From assembly GCF_003284725.1 (NCBI RefSeq), contig NZ_PGTO01000005.1, positions 124,001 through 188,000 on the forward strand: a DNA stretch of 64,000 nt, written 5' to 3'. Position numbers and translations under genes: made by a program. Position 1 is the stretch's first letter. Every line of letters begins with the position of its first letter. The notes below the pieces were generated by a model. The model was given only the letters and a program-made list of their open reading frames with translations. It was not told the DNA's origin and did no database searches. The stretch comes from Paramagnetospirillum kuznetsovii (lineage in GTDB: Bacteria; Pseudomonadota; Alphaproteobacteria; Rhodospirillales; Magnetospirillaceae). Shown piece after piece: positions 1-64,000 of this stretch.

Positions 1-1
1 T

Positions 2-1357
2 CTCGACGAGGCGCTGATCACGCCCACCGAGCTGCTGCACGACGCCAAGGAGATGAAGCGATTCGGCGACAAGGGCAATCTGCTGTTCGGCGCCATCGAC
101 AAGGTGTCCAGCCTGCAAGCCAAGGCGGCGGGCGACGAGAACAGCAAGGCCCGCAAGGACTTCCTCGACAAATCGTGGGAACAGCTTCAGGCCCGCGCCA
201 AGGAGTTCGTCGGCAAGAAGCCCAAGACCCCGGCCAATTTCGCCGAGGCGGTCAAGGGCAGCGGCGGCGATCCTTTCACCCTGCGCGCCCTGATGGTCAT
301 GGCCTTGCTGGAAAAGCGCAGTTGGTTCGGCAAGCTGGACATGCTGATCGCCTGGGCGGCGGAACCGGCGGGCGAGGCCAATATGAGCGTCATCGACGGC
401 GTCATCGCCGATTTGATGGTGCCCGCCCAGGTCATCCAGGACTTGCTGGGTTTCCAGTCCAATCTGTCGGCGGCGCTGTGCACCATCGTCAATCTGGTCG
501 AAGGCAAGGCGGAGGCCGCCAAATTCGCGCCGCAGACCTTCACGGATCTGAACACCCTGTTCGCGGCGGGGCGCCTGCCCTTGACCCGCGAGGTGCTGAT
601 GGCGCGGGTGATGCGCGAGATCGGCGGCACCAATCCGCTGTCGCGCAACGACCCCGACCAAGAGTTCGAGATGTTCCACAAGATGCTGCATCGTCTGGTG
701 GACAAGGACAGCGTGACCGGCGGGCCGCCCTTGGCCGAGTCGCTGCTGCAGCGCGGCTCGCGGGTGCTCAATTCCGGCGGCGCCACCGTGGCGGCGCCCC
801 AGGCCCTGCAATTGATGCTGGGGGCCTTGTCCGACGGTTGCGTCCGCCTGCAGTTCCTGCTGACGCTGTGCGCCTCCTCCCTGGGCAAGAGCATGGGCGA
901 AGTGCTGACCGAGGTGCTGGACAACCATGTGCGGCGCTCCAAGCATATCGATCAGTGGATCGCGGTGCGCCTGCCGCCGCCCCAGCGCATGGCGGCGCTG
1001 ACGGCGGCCAACAAGGCGCTGCGAACCTGCCCTGTGCTCGCCGACGACTTCAAGAAGGCGCTGGCCGATCTGATCGACGACGTCATGGTCCGCTACCTGA
1101 CCGAGGAAGGCATCATCGAGAAGGTGGACAAGCCCGACGATCCCCTGGCGGCCCGCGCCGTGCGGTTGGTGAAGTTCTGCGGCGCAGGCGTCTTGATCGA
1201 GGGCAAGTCGCTCAACATGGCCAAGGCCCGCGTCATCGAGCATCTGCGCCAGAAGCAGTTCGAGGAAAAGTTCGTCGCCAGTTGCCCTGACCCGTCCCAG
1301 GGAGAGAAAAGCCTGCGCGACTTTCACAAGCTGCTGGTGGAATGCGGCTTCGGGTGA
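2..1357 (+). CDS. Hypothetical protein, 5' end outside the window
   Basis: The frame is open from the first bases of the window through an internal ATG at 53 to a TGA ending at 1357, so the true start probably lies upstream. At least 451 residues are visible. The protein looks soluble and helical, with no signal peptide, membrane segment or catalytic motif that I recognise. It has a Lys/Glu-rich early part (residues KKPKTP) and a C-terminal region with several hydrophobic helices. It converges with epmA across a hairpin-rich spacer. Function unknown. Confidence 0.8.
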   Translation, partial: LDEALITPTELLHDAKEMKRFGDKGNLLFGAIDKVSSLQAKAAGDENSKARKDFLDKSWEQLQARAKEFVGKKPKTPANFAEAVKGSGGDPFTLRALMVMALLEKRSWFGKLDMLIAWAAEPAGEANMSVIDGVIADLMVPAQVIQDLLGFQSNLSAALCTIVNLVEGKAEAAKFAPQTFTDLNTLFAAGRLPLTREVLMARVMREIGGTNPLSRNDPDQEFEMFHKMLHRLVDKDSVTGGPPLAESLLQRGSRVLNSGGATVAAPQALQLMLGALSDGCVRLQFLLTLCASSLGKSMGEVLTEVLDNHVRRSKHIDQWIAVRLPPPQRMAALTAANKALRTCPVLADDFKKALADLIDDVMVRYLTEEGIIEKVDKPDDPLAARAVRLVKFCGAGVLIEGKSLNMAKARVIEHLRQKQFEEKFVASCPDPSQGEKSLRDFHKLLVECGFG

Positions 1358-1367
1358 TCCGGCTGGG

Positions 1368-1420
1368 GCGGGCAAGATGCCCGCGCTCCGATGCCGTTGG
1401 AGCGCGGCCGTCCCGGCCGC
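1368..1420. repeat. Three consecutive small palindromes between convergent genes
   Basis: The spacer between the end of the first gene and the end of epmA holds three inverted repeats in series: GCGGGC/GCCCGC (1368-1384), GCGCTCC/GGAGCGC (1383-1405) and GCGGCCG/CGGCCGC (1404-1420). The string GGAGCGCGG(G/C)CGTCCCG recurs in the longer hairpin at 36344-36405, which suggests one family of REP-like elements. It may also act as a bidirectional transcription end, but no T-run is present. Confidence 0.55.
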
Positions 1421-1421
1421 A

Positions 1422-2465
1422 TCACACCACCGGCGCCCACAGCACCTCGTCGATGCGTTCCGCTCCGGCCAGCAGCATGACCAGGCGGTCGAAGCCCAGC
1501 GCGATGCCGGAGGCCTCGGGCATGCCGTATTCCAGGGCGGCCAGGAAATCCTCGTCCACCGGATGGCTGTCGCCATATAGCTCCTGCTTCAACCTCATAT
1601 CGGCCTCGAAGCGGCGGCGCTGCTCGGCGGCGTCGGTCAATTCTCCGAAAGCGTTGGCCAACTCGACCCCCATCGCATAGGCCTCGAAGCGTTCCGCCAC
1701 CCTGGAATCCGTGGGCGAGGGGCGCGACAGCGCCGCCATGGAGACGGGATAGGAATGCAGGAAGACCGGGAGGTCGAAGCCCAGATGGGGCTCGATGCGG
1801 TCCATCATCACCTTGAAGAAGATGTCGTCCCAGCGATCGGATTCGCTGACCGAGATGCCGATGCGGCGGGCCTCGGCGGCCAACAGGTCGCGGTCGGGCG
1901 CCTGGGGATCGGGGGCGGTGGCCAGGATGTCGATCCCGGCGTATTCGCCAAAGGCCTCGGCCACCGACAGCCGCCGCCATGGGAGAAAAGGATCGCAGGA
2001 CAGGCCGCCGCGCCGCAGGGACGTAACCCCGGCCGCCGTGGCGCAGGTCCGGGTCAACGCTTCCATGTCCTCCATCAGCCGTTCCAGGCTTTCGCCCGCC
2101 CGATACCATTCCAGCATGGTGAATTCGGGGTGATGGGTGGCGGAGCGCTCGGCGTTGCGGAACACCCGCGCCATCTGGTAGAGGCGCGGCACGCCCGCCA
2201 CCAGCAGCTTCTTCATGGCGAATTCGGGACTGGTGTGCAGGCCGAGAATCACATCGGGGCCGCCATAGGCATCGCTAAGGGCGGTGGTGAAGGCCTTCAG
2301 ATGGGGCTCCATGCCCGGCGAGACCTGGAGGCAGGGGGTTTCCACCTCGGCGAAGTCCTGGGCGGCGAAAAAGCCGCGAACCGCCTGGACGGCCTTGCCG
2401 CGAAGGACGAGATTATCCCTGCGGGTGGCGAAAACCTCCGGGTGCCACCACTTGTTAGCCGTCAT
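1422..2465 (-). CDS. epmA: EF-P--(R)-beta-lysine ligase EpmA (GenX/PoxA)
   Basis: 347-aa class II aminoacyl-tRNA-synthetase-like protein corresponding to the catalytic core of lysyl-tRNA synthetase without its N-terminal anticodon-binding domain, which is the EpmA architecture. It begins with the typical WWxPE motif and shows the class II motif 2 (VFRNAERSATHHPEFTMLEW, about residues 101-120) and motif 3 (GIALGFDRLVMLLAG) near the C terminus. In the family it activates (R)-beta-lysine and attaches it to a conserved Lys of elongation factor P, which relieves ribosome stalling at polyproline. It is transcribed divergently from the GST gene with only 32 bp between starts. The partner EpmB aminomutase is not in this window. 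Confidence 0.9.
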   Translation of the reverse strand: MTANKWWHPEVFATRRDNLVLRGKAVQAVRGFFAAQDFAEVETPCLQVSPGMEPHLKAFTTALSDAYGGPDVILGLHTSPEFAMKKLLVAGVPRLYQMARVFRNAERSATHHPEFTMLEWYRAGESLERLMEDMEALTRTCATAAGVTSLRRGGLSCDPFLPWRRLSVAEAFGEYAGIDILATAPDPQAPDRDLLAAEARRIGISVSESDRWDDIFFKVMMDRIEPHLGFDLPVFLHSYPVSMAALSRPSPTDSRVAERFEAYAMGVELANAFGELTDAAEQRRRFEADMRLKQELYGDSHPVDEDFLAALEYGMPEASGIALGFDRLVMLLAGAERIDEVLWAPVV

Positions 2466-2497
2466 CTGTTTTTCCTTCGCGAACCGGGAGCGTCCCC

Positions 2498-3196
2498 ATG
2501 ATCGACCTTTATTACTGGACCACCCCCAATGGCCACAAGATCACCGTTTTCCTGGAAGAGGCCGGACTGGACTATCGCATCATCCCGGTGGATATCGGCA
2601 AGGGCGAGCAGTTCAAGCCCGACTTCCTGAAGATCTCCCCCAACAACCGCATGCCGGCTATCGTCGATCACGACCCGGCCGAGGCAGGCGCGCCGGTCAG
2701 CGTGTTCGAATCCGGGGCGATCCTGCTCTATCTGGCGGAAAAGACCGGGACATTCATCCCCGGCGATCTGCGCGGCCGGGTCGAGGTGCTGCAATGGCTG
2801 TTCTGGCAGATGGGCGGGCTGGGGCCAATGGCCGGACAGAACCATCACTTCGCCCTCTATGCGCCGGAAAAGATCCCCTACGCCATCGAGCGCTATGTCA
2901 AGGAGACCAGTCGGCTTCACGCCGTCCTCGACAAGCGGTTGGCCGATCGCGAGTTCATCGCCGGGGAGTATTCCATCGCCGATATGGCCGCTTATCCCTG
3001 GGTCGTCCCGTGGGAGCGCCAGGGCCAGCGCCTCGACGACACGCCAAATTTGAAACGCTGGTTCGAGACCATCGGTGCCCGTCCGGCGGTGCGGCGCGCC
3101 TATGAGCGGGCCAAGGACATCAATACCCAGCAGGTGGTTTCGGAGGAGGCCAAGAAGGTGCTGTTCGGCCAGGATGGCGGCACCGTCCGGCGGTGA
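2498..3196 (+). CDS. Glutathione S-transferase family protein (YfcG/YghU-like disulfide-bond reductase)
   Basis: 232-aa cytosolic GST. The N-terminal thioredoxin-fold domain (residues 1-85) has the YYWTTPNGHK active-site region with Thr/Asn rather than a catalytic Cys, and the NRMPAIVD turn that binds the gamma-glutamyl part of glutathione, followed by ESGAILLYLAEK. The C-terminal all-helical domain contains FIAGEYSIADMAAYPWV, a standard GST signature. The Asn/Thr site and the overall pattern resemble YfcG-type enzymes, which reduce disulfides using two GSH. The start ATG follows GGGAGCG. Substrate unknown. Confidence 0.88.
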   Translation: MIDLYYWTTPNGHKITVFLEEAGLDYRIIPVDIGKGEQFKPDFLKISPNNRMPAIVDHDPAEAGAPVSVFESGAILLYLAEKTGTFIPGDLRGRVEVLQWLFWQMGGLGPMAGQNHHFALYAPEKIPYAIERYVKETSRLHAVLDKRLADREFIAGEYSIADMAAYPWVVPWERQGQRLDDTPNLKRWFETIGARPAVRRAYERAKDINTQQVVSEEAKKVLFGQDGGTVRR

Positions 3197-3263
3197 TTTC
3201 TTGCATAATACTTTAGAACGGGAGCAATCGGAGGGGCGGGCCAAACAAGGCCTTGACTAAATA

Positions 3264-3277
3264 GGTATCGGCATACC
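3264..3277. promoter_or_regulatory. Short perfect inverted repeat upstream of the chemoreceptor gene
   Basis: GGTAT-CGGC-ATACC, preceded at 3253-3258 by TTGACT. It lies in the 200-bp gap between the GST and the chemoreceptor. It may be an operator or part of a promoter, but no convincing -10 box is placed at the usual distance, so this is only a candidate. Confidence 0.25.
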
Positions 3278-3401
3278 AATTTAGGGGGGGCGGCAGGGTG
3301 CGACCCAACCAATGACAAGCATCCGCCACGGGAAGATGGGCAAAGTTTTCAAGTTCGAGGCCGTATCGCGGCTCGATCACCCTTTGGTTACGGGGGAACT
3401 A

Positions 3402-5081
3402 GTGCTCGCTCGCATTTCCAATGCTCGTATCGCGGTCAAGGTCTTCATCGCGCCACTGCTTTTGGTGGTGTCTGTGGCGGTTTTGGGCCTTGTCTTCCAT
3501 TTCGCCATGAATCGCCAGGGCGCGGCCATGGAACGGATGGTGACGGTTTCCTTCGCCAACAGCCGCGCCGCCGCCGAACTGGACGGCGTGGCCGCCGCCA
3601 TTCAGTCCAATGTCTATCGTTTGCTGGGCTGGCAGGCGGCCAAGGAGGACAAGGACAAGATCAAGGCACTGGATGCCCAAATACGTGCCGACATGAAGAA
3701 CCTCGGGGACAAGTCGGGGGCGCTGTTCGTCGCGCTCGGCACCGATGCCGCCGCCGCCAAGCAGGTCAAGGACTATGGCCTGGCCGCTGGCGACGTGCTG
3801 GATATCTATTCGTCCGACCATATCACCGCCCTGTCCATGATGGGGTCCACCGAGATCGAATACGACGCTTTGCACAAATTGCTGAGCGGTCTTTCCCAGC
3901 AGGCGGCGGCCAAGGCGGCCGCCGACTATGCCGATACCTCCGATATCGCCAGCGCGGCCAAGGCGCAGTTCTTCCTGGTGCTGGTCGGCGCGCTGACGGT
4001 GGGCGCCGTCGTTACCCTGATCATGATCCGCCTGATCGCCGGTCCGGTGACGGCGCTCACCGAGAGCATGGGGCGTCTGGCCGGTGGCACCACCGAGGTG
4101 GAGATTCCCTCGCTGGACAATCAGGACGAGATCGGCGCCATGGCCCGCGCCGTGGCGGTCTTCCGCGACGGCATGGAAACGGCGGCCCGTCTTGAGGCCG
4201 ACCAGCGCAGCCAGCGCGAAAGTCAGGCGCGCCTGATCGCCCGGCGCGACGATCTGATCGCCAAGTTCAATGCGGCCATGGAAGGGATTTTGGCGACGGT
4301 GGTTCACTCCATCGAGCATGTCCACACCGTGTCCAATTCCCTGCAAGCGACCGCCGAACAGACCAGCCAACAGGGCGCCGCCGTGGCCTCTGCGGCGGAA
4401 GTGTCCGCCGCCAATGTGGCCACCGTGGCCACCGCCGCCGAGCAGTTGGGATGTTCGGTTCAGGAAATCAGTCGCCAGGTGGCCGAGACCACCACCATTA
4501 CCTCGGAGGCGGTGCAGGGCATCCATTCCGCCAATACCACCATGGACGGCCTTGCCGCCGCCGCCGGTCGTATCGGCGAGGTGGTGGAACTGATCAACGC
4601 CATTGCCGGGCAAACCAATCTTCTGGCGCTCAACGCCACCATCGAGGCGGCGCGGGCGGGCGAGGCGGGCAAGGGCTTCGCCGTGGTGGCGGGCGAGGTC
4701 AAGACGCTCGCCAACCAGACCGCCAAGGCCACCGACGAGATCGCCCAGCAGATCGCTGGCATCCAGTCCATCAGCCAAGACGCGGTCGAGACCATTCGCA
4801 CCGTCGGACGCACCATCGACCGCGTCAATCAGGTGGTGGCCTCCATTGCCGCCGCGGTGGAAGAGCAAAGCGCCGCGACCAGCGAGATCGTGCGCAGTGT
4901 TCAGCAGGCCTCCGACGGCAATGCCGAGATCACCCGCAATATCGGCGACGTGTCAAAGGCGGCCGGTGCCACCGGCGAAATGGCCGCCGACATGTTCAGG
5001 GCCGCCGACGAACTGGTTCACGAATCGGAATCCATGCGCAGCGAGGTGGGAACCTTCCTGTCGTCCATGCGACAAGGTTAG
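3402..5081 (+). CDS. Methyl-accepting chemotaxis protein
   Basis: About 559 aa from a GTG start at 3402, chosen because GGGGGA lies 5 nt upstream; ATGs at 3312 and 3345 are in frame but lack a good ribosome site. Order: transmembrane helix (about residues 10-32), a roughly 150-residue helical periplasmic sensor of four-helix-bundle style, a second membrane helix (about 186-208), a HAMP domain with a typical [16 protein letters not shown] end, and a C-terminal signalling hairpin whose tip reads [20 protein letters not shown] followed by [12 protein letters not shown], the CheA/CheW-contact region. No C-terminal CheR-tethering pentapeptide is seen. The ligand is unknown. The gene stands alone and ends at the first base of a dispersed intergenic repeat. 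Confidence 0.93.
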
Positions 5082-5247
5082 GTTGTATCGACATTCAGGG
5101 AATTCGGCTGATGTCGGGCCAGAATGTCTTTCTGGCAGAAACTTTAGCCACAGATGAACACAGATAAGCACAGATGAATTGAGGTGTTTCCTTATCTGTG
5201 GCCCATGTCTCATCCTATCCACTCGAATGTCTATTGGTCTTAGCCCT
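5081..5247. repeat. Dispersed intergenic repeat, copy A (CCACAGATGAACACAGAT type)
   Basis: About 165 bp starting GGTTGTATCGACATT and containing AGCCACAGATGAACACAGAT, TTTCCTTATCTGTG and a tail near CGAATGTCTATTGG. A very similar copy lies at 46618-46805. Both sit between convergent genes. The CACAGAT/ATCTGTG segments form an imperfect inverted repeat, so a folded RNA or transcription-end role is possible. Confidence 0.8.
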
Positions 5248-5950
5248 TGTTCAAGACCGACAGCCGTTCGCGCTGGCGGCCTTCGGCATCGAAATTGTCG
5301 GGGCGCAGCCAACGTTGGAAGCTGTCCCGAATGTGCGGCCATTCCGAATCGATGATGGAAAAGCAGGCGGTATCGCGATTGCGACCCTTGTTGACGGTGG
5401 CTTGACGGAACACGCCCTCGAGGCTGAATCCGAAGCGTTGGGCGGCGTTGCGGGAACTGGTGTTCAGGGCGTCGCATCGCCATTCGCAACGGCGGTAGCC
5501 CAATTCGTCGAAGGCGCGGCGCAGCATGAGATACATGCATTCGGTGGCGGCCGGAGTCCGGCGCAGGCAGGGCGCGAAAATAATGTGGCCCACGGAAATG
5601 GACCCCCCGGTGTTCTCGATGCGCAGATAGCCGACCATGCCGAGCGCGGTGCCGCTGACATTATCCACGACGGCGTAGAATTGGGGGTCGTCACTGGCGG
5701 CGGCGACGCCCAGCCATGTCTGAAATTCGGCCTCGTCCTTGAAGGGGCCGTAATAAAGGTAGGTCCAGGTCTGGCCCTCGCGGTCCTCCACCATGGCGTT
5801 GTAGAGCTGGCTGGTATGACGAGCGAGATCAAGCGGTTCCAGGCGGCAGAACTGGCCTTGAACGGTGGTCCGCCCCGGCTTGGGCCGTGTTGTCCAGTCC
5901 GGGATGGGAACCCCTACGGGCTGGCCGAACCGGTTGGTCAGATCGCTCAA
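5240..5950 (-). CDS. GNAT family N-acetyltransferase (RimJ/RimL-like)
   Basis: 236 aa with a probable TTG start preceded by AAGGGG at good spacing. It resembles RimL-type enzymes: an N-terminal strand (RLEPLDLARHTSQLY), a central WTYLYYGPF..F..WL segment, FYAVVDNVSGTALGMVGYL, and the acetyl-CoA binding region TPAATECMYLMLRRAFDELG followed by the conserved WRCDALNTSSRNAAQRFGF motif. Family members acetylate protein N-termini or small amines; the substrate here cannot be told. It follows the 77-aa gene by 24 bp on the same strand, so the two may be cotranscribed. Its stop codon lies inside repeat copy A. Confidence 0.88.
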   Translation of the reverse strand: MSDLTNRFGQPVGVPIPDWTTRPKPGRTTVQGQFCRLEPLDLARHTSQLYNAMVEDREGQTWTYLYYGPFKDEAEFQTWLGVAAASDDPQFYAVVDNVSGTALGMVGYLRIENTGGSISVGHIIFAPCLRRTPAATECMYLMLRRAFDELGYRRCEWRCDALNTSSRNAAQRFGFSLEGVFRQATVNKGRNRDTACFSIIDSEWPHIRDSFQRWLRPDNFDAEGRQRERLSVLNKG

Positions 5951-5974
5951 TCGCCGCCCCTTTCCAGGTCGTCG

Positions 5975-6208
5975 TCAGACGTCGCGTTCCGGATCGATGT
6001 CGAAGCGGCGCTTGCCGTATTTTCCGGTGAATGACGGACCGTCGTCGATTTCCACATGGCTGCGGGCCAAGGTGCTCGCCTGATTGATCAGGTTCTGCTG
6101 AAGCTCGAACATATGCTTCCAGTACTGCATCATCTGGGTGGACGACGCCATCCAGCCGTCCAGCATGGCCTGTTGCAGAGCGATCATGTTTTTTAGCGGA
6201 TCAGTCAT
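5975..6208 (-). CDS. Small helical protein, phasin-like character
   Basis: 77 aa, ATG preceded by AGAGGA at 5-nt spacing. The first 50 residues are an amphipathic Met/Gln-rich helix (LKNMIALQQAMLDGWMASST then QMMQYWKHMFELQQNLINQ), followed by a charged tail ending FDIDPERDV. The helix composition recalls short phasin-like proteins that coat polyhydroxyalkanoate granules, but similarity is too weak to assign. Same strand as the GNAT gene downstream. Confidence 0.65.
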   Translation of the reverse strand: MTDPLKNMIALQQAMLDGWMASSTQMMQYWKHMFELQQNLINQASTLARSHVEIDDGPSFTGKYGKRRFDIDPERDV

Positions 6209-6322
6209 TTTTCCTCTCCTGATGGCGAATCGGCGGTCGGCAGGGACGACCGGAATTCACCCTATCATCCTACCCCAGCCGTCATTGACGCACCACCGTC
6301 AACAGGTGCAGGGCGGCCCCAC

Positions 6323-6652
6323 CTACAACGCGGCGAGGGCCGCTTGACGGTCGGGATAGATGGAGAGAATTTTGGCGAAGCCGGAGACGTCGAAGATTTC
6401 GCGGATATTGGGCTTCATGCCACACAGGACGAATTTCCGGGTGCCTCGGGTCATCTTGGCGCCGACCAGAACGACGCGCAGTCCGGCGCTGGAGATATAG
6501 TTCAGTTCGCTGAAGTCGACGACGATCTTCGCGGCGCCGCCATTGACGACGGCAAGAACCTTGGCCTCGAATATCTTGGCGGTGGAACTGTCCACCCTGG
6601 CCAAAGGCACCAGGACGGTGGCGTCTCCAATGATTTCCTCGCGAATTTCCAT
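6323..6652 (-). CDS. STAS-domain anti-sigma factor antagonist (RsbV/SpoIIAA-like)
   Basis: 109-aa single-domain STAS protein. The conserved loop reads LNYISSAGLRVVL, where the first or second Ser of ISSAG is the predicted phosphorylation site, and IVVDFSELNYI precedes it. In the partner-switching scheme the dephosphorylated STAS protein binds a HATPase kinase and releases its target; the kinase re-phosphorylates it and a PP2C phosphatase reactivates it. The gene starts 6 bp after the phosphatase/HATPase gene upstream on the same strand, so both opposing activities are encoded by its neighbour. It is the last gene of the five-gene operon. Confidence 0.92.
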   Translation of the reverse strand: MEIREEIIGDATVLVPLARVDSSTAKIFEAKVLAVVNGGAAKIVVDFSELNYISSAGLRVVLVGAKMTRGTRKFVLCGMKPNIREIFDVSGFAKILSIYPDRQAALAAL

Positions 6653-6657
6653 GAGCT

Positions 6658-9393
6658 CTAGCTCTCCTGCTCTCCGATGGTCTTGCGGAGGGTGGTCGTA
6701 TTCCGACCGGCTTCGTGCCGGTAGTCCGTCGTGTCCATGAACTCTTTCACCAGGAAGACGCCGAGCCCGCCAATGGGGCGATCATCCACATCCAGTTCCA
6801 AATCCGGCTCCGGAGCCTCGGTGAACGGATCATACTCCTTGGCGTCATCCTCGATCTCGGTCATGAACTCTACGCCGTCGTAACTGAATTTGACCACGAT
6901 GTCATGGGGCGCATCGTCACCATATCCGTATGAGATAATATTGGTGATCAATTCGTCCAAGCATACGTTCAGGTTAAACGACAGTTTTTCTGGCAATCCG
7001 TGCTTCTCGACGAAGGCGTCCACCTGATTGGCGAGGCGTTCCAGTTCCGCCACATCGTTGGTGATGGTGACGGACAGATGGTCGGGTTCCATGCGCTGCC
7101 GGGGCGGCGGCTTGGGCATTGGCGGTCGAATGATGCCTTTCAGGACCGCCACGGGGGCGGGCGGGGGGGGCGCAGGCGCTGGCTGAACTTCGGCCACCGA
7201 GGCGATCTCGGCGTCTCCCGTCCCCTTGAAGCCAGTCAGCATCAGGCGGCGCTGCGGCTCCGTCACCGTATCGCCGTCATTCGACGCTTGGTCGAATCGC
7301 AACGTCAGCATCGTGATGTCGTCGAATTGCGGGGCGGTTCTGACAAAGTCCTCCACCGATTTCAAGACATCGGCGATGACGGCTTCGGGATGGGTTTCCG
7401 TGATCTCGCCCAGATGGGTGATCAGCCGGGGTTCGTCGTAGAGTTCGTCGGCGCTGTTCTGGGCCTCGGTCACCCCGTCGGTGTAGAGATGGACGACATC
7501 GCCCACTTGCAGCATGAAGCTGCCGGTTTCGTAGTCCAGATCCTCCATGACGCCCAGCGCCACGCCGGAAACGTCGCGGATGGCATCCACCACGCCGCCG
7601 CCGCGCAAGATCAGGGGGGGAGGATGTCCGGCATTGCAGAACGCCACCTCGCCGGTGCGCGTGTCCAGGACACCATAGAAGCAGGTGGCGAACAGGGTCT
7701 GCGGATTGTCGCGCGACAGCATGGTGTTGACGAAGGCCAGGCATTCGCCGGGGCTGGATGACAGGGGGGCCACGGCCTTGACGAGGCTGCGGGTGATGGC
7801 GATGAACATGGCGGCAGGCACGCCCTTGCCCGACGCGTCGCCGATGACGAAGCCCAGATGGTGGTGATCGATCAGGAAGAAGTCGTAGAAATCGCCGCCC
7901 ACTTCCTTGGCCGGTACCATGGAGGCATGAATCTGGAATTCGTGGCGGTCGGGGAAGGGCGGGAACACCTGCGGCAGCGAACTCAGCTGCAATTCGCGGG
8001 CGAAGTCCAATTCCTGACGCAGAACCGCCAACTGGTCACGGGTGCGCAGGGCCTCGCGCAGGATTTCAACATCGCGGGTGCGTTCGGCGATCAAGGTTTC
8101 CAGGCGCTCATGCTGCTCGCGGATACGCGACGACATGGTCTGGAAGGCGACCGCCAGGACTTCCAACTCGCCCTTGCCGCCATCGGATTCACCGCTTTGG
8201 CCGGGTTCCCGATTGGACAGGGCCTCGATCTGCTTCAGATCCTCGAGCACGGCTTCCCGCGCCTCTTGCTCCAGCATCTCGGACAGTTTCAGCATCTGCA
8301 GGCGGATGAACAGCTCCTGACGGCGGCGCTGCCGCTCGCGGCGCTCTTCCAGCAGGTCCAGCTTGATGGCGTTTTCGCGGAACACGCCGACGGTGCTGGC
8401 GATGCGGCCGATCTCGTCATTGTCGTTCTGGACGTCCAGCGTCACCGAGGTGTCGCCGCGCGACAACGCATTCAATACCGTGATGGCCTGATCCAGCGGA
8501 TCGAAGGAGCGACGCAGATAGACGGAGAACACCGCCAGGACCAGAACCAGGAACCCGGCGACCGCGCCGATGGAGACGATACGGATCTGGTATTGGCGGG
8601 CTTGGGTCTCGGTGGAATCACGCACGCTGACCAGGGCGCCGATGACGCGGGACTGTCCGTCGATCAGTGGGAAGACCACCACCGAATAGAATTTGCTGTT
8701 GTCGTGCCATGTGTCCAGGCGGCTCTTGCGGACGGAAAGCTTGCCCTCGAAGATTTGCCAGAGCTGGGCGTCGGTGCCGTCGGTCATATGGCCGCCGCGA
8801 TCCACCAGATAGACGTCGGCGCCGGTGGAGGCCTTGAATTCGGCAATGGGCGGCTTCAAGTCGGAAACCAGCGTGGCCACGCCGACCGGAACGCCATCGG
8901 CCCCGATCAGCGGCAGCGTCAACACCACGATAAAGCGCTTGTCGCTGTTTTGCATGATGCCGGTGCGCGGCTTGCCGCTTTCGATGATGGCGCGGCTGGT
9001 GCCGGAATCCACCAGGGGCGCGTCCAACAGCGCCCCCCGCGAGGAGTAGAGCAATTCGCCGTCAAGCCCCGCGATTTCGTAATGGGCCACGGCGGCGCGG
9101 CGCGACAGGAATTCCGCGGTCGGGGCCATGGCTTCGCGGACCTGAGATGGGCTCCGGCGTCCGGCGGCGTTGATCATCTCGTGATTGGACACCAAGGACG
9201 GCGTCGCGGCATCCAGGCGCTGCACGGTGTTTTCCACCAGCTTGTCCCAGAAGATCTGCTGGCCGTTAAGGGTCGCGGTGGCATAGCGCTCGTCCGCCAG
9301 TTCCTCGCTCTTCAAGCCGGCGAAGGTAAGACCGCCCACCAACAGGGTATAGGTCAAGGTGACGATAAGGGTTACCCGCGTGCGAAGCAGCAT
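6658..9393 (-). CDS. Membrane sensor PP2C (SpoIIE/RsbU) phosphatase fused to an RsbW-like HATPase
   Basis: About 911 aa from the ATG at 9393, which has GGGGGGA just upstream; another ATG lies at 9405. Order: membrane helix (about 5-25), an extracellular Cache-like sensor (about 30-270), second membrane helix (about 273-295), HAMP (about 297-350), a Glu/Arg-rich coiled coil (about 355-490), a PP2C phosphatase domain (about 505-720: EVGGDFYDFF, GDASGKGVPAAMF, NAGHPPPLI, YTDGVTEAQN, FDDITMLTL hold the metal-binding acidic residues), a Pro-rich linker (about 740-780), and a C-terminal HATPase with N-box CLDELITNIISYGYGDD and glycine box IGGLGVFLV. It therefore combines a predicted phosphatase and a predicted kinase for the STAS protein encoded 6 bp downstream. 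The Cache/HAMP input suggests control by a periplasmic signal. Confidence 0.92.
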   Translation of the reverse strand: MLLRTRVTLIVTLTYTLLVGGLTFAGLKSEELADERYATATLNGQQIFWDKLVENTVQRLDAATPSLVSNHEMINAAGRRSPSQVREAMAPTAEFLSRRAAVAHYEIAGLDGELLYSSRGALLDAPLVDSGTSRAIIESGKPRTGIMQNSDKRFIVVLTLPLIGADGVPVGVATLVSDLKPPIAEFKASTGADVYLVDRGGHMTDGTDAQLWQIFEGKLSVRKSRLDTWHDNSKFYSVVVFPLIDGQSRVIGALVSVRDSTETQARQYQIRIVSIGAVAGFLVLVLAVFSVYLRRSFDPLDQAITVLNALSRGDTSVTLDVQNDNDEIGRIASTVGVFRENAIKLDLLEERRERQRRRQELFIRLQMLKLSEMLEQEAREAVLEDLKQIEALSNREPGQSGESDGGKGELEVLAVAFQTMSSRIREQHERLETLIAERTRDVEILREALRTRDQLAVLRQELDFARELQLSSLPQVFPPFPDRHEFQIHASMVPAKEVGGDFYDFFLIDHHHLGFVIGDASGKGVPAAMFIAITRSLVKAVAPLSSSPGECLAFVNTMLSRDNPQTLFATCFYGVLDTRTGEVAFCNAGHPPPLILRGGGVVDAIRDVSGVALGVMEDLDYETGSFMLQVGDVVHLYTDGVTEAQNSADELYDEPRLITHLGEITETHPEAVIADVLKSVEDFVRTAPQFDDITMLTLRFDQASNDGDTVTEPQRRLMLTGFKGTGDAEIASVAEVQPAPAPPPPAPVAVLKGIIRPPMPKPPPRQRMEPDHLSVTITNDVAELERLANQVDAFVEKHGLPEKLSFNLNVCLDELITNIISYGYGDDAPHDIVVKFSYDGVEFMTEIEDDAKEYDPFTEAPEPDLELDVDDRPIGGLGVFLVKEFMDTTDYRHEAGRNTTTLRKTIGEQES

Positions 9394-9427
9394 GCGTCCC
9401 CCCATCGGAAATTGGACCGAGCCCCGA

Positions 9428-10462
9428 TCATTTCCCCTTGCCCTCCGTCGGGTCGATGACCTCGGCCAATCCCAGCAGCTTCATGGGCGGGTAAAGCCCC
9501 AATTGGCGCACCACCGGCATGTTGATGATGATCGACAGCCGCTTGGGGGCGTCGATGGGAATCTCGGCTGGTTTGATCTTGTGCACCAGGATCTGTTCCG
9601 CCTTATAGGCGGTCAATTGCCCGACCGTGTAATAGCGATAGACACCGCCGAACATGGCCTTCGAGGTCAGAACCGGATTCTCGCCGGCCGCGAAAGTGGG
9701 AATGCCCTGCTCCAGAGCCGCCCCGGTCAGGATGTCGCGGTTGACGTTGAGGAAGGTGTCGGGGGGAATGTAGAGGAAGTCCACCTTCGCCTTCTTCAAC
9801 TCCGCCACCTTGGCCGGAATGCTGGCGGGATTGGGCTTGCCGTCCACCAGGTCCACCGACCGGCTGATCACCTCGAACCCCGCCTTGGCGCCGACTTCGG
9901 AGAACTCGCCGATGGCGACCTGGGCATTGCGTTCCAGTGGATTGAACACCACGCCCAGCCGTTTGAACGGCCGATAGGACTGGATCAGATTGGCCTGCGT
10001 CTCGGTGGGGACCAGATAGGTGGTGCCGGTGATGTTGCGCCCCGACGACGCGAAATCCTTGACCATGCTTCCCAGTGGCTGCGACACGATGGCGAAGACG
10101 GCGGGAATCTCGGTGATGTGCTTGTCGGCAGCGACGGTGTCCAGCCGACCCAGCATCTCCTCGCTGACCGTGGTACCCCAGGTGAAGACCAGATCCACCT
10201 CCAGCCGCTTGGCCTCGGCCACGAAGTCCTTCAGCTTGCTCTTGTCCTGGCCCGCGTCGCGGATGATCAGTTCGACCGGGATGTTCTGATTGGTGAAGTA
10301 GTCCTTGAACCCCTGGGCCGCCTCTTCCCATCCCCGCCACAGCGCCATGTAGATGCGGTAGGGCTTGGGCTTGGGCTCGGCGCTCCAGGCACCGGACGGC
10401 CAGATCGCCATGGCGGTCAGGGCGATCAGGAGGGCGGCAAGAAGAGGGCGGCGGGACGTCAT
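9428..10462 (-). CDS. Periplasmic ABC-type substrate-binding protein (PF04392-like)
   Basis: 344 aa with an N-terminal signal peptide (basic start, hydrophobic core LLAALLIALTAMAI, cleavage near AWSA-EP). The mature part is a type I periplasmic binding fold: YRIYMALWRGWEEAAQGF, VDLVFTWGTTVSEEML, SGRNITGTTYLVPTETQANL, LGVVFNPLERNAQV, DFLYIPPDTFLNVN and a C-terminal GGVYRYYTVGQLTAYKAEQI are typical of the ABC_sub_bind (TrpX-like) family. The start ATG overlaps the stop of the HAMP-MFS gene by 4 bp. No ABC permease or ATPase lies nearby, so it may serve as a ligand receptor for the adjacent sensors rather than as an importer component (inference). Confidence 0.88.
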   Translation of the reverse strand: MTSRRPLLAALLIALTAMAIWPSGAWSAEPKPKPYRIYMALWRGWEEAAQGFKDYFTNQNIPVELIIRDAGQDKSKLKDFVAEAKRLEVDLVFTWGTTVSEEMLGRLDTVAADKHITEIPAVFAIVSQPLGSMVKDFASSGRNITGTTYLVPTETQANLIQSYRPFKRLGVVFNPLERNAQVAIGEFSEVGAKAGFEVISRSVDLVDGKPNPASIPAKVAELKKAKVDFLYIPPDTFLNVNRDILTGAALEQGIPTFAAGENPVLTSKAMFGGVYRYYTVGQLTAYKAEQILVHKIKPAEIPIDAPKRLSIIINMPVVRQLGLYPPMKLLGLAEVIDPTEGKGK

Positions 10463-12543
10463 TCGGCCAGCTCCGCCTCGATATGGGGACCAGAGCCGTA
10501 GGCGAAGGACAGCAGGGCGAAGACCACGCTCATGCCGAGAACCACGGCGCCAAGGGCGATCACCGCGCCGGAGATGCCATAGATGGGAATGAAGGCGGCG
10601 GCCAGGAAGGGACCGATGACGCTGCCGACCCGCTCGGCGAGGCGCAGGAAGGCCAAAACATTGGTCTGGCCCATGTTGCGGCACTCGGTCCAGCAGATGT
10701 CTGGAATGATGGCCAGTTGCGGCGATGCCGACAGGCCGTGCGAGACGCCGAGCAGGGCAATGGAAACGCCGAGTACGTTGAAGTCGCCGCTCAGGACGGG
10801 GAGCAAGAGGCCGAAGCCGCCGATCAGGCCGCCCACCGCCACCAAGCCGGCCTTCCAGCCCATCTTGTCGGCCAGCCGGGCCGCCAGCGGCGACAGCAGG
10901 ACCACCGAGATGGGGTACATCATCATGATTCGGGCGATATCACCGAGGTCGTAGCCCGGCGTCTGGAGCAAGGTCAGCGGAACCAGGAAGAAGAAGAAGC
11001 CGGTCAGGGCAATCTTGCTGGGAATGGCTGCAAATGTGACCAGGGCGAAGAAGCGCCAATTGCGCAACAGAGCCAGGAATTCGCGCTTGCGCGGCGACAG
11101 GGGCTCCGCCTTCGGTTGGGCCGCGTCCATCAGACGATAGATCAGCAGTCCGGCAACGACGCTGAGGGCGGCGGCCAATACAAAAGTGGCGCGATAGCCC
11201 ACGCGCTCGGCCAGAACGCCGCCGATCCCGGTGCCGCAGATGCTGGCGGTCAGCACCGCGCCCACATAGACCCCAAGTCCCTGCGCGCGGCTTTCCCGCT
11301 GGGCGGCTTGGGCGATATAGCTTTGGCACGCCATGGTGACCAGGGCATAGCCGATGGCGGTCAGCGAGCGCCACAAGGTCAGATCGAAGACGTTGTCCGC
11401 CAGACCCGACATGAAAAATCCGACGGTCGCGGGCAGCAGTCCGATCAGGAACACGCGCCGACTGCCCTTGCGGGCCGAAATCATGGCGGCTGACGGCGAC
11501 ACGGCGGCGATGAAGAACATGAACACCGCGATGGGCAGCGCGATGGCCATTTCCTGGTCCAGTCCCGTGGAGGGCGTGTACAGGTCGCGGATGAAAAGCG
11601 GCATGAACGAGCGCGACATCTCCTCGGCGAAAACGAACAGGAACAGTGGAAGCCTGATATCCGTCGCCTGATGTTCGTTGATCACTTCCGGCTGGCCGGT
11701 GCGTGAGAACCGGAACAGGAAGCGCACCCGCGCTTCGATATCCATGACCCGCCCGACCACCGTCTTGTCGAAATGAGCGGTCTTGATCTCGTCCATATAG
11801 GCTTCGAGTCGACGAAACAGTCCATCCACATGACGGATGGCCCCGTTGAAGCCATGGACGAAGCGGCCGACCTCGTCGTCGGAGATGACGCCGCAGGTGT
11901 AGCCGAAGTCACCCCGGCGAACCCTATCCATCACCGTGGAGACGGCGCGAATGGGACCGATGACGTTGAAGGTGACGATAAACAGCAGGATTTCCACCGA
12001 TACCAGCAGGGAGCACAGGGTCATCACCCCGATATCGACGGCGATTTCCATCAGGCGGCTTTGGACGTAATCCTGGTCCAGCCCAACCTGGACATGGCCC
12101 ACCACAACGCCTTTCGACATCAGCGGCTGGGCCAGATTGACGAAATCGCCGATCAGCGACTTGCGCGATCCGCCCCCTTCGAAATCCGTTACCGAGAAAT
12201 AAGGGGTGAGCAGTTCGGGCATGGCGCCGTTGATGAACAGGATGCGGTTATCCCGATCCGTCACCGCCAGGTAGCGAATTTCACGATTGGCGGCGAGCAC
12301 GGGGGCGAAGAATTCGTCCATGCCCTGCAACTTATCCAGCGGGATGCCATAGCCGATGGCCCGCTCGATGCTGCTGGCAAGATCGCGGCCGACGGTTTCC
12401 GCCTTCTTGTCCATCTCCGGGACCAGCCCACGGGCGAATTCGCCCAGCGCGCCATGGGCGAGCAGCCCCACCGGAGGCACCAGCACGATGAAGGCCAGCA
12501 GCAGCAGTCGGATGAACAGGGGGCGGGTGTGGTCCAGTGTCAT
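10459..12543 (-). CDS. Cache/HAMP sensor module fused to an MFS transporter
   Basis: 694 aa from the ATG at 12543. Residues 9-31 are a membrane helix; 32-165 form an extracytoplasmic sensor (LAVTDRDNRILFINGA and MSKGVVVGHVQVGLD are Cache-like); 168-192 a second helix; 193-245 a HAMP domain (NVIGPIRAVSTVMDRVRRGD ... DDEVGRFVHGFNGAIRHVDG); then a linker and about 12 membrane helices of an MFS domain (297-690) with SARKGSRRVFLIGLL and ADKMGWKAGLV loops like the MFS A-motif. An N-terminal signal-transduction module on an MFS carrier is unusual. It lies 25 bp after the preceding sensor gene and overlaps the substrate-binding protein gene. No transport substrate can be assigned. Confidence 0.87.
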   Translation of the reverse strand: MTLDHTRPLFIRLLLLAFIVLVPPVGLLAHGALGEFARGLVPEMDKKAETVGRDLASSIERAIGYGIPLDKLQGMDEFFAPVLAANREIRYLAVTDRDNRILFINGAMPELLTPYFSVTDFEGGGSRKSLIGDFVNLAQPLMSKGVVVGHVQVGLDQDYVQSRLMEIAVDIGVMTLCSLLVSVEILLFIVTFNVIGPIRAVSTVMDRVRRGDFGYTCGVISDDEVGRFVHGFNGAIRHVDGLFRRLEAYMDEIKTAHFDKTVVGRVMDIEARVRFLFRFSRTGQPEVINEHQATDIRLPLFLFVFAEEMSRSFMPLFIRDLYTPSTGLDQEMAIALPIAVFMFFIAAVSPSAAMISARKGSRRVFLIGLLPATVGFFMSGLADNVFDLTLWRSLTAIGYALVTMACQSYIAQAAQRESRAQGLGVYVGAVLTASICGTGIGGVLAERVGYRATFVLAAALSVVAGLLIYRLMDAAQPKAEPLSPRKREFLALLRNWRFFALVTFAAIPSKIALTGFFFFLVPLTLLQTPGYDLGDIARIMMMYPISVVLLSPLAARLADKMGWKAGLVAVGGLIGGFGLLLPVLSGDFNVLGVSIALLGVSHGLSASPQLAIIPDICWTECRNMGQTNVLAFLRLAERVGSVIGPFLAAAFIPIYGISGAVIALGAVVLGMSVVFALLSFAYGSGPHIEAELAE

Positions 12544-12568
12544 GGCCGGACTCTTTGGATCTGGCGTC

Positions 12569-13405
12569 TCATTGCAGCCGGTCCAATCGGCCCACTTCCT
12601 CGGTGGCGTCGCGGATATGCTCGACCGCTTCGCGGGATTTGGCGACGAATTCGGCGAAGTGTGTCTCGAACCCGTCGCCGCCGGGCAATGCCGAGCCACC
12701 GGACGCCATGACGGCGTTCAAGGTATGCTCCATGCCCGTAAGCTTGCGGCCGACGCCGCCGAACAACACATATAGACCCAGCGCGGCCAGGGCTGAAAAG
12801 ACCGCCAGTTCCTCGGCGCCGGTCTTGAGCAAATGCAGCAACAGGCCGGTGACGCCGTGATTGACGTAGACGGCGGGATAGCGCAGCACCACTCCGCCTT
12901 CCACCTTGCCCAGATTGTTGACCAAGGGCAGGCCGACGATGAGATTGTCTTCGTCGGTGGTGCCGAAGGCTTGGGACGACCCGCCGCGGATGGCCTCGAT
13001 CAGGTCTTGGGGGACTTTGCTTCCGATGGCGCCGCGATCGGTGTCGAACAGCACCTCGCCGCGGGCATCGAACACTTCGACGGCGATCACCTGAGGATCG
13101 CGGGTCTTCTCGCGTTCCAAGACGTCCTGAACCTGCCGCAATTGCCGCAGCGCAAGACCCAGATTGAGGTTGTCCTCCACCCGCTTCTTGATGGTGAACA
13201 CCACGAAACTGTAGCGTGACTGCACCAGGGAGGAGTAAACGCTCTCGAATTTGTAGTAGGCAAAGAAGCCGGAGACCAGCAAGGTGCACAGAAGAATGGT
13301 GACCAGCGCCAGCGTGACCTTGCGCACAAGCGACCAGCGGACCGGGCGAGACGGCGGCAGACCGCTGGCGGCGGCGGCAGTGCTGGTCGGTCCGACTTTT
13401 TCCAA
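12569..13405 (-). CDS. Membrane-anchored Cache-like sensor protein
   Basis: 278 aa, probable TTG start with GGAGG upstream. A Pro/Ser-rich cytoplasmic N terminus is followed by a membrane helix (about 28-50), a periplasmic sensor (51-185) with the Cache-like core VIAVEVFDARGEVLFDTDRG and VEGGVVLRYPAVYVN, a second hydrophobic stretch (about 188-222), and a cytoplasmic helical tail (ETHFAEFVAKSREAVEHIRD) resembling the helix after a HAMP domain. There is no kinase or methyl-acceptor output domain, so it must act through a partner. It is the first gene of the operon leading to the HAMP-MFS, substrate-binding, PP2C/HATPase and STAS genes. Confidence 0.8.
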   Translation of the reverse strand: MEKVGPTSTAAAASGLPPSRPVRWSLVRKVTLALVTILLCTLLVSGFFAYYKFESVYSSLVQSRYSFVVFTIKKRVEDNLNLGLALRQLRQVQDVLEREKTRDPQVIAVEVFDARGEVLFDTDRGAIGSKVPQDLIEAIRGGSSQAFGTTDEDNLIVGLPLVNNLGKVEGGVVLRYPAVYVNHGVTGLLLHLLKTGAEELAVFSALAALGLYVLFGGVGRKLTGMEHTLNAVMASGGSALPGGDGFETHFAEFVAKSREAVEHIRDATEEVGRLDRLQ

Positions 13406-13581
13406 GGCCCTTGTTTCCTCCGCCGTCCGGCGATGCTAGACCACTAACTCCGAAGTGACGCGAGGAAGCTTATAGGATATGTGGCTGAGTTGTCCAAGAC
13501 TCCGCGACGACTAAACCCCGGCTTTCGTGCAACAACGCCACAGAACATCCAATCTTGCATATGACCAATGATGGGAAGCCA

Positions 13582-14439
13582 ATGTCGCAAGCCAAGCCGC
13601 ATACAGCATTAACCTTAGCCGCTCCTATGCGACGAGCCGACCCCATTGGTATTTTCGATTCCGGTGTCGGCGGATTGACCGTGGCGGCCGCCATCAGGCG
13701 CGTGATGCCCGACGAGAAACTGCTCTATCTGGCCGATGTGGCGCGCCAGCCCTATGGCACAAAATCGCCGCGAACGGTCACCCGCTATGCCGTTCAGGCG
13801 GCGGAATTTCTTGTCGGTCGGGGTATCAAGGCGTTGGTGGTTGCCTGCAATACGGCGTCGGCGGTGGCGCTGGAGGCCATTTCCGAGAGATTCCCGTCTC
13901 TTCCTGTGCTGGGGGTGGTCGAAGCCGGAGCGGCGGGCGCTGTCGCCGCCTCCGTCTCGGGGCGGATCGTGGTGGCGGCCACCGAGGGCACCTGCAAATC
14001 CATGGCTTACGAGCGGGCCATCGCCGGTTGGCGTGGCGACAGTCGGGTGACCTGCATTCCATGCCCGCTCTTCGTCGCCCTGGCGGAAGAGGGGCTGACC
14101 GACGGTCCCATCGTCGAAAGCGTGGCGCGCCACTATCTCGCGCCCTTGTTCGACGGTTCCGGCGGCGAGGATTGTCTTGTGCTGGGCTGCACTCATTTCC
14201 CGTTGCTGGCCGATGCCCTGGGACGCCTAGCGGGACCGAAGGTCCGGCTGGTGGATTGCGCCCAGGCCACCGCGACATTGCTGGTGGAAACACTGGCCGG
14301 ATGCGAGGCTCCTGCCGACACCGGCGGCGGCCTCACCCTCATCGCCACCGATGCGCCCGAGCGCTTCTCGCGGATCGCCCAGCGACTGTTTCCCACCATG
14401 GACGAGGCATCGCGGGTGGAACTGGCGGACCTCTTCTAG
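13582..14439 (+). CDS. murI: Glutamate racemase
   Basis: 285 aa from the ATG at 13582 (GGGAAG upstream); a TTG at 13555 is also in frame. Converts L-glutamate to D-glutamate for peptidoglycan. Family motifs are all present: IGIFDSGVGGLTVAAAIR near the N terminus, YGTKSPRTV, the first catalytic Cys in VVACNTASAVAL, and the second in CLVLGCTHFPLLADAL. It is convergent with rodA (3 bp between stops), next to the cell-wall elongation cluster. Confidence 0.95.
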   Translation: MSQAKPHTALTLAAPMRRADPIGIFDSGVGGLTVAAAIRRVMPDEKLLYLADVARQPYGTKSPRTVTRYAVQAAEFLVGRGIKALVVACNTASAVALEAISERFPSLPVLGVVEAGAAGAVAASVSGRIVVAATEGTCKSMAYERAIAGWRGDSRVTCIPCPLFVALAEEGLTDGPIVESVARHYLAPLFDGSGGEDCLVLGCTHFPLLADALGRLAGPKVRLVDCAQATATLLVETLAGCEAPADTGGGLTLIATDAPERFSRIAQRLFPTMDEASRVELADLF

Positions 14440-14442
14440 GGA

Positions 14443-15606
14443 CTATTCCTCGCCCAGGCCGCGCCGCGAGATGGGCATGTCGCGGTGGATATAGGCGCTC
14501 ATCACCAGCCCCCAGCCCGCCAGCAGCGACAGCATGGCGGTGCCGCCATAGGAGATCAGCGGCAAGGGCACGCCCACCACCGGCACCAATCCCATCACCA
14601 TGGCGGTATTGATGAAGAAATACAGGAAGAAGGTGGTGGTGATGCCGTGGGCCACCAGCCGACCGAACTGGCTGCGGCAGCGGATGGCGATGGCGTAGCC
14701 GAACGCCAGCAATAGGCCGTAGAGGCCCAGCAGGACGAGGCCTCCCATCATTCCCCATTCCTCGGCGAACATGGTGAAGATGAAGTCGGTCTGCTTTTCC
14801 GGCAGGAAGTTGAGCCGACTTTGGGTTCCCATCATGTAGCCCTTGCCGAACATGCCGCCGGAACCCAACGCGATCTTGGACTGGGTGATGTGATAGCCGG
14901 CGCCCAAAGGGTCGTCTTCCGGATTCATGAAGATCAGAACCCGCTTCTTCTGGTATTCGCGCAGGAACTGCCACGCCACCGGAATGGCGGCCAGCCCTCC
15001 GGCGATGACCACGACGAATTTCCAGATGCGCACCCCGGCCATGAAGAACAGGGCGCCCGACGACAGCACCAGCATCATGGCGGTGCCCAGGTCGGGCTGC
15101 TTCAGCACCAGGGCGGCGGGCGCGAAGACCATGATCAGCGGTGGGATCAGGAATAGCGGGCGGCCGATCTCTTGATAGCCTGCGCCGTGAAAATAGCGCG
15201 CCAGCGACAAAATCAAGGCGATCTTCATGATTTCCGAGGGCTGCAACTGGATGAAGCCGATATCGATCCAACGCTGCGCCCCCATGCCGACCGTGCCCTT
15301 GATCTCGACCGCGACCAGCAGAACGAAGGCGACGGCGTACAAGATGTAGGCGTTGCGCACCCAAAAGCGCAAATCCACCAGGGCCACGGCGATCATGATT
15401 GCGATGCCGATGCCGAAGCGGATGATCTGCTTCATGGCCCAAGGGTCCAGCGATCCCTGGGCCGCCGAATACAAGGTGGCGAAGCCGATGCCGGCAATGG
15501 CGGACAGCACCGCGATCAGCGACCAGTTGATCTGCCACACCTTGTCGCGCACCGACATTTCGGTGCGGTTGAGCCGCGACGGCATGCGAGGCATGGGCCG
15601 CAGCAT
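14443..15606 (-). CDS. rodA: Rod-shape peptidoglycan polymerase RodA (SEDS family)
   Basis: 387 aa, about 10 membrane helices. SEDS signatures: WAMKQIIRFGIGI early, the GAQRWIDIGFIQLQPSEIMK block, KQPDLGTAMMLV, and near the C terminus TAMVMGLVPVVGVPLPLISYGGT. RodA is the glycosyltransferase of the elongasome and works with the PBP2 encoded just upstream; the rodA ATG overlaps the last base of that gene. Last gene of the mre cluster. Confidence 0.96.
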   Translation of the reverse strand: MLRPMPRMPSRLNRTEMSVRDKVWQINWSLIAVLSAIAGIGFATLYSAAQGSLDPWAMKQIIRFGIGIAIMIAVALVDLRFWVRNAYILYAVAFVLLVAVEIKGTVGMGAQRWIDIGFIQLQPSEIMKIALILSLARYFHGAGYQEIGRPLFLIPPLIMVFAPAALVLKQPDLGTAMMLVLSSGALFFMAGVRIWKFVVVIAGGLAAIPVAWQFLREYQKKRVLIFMNPEDDPLGAGYHITQSKIALGSGGMFGKGYMMGTQSRLNFLPEKQTDFIFTMFAEEWGMMGGLVLLGLYGLLLAFGYAIAIRCRSQFGRLVAHGITTTFFLYFFINTAMVMGLVPVVGVPLPLISYGGTAMLSLLAGWGLVMSAYIHRDMPISRRGLGEE

Positions 15607-17483
15607 CAGAATCTCCTCAGGTCGGTGGACGGGCTGCTGATCTCGGCGATGCGGGCCAGATCACGCTTTTGCACCTCGACCATGATGTCGCGGGCGATGG
15701 GGGCCGCCACCGCCGAGCCGCCGCCGCCGTGTTCCACCACCACGGCGATGGAATAGCGCGGATTCTCTTCCGGGGCATAGGCCACGAACAGGGCGTGGTC
15801 GCGTTCCTTCCACGGCAATTGATCGTTTTTCTTAACGCCGGTCTCGCGCTCGCGCATGGTGATGCGGCGTACCTGGGCCGAGCCGGTCTTGCCCGACAGC
15901 CACATTCCCTCCTGGGTAATGCGCGCGCGATAGGCGGTGCCGCCGGGCTCGTTGGACACGGCGAACATGCCCTTGCGCACCAGGGCCAGCGACTGACGCG
16001 ACACTTCCAGGCTTGGCCATGTGGGATTAGTCCGTGCCCGCGCCGTCTTTTCGGTGATCATATCGCGGGCGACATGGGGGACCACGGCGAAACCGCCATT
16101 GGCGATGCGCGCCGTCATGACCGCCAACTGGATCGGAGTGGCGGTGACATAGCCCTGACCGATGGCGTTGATCAGGGTCTCGCCCGGATGCCAGGGTTGC
16201 TTCAGCGCCTTCTTCTTCCAGGCCTTGTCGGGAATATTGCCCGGACGCTCGTTGGGCAGGTCGACGCCGGTTGGGCCACCCATTCCAAAGCGCCGCGCCA
16301 TTTCGGCGATCTTTTCGAAGCCGGTGCGGCGCGCCACTTCGTAGAAGTAGACGTCACAGGAATTCTTGATGCCACTGACCAGATCCTGGCCGCCGTGGCC
16401 TTCCTTCTTCCAGCAATGGAACTTGATGCTGCCCAATTGGGTGTGGCCCGAGCAGAACACCCGCATCTCAGGGGTGATATCGCGGGATTCCAGGGCCGCC
16501 AGGGCGGTGACCAGCTTGAAGGTGGACCCCGGCGCGAATTGCCCGGCGATGGCCTTGTTGCTGAGCGGCGAGCGCGGATTGGTGGAAAGTTCCTTCCATT
16601 CCTCGGAGGTCAGGCCGCGATTGAAGGAATTGGGGTCGAAGCTGGGGGTGGACGCCATGACGATGACGTCGCCGGTATGGATGTCCATCACCACCACGGC
16701 GGCGCTTTCGTCGCCCAGGCGTTGGGCGGCGTATTCCTGCAACTTGACGTCCAGGCTGAGATTGAGATCGACGCCCGGCTCGCCTTCCTTGCGCTCCAAT
16801 TCGCGGATGACGCGCCCCACCGCGTTGACCTCCACCGAACTGGTGCCGTGGCGGCCGCGCATGGCCATGTCGTAGATGCGTTCGACGCCGCCCTTGCCGA
16901 TGCGAAAGCCGGGCAACTCTTCCAGCGGATCCTCGGTCAGCTCGTTCTCCGACACCGCCGAGACATAGCCCAGGATATGGGCGCCCAGGCTTTCCAGCGG
17001 GTAATAGCGGCTTTGGCCAACATCGATCAGAACGCCCGGCAGATCGGCCGAGTTGACCTCGACACGGGCGACTTCTTCCCAAGTCAGGTTCTCGCGCACG
17101 CTGATGGGCACGAAACTGCGCCGCCGACGGGCTTCCTTGTGGACGCGGGCGCGCTCCGCGTCGCCGATACTGATGAGGCGCGACAGCCCGTCCAGGGTGT
17201 AGTCCAACGACGGAGTCCGCTCGGCAACCACCATGACGCGGTAATTGTGCTGGTTGACCGCCATGGCGATGCCGTTGCGGTCCAGGATCAGCCCGCGCGG
17301 CGGCGCCAACAATCTTGTGCTGACCCGGTTGTCCTCGGCCAGCATGGCAAATTTGTCGGCCTCCATGACCTGGAGGTAGTACATGCGGGCGGCCAGGGCG
17401 CCGATCAGGGTCGCCTTGGCGCCCCCCAACACCAGGGCACGGCGTGAAAACATCTTGGAGCGGTCGTTGTCGTGATACATCAA
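15606..17483 (-). CDS. mrdA: Penicillin-binding protein 2 (elongasome transpeptidase)
   Basis: 625 aa class B PBP: short cytoplasmic tail, one membrane helix (about 13-30), a non-catalytic pedestal domain containing RGLILDRNG and YPLESLGAHILGYVS, and a transpeptidase domain with the SxxK motif in GQFAPGSTFKLVTALAAL, SxN-like NSCDVYFYE, and the KTG box in LSGKTGSAQV. Cross-links peptidoglycan during side-wall growth with RodA. Lies 7 bp downstream of mreD and just before rodA. Confidence 0.96.
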   Translation of the reverse strand: MMYHDNDRSKMFSRRALVLGGAKATLIGALAARMYYLQVMEADKFAMLAEDNRVSTRLLAPPRGLILDRNGIAMAVNQHNYRVMVVAERTPSLDYTLDGLSRLISIGDAERARVHKEARRRRSFVPISVRENLTWEEVARVEVNSADLPGVLIDVGQSRYYPLESLGAHILGYVSAVSENELTEDPLEELPGFRIGKGGVERIYDMAMRGRHGTSSVEVNAVGRVIRELERKEGEPGVDLNLSLDVKLQEYAAQRLGDESAAVVVMDIHTGDVIVMASTPSFDPNSFNRGLTSEEWKELSTNPRSPLSNKAIAGQFAPGSTFKLVTALAALESRDITPEMRVFCSGHTQLGSIKFHCWKKEGHGGQDLVSGIKNSCDVYFYEVARRTGFEKIAEMARRFGMGGPTGVDLPNERPGNIPDKAWKKKALKQPWHPGETLINAIGQGYVTATPIQLAVMTARIANGGFAVVPHVARDMITEKTARARTNPTWPSLEVSRQSLALVRKGMFAVSNEPGGTAYRARITQEGMWLSGKTGSAQVRRITMRERETGVKKNDQLPWKERDHALFVAYAPEENPRYSIAVVVEHGGGGSAVAAPIARDIMVEVQKRDLARIAEISSPSTDLRRF

Positions 17484-17490
17484 CCCCTCC

Positions 17491-18006
17491 CTAGACGTCC
17501 TTGAGGAAGGCCATCTGCGTGCGCGCCAGGATCCAGGTCAGGATCGGGAAGCAACACAGAGTCATCAGATATTCGAAGATCACCGGCGACGGGTCCATGG
17601 CCCGATTGAGAATCATCGACACCAGGATCCAGGCGAGGCTGATGGCGCCCGCCGTCAGCAGCCCGAAGGCCCACCATGTCACGGCGAAGGACTTGCCCAG
17701 GAAGAACTTGCGCTGCGAGGCGGCGGTTCCCTGCACCAAGAGCATGACCAGGGCATTGACCCCCAAGGGCGTGCCGCTGACGATGTCGTAGAGCAGGCCG
17801 ATGACGAAGGCCAGCCAGGCCGGCAGCAAATCGGGGCGGTAGATGGCCCAGTAATAGACCCCCATCAAGGGCAGCATGGGCGAGATGCCGGAAAATTCGG
17901 GAAGATGGGTGGGGACGGCGGTCAGCAGCAGCAGCAAGAGGGTAACGCCGAAGGGAACCAGGTGGCGGACCCAGGTGTCCATCTTCACCCAGATCGAGGG
18001 CGTCAC
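17491..18006 (-). CDS. mreD: Rod shape-determining protein MreD
   Basis: 171 aa, about five membrane helices. Recognised by FSGISPMLPLMGVYYWAIYR and LLPAWLAFVIGLLYDIVSGT, the typical MreD helices, and by its position between mreC and mrdA. Links the cytoskeletal MreB and periplasmic MreC to the synthetic enzymes. Its start overlaps the mreC stop by 4 bp. Confidence 0.92.
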   Translation of the reverse strand: MTPSIWVKMDTWVRHLVPFGVTLLLLLLTAVPTHLPEFSGISPMLPLMGVYYWAIYRPDLLPAWLAFVIGLLYDIVSGTPLGVNALVMLLVQGTAASQRKFFLGKSFAVTWWAFGLLTAGAISLAWILVSMILNRAMDPSPVIFEYLMTLCCFPILTWILARTQMAFLKDV

Positions 18007-18896
18007 TCTTCCTTCTCCTTGCCCCGGCGGCGGCGCTCGGGCGGCGGCGGACGATCGAACGGGATGATGCCGCCCAGACCGAAATCCACCACCGAGACGA
18101 ATTCCAGATGATGACGCTGGATGAAGGGCTCGACCCGTGTCACGCCATCATTGATGGAGGAAATGACTCCGATGGGAATTCCCGGCGGGAAAGCCCCGCC
18201 CGACGCGGCGGTGACGATCCGGTCGCCCACCGCCATATTGGGGCTGCCCGCCACATAGGTCATGCGGGGACGCGCCGTGTTGTCGCCCGACAGAATGGCG
18301 CGGGTGCGGGTGGATTCCACCAGGATCGGGGTACGGGCGTTGATGTCGGTGATCAGCAGCATGCGCGACGAACGCAGACCAACCTCGGCGACATGGCCGA
18401 CCAGCACTTCGCCCGACATCACCGCCTGGCCCTTGCGCACGCCGTCCTTGGAACCAGCCCCCAACAGCATGGAATGGCCGAAGGCCGAGCCCATATCGCC
18501 GATCACCCGCGTGGTGACGAAAGCGGGGTCGGGCTCGGGAATGACGTTCAGATTCTCGTGCAGCACCACATTCTCGGATTCGAGGCGCCGCGCCACCGTT
18601 TGCCAATGCATCAGGCGGGTGTTTTCCTCACGCAGGCGGGCGTTCTCGGTCCGAAGATTGGTCAGTTCGTGGAAATTCTGAGTCACCTGGGCGACGGTGG
18701 CGGCCGGGCGCGCCATGGCGTCCAGCACCGGTGCCAGCGCATCGGCCACCAAGGCGCGGGTGCGCTCGATCAGAATGATGTCGGCCTTGCCGAGGATCAT
18801 GAGAGCAACGGAGGCGACGATCAGCGAGAGGAAGGCGAAACGCTGGACGAGCAGCCTGAACGTAGCGAGCCGACCTGCCGCATTCGACTGCTTCAC
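18003..18896 (-). CDS. mreC: Rod shape-determining protein MreC
   Basis: 297 aa: one N-terminal membrane helix (about 18-38), a periplasmic coiled coil (ENARLREENTRLMHW and following), then the beta-rich MreC domain with VTTRVIGDMGSAFGHSMLLG, GSKDGVRKGQAVMS, LLITDINARTPILVESTRTR and PPGIPIGVISS. The C-terminal tail ends in an Arg/Lys/Glu-rich stretch. Scaffolds PBP2 in the elongasome. Follows mreB after a 310-bp gap that contains an intergenic repeat. Confidence 0.94.
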   Translation of the reverse strand: MKQSNAAGRLATFRLLVQRFAFLSLIVASVALMILGKADIILIERTRALVADALAPVLDAMARPAATVAQVTQNFHELTNLRTENARLREENTRLMHWQTVARRLESENVVLHENLNVIPEPDPAFVTTRVIGDMGSAFGHSMLLGAGSKDGVRKGQAVMSGEVLVGHVAEVGLRSSRMLLITDINARTPILVESTRTRAILSGDNTARPRMTYVAGSPNMAVGDRIVTAASGGAFPPGIPIGVISSINDGVTRVEPFIQRHHLEFVSVVDFGLGGIIPFDRPPPPERRRRGKEKEE

Positions 18897-19059
18897 CGAG
18901 ACCCTCCGTTGTGAGAGATCCGCTCAGGACGGTCGAGCGGAATCATCCCGTAGACTACTACATCTAGTGACCGGGAGCCAGAGAAGTTTCGGTTCCCGGC
19001 GGACCCAGCCCTAGAATTAGTACACCGACTCATTCAAAAGAGATATCACCTCATCTCTT

Positions 19060-19169
19060 CGTCATGCGCGGGCTTGTCCCGCGTATCCACGCGGCTCCGC
19101 CAACCACTGTGTTTCCGGGGGCTTTACCGCAGAACGGCGTGGATGGCCGGAACACGTCCGGCCATGACG
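19060..19169. repeat. Inverted-repeat element of the CGTCAT...ATGACG family (mreB-mreC spacer)
   Basis: Left end CGTCATGCGCGGGCTTGTCC plus CGCGTATCCACG; right end CGTGGATGGCCGG then CCGGCCATGACG. It has the same layout as the elements at 41072, 44619 and 48206 (CGTCAT, a GC-rich stem, ATCCA(T/C)G, centre, then the mirror image), but with different stem sequences. It occupies most of the 311-bp gap between mreB and mreC; no gene is seen in that gap. Confidence 0.65.
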
Positions 19170-19172
19170 ATT

Positions 19173-19203
19173 GAGAAAGGCGGTGAAAACCTCTGCCTTT
19201 CTC
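19173..19203 (-). terminator. Hairpin directly downstream of mreB
   Basis: Perfect 9-bp inverted repeat GAGAAAGGC/GCCTTTCTC with a 13-nt loop, 4 nt after the mreB stop codon. No T-run follows, so it could stabilise the mreB mRNA 3' end or attenuate read-through into mreC rather than terminate fully. Confidence 0.45.
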
Positions 19204-19207
19204 GCAG

Positions 19208-20344
<1,137 letters not shown>

Positions 20345-20349
20345 CTATA

Positions 20350-21894
20350 TCACGCCGACAGAGCGTCCGGTGCGCTTTTTTCCCGTTTCACCAAAAGTTT
20401 GTTCAAGGCGTTGACATAAGCCTTGGCCGAGGCGACCAGCGTATCGGTCTCGGCCCCCTGGCCGTTGACGCTTTTGCCGCATTCTTCCAGGCGCACGGTG
20501 ACCTCTGCCTGGGCGTCGGTGCCTTGCGTCACCGCGCTCACCTGATAGAGCTGCAACTTGGCTTCATGGGGGAACAGCGCCTTGATGGCGTTGAAGGTGG
20601 CATCCACCGGACCGTCGCCGGTGGCGTGGACGCCCTTGGTCTCGCCGTCGATGGACAGTTCCAGGGTGGCGGACGGCGGCTGGTGCTTGGTGCCGCACAG
20701 CACTTCCAGCGACACCAGCTTGACGCGGTCGTTGCCGCGCACCACCGCGTCGTCCACCAGGGCGACGATATCTTCGTCGAACACGTCCTTCTTGCGGTCG
20801 GCCAGATCCTTGAAGCGGTTGAAGGCGTCTTCCACCGCGTTGTCGCCCAGATCGTAGCCCAGCTCCTTCAGCTTGGCCTTGAAGGCGGCGCGGCCGGAAT
20901 GCTTGCCCATCACCAGTGACGAGCGATGCAGGCCCACGGATTCCGGGGTCATGATCTCGTAGGTCTGGGCGTGCTTGAGCACCCCGTCCTGATGAATGCC
21001 GGATTCATGGGCGAAGGCGTTCTTGCCGACGATGGCCTTGTTGGGCTGGACCACGAAGCCGGTGATGGTGGAGACCAGTCGCGAGGCCCGGGTGATGGCC
21101 TCGGTCTTGATGCCGGTCCTGTAGGGCATCAGATCGGGCCGGGTGCGCAGCGCCATGACGATCTCTTCCATGGCGGCGTTGCCCGCGCGTTCGCCCAGGC
21201 CGTTGATGGTGCATTCCACCTGACGGGCGCCCTTGCCCACGGCGGCCAGGGAATTGGCCACCGCCAGCCCCAGGTCGTTGTGGCAATGCACCGAGATGAT
21301 GGCCTTGTCCATATTGGGCACCCGGTTGAACAGCATGGCGATCAAGGCCGCGTATTCTTCCGGGATGGCGTAGCCGACGGTGTCGGGGATGTTGATGGTG
21401 GTGGCGCCGGCGTCGATGGCGGCCTCGACGCAACGGCACAGGAAGTCGTGCTCGGTACGCGACCCATCCTCGGCCGACCATTCCACGTTGTCGGTCAGCT
21501 TGCGGGCATAGGCCACCGATTCCCTGACCTTTTCCAGAACCTTTTCCGGCTCCATCTGCAACTTGTACTTCATGTGCAGCGGGCTGGTGGACAAGAAGGT
21601 GTGGATGCGGCCCGACGCGGCGGGCCTGATGGCCTCGGCGCAGCGGTCGATATCGCCCTTGGTCGCCCGCGCCAAGCCGCAGATGGTGGACGTCTTGACC
21701 ACCTTGGCCACGGCCTCCACCGCTTCGAAATCGCCATTGGAGGCGATGGGGAAGCCCGCCTCGATCACATCGACGCCCATTTCTTCAAGCGCCAGGGCAA
21801 TGCGAACCTTCTCCTCCAAATTCATGGAGGCGCCGGGCGATTGCTCGCCGTCGCGAAGGGTGGTGTCGAAGATGATGACGCGGTTGGTGTCCAT
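20350..21894 (-). CDS. leuA: 2-isopropylmalate synthase
   Basis: 514 aa, normal length for LeuA type 1. Catalyses condensation of acetyl-CoA with 2-oxoisovalerate, the first committed step of leucine synthesis. N-terminal TIM barrel with IIFDTTLRDGEQSPGASM, the metal-binding HCHNDLGLAVANS, and GLGERAGNAAMEEI; C-terminal regulatory LeuA dimer domain (from about residue 385) containing the VDATFNAIKALFP motif. Leucine feedback inhibition is expected from this domain. A single gene, not in a leu operon here. Confidence 0.96.
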   Translation of the reverse strand: MDTNRVIIFDTTLRDGEQSPGASMNLEEKVRIALALEEMGVDVIEAGFPIASNGDFEAVEAVAKVVKTSTICGLARATKGDIDRCAEAIRPAASGRIHTFLSTSPLHMKYKLQMEPEKVLEKVRESVAYARKLTDNVEWSAEDGSRTEHDFLCRCVEAAIDAGATTINIPDTVGYAIPEEYAALIAMLFNRVPNMDKAIISVHCHNDLGLAVANSLAAVGKGARQVECTINGLGERAGNAAMEEIVMALRTRPDLMPYRTGIKTEAITRASRLVSTITGFVVQPNKAIVGKNAFAHESGIHQDGVLKHAQTYEIMTPESVGLHRSSLVMGKHSGRAAFKAKLKELGYDLGDNAVEDAFNRFKDLADRKKDVFDEDIVALVDDAVVRGNDRVKLVSLEVLCGTKHQPPSATLELSIDGETKGVHATGDGPVDATFNAIKALFPHEAKLQLYQVSAVTQGTDAQAEVTVRLEECGKSVNGQGAETDTLVASAKAYVNALNKLLVKREKSAPDALSA

Positions 21895-22230
21895 GGACGG
21901 GCTCTAGGGGCAGGGAAAAGACGGTGAAACAGGTCGTGAAACAGGTTTCATGGTCGATATAAGAAGTCTGTTTTGCAGCGCAAAGTCAACAGGATCATGT
22001 GTCGAATCGACCGGATGGGGGCCATATTTCGCAATTCCCTGGCAGCCAAGGATATCTGCACGACAAATGGGGCGGTTAGTAGTCATTTAGACATAAAACT
22101 ACAATATGTGGTGGGGCTCACAGATAGTTCCGCAGTGGCTTGCTAGGGTATCTCCCAAGGAGAACACCCTATCCTCCGATCCTCGATCTGGTGGGGATTG
22201 AGACCCGGAGGTCCGAGACTGGAGAAGGCC
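21895..22230. other. Intergenic stretch between divergent leuA and the 406-aa gene
   Basis: 336 bp with lower GC than its surroundings, as expected for a double promoter region. It contains a tandem direct repeat GTGAAACAGGT (about 21923-21945, next to leuA) and, at the other end, the hairpin listed at 22144-22171. I see no coding frame with a ribosome site and no T-box or attenuator peptide with Leu codons. Confidence 0.4.
22144..22171 (+). promoter_or_regulatory. Strong interrupted hairpin in the leader of the 406-aa gene
   Basis: TAGGGT-A-TCTCC-CAA-GGAGA-AC-ACCCTA forms an 11-bp stem with a small asymmetric bulge, 60 nt before the ATG at 22231. The loop strand holds AAGGAGA, so a ribosome-site-like sequence is locked inside the stem; it is too far from the ATG to serve that gene directly. 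Possible leader RNA or protein-binding hairpin. Confidence 0.35.
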
Positions 22231-23451
22231 ATGACCACCGCTTCGGCGCTTACCGCCAACACTGCCGTCCTCAACGAGCGCGCTCGACGACGGATCAATC
22301 TGACCCTGAACGGCCCCGTGATGGAGGTTCTGGCGGAGTTGGTCCCCGACCTCGCGGTCTTCCCCCGCGACAGAAGGCTGGAAATGGCACTGAGCGATTG
22401 CGCCTTGCTGCATCGCTGTTTCAACGCGTTTCGCGGCGAGCGCAAGCGGTTCCGGACCCTGCTGGTGGACCGTCGCGACCGGCCGGTGGAAAATGACAAC
22501 GCGCCGCTGGCCTGCGGGCGGACCGTCAATCAGGTGATATCCATGATCGTGCGTTCGGCGGCGAAGCGGCATTTCCGCATGCGGCTGGACCGGCGCGCGC
22601 CCTGGCCCGACGGCGTCAAGTCGCGTCCACGTCTCCAAAAGCCGGTCGAGGTGGGCTGGGGCGGCATGCTCCGCTGGATGACCGGGCGAGCCGAGGAAAG
22701 TCGGCAAGTGGCCATGCGGCCGGTGACGTCGTCCGGTGATCAGCTCTACGACGCCATTCGCAAGTATCTGCTGCACGATTGGCAGGTTCCCATCATTCCG
22801 CAATACGCCCGCATGACGCCGCCCGAGGTCTGGAGCCTCGGCGCTCGCATCCTCGATTTCCGCGACGCCGATGAACTGGCCGCCTATCTGGATCGCGGCG
22901 CCAACAGCAATTCGGTGCCCGAGCGCTGGGCCGTGGAAGCGGTGGAGACTTCGGTTCCGCCATTGGTCGAGGTAGAGCCCATGCCGCCGCCGCCCGCTCC
23001 GGTGGTTGGTGGCGCCTCGTTGCCGAGCGCGCCGCTGGTGGCCGACGGCAGGGCGCGTCTCGGCGAGGTGCTGAGCCAAGATGGCCGCACCTTGCGCATG
23101 GAGGCCTTCGTGCCGATCCTGCTGCGGCCCGAGACAAAGGCGATGCTGGGTTGGCCCAGCCAGACGGAACTTCTGCGGGCGTCTCGCGTCATGGCGGGGA
23201 CCGGCGCCGGGACGGTGCGGCGCTTGGCGGTGGATTTCGGTTTGTCGGTGGATCAAATGGGCTTGATGCTGGCCTCGGCCGCCCTCGCCTTGCCGCAGCC
23301 GGTGTTCGAAAAGGTCTTCGGCCGCCACGGCGACGCCATGCTGATCCTGGCCCTCATCCAAAAGGCCCGCATGGGCGGCCTTGGCCCCGACAGCGACCCC
23401 GCCGATTTCGCCGCCTTCATGCGCGATCTGTTCAGCCGCTTCGGGCGCTGA
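22231..23451 (+). CDS. Hypothetical protein, 406 aa
   Basis: Start ATG at 22231 chosen for GGAG 6 nt upstream. No family recognised. The first 240 residues are helical and rich in Arg (residues about 10-150, with clusters such as RARRRIN and AAKRHFRMRLDRRA), followed by a Pro-rich hinge (PPLVEVEPMPPPPAPVV, about 247-263) and a C-terminal helical part that looks like a regulator-type bundle (ETKAMLGWPSQTELLRASRV, GTVRRLAVDFGLSVDQMGLM). The basic N-terminal half could bind nucleic acid. No signal peptide or membrane helix. It precedes the FNR-like gene on the same strand with a 160-bp gap. Confidence 0.75.
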   Translation: MTTASALTANTAVLNERARRRINLTLNGPVMEVLAELVPDLAVFPRDRRLEMALSDCALLHRCFNAFRGERKRFRTLLVDRRDRPVENDNAPLACGRTVNQVISMIVRSAAKRHFRMRLDRRAPWPDGVKSRPRLQKPVEVGWGGMLRWMTGRAEESRQVAMRPVTSSGDQLYDAIRKYLLHDWQVPIIPQYARMTPPEVWSLGARILDFRDADELAAYLDRGANSNSVPERWAVEAVETSVPPLVEVEPMPPPPAPVVGGASLPSAPLVADGRARLGEVLSQDGRTLRMEAFVPILLRPETKAMLGWPSQTELLRASRVMAGTGAGTVRRLAVDFGLSVDQMGLMLASAALALPQPVFEKVFGRHGDAMLILALIQKARMGGLGPDSDPADFAAFMRDLFSRFGR

Positions 23452-23611
23452 TCGGGCGAGGCGGATCGATGCGTCGCCACCGCACGAAAGCGTGAAGAAC
23501 ACTCGGATGGGCACAGACCGAGGCTGGCTTTTTTGGCGCGCCGAGTTACTCTCAATGATCCCAGGGCAAGATACCGAGCAAGACGGACCTGGATCAGGCG
23601 GAAGGGAGTTC

Positions 23612-24307
23612 ATGCGCGATACACAGATCCAGGCGGCGTGGTACGGCCTTGATACCTGCGAGAAGTGCGCCATCCGCCATCTGGTCCTGTTCGCCGATCT
23701 GAAGCGCGAGGATTTCAGCGCCGTCCACTTGCCGATCGAGGATTTGTGGCTGGCGCCGGGCACCGAGCTATACGGCCAGGACCAATCGGCCGAGGCGGTG
23801 TTCACCATCCGCGAGGGGCTGGTCAAGTTGGAGCAATACCTTCCCGATGGCGGGCGCCGGATCGTCAGCCTGCTGGGCCAGGGCGATGTGGCCGGACTGG
23901 AAGCCACGCTGGCTCCCGCCCACGAACACGCCGCCGTGGCCTTGGTGCCCACCAAGGTCTGCCGCATTCCGAAGCCGGTGATCGACCGCCTGTCGCCCAA
24001 GCTGCACCGCCAGCTTATGACCAAGTGGCACGACATGGTGTTGCGATCCCACCAATGCGCGCGCGAACTGTCCACCGGCAGCGCGCGCCAGCGGGTGGCG
24101 CGGCTGATCCTGCTTCTCGGCCTTCCCGGCGCGCCGACCTGCCGCCTGTTCGGGCGCGACGACGTGGGCGCGCTGCTGGGCATCACCACCGAGACAGCGT
24201 GCCGCATGATCTCGGATTTCAAGCGCCGCAAGCTGGTCGAGGAGATCGCCCCCAACCAGTTCCGCCGCGACGTGGCGGCCCTGCAGGCCATCGCCGACGG
24301 CCAATAA
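23612..24307 (+). CDS. Crp/Fnr-family transcriptional regulator, FNR-like with an incomplete cysteine set
   Basis: 231 aa; ATG at 23612 preceded by GAAGGGAG. N-terminal DTCEKCAIRHLVLF aligns with the FNR cluster region: Cys16 and Cys19 match E. coli FNR Cys20 and Cys23, Val25 occupies the place of Cys29, and Cys117 (VCRIPK) matches Cys122. Then a cNMP-type beta roll (GTELYGQDQSAEAVFTIREG), a dimer helix and a C-terminal winged helix with recognition helix GITTETACRMISDF, where Glu and Arg match the FNR DNA-reading residues but Cys replaces Ser. It lies upstream of a small membrane peptide gene and ccoG, a classical FNR/FixK neighbourhood. Likely an oxygen or nitric-oxide responsive regulator (inference). 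Confidence 0.88.
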   Translation: MRDTQIQAAWYGLDTCEKCAIRHLVLFADLKREDFSAVHLPIEDLWLAPGTELYGQDQSAEAVFTIREGLVKLEQYLPDGGRRIVSLLGQGDVAGLEATLAPAHEHAAVALVPTKVCRIPKPVIDRLSPKLHRQLMTKWHDMVLRSHQCARELSTGSARQRVARLILLLGLPGAPTCRLFGRDDVGALLGITTETACRMISDFKRRKLVEEIAPNQFRRDVAALQAIADGQ

Positions 24308-24392
24308 TCGGGGCCGACTGAGAATTGTCAGTGCGGGCGCGATGTGCCCGGGCCTAGCCTCCCTGGAACAGCCATCCTGGGAGTTTCTCGTC

Positions 24393-24494
24393 ATGTATCT
24401 CGATCTGGATGCCTATTTGGCATTGGGTGGCCTGGCTTCGGTCCTGGCCATCACCATCGGCCTGGGTCTTTTCCTGGTCCTGAAGAAACGCTAG
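24393..24494 (+). CDS. 33-residue single-span membrane peptide
   Basis: ATG at 24393 follows GGGAG by 9 nt; the stop TAG ends at 24494. The peptide begins MYLDLDAYLALGG, has a central hydrophobic helix (about residues 9-29: LALGGLASVLAITIGLGLFL) and ends in LKKR, as expected for an N-out, C-in single span. Located between the FNR-like gene and ccoG, 27 bp before the latter. Its size and shape recall small subunits or assembly peptides of haem-copper oxidases, but no family can be claimed from 33 residues. Confidence 0.6.
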   Translation: MYLDLDAYLALGGLASVLAITIGLGLFLVLKKR

Positions 24495-24521
24495 CGCGCT
24501 CCGCCATCCGAAAGCCCCGAA

Positions 24522-25964
24522 ATGTCCATCATCCAAACGCCCAACGAAACGGCGGAGGCAAGGCAGTCCTCCGCCTATGCTTTTTCCCCCAAGATCCATC
24601 CGCGCGCCGTGAAGGGAAGGTTCCGTTCGCTGAAATGGGCCGCCATGGCCCTGCTTCTGGCCTATTGGCACTTGGCGCCCTTCCTGCGCTGGGACCGCGG
24701 GCCGGGTGCGCCGGATCAGGCCATCCTTCTCGATATCACCGGTCGGCGGGCCTATTTCTTCTTCATCGAGATCTGGCCCCAGGAGGTCTATTACATCACC
24801 GGCATGCTGTTCATCGCCGCCATCAGCCTGTTCGCCATGACGGCGCTGGCCGGGCGGGTGTGGTGCGGCTTCCTGTGCTGGCAGACCGTCTATACCGACC
24901 TGTTCGTCGCCGTGGAACGTCTGGTCATCGGCGATCGCAATGCGCGCCTCGCGTTTGACCGTCGGCCGTGGAGCCTGGGCAAACTGGCCCGTGTCGGTGC
25001 GGTCAACGCCGCCTGGGCACTGATCGCGGCGGCCTGCGGCGTGGGATTTACCTTGTATTTCGGAGACGCCTTCCAACAGATCCGCGACATCGTCACGGGC
25101 GATGCCAGCTTCGCCACCTACGGCACCATCAGCGTGGTGGGCGGGCTTTGCTTCCTGCTTGCCGGCTATGCGCGCGAGCAGGTGTGCATTTACATGTGCC
25201 CCTATGCCCGCTTCCAGTCGGCGATGTTCGACGAGCATTCGTTGATCATCTCCTACGAGGCGTGGCGGGGCGAACAGCGGGCAGCGGCGCCGCGCGACGG
25301 CAATTTCCAGGGGCGCGGGCATTGCGTCGATTGTTCCGCCTGCGTCCAGGCTTGTCCCACGGGAATCGATATCCGCAACGGCAACCAACTGGCCTGTATC
25401 GGCTGTGGCCTGTGCATCGACGCCTGCAACACCGTCATGGACCGATTCAAGCTGCCGCGCGGCCTGGTGTCCTACGACTCCTCGGCCAATCTGGCGGCCA
25501 GGGGGCAGGGGCTGGCCGCGCGCCTAAGGCTGATCCGGCCGCGAACACTGGTCTATGCCGCAATTCTGGTGATCGCCGCCTCGGTCATGCTGGGGCGCCT
25601 GCTGTCCCGGCCCGATGTCGACGTCAACATCTTGCATGAGCGCGCGCCCCTGTTCGTGCAGATGTCGGACGGCTCCATCCGCAACGGCTATGTCTACAAG
25701 GTGCTGAACATGAAGGCCGAGGACCGGGTGTTCACCCTGTCGCTTGCCGGAATCGACGGCGCCACCTTGGACGTGGTTGGGGGCGAGGCCCACGCGACCG
25801 CTTCTCGGTTGGAAGTGGGGCGAGACAGCGTCGGCACCTTCCGCGTCTATGTCACGGTGCCCGCTGAAAAGGTGACGGCCAAGAGCCTGCCTCTGACCTT
25901 CGTGCTGGAAGGTGGGGGCCGGACAGTGGCGAGCGAAAGCCTGTTCGCCGGTCCCGAACCCTGA
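24522..25964 (+). CDS. ccoG: Cytochrome c oxidase accessory protein CcoG (FixG/RdxA)
   Basis: 480 aa. Cytoplasmic N terminus, five or so membrane helices, two [4Fe-4S] ferredoxin-type motifs (CVDCSACVQACPTGIDI and CIGCGLCIDACNTVMD, about residues 268-306), a further membrane helix (about 345-362) and a periplasmic Ig-like domain to the end. The Cys motif RVWCGFLCWQTVYTDLFVAV and the string EQVCIYMCPYARFQSAM are highly characteristic. In this family CcoG reduces copper during delivery to the CuB site of cbb3 oxidase. The ccoNOQP genes are not in the window. Followed by a clear terminator. Confidence 0.95.
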   Translation: MSIIQTPNETAEARQSSAYAFSPKIHPRAVKGRFRSLKWAAMALLLAYWHLAPFLRWDRGPGAPDQAILLDITGRRAYFFFIEIWPQEVYYITGMLFIAAISLFAMTALAGRVWCGFLCWQTVYTDLFVAVERLVIGDRNARLAFDRRPWSLGKLARVGAVNAAWALIAAACGVGFTLYFGDAFQQIRDIVTGDASFATYGTISVVGGLCFLLAGYAREQVCIYMCPYARFQSAMFDEHSLIISYEAWRGEQRAAAPRDGNFQGRGHCVDCSACVQACPTGIDIRNGNQLACIGCGLCIDACNTVMDRFKLPRGLVSYDSSANLAARGQGLAARLRLIRPRTLVYAAILVIAASVMLGRLLSRPDVDVNILHERAPLFVQMSDGSIRNGYVYKVLNMKAEDRVFTLSLAGIDGATLDVVGGEAHATASRLEVGRDSVGTFRVYVTVPAEKVTAKSLPLTFVLEGGGRTVASESLFAGPEP

Positions 25965-25985
25965 GACAGGGCGATGTTAGCGAAG

Positions 25986-26014
25986 GGGCGGGTCGCATCG
26001 CGATCCGCCCTTTT
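25986..26014 (+). terminator. Rho-independent terminator after ccoG
   Basis: 11-bp stem GGGCGGGTCGC / GCGATCCGCCC (one G-T pair) with an ATC loop, followed by TTTT. It begins 22 bp after the ccoG stop. Confidence 0.85.
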
Positions 26015-26522
26015 CCCTGGTGACGGGGCGCCCACCATTTGCGCCGAACACACTTCCTCGGGACTGCTTGAGCCGATTGCCGCTGCCCTTCTGGTGGGAT
26101 TGGGCTTTAACCCGCTCTACGCCAACGGGTTTGACCACCATCGTCAGGTCTGGCTCTTACAGTGGCGGATAGCCGGTTGATTTCAGGGCTGAGAAGCGCA
26201 ATTTTTCTGGGGAGAGGCCGGTTTTCTTTCTGGAAAAGGGCTCCCGCCACGGCCTCATACAAAATCCAGCACCCTCTCTGGCCTTCGGGCTGGAGGGGGA
26301 TTCTTATAGAAGATCAGGGAACGGGGGCTCTGAGCGGGTGTGGGAAAGCCTTCCGTGTGGCAATCAGGGGGGCGTCCCCCCTTTCTGACTTCCGATTCGA
26401 ACCCTTGTACCCACATAAGCCATCCTGGTTGGTGGGGGGGCTTTATTTTAGGGCGAACGTTGGCGGAACAGCAAAGCGCAAGGCTGCTATGGCCTTGTTT
26501 CTATTGATAAATCAGCAGTGTC
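26015..26522. other. Non-coding stretch between ccoG and the integrative element
   Basis: About 500 bp, lower GC than the flanks, without a frame that has a ribosome site and plausible codon use. It contains a perfect G6-CGT-C6 hairpin followed by TTT at 26367-26384 (terminator-like). The last 45 bp hold CAAGGC-TGCTATG-GCCTTG (about 26480-26498), which on the minus strand is the original downstream terminator hairpin of the tRNA-Glu gene displaced by the insertion. Confidence 0.45.
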
Positions 26523-26546
26523 GAGAGATTGGCGTCCCCACGGGGA
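26523..26546. repeat. attL core, 24 bp
   Basis: Begins GAGAGATTGGCGTCCCC and ends ACGGGGA. Identical to 33371-33394. The bases from 26530 onward correspond to the encoded CCA, discriminator and acceptor/T-stem end of tRNA-Glu; after 26546 the sequence no longer matches the tRNA, so only a 3' fragment remains on this side. Confidence 0.85.
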
Positions 26547-26642
26547 GACGATGAACCTCAAGATGTAAGCCGCATAACCATTGATTTCCGCCACTCTTGT
26601 AGTGCATTGTGTGGGGGGAATGTGTTGGGGAAGGTGGTTCTT

Positions 26643-27947
26643 ATGTACCTGGAAAAGCGGCGTCGTCGGTGGTACGCAATCCATGAGATACCCGAGGATG
26701 TGCGGGAGATCATCGGCAAGGGCAAGCAATTCTTTCAGAGCCTGGAGACCGAGGACCGGAAGGCAGCCGAGCGCCGGGCAACGCCCCTCAAGGTCCGTTG
26801 GCTGTCCGAGATCGAGCAGGCCCGCAAGGGAAATCGGGAGCACATCGAGCAGGATGCTGCATACTGGCGCAAGGTTCTCCGGGAGACCCCAGAGGAACAG
26901 CGAGAGATCGTCCTTGATCTGATTGCCGACGAGACAACCACCCGCGTTGAACGGGCCATAGAGAGGGCCGGATACGTCGATTACCGGGAAGACGGAGCCA
27001 TGGACCTTCCCGAGGTTGAGGAGGCCCAGCGGTTCCATGCCATCGCCACCGGCAAGCTGGTGCGGCTGGACGAACACCTGGACGAGTGGGTTGCAACCTT
27101 GTCGGGGGAGACCAAGACCAACGACATGAAGCGGTCCACGGTTCTCAAGTTCTCTGAGACCTTCCCTTATGTCTCGGACGTGAAACGCAAGGACATCCAA
27201 CGGTGGGTCAATGCCCTGGTCCAAGGGGAAGGTAAGAGGGTTTCTACCGTTCGCCGCTCCCTGTCTGAGGTGCGGGGATACTGGTCATATCTGGTGTCCA
27301 TCGAAGCAGCCCCAGAGGATGCCCTTCCCTTCGAGAAGCTGACCCTTCCCAAGGAAGGGGTCAAGGAAGCCGTCAAGAACGAGCGCCGGGCCTTTGCTCC
27401 TGAAGATGTGGTGAAACTCCTCAAGGCTGCCGAGGATGACAACGACCACCAGCTTGCCGACCTGATCCGATTGGGGATGTGGACAGGTGCCCGCCTGGAG
27501 GAGCTTTGCTCCCTGAAGCTGTCGAAGGTGGGGGAGGGGTTCTTCGAGGTGGAGGACGCCAAGACCCCCGCCGGGTGGCGCAAGGTGCCGATCCACTCCA
27601 AGCTGGTCCCCACCATGGCCCGGCTGATCGAGGCAAGCGAGAAGGCCAAGGACGAATACGTCATGGCCGGGTTGTCAGAGAACAAGTACGGGGATCGCTC
27701 CAATGCCATCGGCAAGCGGTTTGGTCGCCTGAAGAAGGAGGCCGGGTTCGGTTCTCAGTACGTCTTCCACTCCATCCGCCACACCGTCGCCACCATGTTC
27801 AAGAGCCTTCGTGTTGAGGAGGCCCTGGCTGCTGACATCCTGGGGCATGAGCATGACAAGATCACCTTTGGCCGGTATGCCTCGGATCAGGCCCGGATGG
27901 AGACCTTGGGGCCGATCATGGAGATGCTGAGTTACCCAGAGGTGTGA
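26643..27947 (+). CDS. Tyrosine-type site-specific integrase
   Basis: 434 aa; start ATG at 26643 chosen because GGGGAAGG precedes it and because the protein then begins MYLEKRRRRWYAIHEIPEDV, a normal phage-integrase N terminus. Residues 1-60 resemble the arm-binding region, about 165-260 the core-binding SAM-like domain, and 280-430 the catalytic domain: Arg in MWTGARLEELCSL, the Lys turn after VEDAKTPAGWRKVP, HSIRHTVATMF (HxxR), ILGHEHDKITFGRYA (His and the nucleophile Tyr). Expected to integrate and excise the element at tRNA-Glu. It converges with the next gene, their 3' ends overlapping by 16 bp. Confidence 0.93.
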   Translation: MYLEKRRRRWYAIHEIPEDVREIIGKGKQFFQSLETEDRKAAERRATPLKVRWLSEIEQARKGNREHIEQDAAYWRKVLRETPEEQREIVLDLIADETTTRVERAIERAGYVDYREDGAMDLPEVEEAQRFHAIATGKLVRLDEHLDEWVATLSGETKTNDMKRSTVLKFSETFPYVSDVKRKDIQRWVNALVQGEGKRVSTVRRSLSEVRGYWSYLVSIEAAPEDALPFEKLTLPKEGVKEAVKNERRAFAPEDVVKLLKAAEDDNDHQLADLIRLGMWTGARLEELCSLKLSKVGEGFFEVEDAKTPAGWRKVPIHSKLVPTMARLIEASEKAKDEYVMAGLSENKYGDRSNAIGKRFGRLKKEAGFGSQYVFHSIRHTVATMFKSLRVEEALAADILGHEHDKITFGRYASDQARMETLGPIMEMLSYPEV

Positions 27948-28345
27948 CTTGATGGAAGTGGTTCCCAATCCCCCTTGCGCTTGGGAATGGAGAGCACCAC
28001 CGGGACACTGAACTGAACCCGGCTGATTGTTTTATCGGTGGTCTTTCCCTCCGCATCTGCTCCGACCTTCAAGACTGAAGCCACAGCGACTTTGAAACCA
28101 CCCGTGGCCCCAGCACTTTCTTCGGCATGGGTGGCGAGGTCGAAGTGGACAACCTGTCCAATAATGTGGCGGGGGCCTTTTTCATCATCAATAATGCATA
28201 TCGTCCTATCGTCACCAGCATTGGCTGGAGGTGGTGAAATAACCGCTTGAGCGCCATCAGCACTTATTTCTTTCTTTGCTGACTCAATGCCTCGCACAAT
28301 GTCAACAAGGGTCTGGCTTACAAAATCCTTTAGGCTAACAGTCAT
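27932..28345 (-). CDS. Hypothetical protein, 137 aa (trypco2-like pattern)
   Basis: ATG preceded by GGGGG at 6-nt spacing. The N terminus LKDFVSQTLVDIVRGIESAK, a mid-protein IGQVVHFDLATHAEE and the C-terminal KTISRVQFSVPVVL resemble a family of small bacterial proteins I know only as hypothetical, sometimes labelled with trypsin-co-occurring domains. The pattern is an N-terminal helix plus a beta-sandwich-like rest. The only sizeable minus-strand gene of the element. Cargo or regulatory role unknown. Confidence 0.7.
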   Translation of the reverse strand: MTVSLKDFVSQTLVDIVRGIESAKKEISADGAQAVISPPPANAGDDRTICIIDDEKGPRHIIGQVVHFDLATHAEESAGATGGFKVAVASVLKVGADAEGKTTDKTISRVQFSVPVVLSIPKRKGDWEPLPSSHTSG

Positions 28346-28658
28346 TTTCTGCCCCCTTCAATCCCACTCCTTTAATCCACAACCAAGATAAGTCCAGTCA
28401 CGAAACATCGCAATCATGCCGGGCTTAAAACTGGTGGAAAAATCTCAGACCCCTGCGCTCTGTGCGGCGCGATGGCTTCCCCCTTGGCCGGGGGGTGTCC
28501 TTGTTATCGGTGGGCGTCTGGGTGTCCTCCCTGTCGCTCGCCTGGGGCAGCCCTGGTTTGACCATGCCGCACCCTCGGATGGACCTTGACACCCTGACTC
28601 CATCAGGCGTAACACTTGGCCTCAATGCACGTTGACAGCAGACGTTACGGGTGAGGCC
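28346..28658. other. Divergent promoter region inside the element
   Basis: 313 bp between the minus-strand 137-aa gene and the serine recombinase gene. It holds a C5-TTGGCC-G5 hairpin at about 28477-28496, and TTGACA at 28590 followed 18 nt later by TAACAC, a plausible sigma-70 promoter for the recombinase. A second TTGACA at 28633 sits inside an ACGTT...ACGTT direct repeat (28630-28646). No gene seen. Confidence 0.4.
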
Positions 28659-29345
28659 ATGACCAGCTACGTTGAGTATTACCGGGTGTCCACGGAGAAG
28701 CAGGGGCGCTCTGGCTTGGGGTTGGAGGCGCAGCAAGAGGCTGTGCGTCGGTTCCTCCGGGAAGGAGACACCACCATCAAGCCACCCTTCGTAGAGGTGG
28801 AGAGCGGGAAGAAGACAGACCAGGACCGGCCCCAGCTTGCCGCTGCACTGGACGCCTGCCGGAAGACCGGAGCCTCCCTGTTGATTGCCAAGCTGGACCG
28901 GCTGGCCCGTGACGTGGCCTTCATCGCCACCCTGATGAAGTCGGATGTTCGCTTCGTCGCCTGCGACATGCCCGAGGCTGATCCCTTCCGCCTGCACATT
29001 GAGGCTGCCATTGCCGAAGAAGAGGCCAGGAAGATCAGCCAGCGGACCAAGGCAGCCCTTGCAGCAGCCAAGGCCCGTGGGGTGAAGCTGGGTGGGTATC
29101 GCGGGTACGACCTGACCGAGGAGCAGCGGGGACGGGGCCTGGATCGGTCGGCAGAGGTGCGGGCTGCTGGGGCTGATCAGAGGGCCGCAAGCCTGCTGCC
29201 GGTCATCGCCACCATTCAGGCCGAGGGCATCACCAGCATGGGCGGCATTGCCAAGGCCCTGAACGACCGGGGCATCCCCACTGCTGCCGGTGGGCAGTGG
29301 CATCCCATGAGCGTGTCCAGGCTGTTGAAGAGGCTGGCAGCCTGA
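28659..29345 (+). CDS. Serine recombinase (resolvase/invertase family)
   Basis: 228 aa from the ATG at 28659. Catalytic domain with the nucleophile Ser in [19 protein letters not shown], conserved Asp/Arg in [20 protein letters not shown], and the long E-helix region [20 protein letters not shown]. The C-terminal part (about 155-228) includes [20 protein letters not shown] and VSRLLKRL, a Recombinase-domain-like helix-turn-helix. Close to the small Hin/Tn3-resolvase size. Its presence beside a tyrosine integrase suggests multimer resolution, inversion or a second mobility route. Confidence 0.9.
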
Positions 29346-29482
29346 CCCTGGGACAGCCATTCATGCGACCTCGCATCAGTTGCGAGATTGGATAAGTCGT
29401 TGAAGTCAAACGATCTTTGTCGTTGACCGGGAATCCATGGGGACTCATACAGGCGGGGACATCAACCAGGGGAACCCCAGAC

Positions 29483-29689
29483 ATGACCACCCAGACCACT
29501 GCTGCCGCCACCATCGCCACCCTGATCAGTGAGGCCGGGAATGACCTCCGGGGAGGCATCATGGACACCACCGACCTTCTGACCTGGGCGGGACGTGCCC
29601 TGACTGCTGGTCTGTCGTTCATGTCCCCCGAGGATCAACAGGCCTTCGCTGTCCTGTTGGAGAGCGGGGAGGTTCCATCCTTCGCCTGA
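29483..29689 (+). CDS. Hypothetical small protein, 68 aa
   Basis: ATG at 29483 with AGGGGAA about 9 nt upstream. Mostly helical and acidic: TTAAATIATLISEAGNDLRG ... DLLTWAGRALTAGLSFMSPE ... FAVLLESGEVPSFA. No membrane helix or known family. A terminator follows 24 bp after the stop. Confidence 0.65.
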   Translation: MTTQTTAAATIATLISEAGNDLRGGIMDTTDLLTWAGRALTAGLSFMSPEDQQAFAVLLESGEVPSFA

Positions 29690-29712
29690 TCCCAAGGGGG
29701 TCAATCGGACTG

Positions 29713-29745
29713 AAGCCCCTGCCTTCCATGGTGGGGGCTTTTGCG
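29713..29745 (+). terminator. Rho-independent terminator within the element
   Basis: AAGCCCCTGCC-TTCCAT-GGTGGGGGCTT followed by TTGCGTTT. The 11-bp stem has two mismatches. Ends the serine recombinase/68-aa transcription unit. Confidence 0.75.
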
Positions 29746-29880
29746 TTTCAGGACTCGCTGGAGTCGATTGCAGCCCCGTGGGCTACTGACCCACCAGACA
29801 AACCCCTTCGAGTCTCCAGCACCCCTTAAATCGACTCCCAGGCACATGGGCAATTTGGTTGCACCAGTACATGAAGCAGG

Positions 29881-29950
29881 GTGGTTCCTGTCCGTCTGTG
29901 GCGGGGTGGTGTGGGTTTTACGACCGCCTGCACCACCCCCAAGGAACCAC
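29881..29950. repeat. Nested double inverted repeat (70-bp hairpin)
   Basis: Outer arms GTGGTTCCT (29881-29889) and AGGAACCAC (29942-29950) are perfect complements; inner arms GGGGTGGTG (29903-29911) and CACCACCCC (29931-29939) likewise. The two stems are coaxial with a one-sided internal loop. The outer right arm AGGAACCAC recurs at 30320-30328, immediately before the ATG at 30333. Confidence 0.65.
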
Positions 29951-30332
29951 AACCTTAGTACGTCATTGCCCCGCCTTTATCTGCAACCCTGAATTACGTT
30001 GCACCAGTAAGATAGGGCGAATGATGAAACACCAATGTGTATCTCATGATGATCACATTGGTTCACCTCATGCTTCCCTGATGTTGTCCTTTGGTTGCTT
30101 GGAAGATTCCACCTCAGTGTGACCAGGGTGTCAGTGAGGTGGTGGTACTCCGTACCTCCCCACCCAACAACCAACCATGTTGAACCGATGACATGACCTC
30201 TGCTGGACAGGGTGAACCCCTGTGGCTCCAGAGGATGACCATCGTTCTTCCCCTGCCTTCGTCTGTCACCACCTGTCTCTCTACCTAGTAGGAGGCTGGT
30301 GGTATTTCACCATTTGAATAGGAACCACACCC

Positions 30333-30698
30333 ATGTCCCACATCACCCCTGAACCGACCACCATCATTGACGACCGGAAGAAGCGTGTCGTCCTTGTCCC
30401 CCTCTCGCTGAACCGTGGCTTCGCCAAGGTGGACGAGGAAGACTACCTCGCCATCCGGGAGAAAGGCTTCACTGGTGGCTGGTATCTGAACCTCCAGAAG
30501 ACCGCTGGTTACGTCATGGTCAATGACAAGGCTGCCGGTAACAACAACAAGAAGGTGGCTCGGCTGATCATGAACCCTCCGCCTGGGTACGTCGTTCGTT
30601 ACCACAACAACGACCGGAAAGACCTTCGTCGATGCAACCTTGTCCTTCAGACCCGCAAGGCCCTGAAGGCTGAGAACCAGGGGAAGGCCCATGGCTGA
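30333..30698 (+). CDS. Degenerate HNH-fold protein 1
   Basis: 121 aa. Architecture matches small HNH/AP2-type homing endonucleases: a VPLSLNRGFAKVDEEDYLAI start, WYLNLQKTAGYVMVN, then VARLIMNPPPGYVVRYHNND with KDLRRCNLVLQTRK. In active relatives these read HRLIM..P.G..VDHiNgd..DNRrsNL, so the first His and the Asp-His pair are lost (Ala and Arg-Tyr) while the final NL is kept. Probably a DNA-binding derivative without cleavage activity. The next gene overlaps its stop by 8 bp. Confidence 0.75.
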   Translation: MSHITPEPTTIIDDRKKRVVLVPLSLNRGFAKVDEEDYLAIREKGFTGGWYLNLQKTAGYVMVNDKAAGNNNKKVARLIMNPPPGYVVRYHNNDRKDLRRCNLVLQTRKALKAENQGKAHG

Positions 30699-30999
30699 CG
30701 GTGTCCATGTCTCCGTCCCTGTTCAGGTCAAGGGGCAGTGGAACAGGAAGGCCAAGATCAACCAGGAAGACCTGGATGATCTGCTGTGGGGTGGCTGTGT
30801 CAATCAATGGTTCCTGGGTCATCGGGGGGATAACGTCCTGGCTCATACCCCACATGATCGGGTTGTCCCTGTTGCTTCCCTGATCATGAAGCCCCCGAGG
30901 GGGTATCAGGTTGCCTTCAAGGATGGTGACCCCTTCAACCTGACAAGGGCCAACCTCACCCTGGTTCCCAGCAAGACCAGTGACATTCCGAGAGGTTGA
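30691..30999 (+). CDS. Degenerate HNH-fold protein 2
   Basis: 102 aa, ATG with GGGGAAGG upstream, inside the end of the preceding gene. Same layout as its neighbour: VPVQVKGQWNRKAKINQEDL, WFLGHRGDNVLAH, then VASLIMKPPRGYQVAFKDGD and FNLTRANLTLVPSK. The active-site His positions are Ala/Ser and Phe; only the NL and the LIM.PP.G turn remain. Second of three tandem relatives. Confidence 0.72.
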   Translation: MADGVHVSVPVQVKGQWNRKAKINQEDLDDLLWGGCVNQWFLGHRGDNVLAHTPHDRVVPVASLIMKPPRGYQVAFKDGDPFNLTRANLTLVPSKTSDIPRG

Positions 31000-31005
31000 C
31001 CCTCC

Positions 31006-31389
31006 ATGGTCCAAGCCATTGGCGTTTGTCACCTGCCCATTGCCAATGACGCTGAGACCATCCTTGTTGATGCCTCCACCTTTCCCACCCTGTCCCAGGC
31101 CCGTTGGTATCGGGACAGGTCGGGGAATGGCAGGCCGTACACCATCCTCCCCAAGGAGGACCGGGCTGCCCATGGTGGGGCTTGGTGTCTCTACCTGTGC
31201 CGTCTGCTGACCAGGGCACAGCCCAAGGTCCACATGGTCCAGCACATCAACGGCAATGTCCTCGACTGCCGTCTTTCCAACCTTCGCCTTCTGTCTGCTA
31301 ATGGCCCTGAGAGGCGGTTGGCCGGATACCCCATGAACCCCAAGCGTCCATCCTTGCTGCCCAGCATGGACCTCCTGGCGCTTCCCTGA
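31006..31389 (+). CDS. HNH-fold protein 3, partly conserved active site
   Basis: 127 aa, ATG at 31006 with AGAGG upstream, 6 bp after the previous stop. The C-terminal half reads LCRLLTRAQPKVHMVQHING and NVLDCRLSNLRLLS, retaining the central His and the LDxRxSNLR end of HNH_3-type nucleases; the first His of the usual HRL is Cys. It is the least decayed of the three and may keep DNA nicking or only binding activity. Confidence 0.75.
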   Translation: MVQAIGVCHLPIANDAETILVDASTFPTLSQARWYRDRSGNGRPYTILPKEDRAAHGGAWCLYLCRLLTRAQPKVHMVQHINGNVLDCRLSNLRLLSANGPERRLAGYPMNPKRPSLLPSMDLLALP

Positions 31390-31423
31390 CCCTTGAGGGT
31401 GCCGCCCCCAACAGCCCGTCACG

Positions 31424-31510
31424 TTACTGGTTCATCAGCCAGATTTCTAAGGCCTCGCGGATGAGATCCATCACGAGACGGGCAGCCCGATCCATGCGTT
31501 TGGTGACCAT
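31424..31510 (-). CDS. 28-aa micro-ORF on the minus strand
   Basis: On the minus strand TTGGAGGACCAGATATG gives a GGAGG ribosome site 7 nt from an ATG. The peptide MVTKRMDRAARLVMDLIREA + LEIWLMNQ is a basic amphipathic helix ending in TAA. It is the only minus-strand frame in this 295-bp gap with such a start. It may be a leader or a small regulator; chance cannot be excluded. Confidence 0.4.
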   Translation of the reverse strand: MVTKRMDRAARLVMDLIREALEIWLMNQ

Positions 31511-31529
31511 ATCTGGTCCTCCAATGGGA

Positions 31530-31588
31530 TGGCAGGTTTAAGCCTGCCAGCTCCACTGCGTATCCATCACGCAGCACCACTGAAGTGG
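31530..31588. repeat. Three consecutive perfect hairpins upstream of the amber-interrupted gene
   Basis: TGGCAGG-TTTAAG-CCTGCCA (31530-31549), CTGCGT-ATCCATC-ACGCAG (31556-31574) and CCACT-GA-AGTGG (31577-31588). They lie between the divergent micro-ORF and the plus-strand genes that start at 31685, so they could form operators or a structured 5' leader. Confidence 0.55.
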
Positions 31589-31684
31589 CCTCCTGAGAAG
31601 GATGGTCGGTGCTGGAGGCGGCACTCGCATTCGACCACTTAGCCCACCCGCTTACAACCCACCCCCACACACGGAACCATACCC

Positions 31685-32575
31685 ATGCCTGAACTCACCA
31701 TCACTGATGGGGCGTCTTCGTTCGTCCCTGAACAGTCCCCCCAGTCCTTCCAGATCAACCCTGCTCCTGCCCCGTCCACCACGGGGACCATCACCCAGGC
31801 CCGCACTTCCTCCGGTTCGCCGGTCATGGGTGGCGGCTTGAATGCCAACTCCGTCATCAACATCGGTGGCGTTGAGACCAGCATCAAAGCCGCCATGGCT
31901 GCCGGTTACGTCCAGCAGAACCCGGATGGTACCTTCGCCGTGGTGTCGCAGGAGGCCAGAACCCAGGCCCAGCAGCAGCGACAGCAGGCCCGTGCCCAGG
32001 CTGAAGCTGAAGCCTTGGGGATGGATGGGTAGGAGGAAGGTCTTGACCAATCCTCTGAAGCCACCATCACCACCTTCGCCAACCATGTCAGCCCCAGCAC
32101 CTCCATTGGTGCCGTCATGGACATCGCCAACGGCCAGCCGATCCGGGACAGTCACATCACCCAGGCCGCTTCCCAGATGGGCAAGGAGCCTGCCCAGGTC
32201 CGCGCCATGGTGGATCAGGTCAAGGGTGCCTTCGAGACCCAGGCCCGTTCCGTGGTGGACCGTGCCGGTCTCCATGCGGATGACGTGTTCGCTTGGGCAT
32301 CCCAGGATCAGAAGGGCCGCGACCTGATGAAGCAGGCCATCCATGATCAGGCCATCAAGCGGACCACTTCGGGTTACCAGAAGGTGGCCCAGGCGTACCT
32401 GGAGAACCTGGACACCATCAACCCGGATGCCCTGCTGAATGCCCAGCTTGGCGAGGGGCTGAAAGTGAAGCGGTCCAGCAATGGCAAGATCGTCCTGGAG
32501 ACCCCCAAGGGTGAACTGGAATACCGCTCTGCCATCAAGGCTGGCCTGATCAAGATCAGCAAGGCCCGACGCTGA
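31685..32575 (+). pseudogene. Gene interrupted by an in-frame TAG at 32030
   Basis: The ATG at 31685 opens 115 codons ending EALGMDG, then TAG (32030-32032). The same frame continues without further stops as EEGLDQSSEATITTFANHVS ... to the ATG at 32117 and on to a TGA at 32573-32575, which overlaps the next ATG. Downstream residues (VRAMVDQVKGAFETQARSVV, HADDVFAWASQDQKGRDLMK) keep normal composition. No ribosome site precedes the ATG at 32117. The whole would be a 296-codon, Gln-rich, helical protein reminiscent of phage scaffold or minor structural proteins, though no family is recognised. Either a nonsense mutation or amber read-through. Confidence 0.65.
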
Positions 32576-32940
32576 TGGCTGAATACGTCACCAACGGCAA
32601 CTTGCGGACCAGGGTCGATGACATCGACGAACCCATTGAAGGCTTCAAGAAGAAGACCTGGGTTCCCCCTGCTGAGTGGGGGCCGTTCAAGATCATGAGT
32701 GAAGGCATGATCCGCCCTCGCGCCCCCCGTCCCACTGGAGATTTACGCTTTCTCTCAGGGGTGGGTGGTGGTGGGGAGGGTCTTAACCTCCTGTCTGTCC
32801 CTTACGAACGCCTCTACTTCGAGAAGGTGGACACCTGGGTGTCTCGCCTGATCCGCCCGGTTCATGGTTACGACACCGTGCCCCGGCAACCCGACTTCAA
32901 CGACGACGACCTTTGTCCCGTCCCTGTCTCCCCTTACTGA
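32575..32940 (+). CDS. Hypothetical protein, 121 aa
   Basis: Start ATG overlaps the previous stop (TGATG). Sequence MAEYVTNGNLRTRVDDIDEP ... FKKKTWVPPAEWGPFKIMSE ... VDTWVSRLIRPVHGYDTVPR. Aromatic and Pro-rich, soluble, no known family. Coupling to the interrupted gene suggests a common function. Confidence 0.65.
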   Translation: MAEYVTNGNLRTRVDDIDEPIEGFKKKTWVPPAEWGPFKIMSEGMIRPRAPRPTGDLRFLSGVGGGGEGLNLLSVPYERLYFEKVDTWVSRLIRPVHGYDTVPRQPDFNDDDLCPVPVSPY

Positions 32941-32951
32941 GGATCACCCCC

Positions 32952-33158
32952 ATGAATGCTTCCGTTGAGACCGTCACCATCACTTGCCCCGGTGGCGGCA
33001 CCATCACCCTGACCAAGCACCAGGATCAGGATGTGTCTTTCGTCGATGCCGGTGGCACCCGCCAGGGCAACGCCACCGAGGCCATGATCAAGCTGTTCGC
33101 CACCATCAAGGCGAATGGTTCTGGTACTGCCCCGGTCATTGGTCGCGTGGATCACTGA
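32952..33158 (+). CDS. Hypothetical protein, 68 aa
   Basis: ATG at 32952 after GAGGATCACCCCC. Beta-rich sequence MNASVETVTITCPGGGTITL, then FVDAGGTRQGNATEAMIKLF and GTAPVIGRVDH. One Cys in ITCPGGG. No family recognised. Last gene of the element before attR. Confidence 0.6.
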   Translation: MNASVETVTITCPGGGTITLTKHQDQDVSFVDAGGTRQGNATEAMIKLFATIKANGSGTAPVIGRVDH

Positions 33159-33329
33159 TCCCAGGCACATGACCAGGGCAAGCCCCATGCTGACCCGTGA
33201 CCCAACCCGATGCCCCTTGCGAGGGGACGGCAAGGATAATCGCGGGAAGGCATGGGGCAACCCCAGGATCGGCCCCTGGCCTTCGGGTCAAGCGTGTGGG
33301 GGAGCCGTGTGGGGGATCGCAAAAAGCAA

Positions 33330-33352
33330 GGCTGCTACTGCCTTGTTTTCAT
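33330..33352 (-). terminator. Terminator of tRNA-Glu supplied by the element
   Basis: On the minus strand, after the tRNA: AAAACAAGGC-AGTAGCA-GCCTTG followed by CTTTTTGC. The 6-bp stem with a T-run ends the tRNA-Glu transcript. A similar hairpin at the other end of the element (about 26480-26498) is the original chromosomal copy. Confidence 0.6.
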
Positions 33353-33370
33353 TGAGAAATTAGCGATGTT

Positions 33371-33394
33371 GAGAGATTGGCGTCCCCACGGGGA
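33371..33394. repeat. attR core, 24 bp
   Basis: Identical to 26523-26546 and overlapping the 3' end (T-stem, acceptor, encoded CCA) of the intact tRNA-Glu gene. Crossover within this block regenerates a complete tRNA. Confidence 0.85.
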
Positions 33395-33453
33395 TTCGAA
33401 CCCCGGTTTACGCCGTGAGAGGGCGTCGTCCTAGGCCTCTAGACGATGGGGAC
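33378..33453 (-). tRNA. tRNA-Glu (anticodon CTC), CCA encoded
   Basis: Read on the minus strand: acceptor GTCCCCA ... TGGGGAC, discriminator G, then encoded CCA. D-arm TCGTCTAGAGGCCTAGGACG, anticodon stem ACGCC / GGCGT with loop CTCTCAC giving CTC at 33417-33419, T-arm CCGGGGTTCGAATCCCCG. Closely resembles other bacterial tRNA-Glu. Serves as integration site of the element on its left. Confidence 0.95.
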
Positions 33454-33473
33454 GTCGAGGCGCGAGGTGGGCT

Positions 33474-33944
33474 TTATGTCGGAAAGGCCTTGGGCTTGCA
33501 AGCACTTTTTTCCGCCAAACGCAGGCGGATCGGGCGGATGCGTCCGGTGTCGCGGTTCAGGCGATGGGCCAGAAGCTGTACTGTCTGGGGGCGGCCCTGG
33601 GGTGTTGCGGCGACGCCTGCGATCAGCCAGGCCATGTCCGGCTCCCAGGCCTGGGCGAGGTCGGTGGCCGACGGCGTCGCGCTGCCGTCGGGGTGGGAGT
33701 GCCAATGGCCGACCACCCGTTCCCTGGTCCCGCGCAAGGCGCGCTCCGTCTCGAAGCGGATGCGCGGGTCCAGCTCGAAGCGGTCGGGGGCGGTGTGGCG
33801 CAGCAGGTTGGGAGCGGGGACGAGGCGGGTGACGCGGATGGGGCGCTTGCCGGTTCCCACCAATAGGCCGCAACATTCGGCGGGGAAGGCCGCCTCGGCG
33901 GCGGCGGCGATGACGGCCAATTGCTCCGCCGTCATCACCAGCAT
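33474..33944 (-). CDS. JAMM/MPN-family metalloprotease (M67-like)
   Basis: 156 aa. JAMM zinc motif GHWHSHPDGSATPSATD (HxHP...S..D) with an upstream Glu in FPAECCGLLVG, the standard prokaryotic JAB1/Mov34 set. Such proteins in bacteria process ubiquitin-like sulfur carriers or other C-terminal Gly tails; the target is unknown here. Starts 1 bp after the end of the DUF6476-type gene on the same strand and lies close to tRNA-Glu. Confidence 0.88.
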   Translation of the reverse strand: MLVMTAEQLAVIAAAAEAAFPAECCGLLVGTGKRPIRVTRLVPAPNLLRHTAPDRFELDPRIRFETERALRGTRERVVGHWHSHPDGSATPSATDLAQAWEPDMAWLIAGVAATPQGRPQTVQLLAHRLNRDTGRIRPIRLRLAEKSACKPKAFPT

Positions 33945-33945
33945 G

Positions 33946-34269
33946 TCAGCGGACCGCTGGTTCGGGGGTCAGCATGAAGCTGCCCACCATGCGGCCCGAG
34001 GCCGGGTCGATGACCAGGATGCGTTCGGGGCCCTGGCCGGACAGGCGAATCACCACCCGCTCGCCTGCGGCGATCATCTGCTCGATGCGGCTGCCTTGCG
34101 GTACCGGCAGGCTGACGGCGCCGAAATCGGCGGTCGTGCTGGTGGCGGCCGGGGCGGCGGCCATTCCCTTGTTCTGGGCCTTCTTGACGAAGAGTCCATA
34201 GGCCATCAGGCCGAGACCGGCCACAAGAAGCAGGCCCAAGAACACCACCAATCCCTTGATTGCTTTCAT
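33946..34269 (-). CDS. DUF6476-type small membrane protein
   Basis: 107 aa. One N-terminal membrane helix (about 5-28: GLVVFLGLLLVAGLGLMAYG), a low-complexity Ala/Thr linker, and a C-terminal beta domain with VSLPVPQGSRIEQMIAAGER, VVIRLSGQGPERILVIDPAS and GRMVGSFML. This matches small proteins found next to rluD in many Alphaproteobacteria. Function unknown; divergent from rluD here. Confidence 0.78.
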   Translation of the reverse strand: MKAIKGLVVFLGLLLVAGLGLMAYGLFVKKAQNKGMAAAPAATSTTADFGAVSLPVPQGSRIEQMIAAGERVVIRLSGQGPERILVIDPASGRMVGSFMLTPEPAVR

Positions 34270-34337
34270 GCCGTGCGCTTCAATCCGTGTTCGCCGCCCG
34301 GATGGGGACCGGCCATGATGGGGTTGTGAACTGCGTG

Positions 34338-35309
34338 ATGAGCCAACGTCTCGATCCGAACCCGGTAGAGCCCGACGAAGCCGGTGCCCGGCTGGACAAA
34401 TGGCTGGCCGCGCATCTTCCCGAGCTTTCGCGCACCCGCATCAAGTCGCTGATCGAGGAGGGGCAGGTCAGCTCGGCGGGCGTCACCATAGCCGACCCCT
34501 CGCATAGGGTCAAATCCGGCCAGTCCTATACCGTGGGCGTGCCGCCCGACCGTCCCGCCGAGCCCGAGGCCCAGGCCATCGCCCTGGACGTGGTCTATGA
34601 GGACGAGGACTTGATCGTCATCAACAAGCCCGCCGGCATGGTGGTGCATCCCGCGCCGGGTAATCTGGACGAGACCCTGGTCAACGCCTTGCTGGCCCAT
34701 TGCGGCGAATCCCTGGCCGGGATCGGCGGCGTCAAGCGTCCCGGCATCGTCCATCGGCTCGACAAGGACACCAGCGGGTTGATGGTGGCGGCCAAGACCG
34801 ACATCGCCCACCGCTCGCTGTCGGCCCAGTTCGCCGCCCATAGCCTGGAGCGGGCCTATCAAGCCCTGGTCTGGGGCCTGCCCAATCCCAGCAAGGGCGA
34901 GATCGAGGGCAATATCGGCCGCAATCCCCGCGACCGCAAGAAGATGGCCGTGGTCAAGGGCGGCGGCAAGACGGCGCTGACCCGCTACGAGGTGCTCAAG
35001 ACCTTCGGCGGCGGTGCCGTCAGTCTGGTGGAATGCCGCCTTGCCACCGGGCGCACCCACCAGATCCGCGTCCACATGACCAGCAAGGGGCATCCCCTGG
35101 TGGGCGACCCGGTCTATGGCCGGGGGCGGGCGGGCAAGATCGCCGGACTTTCACTCGAGGCGCGACAGGCCTTGGCTGGTTTTTCGCGCCAGGCGCTACA
35201 TGCCTACCTACTTGGTTTTTCGCACCCGACCAAAGGAGGTATGGTTCGGTTCGAAAGCAGTATGGCACCTGATATCAATGCCCTGATCTCTACTTTAGAG
35301 GAAATGTAA
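34338..35309 (+). CDS. rluD: RluA-family 23S rRNA pseudouridine synthase (RluD-like)
   Basis: About 323 aa from the ATG at 34338; frames 34260 and 34302 are also open but would extend into the divergent gene. S4-like N-terminal domain (ARLDKWLAAHLPELSRTRIK) and RluA catalytic domain with IVHRLDKDTSGLMVAAKTD carrying the catalytic Asp, and TGRTHQIRVHM. RluD modifies helix 69 of 23S rRNA; RluC/RluA alternatives cannot be fully excluded. Confidence 0.92.
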   Translation: MSQRLDPNPVEPDEAGARLDKWLAAHLPELSRTRIKSLIEEGQVSSAGVTIADPSHRVKSGQSYTVGVPPDRPAEPEAQAIALDVVYEDEDLIVINKPAGMVVHPAPGNLDETLVNALLAHCGESLAGIGGVKRPGIVHRLDKDTSGLMVAAKTDIAHRSLSAQFAAHSLERAYQALVWGLPNPSKGEIEGNIGRNPRDRKKMAVVKGGGKTALTRYEVLKTFGGGAVSLVECRLATGRTHQIRVHMTSKGHPLVGDPVYGRGRAGKIAGLSLEARQALAGFSRQALHAYLLGFSHPTKGGMVRFESSMAPDINALISTLEEM

Positions 35310-35438
35310 GATTGTATATACTTGAGCTGTGGGCTGTGACATTCTGACTTCCATGGAGCGACGTCGCCGGTCTGGTGTCTTTTGGCGCCCGCACGGGAAA
35401 CAAGGGAACACCCTTCGCGTCGTAAGAGGAGAAAGACA

Positions 35439-36329
35439 ATGTCGGCTATTGCTTCCAGTCTGTCGCTCGCGCCCGAAGGCAACCTTTCGCGTTATCTGCA
35501 AGACATCCGCAAGTTTCCCATGTTGCTGCCAGAGGAGGAATACCAACTGGCCAAGCGGTTCCGTGAGCACGGTGACATCGCTTCGGCCGACAGGTTGGTG
35601 ACCAGCCATCTGCGTCTGGTGGCCAAGATCGCCATGGGCTATCGCGGCTATGGCCTGCCGCTGGGCGAACTGATCTCGGAAGGCAATGTGGGCATGATGC
35701 AGGCGGTCCGCCGCTTCGATCCGGAGCGCGGCTTTCGCCTTGCCACCTATGCCATGTGGTGGATTCGCGCCGCCATCCAGGAATACATCCTGCATTCCTG
35801 GTCGCTGGTGAAGATGGGCACCACCGCCGCCCAGAAGAAGCTGTTCTTCAACCTGCGCAAGCTCAAGGGGCAGATGCAGGCCATCGAGGAAGGCGACATG
35901 TCCGCCGAGAATGTGGCCAAGATCGCCCATAATCTGGCCGTCACCCCGGAAGAGGTGATCAGCATGAACCGCCGACTATCCAGCCCCGATCACTCACTGA
36001 ACGCTCCGGTCCGCATGGATGGCGAGGGCGAGTGGCAGGACTGGCTGGTCGACGACCACGAGGACCAGGAGTCCGAATTGGGTGAGCGCGAGGAACTGGG
36101 CCAGCGGCGTCAGATGCTGACCTCGGCCCTCGCCGGGCTCAACGACCGCGAACGGGCTATCCTGACCAAGCGCCGCCTGTCGGAAAGCCCCGCCACCCTG
36201 GAAGACCTGTCGCAGCATTACGGCATCTCGCGCGAGCGGGTGCGCCAGATCGAGGTGCGCGCCTTCGAGAAGCTGCAAAAGTCGGTCAAGGGCGCCGCCG
36301 CCGCCATGGAGGCGGGAACGCTGCGCTAG
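35439..36329 (+). CDS. rpoH: Heat-shock sigma factor RpoH (sigma-32)
   Basis: 296 aa; ATG at 35439 with AGAGGAGAAAG upstream. Sigma-70 family regions 1.2 (LSRYLQDIRKFPMLLPEEEY), 2 (HLRLVAKIAMGYRGYGLPLG, RFDPERGFRLATYAMWWIRA), the RpoH box (AAQKKLFFNLRKLKGQM), 3, and 4.2 (EDLSQHYGISRERVRQIEVR). Directs transcription of chaperone and protease genes after heat or envelope stress. Upstream 130 bp is the control region; I could not place a convincing heat-shock type promoter in it. Followed by a large palindrome shared with the convergent gene. Confidence 0.96.
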   Translation: MSAIASSLSLAPEGNLSRYLQDIRKFPMLLPEEEYQLAKRFREHGDIASADRLVTSHLRLVAKIAMGYRGYGLPLGELISEGNVGMMQAVRRFDPERGFRLATYAMWWIRAAIQEYILHSWSLVKMGTTAAQKKLFFNLRKLKGQMQAIEEGDMSAENVAKIAHNLAVTPEEVISMNRRLSSPDHSLNAPVRMDGEGEWQDWLVDDHEDQESELGEREELGQRRQMLTSALAGLNDRERAILTKRRLSESPATLEDLSQHYGISRERVRQIEVRAFEKLQKSVKGAAAAMEAGTLR

Positions 36330-36343
36330 ACCGTGTCGTCGGT

Positions 36344-36405
36344 GCGGGCGGGACGCCCGCGCTCCAAGAGGTTGCGCCACTTTGGAGCGCGGGCGTCCCG
36401 CCCGC
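36344..36405. repeat. Perfect 24-bp inverted repeat between convergent genes
   Basis: Arms GCGGGCGGGACGCCCGCGCT+CCAA (36344-36367) and its exact complement (36382-36405), 14-nt loop. Each arm is itself partly palindromic (GCGGGCG...CGCCCGC). No T-run. It sits between rpoH and the convergent membrane-protein gene and shares GGAGCGCGG and CGTCCCG strings with 1368-1420. Confidence 0.8.
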
Positions 36406-36426
36406 GTTCCGCCACGCCATTTCCCA

Positions 36427-36927
36427 TCAGGTCTTCTTGGCGACCTCGTCGCCCCATTCGTCGATCAGCTTCTTCTGGGCCGCCTTCAGGTTGTTGACCC
36501 GGCGCTGGCTGCTGGACGCCAGATAGCTGGCGACCATGGGCGGCATGGCGGCGTAAAGGCCCCAGCCCAGGGCGGCGCAGCCATATGCGGTCATCAGCAT
36601 CAGGGGATCGGTCACCATGCGCAGCGCCTCGTCCAGGGTATGGACGCCAAACCACAGGCCGAACAGATAGGGGAACAGGCCGGAGAAATTGAGGCCGCCG
36701 ACGCAAAGGAAAGCGTATTTGTTCGGCCCCTTCTCGGTGGCCCAGGATCCCAGGGTCGGCAACATGGTGAAGAAGATCAACACCGCCGACGGCAACGAGA
36801 ACGGCACCAGGGCGGCCAGGATGGCCAGCACGACGCCCTTGTTGACGCCGAGTCCGCCTTTGCCGCCCTTCTTGGCCGCCGCTGCCGCCTTGGCCTGCGC
36901 TACCGCCGATACCTGCTTCTTCGCCAT
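36427..36927 (-). CDS. Hypothetical membrane protein, 166 aa
   Basis: Lys/Ala-rich cytoplasmic N terminus (about 1-28), then roughly four hydrophobic segments: VVLAILAALVPFSLPSAVLI, AFLCVGGLNFSGLFPYLFGL, LMLMTAYGCAALGWGLYAAM and MVASYLAS, and a basic tail (QRRVNNLKAAQKKLIDEWGD). No known domain. Convergent with rpoH, same strand as the dehydrogenase gene that lies upstream. Confidence 0.75.
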   Translation of the reverse strand: MAKKQVSAVAQAKAAAAAKKGGKGGLGVNKGVVLAILAALVPFSLPSAVLIFFTMLPTLGSWATEKGPNKYAFLCVGGLNFSGLFPYLFGLWFGVHTLDEALRMVTDPLMLMTAYGCAALGWGLYAAMPPMVASYLASSSQRRVNNLKAAQKKLIDEWGDEVAKKT

Positions 36928-36995
36928 GGCGGAATCATGGCATCTCGTCGCCGGATTGGCAATGCACCAGGGCGTATGGCGCTATGACCGGCGCA

Positions 36996-37967
36996 TCACG
37001 CGACGCTCCAGCGCGGTTGCCTGCCGGAAAAGAAGTCATCCAGATTGGCGATGGCATCGAATCCCATCTGGTCGCGGGTCTCCACCGTGGAGGTTCCGAT
37101 ATGGGGCAGCAGGGTGGCGTTGGGAAGCTCCAGATAGCGGCGGTCGAAATCGGGCTCGCCGGTGAAGACATCAAGACCGGCGGCGGCAAGCCGTCCCTGG
37201 CGCAACGCCTCGATCAGGTCGTCGTCCACCACCTGATCGCCGCGGGCGGTATTGATCAGGATGGCGCCGTCGGGCAGCCAGGACAAGCTTCGGCGGTTGA
37301 TCTGGCCCATGGTCTCGGGGGTGCTGGGCGTGTGCAGCGAGACGATCCGGCTGGCGCGGAACAGTGCTTCCAGGGTGGGGTGGAAGACGGCGCCGTCTTC
37401 CAGATCGGGGGACAGGCGGTTGCGCTGGTGATAGGCGATGGTCATGCCGAAGCCCTTGGCCCGTTTGGCCACCGCGCGGCCGATGCGGCCCATGCCGACG
37501 AGGCCGAGAACCTTGCCCCCCGGATCGGTGCCCAACTTGTCCCAGGCGTTCCAGGCGCCCCAGCCGCCGGATCGCAGGATGGCCTGATGCTCATGCGCCC
37601 GCCGACAGGCGGACAGCAGCAGCAGCATGGCCAGATCGGCGGTGGCCTCGGTGGTGGCGTCGGGGGTATAGGCCAGCGTGATGCCGCGTTGGCGGGCGGC
37701 GGCCAGATCCAGGTGGTTGGTGCCCACCGAATAGGTGACGATGATCCGAAGTCCGGCGGGCAGGCGGCCGATCAGGGCCGCGTCCATGCGGTCGGTCAGG
37801 CAGACCAGCAAGGCGTCGGCCCGGTGCCGCTCCACCCGCTCGATGATCTGGTCGGGGGTCAGAACGGAATCCTCCGGGTTGGACAGAACCTCGAACAGCG
37901 AAGCGGCCCGGGCTTCCACCGATGGCGGCAGGCGGCGGGTGATGACGAGGCGCGGTTTGGCGGTCAT
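36996..37967 (-). CDS. D-2-hydroxyacid dehydrogenase (glyoxylate/hydroxypyruvate reductase-like)
   Basis: 323 aa. NAD(P)-binding Rossmann motif VLGLVGMGRIGRAVAKRAKG; the substrate-binding and catalytic Arg in NTARGDQVVDDD, Glu in GLDVFTGEP and the catalytic His in LLPHIGTSTVETRDQM. YSVGTNHLDLAAA is also characteristic. Reduces 2-oxoacids such as glyoxylate using NADH or NADPH (substrate not fixed by sequence). The catalytic Arg-Glu-His set is complete. Confidence 0.9.
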   Translation of the reverse strand: MTAKPRLVITRRLPPSVEARAASLFEVLSNPEDSVLTPDQIIERVERHRADALLVCLTDRMDAALIGRLPAGLRIIVTYSVGTNHLDLAAARQRGITLAYTPDATTEATADLAMLLLLSACRRAHEHQAILRSGGWGAWNAWDKLGTDPGGKVLGLVGMGRIGRAVAKRAKGFGMTIAYHQRNRLSPDLEDGAVFHPTLEALFRASRIVSLHTPSTPETMGQINRRSLSWLPDGAILINTARGDQVVDDDLIEALRQGRLAAAGLDVFTGEPDFDRRYLELPNATLLPHIGTSTVETRDQMGFDAIANLDDFFSGRQPRWSVA

Positions 37968-38130
37968 GGCGGCGATCCTTCCGGCGGAACGGGCGATGCG
38001 TCACCCTAGCGCAAACCAAAGCCCGTCAGAAGGATGACACCGGCAAAAAGGACGTGTAATTTGACGCCGCCCGTTGCGCCGCGCAGAGGCGAGGCCGGTC
38101 TCAAATCGTTCAAACCCGTTAAGGTGACGC

Positions 38131-38721
38131 GTGTTCCTCCTCATCGACAACTACGACAGCTTTACCTACAACCTCTGGCACTATCTGGGGGAACTGGGGG
38201 CCGAGGTGGAGGTGCGGCGCAACGATGCGCTGAGCGTCGATCAGGTCATGGCCATGCAGCCCCAGGGCATCGTCATCTCGCCCGGTCCTTGCGATCCCGA
38301 CCGCGCGGGCATTTGTCTCGAGCTGATCGCCCGCGCGGCCGGGACCATTCCGCTGTTCGGCGTCTGCCTGGGCCATCAGGCCATCGGTCAGGCCTTCGGC
38401 GGCAAGGTGGTGCGTGCCCCCAAGCCCATGCACGGCAAGGTGGACGATATCCTCCACGATGGAACCGGCGTCTTCGCCGGACTGCCCAGCCCGTTCCGCG
38501 CCACCCGCTATCATTCGCTGGTGCTGGAGCGCGACGGCTTCCCCGATTGCCTGCATCCCTCCGCCTGGACCGCCGACGGTCTGGTCATGGGCCTCGCCCA
38601 CAAGACGCTTCCCATCTGGGGCGTTCAGTTCCATCCCGAAAGCATCGAGACCGAGCACGGCCATCATATGCTGCGCAACTTCCTCGACTTCACCAAAACC
38701 CGTACCGGACACGCCGCCTGA
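38131..38721 (+). CDS. trpG: Anthranilate synthase glutamine amidotransferase component (PabA/TrpG)
   Basis: 196 aa, GTG start with AAGGTGA upstream. Class I amidotransferase: LLIDNYDSFTYNL, GIVISPGPCDPDRAGI, the nucleophile Cys in GVCLGHQAIGQAF, YHSL, and the His/Glu in GVQFHPESIETEHG. Supplies ammonia to TrpE or PabB, neither of which is in this window. First of five overlapping genes trpG-trpD-trpC-moaC, then moeA. Confidence 0.95.
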   Translation: MFLLIDNYDSFTYNLWHYLGELGAEVEVRRNDALSVDQVMAMQPQGIVISPGPCDPDRAGICLELIARAAGTIPLFGVCLGHQAIGQAFGGKVVRAPKPMHGKVDDILHDGTGVFAGLPSPFRATRYHSLVLERDGFPDCLHPSAWTADGLVMGLAHKTLPIWGVQFHPESIETEHGHHMLRNFLDFTKTRTGHAA

Positions 38722-39788
38722 TGCCCCCTTCCGCTGCTATTCCCGCTCCCGCGCCCGTCACCCTGGCCCTGATGAAGGAAGTGCTGGGTCGTCTCGCCGT
38801 CGGCGCCACCCTGTCGGAGGCCCAGGCGGAAGAGGTGTTCGACGTCATCATGTCGGGCGACGCCACCCCCGCCCAGATCGGCGGCCTTCTGATGGCGCTC
38901 CGCGTGCGCGGCGAGACGGTGGAAGAGATCACCGGCGCGGCACGCATCATGCGGGCCAAGGCCCTGAAGATGGACGCCCCCGATGGCGCCATCGACATCG
39001 TGGGGACCGGCGGCGACGAGGCGGGAACCTATAATATCTCTACCGCCGCCACCTTCGTGGTGGCCGCCTGCGGCGTGCCGGTGGCCAAGCACGGCAACCG
39101 GGCGGTGTCCTCGAAATCGGGGGCCTCGGACGTGCTGACGGCGCTGGGCGTCAACATCAATGCCGATTTCGCCCTGGTGTCCGAGACGCTGTACACCAAC
39201 AATGCCGGTTTCCTGATGGCGCCACGCCACCATAACGCCATGCGCCATGTGGGCGGTCCGCGCGGCGAATTGGGGACGCGCACCATCTTCAACCTGCTGG
39301 GGCCGCTGTCCAATCCCGCCGGGGTGAAGCGTCAGGTGGTCGGCGTCTTCGCCGTCCAATGGGTGGAGCCGCTGGCCAAGGTGCTGGGCCATCTGGGCAC
39401 CGAGCGCGCCTGGGTGGTGCACGGCTCCGACGGGCTTGACGAATTGACCACCACCGGGCCATCCAAGGTGGCTGAGTTGAACAACGGCGAGGTCAAGGTC
39501 TTCGTGGTCAATCCCGAGGATGCCGGGCTGAAGCGGGCGACGCCCGACCAGTTGAAGGGGGGTGATGCCAACGCCAACGCCGCCGCGCTGATGGCGGTGC
39601 TGGCGGGCGAGAAGGGGGCCTATCGCGATATCGTGGTGCTGAACGCCGCCGCCGCCCTGGTGGTGGCCGACAAGGCGGCCGACATCGCGGCGGGCGCCCG
39701 GCTGGCGGAACAGGCCATCGATTCCGCCGCCGCCGCCCAGGTTCTGGCGCGCATGGTCGCCATCACCAATCGGAGCCTCGAGTCATGA
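38721..39788 (+). CDS. trpD: Anthranilate phosphoribosyltransferase
   Basis: 355 aa from the ATG at 38721 overlapping the trpG stop (TGATG). GTGGDEAGTYNISTAATFVV binds PRPP, KHGNRAVSSKSGASDVL and NARTIFNLLGPLSNPA-like (GTRTIFNLLGPLSNPAGVKR) motifs follow; length fits. Second step of tryptophan synthesis. Confidence 0.96.
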   Translation: MPPSAAIPAPAPVTLALMKEVLGRLAVGATLSEAQAEEVFDVIMSGDATPAQIGGLLMALRVRGETVEEITGAARIMRAKALKMDAPDGAIDIVGTGGDEAGTYNISTAATFVVAACGVPVAKHGNRAVSSKSGASDVLTALGVNINADFALVSETLYTNNAGFLMAPRHHNAMRHVGGPRGELGTRTIFNLLGPLSNPAGVKRQVVGVFAVQWVEPLAKVLGHLGTERAWVVHGSDGLDELTTTGPSKVAELNNGEVKVFVVNPEDAGLKRATPDQLKGGDANANAAALMAVLAGEKGAYRDIVVLNAAAALVVADKAADIAAGARLAEQAIDSAAAAQVLARMVAITNRSLES

Positions 39789-40585
39789 GCACCGTTCTCG
39801 ACAAGATCTGTGACGAAAAGCGCAAGCAGGTGGCCGAGCAGAAGGGCCGCCGCAACATCAAGGAACTGCTGGACCGCGCCAAGGATCAGGCGCCGCCGCG
39901 CGGCTTCGCCCTGTCCATGGAACGCCAGGTCGCCAAGCTGGGCTATGGCATCATCGCCGAGATCAAGAAGGCCTCGCCCTCGGCGGGCGTGATTCGCGCC
40001 GACTTCAAGCCCGACCTGCTGGCCCGCGCCTATCAGCGCGGCGGGGCGGCCTGCCTGTCGGTACTGACCGACCATAAGTTCTTCCAGGGCTCGGAAGCCG
40101 ATCTGGGCGCCGCCCGTTCCGCCTGCGACATTCCGGTGCTGCGCAAGGATTTCATGGTCGATCCTTATCAGATCGTGGAATCCCGGGCGCTGGGCGCCGA
40201 TTGCGTTCTGCTGATCGTCGCCGCCTTGACCGATGCCGAATTGTCGCAGATGGAAGACATCGCGCTCGGCTACAACATGGACGTGATTCTGGAAGTCCAT
40301 GACGAGGCCGAGATGGAGCGGGCCTTGAAGCTGAAGTCGCCGCTGATCGGCATCAACAACCGCGACCTCAAGATCATGAAGACCGACCTCGCCACCACCG
40401 AGCGGCTGCTGCCCATGGTGCCCAAGGGCAAGGTGGTGATTTCGGAAAGCGGCCTGGAAGGCCCCGGCGATCTCAAGCGCATGGCGGCGGCCGGGGTGTG
40501 GCGTTTCCTGATCGGCGAGGCATTGATGCGCCGCGCCGATGTGGAGCAGGCGCTGAAGGTGCTGCTGGCCGGCGCCAATGTCTGA
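39785..40585 (+). CDS. trpC: Indole-3-glycerol phosphate synthase
   Basis: 266 aa, start overlapping trpD by 4 bp (ATGA). TIM barrel with [65 protein letters not shown] and [13 protein letters not shown], the standard catalytic Lys, Glu and Asn set. Monofunctional, as in other Alphaproteobacteria (no TrpF domain). Confidence 0.96.
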
Positions 40586-41057
40586 CGATCTCACCCATTT
40601 CGACGGCGACGGCAATGCGGTGATGGTCGATGTCTCGGCCAAGGCCGAGACCGAGCGGGTGGCGGTGGCGCGGGGCTCCGTTGTCATGAAGCCGGAAACC
40701 GCCGCCCTGATCGCCAAGCGCGGCATGAAGAAGGGCGATGTCCTGTCGGTGGCGCAACTGGCGGGAATCATGGGCGCCAAGCGCACGCCCGACCTGATCC
40801 CCCTGTGCCATCCGCTGGCGCTTTCCTCGGTTTCGGTGGAGCTCTCCCTTGATGAGGCGGCCTCCGCCGTCCATATCGAGGCGGTGTGCAAGCTGGTGGG
40901 CCGCACCGGCGTCGAGATGGAAGCCTTGACCGCCGTCACGGTCGCCGCGCTCACCGTGTACGATATGTGCAAGGCGGTGGACAAGGGCATGCGGATCGAA
41001 AATATCCGCTTGGTCCGCAAATCCGGCGGCAAGTCGGGATTGTACGAGGCGGGCTGA
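40578..41057 (+). CDS. moaC: Cyclic pyranopterin monophosphate synthase
   Basis: 159 aa; start lies 8 bp inside trpC. Motifs [55 protein letters not shown] and [20 protein letters not shown] are diagnostic. Converts the MoaA product to cPMP in molybdopterin synthesis. Coupling to trp genes is common in this class. Confidence 0.96.
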
Positions 41058-41071
41058 CATTCAATCGCTTC

Positions 41072-41173
41072 CGTCATCCCCGCGGAAGCGGGGATCCATG
41101 GCGGGTGCGAAGGCCCGTCCTTTCATGGTGCGTTCCATCGGGGAGATGGATTCCCGCTTTCGCGGGAATGACG
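41072..41173. repeat. Inverted-repeat element of the CGTCAT...ATGACG family (moaC-moeA spacer)
   Basis: Begins CGTCATCCCCGCGGAAGCGG then GGATCCATGG, and ends GGATTCCCGCTTTCGCGGGA then ATGACG. Same family as 44619-44721 and 48206-48309. Inserted between moaC and moeA, separating two genes that would otherwise be close. Confidence 0.8.
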
Positions 41174-41196
41174 GCTGTAGTTGGCGAGGCGGAATA

Positions 41197-42387
41197 ATGA
41201 TTTCAGTGGACGAAGCGCGGGCGACGGTGCTGGCGGGGGTCAAGCCGGTGGCGGCCGAGACGGTCGGGCTGGCCCAGGCGGCCGGTCGGGTGCTGGCGCA
41301 GCCCCTGGCGGCGCGGGTGTCGCATCCGCCGGTTCCGGTCTCATCCATGGACGGCTATGCCCTGCGTGCCGCCGACCTCGCCGCGCCGCCCACCCGCCTG
41401 TCGGTGATCGGCGAATCCGCCGCGGGCTCCCCCTTCGACGGAGTGGTGGGGCAGGGACAAACGGCCCGCATCTTCACCGGAGCGGCCTTGCCCGCCGGGG
41501 CGGATGCGGTGGTGATGCAGGAAGACTGCGAGCGCGACGGCCAATCCGTGACCATCAAGACCCAGGTTCCGGCGGGAAAATTCATCCGCCCGGTGGGCCT
41601 CGACTTCAAGACCGGCGATGTGCTGTTGGAGGCGGGCGCCGTGCTCGACGGCCGCGCCATCGGCCTGGCGGCGGCCATGAACATTCCCTGGGTGTCGGTG
41701 CGCCGACGCCCCCGCATCGCCATCCTGTCGACCGGCGACGAGATCGCCATGCCGGGCGAGCCATTGGGGCCCAGCCAGATTCTGGGCTCCAACGGGCCGG
41801 GACTGGCGGCCTTCGTGGGCATGGAGGGGGCCGAGGCGGTTCATCTCGGCATCGCCCGCGACAGCCGGGAATCGCTGGATTCCATGATCGCGGCGGCGGC
41901 GGGCTGCGACCTGCTGGTCACCACCGGCGGCGCCTCTGTGGGCGATTACGATCTGGTCAAGGACGCCCTGGCGGCGGCGGGTCTGGCGTTGAACTTCTAC
42001 ACCGTGGCCATGCGGCCGGGAAAGCCGCTGATGTTCGGCGATCTCAAGGGCGTGCCGGTCCTCGGCCTGCCGGGCAATCCGGTCTCGGTGATGGTCTGCG
42101 CCGTTCTGCTGGTGCGGCCCATGATCCGGACCATGCTGGGCCTGCCCAGCCACACGGAAACCGTGGCGGTCCGGCTGGGCCGCGACTTGCCCGCCAATGA
42201 TATTCGCCAGGATTATCTGCGCTCATCGCTGGCAAGCGCCGATGACGGTGCCCAGGTGGCGATTCCGTTCGAGAAGCAGGACAGCGCCGTGTTGTCCGGC
42301 ATGGTCCGCGCCGCCTGTCTGGTGATCCGACCGCCCTTCGCCCCGGCGGCCAAGGCAGGCGACATGGCGCGGGCTATTCCGCTGTAA
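41197..42387 (+). CDS. moeA: Molybdopterin molybdenumtransferase MoeA
   Basis: 396 aa from the ATG at 41197 (GGCGGAA upstream). PVSSMDGYALRAADLAAP near the N terminus, GAALPAGADAVVMQEDCERD, RRPRIAILSTGDEIAMPGEP, TTGGASVGDYDLVKDAL, KPLMFGDLKGVPVLGLPGNP are all family motifs. Inserts molybdate into adenylated molybdopterin. Window also encodes MoaC and MocA. Confidence 0.95.
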   Translation: MISVDEARATVLAGVKPVAAETVGLAQAAGRVLAQPLAARVSHPPVPVSSMDGYALRAADLAAPPTRLSVIGESAAGSPFDGVVGQGQTARIFTGAALPAGADAVVMQEDCERDGQSVTIKTQVPAGKFIRPVGLDFKTGDVLLEAGAVLDGRAIGLAAAMNIPWVSVRRRPRIAILSTGDEIAMPGEPLGPSQILGSNGPGLAAFVGMEGAEAVHLGIARDSRESLDSMIAAAAGCDLLVTTGGASVGDYDLVKDALAAAGLALNFYTVAMRPGKPLMFGDLKGVPVLGLPGNPVSVMVCAVLLVRPMIRTMLGLPSHTETVAVRLGRDLPANDIRQDYLRSSLASADDGAQVAIPFEKQDSAVLSGMVRAACLVIRPPFAPAAKAGDMARAIPL

Positions 42388-42775
42388 GAGTTCCCAGAAT
42401 CCAGGGAATATAGGCGCGATCGGCGCTTTCGATATGGCCGCTCAGCCAGTCCGACAGATCCTCGGCGATGCTCTTGTGCAGATCGGGATGCCCGGTTTCC
42501 GCCCATTGGGCGCGCAATCGTCTGACCTTCTCCCGGAAATACTGATGTAGCGCCTTGTGTTCGGCAAGATCCGGGTAGCCGCTGTCGAACATCAACGATT
42601 CTTCAAGGGCGAAGTGCTCTATCACATAGCGCTCGAGAATCTTGATCTGGGTATCGACCAGGTCCGCGTCGCAATAGCCAGCCGACAATACCCCAATGAC
42701 ATCGGCCAAAGCACTGTGAGCCCGGTCGATGTCCGGGTGTCCGATGGCATGGGGGGCGCGGCGGGGAGCCGACAT
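42374..42775 (-). CDS. Bacteriohemerythrin-like protein
   Basis: 133 aa, single hemerythrin domain: IGHPDIDRAHSAL (His), HFALEESLMFDSGYPDLAEH (His, Glu, His), KALHQYF (His) and HIESADRAY (His, Asp) supply the diiron ligands in the usual order. Reversible O2 binding, sensing or delivery is the family role. Its stop lies within the end of moeA (14-bp convergent overlap). Stand-alone domain, no output module. Confidence 0.9.
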   Translation of the reverse strand: MSAPRRAPHAIGHPDIDRAHSALADVIGVLSAGYCDADLVDTQIKILERYVIEHFALEESLMFDSGYPDLAEHKALHQYFREKVRRLRAQWAETGHPDLHKSIAEDLSDWLSGHIESADRAYIPWILGTLTAE

Positions 42776-42875
42776 TATTGTTGCACCTCAGTCATATTCA
42801 AGAATGAAGTATAAACGGCCAGCATTGGGGCGCAATTGGTAAGATTACCAACCCATGCCTAAAGACATAGCGATC

Positions 42876-43985
42876 CTATTCCGCTGCTTGCGGGCGGGCG
42901 AGACCGGCGCCCGGCCAATAGACGGTGCGCGCGGCGGTGTATTGCGGCGGATAGGCGAGGTCGGCGCCCAGGCTCTGCGCCGCATGCCACACCCAGCGCG
43001 GATTGTCGAGGAAGCCGCGTCCGATGGCGATCAGGTCGGCGGCGCCCTCGGCCAGGGCGGCTTCCGCCTGCTGCGGGGTGGCGATCAGTCCGACGGCGCG
43101 GGTGGCGATTCCCGCCTCGTCACGGATGCGCTTGGCCAGATGAATCTGATAGCCGGGCCCGACGGGGATATCGGCCTTGGGCACCACGCCGCCCGACGAG
43201 ACGCAGACATAGTCGATTCCCGCCGCCTTGAAGGCTTTGGCATAGATCACCGATTCCTCGACACTCCAGCCGCCGTCGACCCAGTCGGTGGCGCTGATGC
43301 GCAGGCCCAGCGGCTTATGGGCGGGCCAGACGGCGCGTACCGCTTCGATGATCTCCAGCGGGAAGCGCATGCGGTTGTCCAAAGACCCGCCATAGGAATC
43401 GGTGCGACGGTTGGACAGCGGCGACAGGAACTGGTGCAGCAGATAGCCGTGGGCGGAATGCAACTCGATCACATCGAAGCCGATCCGGATCGCCCGCCGG
43501 GCGGCCTCCACGAAGGCTTGCTTCAGGCGGGCCAGATCGTCGAGGCTCGCCGCCTTTGGGGCGGGCCAGCCGGTGTCGAACGGAATGTCGGAGGCCGACA
43601 GGGTCTGCCAGCCGTCGGGGGCGGGGCCGCCGCCCTTCCAGGGATAATCGGCGCCGCCCTTGCGTCCGGCATGGCCCAGTTGGATGCCGATGGCGCTGGT
43701 GCCGAAGCTCTTGAGGGCTGTGACAAGCTTGGTCAGCCCGGCCTCGGTGGCGTCGTCGTAAAGGCCGACGCAATGGGGCGAGATGCGGCCTTCCGGCGCG
43801 ACGCCGGTGGCCTCAATGACGATCATGCCCGGCCCCGAGGCCGCCATGGCGCCGTAATGCTGCAAATGCCAGTCCTGGACCACGCCGTCGACGGCGCTGT
43901 ACTGGCACATGGGGGCGACGGCGACGCGATTGGCGAGGGTCAGGTCGCGAAGCGAGAGCGGCTGGAACAGGCGCGGTTGAGTCAT
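42876..43985 (-). CDS. NADH:flavin oxidoreductase, Old Yellow Enzyme family (YqjM/NamA class)
   Basis: 369 aa FMN TIM barrel. VAVAPMCQYSAVDG carries the Cys typical of the YqjM-like subclass; QLGHAGRKG, HSAHGYLLHQFLSPLSNRRT, DSYGGS and VSSGGVVPKADIPVGPGYQI are standard, as is GLIATPQQAEAALAEGAADL near the end. Reduces activated C=C bonds of enals, enones and nitro compounds. The TetR-like gene just upstream overlaps it by 4 bp and probably controls it. Confidence 0.92.
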   Translation of the reverse strand: MTQPRLFQPLSLRDLTLANRVAVAPMCQYSAVDGVVQDWHLQHYGAMAASGPGMIVIEATGVAPEGRISPHCVGLYDDATEAGLTKLVTALKSFGTSAIGIQLGHAGRKGGADYPWKGGGPAPDGWQTLSASDIPFDTGWPAPKAASLDDLARLKQAFVEAARRAIRIGFDVIELHSAHGYLLHQFLSPLSNRRTDSYGGSLDNRMRFPLEIIEAVRAVWPAHKPLGLRISATDWVDGGWSVEESVIYAKAFKAAGIDYVCVSSGGVVPKADIPVGPGYQIHLAKRIRDEAGIATRAVGLIATPQQAEAALAEGAADLIAIGRGFLDNPRWVWHAAQSLGADLAYPPQYTAARTVYWPGAGLARPQAAE

Positions 43986-44590
43986 AGGGGCCTCTGCAAT
44001 GTGGGGGAGACGTGAAGTTGGATCAGGCTGTCGGCGGCTTGGGCCACGGCGGCGGAGGGGCCGTCGGGCCCCATGGTGTTGCCCGCCGAATAGGCGCCTT
44101 CCAGCAAAAGCATCAACTGGTCGGTCAGGATCTTGGGCTGGGTTACGCCCAGCGCCTCGACCATGGCGCCCAGGCGGCGGCGCAATTCTTCCATATGCCG
44201 GGCGATCACCACCCGTCCCGGATGGGCGTGGTCGGGGAATTCCACCGAGGTATTGACGAAGGGGCAGCCGCGATAGTCGGGGCCGGAGGTCCGCCTGCCC
44301 ACGGCGGCGAACAGGGCCTGCAACTGACGGCGCGGATCATCGGGATGGCGGGCGACGACGCCGTCCCACCAGTCCCAATAGATGCGGTCGCGCATTTCCA
44401 GGAAGGCGGCGATCAAATCGTCCTTGGAGGGGAAGGCGCGGTACAGGCTCATCTTGGCGACGCCCGCCTTCTCGATCACCGTGTCGATGCCGATGGCGCG
44501 GATGCCTTCGTGATAGAAAAGCTCGTTGGCGGCGGCCAGGATGCGGTCGCGGGCGGATGCTTTATCGGAATGGGCGGGAAGGTTGTTCAT
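43982..44590 (-). CDS. TetR/AcrR-family transcriptional regulator
   Basis: About 202 aa from the ATG at 44590 (AAGG upstream); an earlier in-frame start at 44611 is possible. N-terminal helix-turn-helix: RDRILAAANELFYHEGIRAI, then VIEKAGVAKMSLYRAFPSKD. The C-terminal ligand domain contains WDWWDGVVARHPDDPRRQL and RGCPFVNTSVEFPDHAHP, a Cys-containing motif seen in regulators of electrophile responses. Stop overlaps the OYE start. A palindrome at 44753 in the divergent promoter is the likely operator. Confidence 0.9.
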   Translation of the reverse strand: MNNLPAHSDKASARDRILAAANELFYHEGIRAIGIDTVIEKAGVAKMSLYRAFPSKDDLIAAFLEMRDRIYWDWWDGVVARHPDDPRRQLQALFAAVGRRTSGPDYRGCPFVNTSVEFPDHAHPGRVVIARHMEELRRRLGAMVEALGVTQPKILTDQLMLLLEGAYSAGNTMGPDGPSAAVAQAADSLIQLHVSPTLQRPL

Positions 44591-44618
44591 AGGGCGACCT
44601 TGGGACGCCACTCACCGC

Positions 44619-44721
44619 CGTCCTTCCCGCGAAAGCGGGAATCCATGCTGGGGCAGATCGGCTCTTTGGCCTTAGGCATAAAGTGGTCCATCCATGGATC
44701 CCCGCCTTCGCGGGGATGACG
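44619..44721. repeat. Inverted-repeat element of the CGTCAT...ATGACG family
   Basis: Starts CGTCCTTCCCGCGAAAGCGG then GAATCCATG and ends CCATGGATCCCCGCCTTCGC then GGGGATGACG. Lies in the divergent region between the TetR gene and the MFS gene, upstream of the operator. Confidence 0.8.
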
Positions 44722-44742
44722 CTATTGGGAAGGCAATTCACA

Positions 44743-44794
44743 TTGACAATGATACAGACCTGTCTGTACAAATGCAATGAGACAGATTGGTCTC
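44743..44794 (+). promoter_or_regulatory. Promoter with TetR-type operator for the MFS-MaoC unit
   Basis: TTGACA (44743-44748), 18-nt spacer, TACAAA (44767-44772). A perfect 16-bp palindrome TACAGAC-CT-GTCTGTA (44753-44768) fills the spacer, so a bound repressor would block RNA polymerase. A second, weaker dyad GAGAC-AGATTG-GTCTC (44779-44794) lies just downstream. The adjacent TetR gene is the natural candidate to bind both. Confidence 0.65.
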
Positions 44795-44888
44795 GTCCCG
44801 CGTTAGCCAAGCGAAGCGCCCGGCGATTGAGGGCAATGAGGCGAGTCGCGTCAGCGGCTCGCCGGTATTACTCTTGAAGGAGGGCGCC

Positions 44889-46169
44889 ATGCCCGCAGCA
44901 CCGCTTCCCAACAGGCTTCATTACGGCTGGATCGTGGCGGCGCTGACCTTCGTCACCTTGCTGGTGGCGGCGGGCATCCGTTCGGCGCCCGGCGTCATGA
45001 TGGTGCCGCTGGAAGCCGAGTTCGGCTGGAGCCGCGCCACCATTTCCGTTTCCGTCTCGGTGAATCTGATCCTGTATGGCCTGATGGCGCCTTTCGCGGC
45101 CGCCGTGATGGACCGCATCGGGGTTCGCCGCACCATGGCGCTGGCCCTGGCGGTGCTGGCGGTGGGCGTTCTCGCCACCACCGCCATGAGCCGCCCCTGG
45201 CACATGACCCTGTTGTGGGGAATCGTGGTGGGCGGCGGTTCCGGCACCATCGCCCTGGTGCTGGGCGCCACGGTGGTCAGCCGCTGGTTCGACGCCTATC
45301 GCGGCACGGTCATGGGCGTGCTGTCGGCGGCCACCGCCACCGGCCAGCTCATCTTCCTGCCCCAGATGGCGTGGCTGGTGGAGCATTGGGGCTGGCGCGA
45401 GGCGGTGATGCTGATCGCCGCCGCCGCCGCCGTGCTTGCCCCGGTGATCTGGCTGTTCATGCGCGACCGTCCGGTGGATGTGGGGCTGTGGCCGGTGGGC
45501 GCCACCGAGGCGCCGCCCCATGCGGTCCGGGCGGGCAATCCGGCGGTGGCCGCCATCGTGGCGCTGAAGGACGGTATGCGGTCGCGGGACTTTTGGCTGC
45601 TGGCGGGAACATTCTTCGTCTGCGGTCTGTCCACCAACGGGCTGATCGGCACCCATCTGATTCCCGCCTGTTTCGATCACGGCATCCCCGAGGTCAAGGC
45701 CGCCGGCCTGCTGGCCGCCATGGGCCTGTTCGACATGGTGGGAACTACCCTGTCGGGCTGGCTGTCGGATCGCTGGGATTCGCGCAAGCTGCTGTTCTGG
45801 TATTACGGGCTGCGCGGATTGTCGCTGATCTTCCTGGATTGGGCCTTCGGTCCCGACGTGTTCGGTCTGTGGCTGTTCGCCGTGTTCTACGGATTGGATT
45901 GGATCGCCACGGTGCCGCCCACCGTCAAGCTGTGCGCCCAGGCCTTTGGCCGCGAGCGGGCGGGCGTCATGTTCGGCTGGATCTTCGCCTCCCATCAGGT
46001 GGGTGCCGCCGTGGCCGCCTTCATGGCCGGTTGGATCAGGACCGATCTGGGCGATTACTATCTGGCCTTCGTGGCGGCGGGGCTGACCTGTCTGGTGGCG
46101 GCGGCCATGGCGCTGATGATCGGCCGCAAGGGCGGCATGGCCCCGGCGGTCCAGGGGGAGGCGGCATGA
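44889..46169 (+). CDS. MFS transporter (oxalate/formate antiporter or monocarboxylate-like)
   Basis: 426 aa from the ATG at 44889 (GAAGGAGG upstream). Twelve membrane helices; the start HYGWIVAALTFVTLLVAAG and EFGWSRATISVSVSVNLILY are typical of the OFA/MCT branch, and DRIGVRRTMALAL is its A-motif. Midpoint loop includes RPVDVGLWPVGATEAPPHAV. Coupled by ATGA to the MaoC-like gene. Cargo unknown, possibly a carboxylate. Confidence 0.9.
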   Translation: MPAAPLPNRLHYGWIVAALTFVTLLVAAGIRSAPGVMMVPLEAEFGWSRATISVSVSVNLILYGLMAPFAAAVMDRIGVRRTMALALAVLAVGVLATTAMSRPWHMTLLWGIVVGGGSGTIALVLGATVVSRWFDAYRGTVMGVLSAATATGQLIFLPQMAWLVEHWGWREAVMLIAAAAAVLAPVIWLFMRDRPVDVGLWPVGATEAPPHAVRAGNPAVAAIVALKDGMRSRDFWLLAGTFFVCGLSTNGLIGTHLIPACFDHGIPEVKAAGLLAAMGLFDMVGTTLSGWLSDRWDSRKLLFWYYGLRGLSLIFLDWAFGPDVFGLWLFAVFYGLDWIATVPPTVKLCAQAFGRERAGVMFGWIFASHQVGAAVAAFMAGWIRTDLGDYYLAFVAAGLTCLVAAAMALMIGRKGGMAPAVQGEAA

Positions 46170-46648
46170 TCCGCTATCTGGAAGACCTTTCGCCCGGACG
46201 GATCTTTGGCTCGCCCAGCTACACGGTGACGGTGGAGGATATCAAGGGATTCGCCGCCGCCTGGGATCCCCAGCATTTCCATCTGGACGAGGAGTCCGCC
46301 AAGGACTCGTTCTTCGAGGGGCTGGCGGCCTCGGGCTGGCACACGGCGGCGGCGACCATGCGCCTCATCGTCACCAGCGAGATGAAGCTGCCCCTGGGAG
46401 TGATCGGCTCCGGCCTGGAATCCCTGGCCTGGCACCGGCCGGTGCGTCCCGGCGATGTCCTGACGGCGCGCATCGAGGTGTTGGAAACCCGCGAGATGAA
46501 GTCCAAGCCCGGACTGGGACTCGCCAAGCTGCGGGTGGTCACCCTGGACGCCCAAGGCGAGCCGGTTCAGACACTTGTGACCAATCTGCTGGTGCCGACC
46601 CGGGCGGGGGCCGCCTTGGTTGTATCGACATTGAGGGAATTCGGCTGA
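46166..46648 (+). CDS. MaoC-like hot-dog dehydratase
   Basis: 160 aa, start overlapping the MFS stop. Hot-dog fold hydratase motif DPQHFHLDEESAKDSFFEGL then AASGWHTAAATMRL, carrying the Asp and His of (R)-specific enoyl hydratases. The last nine or ten residues (VVSTLREFG) are encoded by the start of the dispersed repeat copy B, so the natural C terminus has been replaced or extended. Probably works on a CoA ester related to the cargo of the upstream MFS. Confidence 0.87.
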   Translation: MIRYLEDLSPGRIFGSPSYTVTVEDIKGFAAAWDPQHFHLDEESAKDSFFEGLAASGWHTAAATMRLIVTSEMKLPLGVIGSGLESLAWHRPVRPGDVLTARIEVLETREMKSKPGLGLAKLRVVTLDAQGEPVQTLVTNLLVPTRAGAALVVSTLREFG

Positions 46649-46805
46649 TTTCCGGCCAGAATATCTTTCAGGCAGAAATTCTAGCCACAGATGAACACAG
46701 ATACACACAGATGAAGTGAGAGATTTCCTTATCTGTGCCCCGCGTAGCGGGTATCTGTGTGCATCTGTGGCCTATTCCCCTTCTATCCGTTTGAATATCG
46801 ATAGG
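46618..46805. repeat. Dispersed intergenic repeat, copy B
   Basis: Matches copy A (5081-5247) from GGTTGTATCGACATT through GGGAATTCGGCTGAT, CCACAGATGAACACAGAT and TTTCCTTATCTGTG, to a tail with CGATAGGGCC. It carries an extra segment, GCCCCGCGTAGCGGGTATCT with GTGTGCATCTGTGGCC, absent from copy A. It starts inside the MaoC-like coding region and ends at the stop of the convergent lysozyme gene. Confidence 0.8.
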
Positions 46806-46807
46806 GC

Positions 46808-47617
46808 CTAAGCGCCCCAAAAGCGCAGCAGGGCGGCGCGGTCGCCTGCGAAGACCGAGCGGTCGCAGCGCTCGACCCCCTTGACCATGCGGGCCTGATC
46901 GCGGAACGGACCGCCGGTGGCGGGATGATCACCGGCATATTGCCACAAGGACCAGCCGCGCCCGTCCCAGGCGCGGGGCTGTTCCGGCTCGAAGCGATAG
47001 TCGGCCAGCCACAGATCGCAGGCGGCCAGGGCGGAGCCCGGCCGGATGGCCCCGCCCAGCGAGCGGCCCATCATCACCTCGCCGTCGGCCCAGGCCGGAT
47101 GGCTGTAAAGCAGGGGCAGCCGGCCGGTGGCCGTGGCGATCTCGCGCACGAAGTCCTCGGCCTGATCCAATCGCATGGTGTTGTCCGGCGCCCGTTCGTT
47201 CAGCTCCAGGTCCAGCACCAGCAGGGTTCCCGGCTCCGGCTTGGCGGCGTCCAGGAACATGCGGGCCTGGGCGCGGCCGGGATGCTGGCCGGTGCCGAAG
47301 TGATAGGCGCCCCACAACAATCCGGCGGCCTTGGCCTGGGCGCGGCGTTCCTGGTACCTGGGGTCCAGCCAGTCGCCCTCGCTGGCCTTGTGGATCACCG
47401 CCAGGATGCCGCTTTCGTCGCGCGCCGCGGCAAAGCTGCGCACCACATTGGCGTGATAGAGGTCGATGACGGCGTTGAGCCCCAACAGCGACGGCTCGTC
47501 CACCAGTCCCGGCGTCGCTTTCGTCCGAGGGGGCAAGACGACGTGGGGCGGCGCGGTGCCGCAACCGGCAAGCCCCAGGGCGAGGCCTCCGGCCAGAACG
47601 GAGCGGCGGTTGATCAT
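46808..47617 (-). CDS. GH25 lysozyme-like lipoprotein
   Basis: 269 aa. Type II signal peptide with lipobox LAGC (about residues 15-18), so predicted to be lipid-anchored. GH25 fold: VIDLYHANVVRSFAAARDES, AVIHKASEGDWLDPRYQER, AKAAGLLWGAYHFGTGQHPG, and the catalytic Asp/Glu in LLVLDLELNE, then LPLLYSHPAWADG and WSLWQYAGDHPATG. Cleaves peptidoglycan glycan strands. Its start overlaps the end of the Panacea-domain gene by 4 bp. Confidence 0.88.
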   Translation of the reverse strand: MINRRSVLAGGLALGLAGCGTAPPHVVLPPRTKATPGLVDEPSLLGLNAVIDLYHANVVRSFAAARDESGILAVIHKASEGDWLDPRYQERRAQAKAAGLLWGAYHFGTGQHPGRAQARMFLDAAKPEPGTLLVLDLELNERAPDNTMRLDQAEDFVREIATATGRLPLLYSHPAWADGEVMMGRSLGGAIRPGSALAACDLWLADYRFEPEQPRAWDGRGWSLWQYAGDHPATGGPFRDQARMVKGVERCDRSVFAGDRAALLRFWGA

Positions 47618-48186
47618 TCGTCCTTCTTGACCGTGGCGGCTTTGGGTTTCCAGGTGGCGACGGTGACCGCCTTGCCGGATTGCGAGCGCATCATGCGGGG
47701 CTTCACCACCGAATCCACGTGATCGACCTTGCCGGGCGTCTTGGCGGAGCGGGCGGCGGCTTCCTGGGTGTAATAGGCCACCATCTCGGCGAAGGGGATT
47801 TCCTCGTTGACCCCCTTGGCCATGGCCAGGGCCACCGGGGCATGTTCCGCCAGCTTCTTGGTCAGCTGGTCGGGGCTGTATTGGCCGAAGCGGCGCCAGA
47901 TTCCTTCGAGAAAATGACTGACCTGCTCGGACAGCGCATTGCCCTCGATCATCAGCGGGCGGCCATAGGCGAAGGTGTGGAACACGGTCGGCTCGACGGG
48001 GCCGAAGGCGTCGGTGACGAAAGTGGCGGGCATCAGCTTGCGGCCGTTATAGGCCACGGCGAAATAGGCCTGCGACAGATAGAGCAGGCGATGCAGCTTC
48101 TGGGGCTGGATATATTCCCGGTCGTTGAGCGCCTGGTCCGAGATCCAGAACACAACGTCGAGACAGGATTTCACCGCGATGGGCAT
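47614..48186 (-). CDS. Panacea-domain (SocA-like) protein
   Basis: About 190 aa from the ATG at 48186; a TTG at 48198 after AAGGA is an alternative. IQPQKLHRLLYLSQAYFAVA, FVTDAFGPVEPTVFHTFAYG and the later helices fit the Panacea domain, known from SocA and from many antitoxins that neutralise diverse toxins or act as protease adaptors. The C terminus is basic and unrelated. No small toxin gene is adjacent; it is coupled to the GH25 gene. Confidence 0.78.
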   Translation of the reverse strand: MPIAVKSCLDVVFWISDQALNDREYIQPQKLHRLLYLSQAYFAVAYNGRKLMPATFVTDAFGPVEPTVFHTFAYGRPLMIEGNALSEQVSHFLEGIWRRFGQYSPDQLTKKLAEHAPVALAMAKGVNEEIPFAEMVAYYTQEAAARSAKTPGKVDHVDSVVKPRMMRSQSGKAVTVATWKPKAATVKKDE

Positions 48187-48205
48187 GTCGGACCACAATA
48201 TCCTT

Positions 48206-48309
48206 CGTCATTCCCGCGCAGGCGGGAATCCATGCGTCCGGCAGACTTGCATTGGATGGTTCGCATCGATTCCGTTCCACCATGGATCCCCGCCTGCGCG
48301 GGGATGACG
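48206..48309. repeat. Inverted-repeat element of the CGTCAT...ATGACG family
   Basis: Begins CGTCATTCCCGCGCAGGCGG then GAATCCATG, ends CCATGGATCCCCGCCTGCGC then GGGGATGACG. Sits in the divergent promoter region between the Panacea gene and the molybdenum-hydroxylase operon. Confidence 0.82.
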
Positions 48310-48403
48310 AGCCGAGAGGTGAATGATCATAGCGCCGCTCGCGGCCATTGACCATTGCCCGGATGCGCATCACTTTCACAAGATGGGACCGGGAGAGGGG
48401 CAG

Positions 48404-48877
48404 ATGCATCTATCGCTGACGATCAACGGCAAGCCGGTGGAGGCAGAGGTCGAGCCCCGCACCCTGCTGGTCACCTTGCTGCGGGACCATCTGGGCCTGA
48501 CCGGCAGCCATGTGGGCTGCGATACCGGCCAGTGCGGCGCCTGCACCGTCCATCTCGACGGCCGCGCCGTGAAGTCCTGCCTGATCCTGGCGGTGCAGGC
48601 CGAGGGCCGCCAAGTGCTGACCATCGAGGGCGTCGCGTCGGGTGAGACATTGCATCCGGTGCAAGAAGCCTTCCGCGACCGCCATGCCCTGCAATGCGGC
48701 TTTTGCACGCCGGGCATGGTGATGACGGCGCTGGATCTGGTGGAGCATCTCGACCGGCCCGACGAGGAGGCCATCCGCCAGGGGCTGGCGGGAAATCTGT
48801 GCCGCTGCACCGGTTATCGCCCCATCGTCGAGGCGGTGGGCGACGGCATCCGCGCCAGAACCGGAGCCGCGTCATGA
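48404..48877 (+). CDS. [2Fe-2S] small subunit of a xanthine dehydrogenase/CO dehydrogenase-type enzyme
   Basis: 157 aa from the ATG at 48404 (GGAGAGGGG upstream). N-terminal plant-type ferredoxin domain [20 protein letters not shown] and C-terminal all-helical cluster domain with [13 protein letters not shown] and [16 protein letters not shown]: all eight cluster Cys are present. In complete enzymes these clusters pass electrons from the Mo centre to FAD. First gene of a coupled operon with the FAD subunit next, but no Mo-binding large subunit follows. Confidence 0.93.
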
Positions 48878-49656
48878 TGCCGTTCGATTTCATCCGCCCC
48901 GCCAACGCCGCCGAGGCGGTCGCCGCCCATGGGGCGGAAGGAGAGCCCCGCTATCTTGCGGGCGGGCAAAGCCTGCTGGGGGCGCTGAAGCTGCGTCTGG
49001 CCCAGCCTTCCTTGCTGATCGACGTGGCCCGCCTGCCCGAGTTGCGCGCCGTCCGCCGCCAGGGCGACGCGGTGGTGGTCGGAGCCTCGGTGACCCATGC
49101 CGAGATGGCGGTGCTGACCGATATTCCGGCCTTGGCGGAGTTGGCGGGGTCCATCGGTGACTTGCAGGTGCGCAACATGGGCACATTGGGCGGTTCGCTG
49201 GCCAACAACGATCCGGCGGGCGATCCTGCCGCCGCCGTGCTCGGGCTGGGCGCCACCATCCGCACCGACCGGCGCGAGATCGCCGCCGACGACTTTTTTC
49301 TCGGGATGTTCGAGACGGCGCTGGAGCCCGGCGAGTTGATCGTCGAGGTCTCATATCCGCTGCCCAGCCGCGCTGGCTACGCCAAGCTGCGCAATCCCGC
49401 CTCGGGCTATCCGGTGGTGGGCGTCTTCGTCGCCGAAACGGCGTCGGGGGTTCGGGTGGCGGTGACGGGGGCGGGGGCCTGCGTCTTCCGTCTGCCGGAC
49501 TTCGAACGGGCGCTCGGCCGAGAGTTTAGCGGCAAGGCCTTGGCCGGGTTAAGCGTTCCGTCCGATGACCTCAACCGCGATCTGCACGCGACCGCCGAAT
49601 ACCGCGCCCATCTGATCGGGGTGATGGCGGCGCGGGCGGTGGAGCGCTGCGGATGA
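48874..49656 (+). CDS. FAD-binding medium subunit of a molybdenum hydroxylase
   Basis: 260 aa, overlapping the previous stop (ATGATG). FAD pyrophosphate loop [20 protein letters not shown], and [20 protein letters not shown] with [13 protein letters not shown], both signatures of CoxM/XdhB-type subunits; the C-terminal CO-dehydrogenase flavoprotein domain follows ([18 protein letters not shown]). Next gene (mocA-like) overlaps by 4 bp. Confidence 0.93.
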
Positions 49657-50222
49657 CCAAGATCGCCGGTCTGGTGCTGGCGGCGGGTGCCGCCTCCCGC
49701 ATGGGACGCGACAAGCGGCTGCTGCCGGTGGGCGGCGTGCCCATGGTGCTGCTGGCGATCCAGGCGGCCCAGGGCGCCGGTCTTGACCCGGTCATGGTGG
49801 TGACGGGGCCGGACGCGCTGGATGGCTTGCCCCCGACGGTACAGGTGATCCGCAATCCCGATCCCGGACGCGGCATGGCGTCGTCCCTGGTCCTCGGCGT
49901 CGAAAGCCTGCCCGCCGATGCCCAGGCGGTGGTGGTGTTGCTGGCCGACATGCCGCTGGTGACCGCCGGGCATGTGGCGGCACTGGCGGCGGCTTTCGAT
50001 CCCAGGGGCATCGTGGTTCCCATCTGCGCGGGCCGTAGGGGTAATCCGGTGCTGCTGGGGCGAAGCTTCTTTCCCGAAATCGTCGGCTTGACCGGCGACA
50101 AGGGTGCTCGCGGCCTGATGGCGCGGCATGCGGATGCGGTGGTGGAACTGGACATGGACCGCGCCGTGCTGGTGGACGTGGATACCCCCGAAGACTTACG
50201 AATCTTGGAGGCAGGGGCATGA
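49653..50222 (+). CDS. mocA: Molybdenum cofactor cytidylyltransferase-like protein (MocA family)
   Basis: 189-aa MobA-like NTP transferase. GLVLAAGAASRMGRDKRLLP is the nucleotide-binding loop; NPDPGRGMASSLVLGVESLP and VVLLADMPLVTAGHVAAL match MocA and its relatives; GRRGNPVLLGRSFFPEIVGL then TGDKGARGLM follow. Converts Mo-molybdopterin to the cytosine dinucleotide form used by xanthine-dehydrogenase-type enzymes. Both gene ends are ATGA overlaps. Confidence 0.88.
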   Translation: MTKIAGLVLAAGAASRMGRDKRLLPVGGVPMVLLAIQAAQGAGLDPVMVVTGPDALDGLPPTVQVIRNPDPGRGMASSLVLGVESLPADAQAVVVLLADMPLVTAGHVAALAAAFDPRGIVVPICAGRRGNPVLLGRSFFPEIVGLTGDKGARGLMARHADAVVELDMDRAVLVDVDTPEDLRILEAGA

Positions 50223-51418
50223 CCCAGTCCATCCGCTCGATCATTCCGGTCCTGGCACGGGCTGGATTTCACTATCTCGACAATGCCGCCATGGCCCAGA
50301 CCCCCGGTCTGGTGGTGGAAGCGGTCGCCAGTCATGACCGCACGGCGCGGGCCAATATCCGCCGGGGCGTCCACGAGATGGCGCGGCGCGCCGATGCCGC
50401 CTATGACGCGGCAAGGCAGTCGGTGGCGGCATTCCTGTCCGCTCAGGCCGACGAGGTGGTGTTCACCGGCGGCTGCACCCTGGCGCTGAATCTGGCCGCC
50501 GCCGCCCTGGCCGAGGGCTTGGGGCCGGGCGACCGGGTGGTGGTCTCGGCGGCCGAGCACCATTCCAACCTGCTGCCCTGGCTGATGCTGGCCAAGCGCA
50601 AGGGATTCGCGGTCGCCGTCCTTCCGGTCGGCCCCGACGGGCGGCTGGACCTCGCCGATCTGTCCATGATCGATGGGCGCTGCAAGGTGGTGGCGGTGAC
50701 CCATGCCTCCAACGTCACCGGGGCGGTCAGCGACATTCCCCGGCTGGCCGAGGCCGCCCATGGAGCAGGCGCCGTGCTGGTGGTGGACGGCGCCCAGATG
50801 GTGCCGCACGGGCCGGTCGATCCGCGCGCGCTCGGCGCCGATCTCTACGCCTTCGCCGGGCATAAGGCCTATGGACCGACCGGCGTGGGCGTGTTGTGGG
50901 GGCGCAAGGAGATCCTTGCCGATCTGCCGCCGGTGACCTGGGGCGGCGGCATGGTGGCCGCGCTGGACGACGACGGCATCGAATTTCTGGAAGCGCCCCA
51001 CCGTTTCGAGGCGGGCACCCCGCCCGTCGCCCAGGCGGTGGGGCTGGCCGCCGCCCTGGACTGGATGGGACGGCTGGACTGGGCCGAGATACGGGCCGAG
51101 GAGATGGAACTGACGGCACGCCTGCTGGCCGGTCTGGCAGAGATCCCCGGCGTCCGGGTGGTGGGGCCGACCGACCTTGCCGCGCGCGTTCCGGTGGTGT
51201 CCTTCACGGTGGCGGGCTGCCATCCCCATGACCTGTCCCATGTGCTGGCCGAACGCGGCGTCGCGGTGCGCGGCGGCGCCCATTGCGCCCGCCGCCTGAT
51301 GACGGCGCTGGGGCTGGACGAGGGCTGTGTGCGGGCCAGTCTGGCGCCCTATAACGACAGATCCGACATCGACGCCCTGCTGGCCGGTCTGGCGGAAGCG
51401 ATCCAGGTGCTGGGATGA
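50219..51418 (+). CDS. Cysteine desulfurase, SufS/CsdA class
   Basis: 399 aa PLP enzyme. PLP-Lys in YAFAGHKAYGPTGVGVLWG; AEHHSNLLPW, VVAVTHASNVTGAVSDIPRL and VLVVDGAQMVPHGPVD are class V aminotransferase motifs; the active Cys lies in VAVRGGAHCARRLMTAL. The position between mocA and a SufU-like scaffold suggests sulfur delivery either to Fe-S clusters or to the sulfido ligand of the molybdenum cofactor (inference). Confidence 0.92.
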   Translation: MTQSIRSIIPVLARAGFHYLDNAAMAQTPGLVVEAVASHDRTARANIRRGVHEMARRADAAYDAARQSVAAFLSAQADEVVFTGGCTLALNLAAAALAEGLGPGDRVVVSAAEHHSNLLPWLMLAKRKGFAVAVLPVGPDGRLDLADLSMIDGRCKVVAVTHASNVTGAVSDIPRLAEAAHGAGAVLVVDGAQMVPHGPVDPRALGADLYAFAGHKAYGPTGVGVLWGRKEILADLPPVTWGGGMVAALDDDGIEFLEAPHRFEAGTPPVAQAVGLAAALDWMGRLDWAEIRAEEMELTARLLAGLAEIPGVRVVGPTDLAARVPVVSFTVAGCHPHDLSHVLAERGVAVRGGAHCARRLMTALGLDEGCVRASLAPYNDRSDIDALLAGLAEAIQVLG

Positions 51419-51816
51419 GCGAGCTTTACCAGCAGGCCATCAAGGATCTGGCCGCCAAGGGCTCCGAGCGGCTTGCCGTGCCGGACGCCAGTTCGACCCT
51501 GGACAATCCGCTGTGCGGCGACAAGGTCACCCTGGACGTGACCACCGCCGACGGCCGCATCGTCGCGCTGGGCCATGTCACCAAGGGGTGCCTGCTGTGC
51601 AAGGCGGCGGCCACCGTCGCCGCCGAACAGGCGCCGGGGCTTCCGGTGGCGCAGGCGGCCGCCCTGGCCGACCAGGTCCGCGCCATGCTCAAGGGCGGTG
51701 ACGCGCCCGCCCTGGCCGGGTTGGAGCCGTTCCTGGCGGTGCGGCCGCATAAAAGCCGTCACGACTGCGTGCTGTTGCCGTTCAAGGCACTGGCAAAGGC
51801 ACTGGCTTCGTTCTAG
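51415..51816 (+). CDS. SufU/IscU-like iron-sulfur scaffold or sulfur acceptor
   Basis: 133 aa, ATGA-coupled to the desulfurase. Three conserved Cys positions: TLDNPLCGDKVTLDV, VTKGCLLCKAAATVAAEQAP and SRHDCVLLPFKALAKAL, in the SufU arrangement. It would receive persulfide from the adjacent desulfurase. Contains an extra Cys in the CLLC pair. Confidence 0.9.
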   Translation: MSELYQQAIKDLAAKGSERLAVPDASSTLDNPLCGDKVTLDVTTADGRIVALGHVTKGCLLCKAAATVAAEQAPGLPVAQAAALADQVRAMLKGGDAPALAGLEPFLAVRPHKSRHDCVLLPFKALAKALASF

Positions 51817-51859
51817 GGTCTTGGTTCCGCCGCCAAGACCCGTTCGCCAGGAGAGTCCT

Positions 51860-52300
51860 GTGAGCGAAGCCAAAAGACCTGTTTCCATCGGCGTCGCCGT
51901 GCCGACCTCGAATTCCGAGTCCGAAGCCCGCATCGTCAATCTGGTGGCCCGTTTCTACGAGCTTGGCCGGGCCGACCCGGTGCTGGGGCCGCTGTTCGAT
52001 GCCGCCATCCCCAATTATCCGGAACACATGGCCATCGTCGCCGACTTCTGGTCGCGCCATCTGTTGGGCACCGAGCGCTATCGCGGCAATGTCTTCGCCT
52101 CGCACATGCGCCTGCCTATCGAACCAGTGCATTTCGACCTGTGGCTGAAGACCTTCAAGCAGGCGGCCGACGAGACCCTGACCCCCATGCTGGCGCAGCA
52201 AGCCATGGCCAAGGCGGCCCATATGACGCAGAGCATCACGGTGGGGCTGTTTCCCTATCGCGACGCCGAGGGCAAGCCCACCCGCAAGCCGCCGTTCTGA
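51860..52300 (+). CDS. Group III truncated hemoglobin
   Basis: 146 aa; GTG start at 51860 with AGGAGA upstream, 43 bp after the scaffold gene. 2-on-2 globin features of group III: LVARFYELGRADPVLGPLFD, FWSRHLLGTERYRGNVFASH, MRLPIEPVHFDLWLKTFKQA with the proximal His in the PVHFDLW segment. Binds O2, NO or related ligands. Same orientation as the Mo-hydroxylase operon and likely its last gene. Confidence 0.88.
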   Translation: MSEAKRPVSIGVAVPTSNSESEARIVNLVARFYELGRADPVLGPLFDAAIPNYPEHMAIVADFWSRHLLGTERYRGNVFASHMRLPIEPVHFDLWLKTFKQAADETLTPMLAQQAMAKAAHMTQSITVGLFPYRDAEGKPTRKPPF

Positions 52301-52398
52301 ATCTCGCCACGATGCTGGTCTGCTCGCCTTGGGTGAATTCGATGACGCCCTCGGCCTGACTGAAGTGGCCGGGACGTTGGAAGTGGAACGGGGGTGGC

Positions 52399-53802
52399 TT
52401 ACGGCGAGGGCCGAGTCGGCAGAGTGAACCACAGCTTAGGGATCACCCGGCCGGTAAATCCGATCTTGAACTGGGCGATACTCCGCATTTTGTCGGAGCC
52501 GAAGGACTCGGTGTAGATGTCCCCGAAGTGGAACCGGCTCTGCCCCATGGCCTTGGCGTCGAGAATGGCCCGATGCATCAGGGCGTGAGACAGAGGAACC
52601 CCCAAACCCGGCCTGCTGACCCCGCAGGAGTAATAGCTGGTGGAGCCGTGGTGGGAGGTCAGCAGAAGGCTGACCTCCTCCCCGTTCCAGGTGGCGAGAA
52701 AAAGGCTGAGCCAGCCCGCCTCCAATTGGCGTATCAGCGTGTCGCGGCCGAGCGGCGCCAGTCGCCCCGCCTGCCGGTACAGATCGAAATAGGCGTCCAG
52801 CGCCTCGACATCCGTCGCCATTCGACGATGGATCTCCAGGTTTCTCTCTCCCCAGCGAATGCCGCGGCGGTGATTGGTGCGATAGTCGCCGGAGATGGCC
52901 TCGCCCTCACGGCTCAGATCGACCCATGCCTCGGCCATGCTACGGGCGCCGGAGGAGAATCGTCGCAGATATGCGAGCTGGGTGGCCGAAGCCTCCTCCA
53001 GTGCGCCAAGTTCGAACAGAAGGCTGTGGCAACCCGCCCAGGCGGCGGCCAGATGGACTTGACGCATGGCCAAATCCTCGGCCTGGGGCGATGCTCCCCA
53101 TCCCCCGATCGCCACCGGCCGGATTGCGGTTTCGCGGCAACCCAAGTGACGCCGTCCGTCCACATCACATTCCACCTGCAAGACGGGATTGCCGGATTCG
53201 GCGCAGACGAAGAAGGAAAAATCCTGCTTCTGCCTCGGGACCGGGCTGTCTGCGGCGGCGAAGAAGTTTCCCTTGGCCCGAAAGGGATCGCGCAGGGGAT
53301 CGTTACGCAACTGATCCGCGCCATGTTCTTCCAAGAGGCGGGCATAGGGCTCGGGCTGGTTCCAGGCGTCGACGACGTGAAAACCGGCGCTCTCCAGCGC
53401 CGGACACTCTTCGTCAGGATCGATCTCTCCCCGTAGCCTCCGTGCGACCCGCCGGTCGGCCTGGGCGCTCCAGGCCAGACCCAGCCTGCTTTCCATGCTT
53501 GCCAGCCGATCCATCACCTCGGCACAGAACAGATCCAACTCCCCTGGCGGGCAGGCAGCGGCGGCGATTCCGTAAGCGGCGACAGCGGCGGCGCTCAGTC
53601 CGATATCGGCTAGGCCGCCCGCCAAGGCATCCAGCATCAAGGCATCGGCCCGCCCGCCCGCCAAGGCGTCCAGTGACTGAACCAGGGATGGAGGCAAGGC
53701 ATGACGCAACGGCTCCAGGCGCTCCTCGAACGGGGCCTGTATCAGCGCGGCAATCGCCTGATCCAGGGGATTGACCGGTCGGGTCACTTCTTGAATCACC
53801 AT
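52399..53802 (-). CDS. FemAB/CelD-like GNAT-fold acyltransferase
   Basis: About 467 aa from the ATG at 53802; a GTG at 53835 is in frame. The N-terminal 100 residues are Ala/Leu-rich helices of unknown type. The C-terminal half (from about 300) shows the acyltransferase pattern WVDLSREGEAISGDYRTNHR with RGIRWGERNLEIHRR, LSLFLATWNGEEVSLLLTSH, and SHALMHRAILDAKAMGQSRF followed by HFGDIYTESFGSDKMRSIAQ and FKIGF, as in sugar- or peptide-modifying FemAB relatives. May modify a surface glycan or glycoprotein; the OGT-like gene 1.6 kb away is compatible with that. Confidence 0.75.
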   Translation of the reverse strand: MVIQEVTRPVNPLDQAIAALIQAPFEERLEPLRHALPPSLVQSLDALAGGRADALMLDALAGGLADIGLSAAAVAAYGIAAAACPPGELDLFCAEVMDRLASMESRLGLAWSAQADRRVARRLRGEIDPDEECPALESAGFHVVDAWNQPEPYARLLEEHGADQLRNDPLRDPFRAKGNFFAAADSPVPRQKQDFSFFVCAESGNPVLQVECDVDGRRHLGCRETAIRPVAIGGWGASPQAEDLAMRQVHLAAAWAGCHSLLFELGALEEASATQLAYLRRFSSGARSMAEAWVDLSREGEAISGDYRTNHRRGIRWGERNLEIHRRMATDVEALDAYFDLYRQAGRLAPLGRDTLIRQLEAGWLSLFLATWNGEEVSLLLTSHHGSTSYYSCGVSRPGLGVPLSHALMHRAILDAKAMGQSRFHFGDIYTESFGSDKMRSIAQFKIGFTGRVIPKLWFTLPTRPSP

Positions 53803-53844
53803 CGGCCCATTATCCCGATATTCACAGCAGCGCACCGAGAACTC

Positions 53845-54088
53845 TAGTTTGTGGAGCCGCGAGACCTTTGTCCCTGATCAAGCGGAATCCAGGGATCGCC
53901 GGGGAAATTCGGACAGGCGCCAAGTGGATGTTCTGCCTGACAGCGGCAATGAAACCACGAGATCAGGAGGCACGATGACGAAGCGTACCCGACGGATCCA
54001 CACGTCGGCAATTAAGGCGAAGGTGGCCTTGGCTGTCAATCGGCGTCCAAAACAGCCCAGCCCATTTCGGCTAATCTTGGGTGCCTGA
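53845..54088 (+). pseudogene. IS3-family insertion sequence remnant (orfA start)
   Basis: ATG at 53975 with AGGAGG upstream opens MTKRTRRIHTSAIKAKVALAV, the standard N terminus of IS3-group OrfA transposases, then departs from the family after about 21 residues (NRRPKQPSPF) and stops at 54088. The upstream 130 bp, with AAATTCGGACAGGCGCCAAG and TGACAGCGGCAATGAAACCA, resembles the left end of such elements. No OrfB or right end follows. Confidence 0.65.
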
Positions 54089-54102
54089 AGTAGGTCCGGT
54101 CC

Positions 54103-54897
54103 CTAGCGCGCCAGCTTCTCGTACCAGTCGCGAGGATATCCGGCCATGGCGCGGGCTTGGTGGTTGAAGGGGGCTTTCAGTCCGGCGGGATAGTGCTTGG
54201 CCATGGTGGCGTGGAAGGCGGCCTCGCCGTCCTCTCCGCGCCGTTCCGCCAGGAAGGAGAACCAGCGCACTCCGGCGGCCACATGGTGGATTTCGTCGTT
54301 GTAGATGACGTCGAGCACCGGTGGCGTCAGCGTATCGCCGTTGCGGGAAAGCTTGTCCATGGTGGCGGGCGTGGTGTCGAGGCCGCGCGCTTCCAGGGTC
54401 ATGGGGACCACGGCGAGGCGGGCCATCAGGTCGTCGGCGGTCTTCTCGGCGGCCTGCCACAGCCCGTCATGGGCGGGAAGGTCGCCATAGCGCGCGCCGA
54501 GGCTCGCCAGCAAGTCTTCCAGCATCTCGAAATGCCGCGCCTCGTCCACCGCGACCCGCACCCAGTCGTCGTGGAATTCCCTGGGTAAATCCTGGCCGAC
54601 GAAGCGCGCCACGATGTCCCAGCCCAGGTCGATGGCATTGAGCTCGATATGGGCCAGGGCGTGAATCAGGCTGACGCGGCCCCTGTCGCCGCCATAGGAA
54701 CGCCTGGGCATTTCCTTGAACGGCAGCAATTGCGGCCGCTCGGGGCGCGCCGGGCGATCGGGCGGCCTGGTCGCGCCCAATTCGCTGATCCGTCCCGCCC
54801 GCCAATCCTCGGCGAAGTCCCGCGTGAGGCGGCATTTCTCGGCCGGGTCGGCGGCAAGAAGGACGCGGCAGGCGGCCTCGGTGAGGGTTGTGGTCAT
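54103..54897 (-). CDS. DUF455 ferritin-like protein
   Basis: 264 aa. Four-helix-bundle carboxylate/His set: ALAHIELNAIDLGWDIVARF, DDWVRVAVDEARHFEMLEDL and VIYNDEIHHVAAGVRWFSFL provide Glu, Glu-x-x-His and Glu-x-x-His ligands for a dimetal site. PKEMPRRS-like motif (LLPFKEMPRRSYGGDRG) is also typical of the DUF455 family. Biochemical role unknown in the family. Confidence 0.88.
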   Translation of the reverse strand: MTTTLTEAACRVLLAADPAEKCRLTRDFAEDWRAGRISELGATRPPDRPARPERPQLLPFKEMPRRSYGGDRGRVSLIHALAHIELNAIDLGWDIVARFVGQDLPREFHDDWVRVAVDEARHFEMLEDLLASLGARYGDLPAHDGLWQAAEKTADDLMARLAVVPMTLEARGLDTTPATMDKLSRNGDTLTPPVLDVIYNDEIHHVAAGVRWFSFLAERRGEDGEAAFHATMAKHYPAGLKAPFNHQARAMAGYPRDWYEKLAR

Positions 54898-54979
54898 GAT
54901 GAAACGCCCTCAGTCGCCGGGCGCCGCCTCCGGCGGCTGGGCTTTCGCGGGACGAGACGCGCGACCGTAGTCACGGTCG

Positions 54980-55432
54980 TCACAACGCCTTGGCCGCCGC
55001 CAGAACCTCGGCGGCATGGCCGGTGACCTTGACCTTGCGCCATTCCCTGGCGATGGCGCCGCTCTTGTCGATCAGGAAGGTGGAGCGTTCGATGCCCATG
55101 TATTCGCGGCCATACATGCTTTTCTTCTTCCACACGCCATAGGCCTCGCAGACGGCGCCGTCCGGGTCCGAGCCCAGGCGGAAGGGCAGTTCGTGCTTGG
55201 CGCGGAACTTGGCGTGGCTGGCCACCGAGTCCTTGGAGACGCCCAGGATTTCCACCCCGGCGGCCTTGTACTCGGCCATGGAATCGCGGAAGGCCTTGGC
55301 CTGGCTGGTGCAGCCCGAGGTATCGTCCTTGGGATAGAAATACAGCACCAGCAGCTTGCCCTGGTAATCGGCGAGGCAGGTCTTGCCGTCGTCGCAATCC
55401 ATGGAAAAGTCGGGAGCGGGTTTGGTGGTCAT
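54980..55432 (-). CDS. bcp: Peroxiredoxin, BCP/PrxQ family, without the usual resolving cysteine
   Basis: 150 aa from the ATG at 55432. KLLVLYFYPKDDTSGCTSQA is the peroxidatic-Cys region (Thr and Cys conserved). Most BCPs have a second Cys five residues after the first; here the sequence is GCTSQAKAFRD with Lys at that place, so it would be a 1-Cys type using an outside thiol. GVSKDSVASHAKFRAKHELP and TFLIDKSGAIAREWRKVKV are typical. The start overlaps the end of the OGT-like gene upstream by 4 bp. Confidence 0.9.
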   Translation of the reverse strand: MTTKPAPDFSMDCDDGKTCLADYQGKLLVLYFYPKDDTSGCTSQAKAFRDSMAEYKAAGVEILGVSKDSVASHAKFRAKHELPFRLGSDPDGAVCEAYGVWKKKSMYGREYMGIERSTFLIDKSGAIAREWRKVKVTGHAAEVLAAAKAL

Positions 55433-57153
55433 GCGGGTTCCTCGCTGAGTTCGGCTGAGGCCGGTTGCACAGGGTTGCTGCACCATATTTGCCATATTTG
55501 GCGATAGGCGGCTTCCAAGCTTTTGGTGAACGCCTTGATATCACAGAGAGGAGACGCCGTAACGGTGCCGCGAAGCGAAGTACGGTAGTCCGCCAATCTG
55601 GATGGGGCCTGGGCAAGTGCGACCGCCTTGGCAATATAGTCATTGCGGTCGCCCGCCACCAAATGATCCAAGTTTGCCGAATGCAGCAGCATCTTGGACA
55701 TGCGGGAGATGAAGCGATCTCCATCCCCTAATGCGATGACAGGGACACCCATCCAAAGGGCGTCGAAAGTGGTGAGACAACCGCTATAGGGAAAGCTGTC
55801 CAGAGCTATGTCGATTTTCGAGTATTGGGCCAGATGTTCGGCTTGTGACGGTGCCGGGGGCAGGAATTTCAAGCGGCTCTCCAAAATCCCTTCGCCGATG
55901 AATTGGTCGATGATGGCCTTGCGGGCAGCGTCATGGATGTAACCCTTGTCGCGGGATTTGAGGACTAAGATTGAGTCTTGGGTTTGCTTCAGTATAGCGG
56001 CCATGGCGTTGACGCACTGCGGGCTGATCTTGGAGGCAAGATTGAAGTTGCCGAAAACGATTTGGCCGCCATTGTGTGTATGTGGTGGCGGGGATACGGG
56101 AGGCGCGTCGGTGATGGGGCCGAAGCAGAAAAGATGGGGAAGTCGGAGAATGGATTCGCCAAACTTTTCGCTGCTTGCCTCCGGGGTGGCGACGGGATCG
56201 CCGAGCCAATAATCCATGTCATCGACGCCGCTGCTACACAATCCGTCGTAGTTGATCTGGATTGGTGCTGCCCGATAAGTGAAGATGCCAATACGATCAC
56301 CTCCGGTATGGCCGATCAGGCAGACCAGGATGTCGATCTGATCGTCTCGAATCAGTCTCGCGGCCTCTTCATCGCTCAGCCCTTGCAGATCGCGGCAGGA
56401 TTTTACCAGCGGCCAGACTGGTCCCAGTTCGGCTTGGTTGAAGCGGGCATCACCGTAAAGCGAGATCTCGACAGCCTGGGGATCGTGATGCTCTAGAATC
56501 GGCAGCATCTGGAGCCATAGGCCGAATGGCGCGTAGTATCCCAGGCTGCTGGAAACATAACCGACCTTCAACTTACGCTCGGGATCTCGTTGGTTGGTCA
56601 GTCGGATGCCATTGGACCGCGTGGCGCCATGGCGTTGTCGCCATCGCTCGATTTCCGTGGACATGGTCTCATTCGAGAGATCCGGACAAAGAAGCTGACG
56701 CGAGATCAAAGCCGAATGAACGTCCGCGGATTCGGGAAAGCGATCAACCGCCCAACGCAAGACCTCGACGCCGTCCGTAACGCGCCCAAGGTCGAACAGA
56801 ATGTTCGAAACGGCCAGCGCATTTGCCATATCCGGTTTGATGCTGAGACCGGCTCGGAAATTATCGAGGGCCTCTGATATTCGGCCAAGTTCGACCTGGG
56901 CCTTGGCCAGGCAGAAAAGGGAATCCGCGTGATGGGGGGCTCGCGATAGAAGCTCTTGCAACACCGTAACGGCGCCGGTCCAATTTTTCTGCGAGGTGCG
57001 CGTTACGGCCAACAGGAATTTGAGATGAAGGTTGTCAGGGTCGGACCTTAGGGCTTTTCCGCATTTTTTCTCCGCTGTCGAATGGAAGCCGGACAGCATG
57101 GTTTGGATGATATCGTCGGCAACCGAGCCGGGACGCTTTGCTTCTGGTAGCAT
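55429..57153 (-). CDS. TPR protein with an O-GlcNAc-transferase-like (GT41) domain
   Basis: About 574 aa from the ATG at 57153, preceded by GGAG at 9-nt spacing; ATGs at 57195 and 57210 are possible. N-terminal TPR units (about 25-160: NWTGAVTVLQELLSRAPHHA, AQVELGRISEALDNFRAGLS). C-terminal GT41 domain: LKVGYVSSSLGYYAPFGLWL, DILVCLIGHTGGDRIGIFTY, APIQINYDGLCSSGVDDMDY, FGNFNLASKISPQCVNAMAA, and IDIALDSFPYSGCLTTFDAL + WMGVPVIALGDGDRFISRM. The nucleotide-sugar Lys in ASKISP is kept, while the His common in SDxxxHP is absent (YYAP). Bacterial relatives often glycosylate flagellin or other surface proteins. Confidence 0.85.
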   Translation of the reverse strand: MLPEAKRPGSVADDIIQTMLSGFHSTAEKKCGKALRSDPDNLHLKFLLAVTRTSQKNWTGAVTVLQELLSRAPHHADSLFCLAKAQVELGRISEALDNFRAGLSIKPDMANALAVSNILFDLGRVTDGVEVLRWAVDRFPESADVHSALISRQLLCPDLSNETMSTEIERWRQRHGATRSNGIRLTNQRDPERKLKVGYVSSSLGYYAPFGLWLQMLPILEHHDPQAVEISLYGDARFNQAELGPVWPLVKSCRDLQGLSDEEAARLIRDDQIDILVCLIGHTGGDRIGIFTYRAAPIQINYDGLCSSGVDDMDYWLGDPVATPEASSEKFGESILRLPHLFCFGPITDAPPVSPPPHTHNGGQIVFGNFNLASKISPQCVNAMAAILKQTQDSILVLKSRDKGYIHDAARKAIIDQFIGEGILESRLKFLPPAPSQAEHLAQYSKIDIALDSFPYSGCLTTFDALWMGVPVIALGDGDRFISRMSKMLLHSANLDHLVAGDRNDYIAKAVALAQAPSRLADYRTSLRGTVTASPLCDIKAFTKSLEAAYRQIWQIWCSNPVQPASAELSEEPA

Positions 57154-57231
57154 GATCAAGGTCTCCGGAACCGAACAGTCCACGTCATGTCGCATGGGGC
57201 GACGGCCCATCCGCTTGAGTCACTCGGCGTC

Positions 57232-60195
57232 TCAGGCATTTCCGTCAGGCTGGGCGACCAGCCGGGTGAAGACGTCATGGGCGTCCTTGGCGCAATCGTC
57301 CATGCGATCGGTCAGGGTCTTGAAATCGGTGAGTCCGGCGGCGCGGACCAGAACGTCCTTCAGGCCGCGCGGCGCGGTGGCTTCGTCGAAGGCCCCAGCG
57401 ATGGTCTGGCGCAGCACGGTCTGGATCGCCAGCCACAGCCGCAAGGCCTCGATCAGGGCGGCGCGGTCCGAGCGGTCCAGCACGCCGCAGGCGCAAGCGT
57501 TTTCCAGCGCCTGGGCGGTGTTGGGGCTAAGGATGGTGGGGTGGTCGGCGGCATGGGCCAGTTGGAGGTATTGGGCGGTGAATTCGATATCCACCAGCCC
57601 GCCGCGCAGATGCTTGACCTCCCAATGGCTGGCCGCCTTGTGTTCCTTGGCCATGCGCTCGCGCATCTCGGCCACGTCGCTCAGCAATTTGGCCTGATCG
57701 CGCCTGCGGGTCAGCACCTGGGCGATGATAGCCTCGACCTTGGCGGCCAGGGTGGGATCGCCCGCCGCGACCCGGGCGCGGGTCAGGGCCATGTGTTCCC
57801 AGGTCCAGGCGGCCTCGTCGTAATAGCGGGTGAAGGCTTCCAGGCTGGTGGCGATGGGGCCCTTGTTGCCCGACGGCCGAAGGCGCAGGTCCACCTCGTA
57901 TAAGGTGCCCTCGCCGGTCTTGGCGATCAGGGCGGTGACCATGCGTTGGGTCAGGCGGGCGAACCAGGTGGGGGCGGCCAGCGGGCGTGCCCCGTCCGAT
58001 TCCTCCGCCTCGGGCGGCGCGTCATAGATCAGGATCAGGTCCAGGTCCGAGGTGGCCGACATCTCGCGGCCGCCCGCCTTGCCCATGGCCAGGATCACCC
58101 AGGCCCCGCCGGGAACGCGGCCATGGGCGCGGGCGAATTCGTCCTCGACCCTCGGCCCCAGCCGGGCCAGCACCGCTCCGGCGATGTCGGACAGGGCGCG
58201 GGCGGAGTCGTGGGCCTCGATGACGCTGCGCAGGGTCAGCACCCCCACCTGGAACTTGCGGTCGTTGGTCCAGGCCCGCGAGATGTCCAGCATCTGCTGG
58301 AAGTCGTCGGCCTGGGACAGCGCCTTGTCCAGATCGGCCTCCAACGCGGCGGGGGGCGGCAGCGGCTCGAAGAATTTCGCCTGCAGCACCGAATCCAGGG
58401 TGGTGGGGCGGCGCGCCAGATGCTCGGCCAGCAGCGGCGCGTCACCCATGATCTCGGCCACCAGCTCCAGCAGCGACGGATTGGCGTGGAACAGCGAGAA
58501 CAGCGGCACCCCGGCGGGCAGGCGGCCGAGGAATTCGTCGAAGCGCATGAAGGCGTCATCGGGCGAGGCGGTGGTTCCCAACGCCGTCAACAGGGTGGGG
58601 GTCAGTTCGGTCAGCAGCTCGCGGGCGCGGGTGGAGCGGGTGGCCCGCACCCGTCCGTGGTGCCAGCCGCGAATGGTGGAACACACCGCCTCGGCATTGC
58701 CGAATCCCATGCCGGTGATGGTCTGCACCGTTTCCGGGTCGTTCTCGCCGCCGGTGAACACCAGATTGCCGCCCGCGCCCAAAGCGGGGGCGTCCTCGAA
58801 CAGATGGGCGTAGTGGCCCTCCACCGTCTGCAGGTGAAAGGTCAGATCGGCGGCGAAGGACTCGAAACCGTCATATCCCATGAAGGCGGCGATCTCGGCC
58901 AATTGCTCCGGGTTGGAGGGCATGGTCTGGGTCTGCTTGTCGTCGACCATCTGCAGCCGGTGTTCCAGCTTGCGCAGATAGTGATAGGCCTTGGTCATGT
59001 CGTCGCGGACCTGGGGGGTGACGTGGCCCGCCTCGGCCAGGGCGTTCAGCGCCGCCAGGGTTCCCGAGACCCGCATTTCCAATTGGCGGCCGCCCCAGAT
59101 CAACTGCTGGGTCTGGGCGAAGAACTCGATCTCGCGGATGCCGCCGCGTCCCAGCTTGACGTTGTGGCCGGCCACCGCGATGGAGCGGCTGCCCTTATGG
59201 GCGTTGATCTGGCGCTTGATGGAATGGATGTCCTGGATGGCGGCGAAATCCAGCGACTTGCGCCAGATGAAGGGCCGCAGGAACTTCAGGAAGGCCGCGC
59301 CGGTCTCGGCATCGCCCGCCACCAGGCGCGCCTTGATCATGGCGGCGCGCTCCCAGTTCTGGCCGAAGCCCTCGTAATAGGCCTCCGCCGCCACCAGCGC
59401 CACGGCGGGCGGCGTCGAGCCGGGATCGGGCCGCAGGCGCAGATCGGTGCGGAAGACATAGCCGTCGGCGGTGCGCTCGTCCAGGATGCGCACCAGATCC
59501 TTGGTCAGGGCGATGACGCATTCCTGGACGCTCTTGCGGCCGGTATAGACCAGCTTTTCATGGTCGTAGAAGACGATCAGGTCGATGTCGCTGGAATAGT
59601 TCAGCTCGCCCGCGCCCAGCTTGCCCATGCCCAGCACGATGATTCCCGACCCGCGTTCGGGGTCGTCGGGATGGGCCAGGGTCAGGTTGCCGCGCTCGGC
59701 CTCGCGCCGCAGCAGGAAGCGCAAGCCGAGACGAATGGCGGTCTCGGCCATCACGGATAGCGAGCCGGTGACCTTCTCCAAGGCCCAGGCGCCGCCCAGA
59801 TCGGCCAGGGCGGCCAGTAGCGAGCAGCGCCGCTTGGCGGTGCGCAGCCCGGTCATCAGGCGGCCGAGATCGGTTTCCCCGGCAAATTCCGTGGTCAGAT
59901 CGCGGATCAGTCCGTCCAGGGCGGCATCGGGGCCGAGGGCGAGGCATTGGCGCAGGAACGCCGGTTCCTTTTCCAGGCACAGGGTCAGGAAGGGGCTGTT
60001 GGCGAAGACGCCGTCCAGCAATCTTCCGATGCCGGGTTGGGCGGGCAGGCCCCGCATGAAGGCTGCCAGTTGGACGTCGTCGACGCCGTCGGCGGCCTCT
60101 TGCCACCGTTGCAGACCGACGGCGGTCCGGGACGGCGCGGCAACAGTCGGGAAGAAAGCTTCGTCTAGCGGAAAACTCACCTTGTGCGGCCCCAT
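57232..60195 (-). CDS. glnE: Bifunctional glutamine synthetase adenylyltransferase/deadenylase
   Basis: About 987 aa from the ATG at 60195; a TTG at 60240 also opens the frame. Two nucleotidyltransferase halves: IIVLGMGKLGAGELNYSSDI + DLIVFYD (about 205-232) and AWVILAMGKAGGREMSATSD + LDLILIYD (about 700-728), each with the G-S/TSD-D-D metal site, and each followed by a helical GlnE domain (DLRLRPDPGSTPPAV; DLRLRPSGNKGPIATSLEAF). Adenylylates or deadenylylates glutamine synthetase in response to PII and glutamine. Length and order normal. Confidence 0.95.
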   Translation of the reverse strand: MGPHKVSFPLDEAFFPTVAAPSRTAVGLQRWQEAADGVDDVQLAAFMRGLPAQPGIGRLLDGVFANSPFLTLCLEKEPAFLRQCLALGPDAALDGLIRDLTTEFAGETDLGRLMTGLRTAKRRCSLLAALADLGGAWALEKVTGSLSVMAETAIRLGLRFLLRREAERGNLTLAHPDDPERGSGIIVLGMGKLGAGELNYSSDIDLIVFYDHEKLVYTGRKSVQECVIALTKDLVRILDERTADGYVFRTDLRLRPDPGSTPPAVALVAAEAYYEGFGQNWERAAMIKARLVAGDAETGAAFLKFLRPFIWRKSLDFAAIQDIHSIKRQINAHKGSRSIAVAGHNVKLGRGGIREIEFFAQTQQLIWGGRQLEMRVSGTLAALNALAEAGHVTPQVRDDMTKAYHYLRKLEHRLQMVDDKQTQTMPSNPEQLAEIAAFMGYDGFESFAADLTFHLQTVEGHYAHLFEDAPALGAGGNLVFTGGENDPETVQTITGMGFGNAEAVCSTIRGWHHGRVRATRSTRARELLTELTPTLLTALGTTASPDDAFMRFDEFLGRLPAGVPLFSLFHANPSLLELVAEIMGDAPLLAEHLARRPTTLDSVLQAKFFEPLPPPAALEADLDKALSQADDFQQMLDISRAWTNDRKFQVGVLTLRSVIEAHDSARALSDIAGAVLARLGPRVEDEFARAHGRVPGGAWVILAMGKAGGREMSATSDLDLILIYDAPPEAEESDGARPLAAPTWFARLTQRMVTALIAKTGEGTLYEVDLRLRPSGNKGPIATSLEAFTRYYDEAAWTWEHMALTRARVAAGDPTLAAKVEAIIAQVLTRRRDQAKLLSDVAEMRERMAKEHKAASHWEVKHLRGGLVDIEFTAQYLQLAHAADHPTILSPNTAQALENACACGVLDRSDRAALIEALRLWLAIQTVLRQTIAGAFDEATAPRGLKDVLVRAAGLTDFKTLTDRMDDCAKDAHDVFTRLVAQPDGNA

Positions 60196-60253
60196 GGGTT
60201 GTGGTTGCTTCACACTGCGGAAGAGGACATCCGGGGTCAAGCGGTGATGGAGT

Positions 60254-63200
60254 GTGGTGCGAGTGGTTCACGGCGCTGTTAGGAGTCTCTTCCAATTTAT
60301 TGGGGCTGTCCTGGCAGTTCTGTTGATCGCGGTGCCCGCGTTCGTCTGGCGGCTGTCCTCTGGCCCCATCACGCTGGATTTCCTGACCCCCTATATCGAG
60401 CAGGGCCTGACCGCCAAGGACGGGTCGCTGCGGGTCAAGCTCGACACCACCGTGCTGGCCATGGGCGGCGGCGAACGCATGCTGGAAATCCATGCCTCCA
60501 ATGTCCGCGCCTATGTGGCGGGCGGCGACCAGCCCATCGCCTCGGTCCCCGATATGGGATTATCGCTGAGCGGCCGCGCCCTCTTGCACGGCGCCGTCGC
60601 CCCTCATTCCATCCGCCTGCACGGCGCCCAGGTCCGGCTGGTGCGCGGCCAAGACGGCAGTCTGCAATGGGGTATAGGCGGGGGGGCTCAATCCGCTGAC
60701 GAGACACCCACCGATGCCGGGGCGGTGGTGGCGGCCATCAAGGATGCCATGCTGGGCGCTCCCGATCCCGCCAAGCCCGGCCGCGCCTTGCAGAGCCTCA
60801 CCGTCCAGGGCGCCGATCTCATGGTGGACGACCGCGCCCTGGGGGGTACGTGGCATGCGCCTGCCGTCGATCTGGTGATTCGCAGGGTGGATGGGGGCGT
60901 CGCGGCCAAGGGCAAGGCGGCGCTGGATCTGTCCGGTGAAAAGGGCGAAGTCATCCTCGACGCCGCCTATGGCAAGGCGAGCGGCGCGGTGGATGCCAAT
61001 CTGCGCCTGGGAGGCGTTCGCCCGGCGGTGTTGGCGCGGTTCGGCGGCGCGCTGGCGCAACTGGCGATTATCGACATGCCGCTGTCGGGGTCCATCTCGG
61101 GCCGGATGGGCGGCGACGGCGTGGTCGAGCGTCTGAGCTTCGATCTGTCCGGCGGGGTCGGAACCCTGGACCTTCCCGCGCCGTTCTCTGCCCGCCATGC
61201 CGTGACCTCGGCCGCGCTGCGCGGCGAATTGACCAAGGGCATGACCCGGCTGGATCTTCACGAGCTTCGCATCGACCTGGGTGGTCCTAATCTCACCCTG
61301 GCGCTGGTGGCCGATGGCCTGGGCGGCGAGACCGTCGTCAAGGCCGAAGGCGCCATTCGCGATACTCCGGTGGATCAGGTGCGCGATCTGTGGCCGGAAG
61401 GGCTGGCTCAGAACGCCCGCGATTGGGTGGTGCCCAATCTCAGCAAGGGCGTGGTCCGCGAAGCCACCATCACCTTGTCCATGCGTTCGGCCTCGGGCCG
61501 GTTCGACGATGTGGCCATCGACCATCTGGCGGGCGAGGTCCATCCGGAAGGCGTCACCGTCGATTATCTGCATCCCATGCCGGTGGCGCGGAACACCATC
61601 GGCGACTGCACCTTCAACACCAACAGTTTCCGCATCGCGCTGAAGGGCGGCGAGGTCTATGGGCTCCGGCTCAAGGAAGGCGCCATCGTCTTCACTGGCC
61701 TCGACAAGGACGACCAGTTCGCCGATATCGAATTGGTGATCGCGGGGCCCGCCACCGACGCGCTGCGGCTGATCGACAATCCGCCGCTACGCTATGCCCA
61801 GGCGCTGGGCATCGAGCCCGCCAATGTGAGCGGCGACGCCGTCGCCAAGGTGCGCCTGAAGTTCCCGTTGCTCAAGACCCTGCGGCTCGACGACGTCGGC
61901 ATCAAGGCCAACGCCACCGTCCGCAATGTGGTCATCCCCAGGGTCATGATGGGCCTCGACCTCAGCGACGGCGTGCTCAATCTGGAAGTGGACGCCAAGG
62001 GCCTCGACGCCACCGGCCCGGTGGTTCTGGCCACCATCCCCGGCACCCTGGCGTGGCGCGAGAATTTCTCAAAGGGCCAGCCGTTCCGCTCGCGCTATCA
62101 CTTGAAGGCGCCTGCGGTCAGCGAGGATCAGCGCAAGCTGCTGGGCCTGGACGGCGTGCCTTTCGTCGCCCCTTTCGTGGCCGGTCCGGTGGGCGGCGAG
62201 GTGACCGCCACCTTCTCCGACGGCGGCAAGGGCGAGATCGAGGCCAAGGTGGATCTGGCGGCGTCCCACATGCAATTGCCGGGGCTGGGCTGGACCAAGC
62301 CGGAGGGCAAGCCGGGAACTGCCGATGTCACCGTCAAGCTGGACAAGAAGCTGGTCGCTTCGGTCCCCGGTTTCGAGGTCAAGACCGGCGACATGGATGT
62401 GCGCGGCTCGGCGGCTTTCGGCGCCGATGGCCGCGTCCGCCGGGTGGAATTCTCCAAACTGGCCTATGGCCGCACCAATGGCGAGGGAACCATCGGCATC
62501 CGCCCCGACAAGGGCGGCCTCGACATCGTCTTCAAGGGCGCCAGCTTCGACGCCCAGCCCACCATTACCCGCGACGAATCGCAAAAGCGCGGCGAGAAGC
62601 AGGACAAGCCGCCGCCCATGACCGTCGCCGCCAGCGCGAAAACCATGTGGGTATCGGACAAAGGGGCGCTGAGCAATGCCAGCGCCAATCTGCAACGCGA
62701 TTCCGAGGAATGGCAGCACGTCTCCCTGAAGGGCACGGTCGGCGGCGGCAAGACTTTTACCGCCATGGTGCAGCCCGGCGGGTCGAAGCGGCGCACCTTC
62801 TCCGTCCTCTCCAACGACGCCGGGGCGGTGCTGCGGGCCTTCGACGTCTACGAGGATCTGAGCGGCGGCGAATTGACGGTCGACGGCCATATCGACGATG
62901 CCAGGAAGGAGCAGCCCTTCATCGGCACCGCCAGGATTTCCGATTATCACGTCCGCAATGCGCCCGCCCTGGCGCGCCTGCTGACGGTGGTGGCCATGAC
63001 CGGCATCGTCGACGTGCTGCAGGGCGAGGGCGTCAGCTTCTCGTCACTGGAAGCGCCGTTCACCCTGGCCGACGGATTGCTGGTCCTGCATGACGGCCGC
63101 GCCTGGGGACCGGCGCTCGGCCTGACCGCCAAGGGCAGCGTCGATCTGGACCGTTCGCAAATGGCGCTGGAAGGCACCGTGGTGCCCGCCTATGTGCTCA

Positions 63201-63430
63201 ACAGCGTGCTGGGCAACATCCCGGTGCTGGGCTGGCTGATCACCGGCGGCGACAAGGGCGGCGGCGTCATCGCCTTCAACTACTCCATGAAGGGCCCGAC
63301 CAGCGATCCCAGCGTGCTGGTCAATCCGCTGTCGGCCCTGACGCCCGGATTCCTGCGCAAGCTGTTCAACATCTTCGACGACGGCAGTTCCACCGACGCC
63401 CGCAAGGGAACGGAGAAGGCAAAGCCGTAG
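60254..63430 (+). CDS. AsmA/YhdP-like envelope protein (DUF3971 type)
   Basis: 1058 aa, GTG start region with several in-frame GTGs (60254, 60257, 60263). One N-terminal membrane helix (about 12-35: LFQFIGAVLAVLLIAVPAFV) followed by a very long beta-rich periplasmic part: VWRLSSGPITLDFLTPYIEQ and IHASNVRAYVAGGDQPIASV at the start, HLAGEVHPEGVTVDYLHPMP in the middle, and the AsmA_2 end SVDLDRSQMALEGTVVPAYV + LNSVLGNIPVLGWLI. Such proteins form hydrophobic-groove bridges that move phospholipids to the outer membrane. Divergent from glnE. Confidence 0.9.
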   Translation: MVRVVHGAVRSLFQFIGAVLAVLLIAVPAFVWRLSSGPITLDFLTPYIEQGLTAKDGSLRVKLDTTVLAMGGGERMLEIHASNVRAYVAGGDQPIASVPDMGLSLSGRALLHGAVAPHSIRLHGAQVRLVRGQDGSLQWGIGGGAQSADETPTDAGAVVAAIKDAMLGAPDPAKPGRALQSLTVQGADLMVDDRALGGTWHAPAVDLVIRRVDGGVAAKGKAALDLSGEKGEVILDAAYGKASGAVDANLRLGGVRPAVLARFGGALAQLAIIDMPLSGSISGRMGGDGVVERLSFDLSGGVGTLDLPAPFSARHAVTSAALRGELTKGMTRLDLHELRIDLGGPNLTLALVADGLGGETVVKAEGAIRDTPVDQVRDLWPEGLAQNARDWVVPNLSKGVVREATITLSMRSASGRFDDVAIDHLAGEVHPEGVTVDYLHPMPVARNTIGDCTFNTNSFRIALKGGEVYGLRLKEGAIVFTGLDKDDQFADIELVIAGPATDALRLIDNPPLRYAQALGIEPANVSGDAVAKVRLKFPLLKTLRLDDVGIKANATVRNVVIPRVMMGLDLSDGVLNLEVDAKGLDATGPVVLATIPGTLAWRENFSKGQPFRSRYHLKAPAVSEDQRKLLGLDGVPFVAPFVAGPVGGEVTATFSDGGKGEIEAKVDLAASHMQLPGLGWTKPEGKPGTADVTVKLDKKLVASVPGFEVKTGDMDVRGSAAFGADGRVRRVEFSKLAYGRTNGEGTIGIRPDKGGLDIVFKGASFDAQPTITRDESQKRGEKQDKPPPMTVAASAKTMWVSDKGALSNASANLQRDSEEWQHVSLKGTVGGGKTFTAMVQPGGSKRRTFSVLSNDAGAVLRAFDVYEDLSGGELTVDGHIDDARKEQPFIGTARISDYHVRNAPALARLLTVVAMTGIVDVLQGEGVSFSSLEAPFTLADGLLVLHDGRAWGPALGLTAKGSVDLDRSQMALEGTVVPAYVLNSVLGNIPVLGWLITGGDKGGGVIAFNYSMKGPTSDPSVLVNPLSALTPGFLRKLFNIFDDGSSTDARKGTEKAKP

Positions 63431-63473
63431 GGAATAATCCTGGGCAATCGGGTGAAGGAGCATTTGCCTAAAG

Positions 63474-63611
63474 CCCCTCTCCCGCTTGCGGGAAAGGGTG
63501 GCGAGGCGAAGCCGAGACGGGTGAGGGCTGCGCGCGTCGGCGCGCCAAGCAACTGGTTTGCCGACGCAAAGGCCCTCACCCCGGCCCTCTCCCGCAAGCG
63601 GGCGAGGGAGA
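63474..63611. repeat. Inverted-repeat intergenic element (CTCTCCCGCTTGCGGG type)
   Basis: Left half CCCTCTCCCGCTTGCGGGAA, GGGTGGCGAGGCGAAGCCGA, ACGGGTGAGGG; right half CCCTCACCCCGGCCCTCTCC, CGCAAGCGGGCGAGGGAG, approximately the complement of the left. Centre GCGCGTCGGCGCGCC and GCAACTGGTTTGCC. A typical dispersed MITE-like repeat. It abuts the antitoxin remnant. Confidence 0.75.
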
Positions 63612-63621
63612 ATAAAGGGGG

Positions 63622-63732
63622 AGCCATCCTCCTCTTAGGGATTGTCTGGAGGCCCAGCGGCTGGGGGTGACCCGTCAGTCGCTGATCAAGCTCTGGCTGG
63701 CCGACAAGCTGGACCACCACCATTCCTTCTGA
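63622..63732 (+). pseudogene. Antitoxin C-terminal remnant (BrnA/CopG-like)
   Basis: The in-frame segment LEAQRLGVTRQSLIKLWLAD + KLDHHHSF ending with TGA at 63730-63732 matches the C-terminal ribbon-helix-helix part of small antitoxins (EAxRLGVTRQSLIKxWLAxxL). No start codon or N-terminal half is present upstream, where the intergenic repeat lies. The gene has lost its 5' part, presumably with its toxin partner. Confidence 0.6.
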
Positions 63733-63740
63733 AAACGCGA

Positions 63741-63770
63741 AACGCCCGCCGGGTGGTCCCGACGGGCGTT
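63741..63770 (-). terminator. Terminator of the trcR-like gene
   Basis: AACGCCCG-C-CGGG-TGGT-CCCG-A-CGGGCGTT: 12 paired bases with one mismatch and a 4-nt loop. On the minus strand it is followed by TTTCGCGTTTTC. Lies 24 bp after the stop of the gene at the right edge. Confidence 0.75.
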
Positions 63771-63793
63771 GATGCGACCTATTTCCGGTCGAG

Positions 63794-64000
63794 CTATTCC
63801 TCGGCGGAAGGCTCGGCGGCGGGAGTTGCGTCGTCGTAATGGGCGCGTGAGCGACCGGACAGGGCGACGGCCTTTTCCAGATCGGCTTCCGAGCACATGC
63901 CGAGAGTCACCGGATTGCGCGGCTTGATGTTGGTGGCGTTCCAGTGGGTCTTGTCGCGCACCGACTGGATGGTCGGCTTGGTGGTGCCGATCAGCTTGGA
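63794..64000 (-). CDS. trcR: C-terminal part of a TrcR/DUF1013-family regulator
   Basis: Partial gene: only the last 68 residues are in the window. IGTTKPTIQSVRDKTHWNAT + NIKPRNPVTLGMCSEADLEK and AVALSGRSRAHYDD followed by an acidic Ala/Glu tail (DATPAAEPSAEE) match the C terminus of DUF1013 proteins, annotated in Caulobacter relatives as the cell-cycle transcriptional regulator TrcR. N-terminal DNA-binding part lies beyond the window. Confidence 0.8.
   Translation of the reverse strand, partial: SKLIGTTKPTIQSVRDKTHWNATNIKPRNPVTLGMCSEADLEKAVALSGRSRAHYDDATPAAEPSAEE

Follow-up and report, generated by a model that had tools for sequence, protein, structure and literature searches.

A single uninterrupted open reading frame at positions 10459..12543 on the minus strand of the window (the whole 64,000-nucleotide stretch of Paramagnetospirillum kuznetsovii DNA that was analysed) encodes a 694-residue protein in which a first transmembrane helix (TM1), a single Cache domain, a second transmembrane helix (TM2), a HAMP domain and an MFS carrier follow one another. 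Its gene belongs to a cassette of three, together with the gene of a second Cache-like protein, hereafter sens, and that of an ABC_sub_bind periplasmic binding protein, and this cassette recurs across the Pseudomonadota. We propose, at roughly even confidence, that the products form a signal-controlled transport complex in which the binding protein and the paired Cache domains would control the MFS carrier, with optional coupling to a phosphatase switch. The partner set, namely the second Cache protein, the binding protein and often SpoIIE, HATPase and STAS components, went unseen in the initial annotation, and its conservation turns the question from one about an odd fusion into one about a multi-component system.

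Domain architecture of the Cache-HAMP-MFS protein

The initial annotation had described an uninterrupted frame without giving its strand. On the minus strand the frame indeed codes for 694 residues, beginning with the N terminus MTLDHTRPLF, and a plus-strand reading of the same interval meets internal stops. The domain order it had put forward, a Cache domain and two membrane helices followed by HAMP and a 12-helix MFS domain, agrees with profile matches in relatives and with AlphaFold2 models. All parts being on the minus strand, the Cache domain spans about residues 34-165 (12049..12444), TM2 about residues 171-193 (11965..12033), with D170 just ahead of it and E184 in mid-membrane, and HAMP about residues 193-240 (11824..11967). 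A linker at residues 241-292 (11668..11823) leads to the carrier domain, residues 293-682 (10498..11667).

The predicted structure supports the Cache-TM-HAMP arrangement. In an AlphaFold2 model of residues 1-300 (pLDDT 91.8), the Cache sheet lies between two long helices and the region has the long N-terminal helix and the PAS-like sheet between two transmembrane helices that characterize a single Cache domain. The modelled TM2 helix (157-209) runs on into the first HAMP helix and is followed by a connector and the second HAMP helix (224-256), and the linker is predicted to be mainly helical (224-256 and 260-276). This model finds its best structural match in WalK (Z 14.4, residues 1-261), through an entry that includes HAMP and is itself an integrative model, the crystal structures reaching the Cache part alone. 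Crystal structures of KinD, DctB, CitA and DcuS come next and match the Cache part, for which LuxQ is also among the matches.

At the level of sequence profiles the sensor module of this protein stays sub-threshold. HAMP (PF00672) matches residues 193-234 with 16.7 bits, below the 25-bit Pfam cut-off, and sCache_3_2 reaches 14.8 bits, likewise below its cut-off; among 28 relatives, this protein included, the two were matched in 11 and 12, respectively. Of the HAMP and MFS profiles for which the initial annotation suggested a joint search, MFS_1 matches here (residues 301-616, E 1.1e-38); HAMP exceeded its cut-off in two relatives, at loci L045 (25.8) and L046 (25.2). The hallmarks of HAMP are nevertheless present, that is, a helix continuing from TM2, a conserved proline (P197) and a DExG motif (223-226) opening the second helix. 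The NCBIfam model HK_near_YfiR_like matched residues 132-239 (7e-9) and the WalK and NarQ models matched more weakly, all of them under their curated cut-offs. When the family profile was compared with PDB sequences, HAMP-bearing receptors and kinases were retrieved, the best being an aromatic acid chemoreceptor with a modest 1.9e-4, followed by weaker matches to NarQ, HtrII and AF1503.

The carrier part is clearly an MFS fold. A full-length model (pLDDT 86.8, pTM 0.81) places it near NorA, VMAT and MdfA, with a TM-score of 0.82 against NorA by target length, and its best NCBIfam profiles are those of drug efflux-type antiporters. As the initial annotation had stated, the transporter is the sole covalent output domain; Pfam finds MFS_1 and no kinase.

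A conserved cassette and its neighbours

The sens gene (12569..13405, minus strand) lies upstream of the MFS gene in the same direction. It encodes 278 residues with TM1, a Cache-like domain, TM2 and a short cytoplasmic tail. Its comparison with the Cache-HAMP module of the MFS protein (profile-profile probability 98.5, E 3.7e-15) identifies sens, on sequence grounds, as a paralogue of that protein's own sensor module. Downstream of the MFS gene, three more genes follow on the minus strand. The first encodes the binding protein (9428..10390), which has a signal-peptide-like N terminus, matches PF04392 well above the cut-off (E 1.1e-20; 74.6 bits against 25.9) and resembles the PDB entries 6hni (2e-17), 3lkv and 3lft. 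The second (6658..9405) encodes a 915-residue protein with a Cache-like sensor, HAMP (8.4e-9), SpoIIE (2.6e-50) and a C-terminal RsbW-type HATPase_c_2 domain (3.5e-24), dCache_3 being sub-threshold in Pfam. The third (6323..6652) encodes a 109-residue anti-anti-sigma-type STAS protein (Pfam STAS 2.3e-13), for which the NCBIfam ant_ant_sig model also scored above its cut-off. A SpoIIE phosphatase, a HATPase_c_2 kinase and a STAS substrate are thus encoded together, as in an RsbU/RsbW/RsbV-type gene set.

In the ORF table the five genes are separated by 5 to 68 bases, so that they look like one operon. The Pfam scan revealed no ABC permease or ATPase gene among the operon genes at 6323-13405, and membership of the operon in the ABC transporters was therefore rejected. 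Elsewhere in the window, the ORF list contains a chemoreceptor-like frame at 3312-5081 on the plus strand. The genome from which the window comes has eight SpoIIE hits and a single PF04392 gene, which adjoins the present MFS gene, one of 20 MFS_1 hits there. PF04392 had no match in two genomes of the same genus (G847 and G180), in the second of which the best match to the MFS protein reached merely E 7.3e-4.

In all, 63 loci were collected by a tblastn-confirmed scan, by an order-wide search and, using an N-terminal profile, by searches at the level of class and phylum. They share descent, so that the counts given here do not represent independent events. A separate sens gene neighbours the MFS gene in 55 of them and the binding-protein gene does so in 60, the loci without a separate partner being sens-MFS fusions or stretches that reach a contig end. 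Overlaps of 4 nt are frequent among the three genes. More than 30 families, in the Alphaproteobacteria and elsewhere in the Pseudomonadota, are represented, and some of the loci are on megaplasmids of Vibrio and Azospirillum. The cassette is retained at identities as low as about 30%. Outside the Pseudomonadota, where sampling was very sparse, the sole match (L015, Omnitrophica) corresponds to the HAMP region of another protein. At loci L111 and L112, sens, Cache-HAMP and MFS form one protein of 855 residues, followed by an overlapping binding-protein gene, and two sensor modules precede the MFS domain in L062, L073, L074 and L113. Such natural sens-MFS fusions support a physical partnership.

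The association with SpoIIE is looser. A SpoIIE gene was found nearby in 31 of the 63 loci and none in the other 32 within the stretch read, which was short in some cases. Genome G301, which is 99% complete, harbors the complete trio, and a genome-wide search of it gave no SpoIIE match. At L118 and L119 the trio lacks a linked SpoIIE gene, and the single SpoIIE found elsewhere in each genome scores much lower with the cassette SpoIIE profile (E 1.8e-34 and 4.6e-34, respectively, against about 1e-70); neither sens nor Cache-HAMP-MFS neighbours these distant genes. The three-gene cassette itself contains no kinase, cyclase or phosphatase domain.

Six loci (L101, L102, L104, L106, L113 and L125) carry a second pair made of a sens2 gene and a gene for a Cache-HAMP protein whose membrane part is either divergent MFS-like or an unrecognised multi-helix region. 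This pair adjoins a guanylate cyclase gene in L101 and SpoIIE in the other five, and in L103 the Cache-HAMP module forms, by fusion, part of the SpoIIE protein itself. The L101 cyclase, itself a Cache-HAMP protein (12980-15163), stands where SpoIIE would otherwise adjoin the second sens/MFS-like pair, suggesting that outputs are interchangeable. The Cache-HAMP-type proteins with divergent or unrecognised helices beside SpoIIE in L102 (12137-14164), L106 (5028-7202), L113 (4185-6392) and L125 (4275-6155) are possibly carriers that have turned into transducers.

Proposed transport control and the alternatives

Conservation was examined in 41 relatives. The acidic residues of the TM2 region are almost always retained (D170 in 38, E184 in 39), as are P197 of HAMP (37) and, less strictly, the DExG glutamate E224 (31). 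Near-invariant acidic positions of this kind would be unusual in a receptor helix. E184 is kept in MFS-fused forms, whereas the SpoIIE-fused form of L103 lacks an equivalent residue, which is consistent with a contact between TM2 and the MFS domain, and D170 and E184 may, judging from sequence, be the mark of such a contact. Within the MFS domain, the ionisable residues E308 (38 of 41), R634 (39), E637 (40) and R638 (39) are equally conserved. Moreover, the Azospirillum protein WP_014189087.1, a stand-alone homologue of 505 residues that matches the MFS domain at 41%, has the MFS part and a TM2-like helix without Cache or HAMP. Taken together, the conserved ionisable residues, a fold like that of H+-coupled carriers and a stand-alone homologue suggest that the MFS domain is a real carrier. 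Stand-alone MFS genes near the carrier domain, without Cache-HAMP, also occur on Azospirillum plasmids at L115 (7734-9251) and L116 (5698-7200), both adjoining FeoA/FeoB, an alpha/beta hydrolase and a histidine phosphatase family protein; these neighbours are a possible hint to the substrate.

We therefore consider how the parts might work together. Sens and the module at the N terminus of the MFS protein would form the outer sensor together with the periplasmic ABC_sub_bind protein. We infer that sens and the MFS protein pair as sensors, probably via their Cache and HAMP-side parts, and that the binding protein docks on them. A ligand-dependent motion would pass from TM2 through HAMP to the MFS carrier and set the transport of a putative substrate on or off. 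Where the SpoIIE, HATPase and STAS genes are present, the same signal would probably be relayed to, or sensed in parallel by, the phosphatase-kinase partner switch. A carrier gated by an extracytoplasmic signal, one of the two possibilities raised in the initial annotation, is the reading that appears to fit the sequence data best. Indeed, the cassette has no kinase, cyclase or phosphatase of its own and the trio occurs in the SpoIIE-less G301, which leaves the MFS domain as the only effector common to all; this favours transport control as the core function and partner-switch coupling as an add-on.

Three observations speak against this proposal: the loss of the motif-A aspartate, the weakness of HAMP and the likeness of the MFS domain to drug/H+ antiporters. 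Motif A, which places an aspartate in the helix 2-3 loop, is common among MFS proteins without being universal; its aspartate site is occupied by A357 in the 694-residue protein and by D or E in 22 of the 41 relatives, and its second-half counterpart, D559, is kept in 39. Since HAMP is weak here, degenerate in some members and absent in L076, HAMP-mediated gating may not be universal. The antiporter likeness sits badly with simple uptake fed by a binding protein, and with H+-coupled antiporters as the nearest folds, export or exchange would be as likely as uptake.

The other possibility raised in the initial annotation, a transporter acting as a transducer, competes seriously with this proposal, given that what looks like the same operon goes on to encode a SpoIIE partner switch. 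The MFS domain would then be mainly a receptor; Cache-HAMP would report its occupancy, and that of the binding protein, to the SpoIIE phosphatase, and dephosphorylation of the STAS protein by this enzyme would alter gene expression or second-messenger output. The nearby SpoIIE gene of 31 loci, the missing motif-A aspartate, the second sensor pairs beside SpoIIE or a cyclase and the SpoIIE-fused module of L103 all accord with this explanation. However, the SpoIIE protein carries a sensor and a HAMP domain of its own, the carrier residues of the MFS domain are still conserved, and a role as transducer only is weakened by the trios that lack a nearby SpoIIE gene, about half of the loci, and by that of G301, which lacks any match. 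We regard it as possible, though rather unlikely.

Less probable still, and in our opinion quite doubtful, is a binding-protein-dependent MFS importer following a TRAP-like logic, with the Cache parts as docking scaffolds that have no signalling role. The near-constant presence of the binding-protein gene and an operon devoid of ABC permease and ATPase genes would be expected of such an importer, but both HAMP and the Cache fold serve in signal transduction, the MFS domain resembles efflux-type antiporters, and docking needs fewer than two Cache modules. Finally, that a sequencing or assembly error fused two genes, an idea that only the unusual architecture could recommend, is ruled out with near certainty, since the fused frame is uninterrupted at each of the 63 loci, which stem from many independent assemblies, and the differences from four close relatives in the linker fall mostly at third codon positions (e.g. 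5, 5 and 22 for the three positions), as in coding sequence. At L012 (9001-12948), the MFS frame extends into an open frame of 1315 residues in which homology ends near residue 661, probably owing to a frameshift in that assembly.

Comparison with known systems

The outputs known for HAMP domains are kinases, cyclases, phosphatases and chemotaxis tips, and we know of no earlier case of a transporter as direct HAMP output, nor of an MFS protein with a dedicated periplasmic binding protein. If the carrier is a covalent HAMP output, HAMP signalling would extend to the direct control of transport; if the MFS protein works with the binding protein, binding-protein-dependent secondary transport would gain a new type of carrier. 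The case for greater novelty depends on either of these holding, and both can be tested since the cassette is present in cultured bacteria (Azospirillum, Paramagnetospirillum). We found no description of a Cache-HAMP-MFS protein in the open-access literature, a scope outside which most subscription papers lie, and HAMP plus MFS_1 architectures may already be listed in domain databases. It is conceivable, though less likely than not, that the binding protein and a Cache heterodimer switch the MFS carrier and that degenerate MFS copies serve as transducers for SpoIIE phosphatases or cyclases.

WalK, KinD and DctB share the TM1-Cache-TM2 layout and fold, and WalK also has HAMP after TM2, whereas the output here is an MFS carrier and the acidic residues of TM2 are conserved. 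In systems of the LuxP-LuxQ type, a periplasmic binding protein docks on a Cache-like membrane sensor; a binding protein and a Cache-fold sensor are common to both, but LuxQ ends in a kinase and the present protein in a carrier. The DHA-type antiporters NorA and MdfA, and VMAT too, have the same carrier fold and supply the best NCBIfam profiles, yet here a Cache-HAMP module is added, motif A is partly degenerate and a binding protein is encoded next door. RsbU/SiaA-type switches likewise encode a SpoIIE phosphatase, an RsbW-type HATPase and a STAS protein together, while in the window a single protein combines the phosphatase with the HATPase, and its gene is linked with a transporter cassette.

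TRAP and TTT are the binding-protein-dependent secondary carriers known to us, and like the present cassette they link a secondary carrier genetically to a periplasmic binding protein. In contrast to them, the carrier here belongs to MFS_1 instead of having DctM/DctQ-type membrane subunits as in TRAP, the binding protein comes from the ABC_sub_bind family and two Cache modules are extra. A review covers ABC and TRAP systems and cites TTT, MFS appearing solely in its reference list (PMC8276074). According to a survey of binding proteins, these both feed transporters and stimulate receptors (PMC9602780), a dual role that would suit, by analogy, a system made of sens, an MFS carrier and a binding protein.

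The SLC5/STAC histidine kinases CbrA, CrbS and RpuS likewise join a carrier to signalling parts within a single chain, but with the carrier N-terminal and a kinase as output (PMC9100948), whereas in the present protein the sensor is N-terminal, the carrier comes last and there is no kinase. MFS takes the place of SLC5, and the Pfam scan of the 694 residues gave neither a STAC nor a kinase domain, which sets the protein outside that family. The closest concept is still an SLC5/STAC sensor kinase, with its domain order reversed and another carrier in place.

Follow-up and report, generated by a model that had tools for sequence, protein, structure and literature searches.

A compact element integrated at tRNA-Glu in Paramagnetospirillum kuznetsovii, member of a recurring alphaproteobacterial family and candidate satellite of T7-like podoviruses

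The segment at positions 26523–33394 of the window (the whole 64 000-nucleotide stretch of DNA that was analysed) raises the question of what kind of mobile element carries little more than two recombinases and a set of small genes, and of how it might move between cells. The first-pass annotation had proposed a satellite-type or new minimal mobile element. On the evidence below we regard it as a tRNA-targeted integrative element of a recurring alphaproteobacterial family, and we lean towards a satellite of T7-like podoviruses as its most likely nature. A satellite mechanism gives the best fit, a reading drawn mainly from the larger relatives; the window copy is a reduced, minimal member that lacks the ejection proteins and, as the reading frame that we call ‘big’ is interrupted by a stop codon, may also be partly inactive.

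The ends and the recombination module are made up as follows.

33378–33453, minus strand: intact tRNA-Glu(CTC), the integration target (ARAGORN, Rfam RF00005)
33371–33394: att copy GAGAGATTGGCGTCCCCACGGGGA overlapping the 3' end of tRNA-Glu (24 bp exact repeat)
26523–26546: distal att copy GAGAGATTGGCGTCCCCACGGGGA, the displaced tRNA 3' end (24 bp exact repeat)
26458–26522: stretch outside the left att, 80% like its counterpart inside the right end, 33306–33370 (94 nt repeat D1)
33321–33350, minus strand: candidate intrinsic-terminator-like structure, a stem-loop with a T run after it, immediately downstream of the tRNA and borne by the element (read from the sequence)
26643–27947, plus strand: tyrosine integrase with a DUF6538 N-terminus (PF00589, E = 8e-18; PF20172, E = 1e-10)
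28659–29345, plus strand: small serine recombinase of the resolvase/invertase type (PF00239, E = 3e-26)
26609–26629, plus strand: candidate left integrase arm-type site, GTGTGGGGGGAATGTGTTGGG (at position 87 of the element; its equivalents in the related elements G015a and G197 are at position 82)
33294–33314, plus strand: candidate right integrase arm-type site, GTGTGGGGGAGCCGTGTGGGG (100 bp from the right end; 100–101 bp in G015a and G197)

The 24 bp of GAGAGATTGGCGTCCCCACGGGGA comprise the 3' end of tRNA-Glu and its flank, and they set the bounds of the element at 26523–33394 (6.9 kb). An exact 24-base repeat anchored in the 3' end of a tRNA, with an intact integrase adjoining, excludes a chance origin in practice, and site-specific integration at tRNA-Glu is well supported. 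Identical ends, an intact tRNA and an adjacent tyrosine integrase had all been noted at first pass, and each was borne out here: the tRNA call and the exact repeat at both positions agree, the att repeat completes the tRNA and the catalytic residues of the integrase are intact (Arg284, Lys307, His376, Arg379, His402 and Tyr412 are invariant in the alignment). The integrase has a dN/dS of 0.26 against that of G015a; the serine recombinase, with an invariant catalytic Ser11 in its alignment, has a dN/dS of 0.125 against that of the relative G188. Three elements with closely related integrases (the window element, G015a and G197) have matching direct repeats 82–87 bp and 100–101 bp inside their two ends, which is as expected for arm sites, and we propose the paired repeats as candidates for that role.

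The G+C content of the element (59.5%) is lower than that of its flanks (63.9% and 65.9%). The tRNA-Glu/M67/RluD synteny is common to nearly all of 16 other genomes in the genus, and relatives have the homologous tRNA-Glu neighbourhood without the element; no full-length copy was found in 40 related genomes, and the region is accordingly not core DNA, in line with its first description as an insertion. The repeat runs past the 24 bp core for another 65 nt, giving 94 nt at 80% identity. Its outer copy at 26458–26522 is either the old region downstream of the tRNA or a remaining end of a related element that had inserted before. Among the relatives the sequence downstream of tRNA-Glu varies between species, with nothing similar to 26458–26522 there, so that the second of these readings may hold for the outer left copy. 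Tandem accretion is suggested to happen in the family by G009, which has a copy of an AlpA-like gene beyond its left att, and by G015, which has a second att-bounded element. The terminator-like stem-loop lies in the inner right copy, which fits an element that restores the 3' end of the tRNA together with the signal downstream of it. To the left of the element, a 44 nt stretch (26080–26123) recurs at 84–91% in several genomes of the genus. At the same tRNA-Glu site in G005, a different species, a serine recombinase (L033, 532–1203; 36% identical) is found downstream of the tRNA, from which tRNA-Glu looks like an integration hotspot.

The remainder of the element is occupied by small genes and one conserved, mostly non-coding region.

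27932–28345, minus strand: probable cargo gene with a weak Trypco2-like domain (PF19631, E = 0.002, below the curated cut-off)
29483–29689, plus strand: 68-residue conserved protein (90% identical in G188, dN/dS 0.18)
29751–30374, plus strand: largely non-coding stretch with a conserved counterpart in G188 (76% identical over 635 bp)
30333–30698, plus strand: HNH_3-like protein 1, hnh1 (PF13392, E = 2e-4, below the cut-off; homologues in other elements, family F0)
30691–30999, plus strand: HNH_3-like protein 2, hnh2, the HNH histidine being absent by inspection (PF13392, E = 9e-4)
31006–31389, plus strand: HNH_3-like protein 3 (PF13392, E = 2e-6, above the cut-off)
31685–32575, plus strand: ‘big’, a family-specific protein of 296 codons with an in-frame TAG (profile and alignment to homologues)
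32575–32940, plus strand: p121, a small protein after ‘big’ (family F16; it has a homologue in G188, and other relatives have genes at a similar position)
32952–33158, plus strand: p68, a small protein closing the operon (homologues in G188 and G001)

The 3' operon ‘big’–p121–p68 (31685–33158) recurs in relatives. The genes are coupled, as had been remarked: hnh1 and hnh2 overlap by 8 bp and ‘big’ and p121 by 1 bp. The two recombinases and the HNH-fold proteins of the first-pass annotation were likewise recovered (PF00239, PF00589 and PF13392), as was the lack of capsid, packaging and conjugation genes (Pfam/PHROG scans and queries with the resident prophage). Its statement that nothing else is recognisable needs amending, for the window element by the weak Trypco2 match of the minus-strand gene and for the family by T7-like internal virion proteins. 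A motif scan of 29751–30374 found the direct repeat TTGCACCAGTA twice, at 29859 and 29999; the counterparts of both copies in G188 read TTGCACCAATA, indicating that the copies change together. A regulatory, operator or origin role is possible for this region.

About 13 relatives of roughly 7–15 kb were found, most with ends mapped in tRNA genes. Those with mapped ends are the following.

G127: tRNA-Pro, 14.8 kb
G009a: tRNA-Gly, 7.9 kb
G256: tRNA-Ser, 7.2 kb
G015a and G015b: tRNA-Ser, 8.2 and 6.6 kb
G204: tRNA-Phe, 12.9 kb
G197: tRNA-Ser, 13.1 kb
G188: tRNA-Gly, 10.4 kb
G146b: tRNA-Gly fragment, 12.5 kb

Membership of the family is defined by shared modules and by no single gene: G015, G197 and G204 are linked through the integrase, the resolvase or internal virion proteins and not through ‘big’, and the G002 and G212 elements were counted without mapped ends. 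With the short G001 copy left out, an integrase is found in 13 of 13 elements and a resolvase in 12 of 13, some of them fragmentary; the relatives examined adjoin recombinase genes, most beside tRNA genes. The integrase and resolvase trees disagree, which points to exchange of modules. Of 317 genomes of the order, 10 (the genome of the window among them) have a match to the ‘big’ profile, as does one further genome in a sample of 385 from the class. The same gene set, which the first reading had suggested seeking beside other tRNA-Glu genes, recurs in other elements integrated in tRNA genes, and the recurrence of the family in Rhodospirillaceae-like and other alphaproteobacteria is well supported. 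An IMG/VR predicted provirus record (L134, 1–15404) with an integrase, a resolvase, an HNH-like protein, a ‘big’ homologue and tRNA-Ala is a related element from outside the genomes searched and was reached through its serine recombinase. Related elements also contain a TIR-domain protein and a weakly AbiJ-NTD4-like protein (L092, 14482–15597 and 4946–5701); these TIR and AbiJ-type genes, in two relatives, are possibly anti-phage, defence-like cargo. No published account of such elements, or of satellites with internal virion proteins, was found in the literature searched, the coverage of which is incomplete, and the family is apparently undescribed so far.

The larger relatives provide the link to T7-like phages. 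A protein of ∼1250–1285 residues, taken as internal virion protein D, is encoded in each of G146a, G146b, G197 and G204; those of G146a and G204 match phrog_6651 (internal virion protein; E = 3e-42 and 2e-54), and the G146a protein shows ∼22–30% identity to the protein D found in podoviruses of Pelagibacter and Roseobacter. Protein B is also present in G197 and G204, the G204 copy matching phrog_805 with E = 1e-23. G146a, G146b, G127 and, in broken form, G188 encode the protein C family, for which a profile comparison gives a match (probability 98%) to the gene that lies immediately upstream of the one for protein D in Roseobacter phage CRP-125 (Autographiviridae). An 863-residue protein of L134 was not counted as protein C, the likeness being a short N-terminal motif (E = 0.02). 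In several elements ejection proteins B, C or D adjoin the window-type 3' operon or replace it. The gene order in G146a is HNH–‘big’–small proteins–C–D, and the window operon has the look of this module minus C and D; G146a ends at a contig end and its missing genes are only partly established.

These genes could also have been left behind by deletion of temperate T7-like podoviruses, the elements being prophage remnants that keep an integration module and a few virion genes. The T7-like character of the internal virion proteins is compatible with this, and decay is visible in G188 (integrase, ‘big’ and protein C broken), in the TAG of the window ‘big’ and in the short G001 copy. What the elements have kept makes such an origin unlikely: internal virion genes alone are retained, never capsid, portal or terminase, and the gene order is similar at different tRNA genes. 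Where long genes are intact they show purifying selection, dN/dS between G197 and G204 being 0.18 for protein D and 0.23 for protein B, which argues against simple decay. When the elements were searched in six frames with the TerL, portal, capsid and tail proteins that the resident prophage encodes, none gave a match; this is a single query set that would miss very divergent versions. Nor did a complete phage with the gene set appear in phage records, IMG/VR, plasmids and ∼700 genomes searched with ‘big’, so the helper-independent prophage that might have explained the region away was not encountered.

We consider it similarly improbable that the elements are genomic islands with their own integration module, moved passively (by transduction or transformation) or by conjugation, in which the phage and defence-like genes would be cargo. 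The window element, in which ejection genes are absent and no phage virion gene can be recognised, could be described in this way, as could the relatives that bear TIR and AbiJ-like genes and the several elements without any ejection protein. The recurrence of ejection proteins in at least five distinct elements is, however, unexpected for random cargo, and the scans made turned up no relaxase; the Pfam hits of the window element's genes include neither a relaxase nor a conjugation gene. The satellite proposal of the first-pass annotation stands in so far as the gene set recurs in tRNA elements that lack capsid, portal and terminase genes, several of them with T7-like internal virion proteins, and is qualified by the damage to the ‘big’ frame of the window copy.

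The stop codon in ‘big’ is a TAG at 32030–32032, at which the homologues in L015 and L016 are uninterrupted. A two-gene reading (31685–32032 and 32117–32575) was dropped for a single 296-codon frame interrupted by the TAG. That the TAG is read through, so that a longer product is made under regulation, is compatible with the satellite reading as one form of it and does not compete with it. Such read-through would suit the in-frame alignment of ‘big’ to its homologues past the stop and the in-frame TAG elsewhere in the ‘big’ of G188, but is very hard to credit given that the TAG sits in an insertion missing from both stop-free homologues and that the ‘big’ of G188 has clearly suffered deletion too.

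Of 17 T7-like virion proteins compared by profile, it is the scaffolding protein of CRP-125 that matches ‘big’ best. In a comparison with 15 scaffolding proteins, the product of T7 gene 9 among them, the match covers 86 columns with E = 2e-4 and a probability of 49%, and rests largely on one member, the probability being 5% without G212. It outscores 99 of 99 unrelated decoys, and block-shuffled and reversed controls (against the first ten scaffolding proteins) score below it. An AlphaFold model of ‘big’ (mean pLDDT 69) gave no significant Foldseek match in BFVD and the PDB, and its own profile found no homologues in phage records, plasmids or IMG/VR. The helical part of ‘big’ weakly resembles a T7-like scaffolding protein, which we treat as a lead; a scaffold-like ‘big’ could redirect helper capsid assembly.

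A candidate helper is present in the same genome. Contig C4 has, at ∼29.6–69 kb (L109–L111), an apparently complete podovirus-type prophage with a T7-like module; its head and tail genes are T7-like, and it encodes internal virion proteins as well as TerL, a portal and a major head protein. A comparison of shared DNA found no convincing packaging signal common to this prophage and the element, the one weak match being protein-coding DNA. A clearly related portal gene (E < 1e-40) occurs in three of 13 element-bearing genomes versus 18 of 304 others, a weakly raised frequency that was tallied by hand; weaker 25–29% matches swamp the signal, making the test uninformative short of E = 1e-40. A match to the prophage portal at 25–29% identity over ∼480 residues is seen in roughly half of the order's genomes. 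Scans of IMG/VR with the integrase and with internal virion protein D gave no relatives; the serine recombinase was rejected as a marker there, being too common to be diagnostic.

As several relatives carry ejection proteins but no capsid genes, the elements probably travel inside T7-like phage particles. On helper infection or prophage induction the element would excise through Int, and its DNA (∼7 kb, as a monomer or concatemer) would be packaged by the helper. Element-encoded proteins that interact with the virion would modify the particle: the ejection proteins in the larger members and perhaps a scaffold-like protein in those with ‘big’. In the next cell Int would re-insert the DNA at a tRNA, and the serine recombinase may resolve multimers. 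More tentatively, the elements may form a new family of T7-like podovirus satellites that replace the DNA-ejection proteins of the helper, and possibly also its scaffold, with counterparts of their own; helper-built particles would in this way be tailored to deliver the satellite genome. If this is true, T7-like podoviruses of alphaproteobacteria have satellites aimed at the DNA-ejection machinery and not only at capsid size or packaging, which would open a new approach to how ejection proteins are selected as virions assemble. It would also provide a defined family whose attachment sites, modules and candidate helper prophages make it testable in culture.

Among known satellites, PICI, cf-PICI, P4-like and PLE elements include some that encode proteins remodelling the helper capsid. 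The window element is like them in its size range, its integrase and the absence of a full set of virion genes, but no hallmark gene of theirs was recognised in it (general Pfam/PHROG scans). Tycheposons of marine cyanobacteria likewise use a tyrosine recombinase and occupy tRNA genes, and some show satellite features; their hosts and gene content are unlike those of the window element. No described satellite is known to carry T7-like ejection proteins, and none came up in the literature searched. The phage-inducible chromosomal minimalist islands (PICMI) of the Vibrionaceae integrate by fis and have a core of AlpA and a primase (PMC10803314). They too are very small integrated elements with an integrase, a few small genes and no capsid genes (PMC10803314), whereas the window element sits in tRNA-Glu, has a serine recombinase and HNH-like genes, and has no AlpA or primase recognised by the Pfam/PHROG scans. 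The T7-like podoviruses themselves (Autographiviridae of Pelagibacter and Roseobacter) have the full head, tail and terminase genes, none of which is found in the elements, and share with the relatives homologous internal virion proteins C and D.
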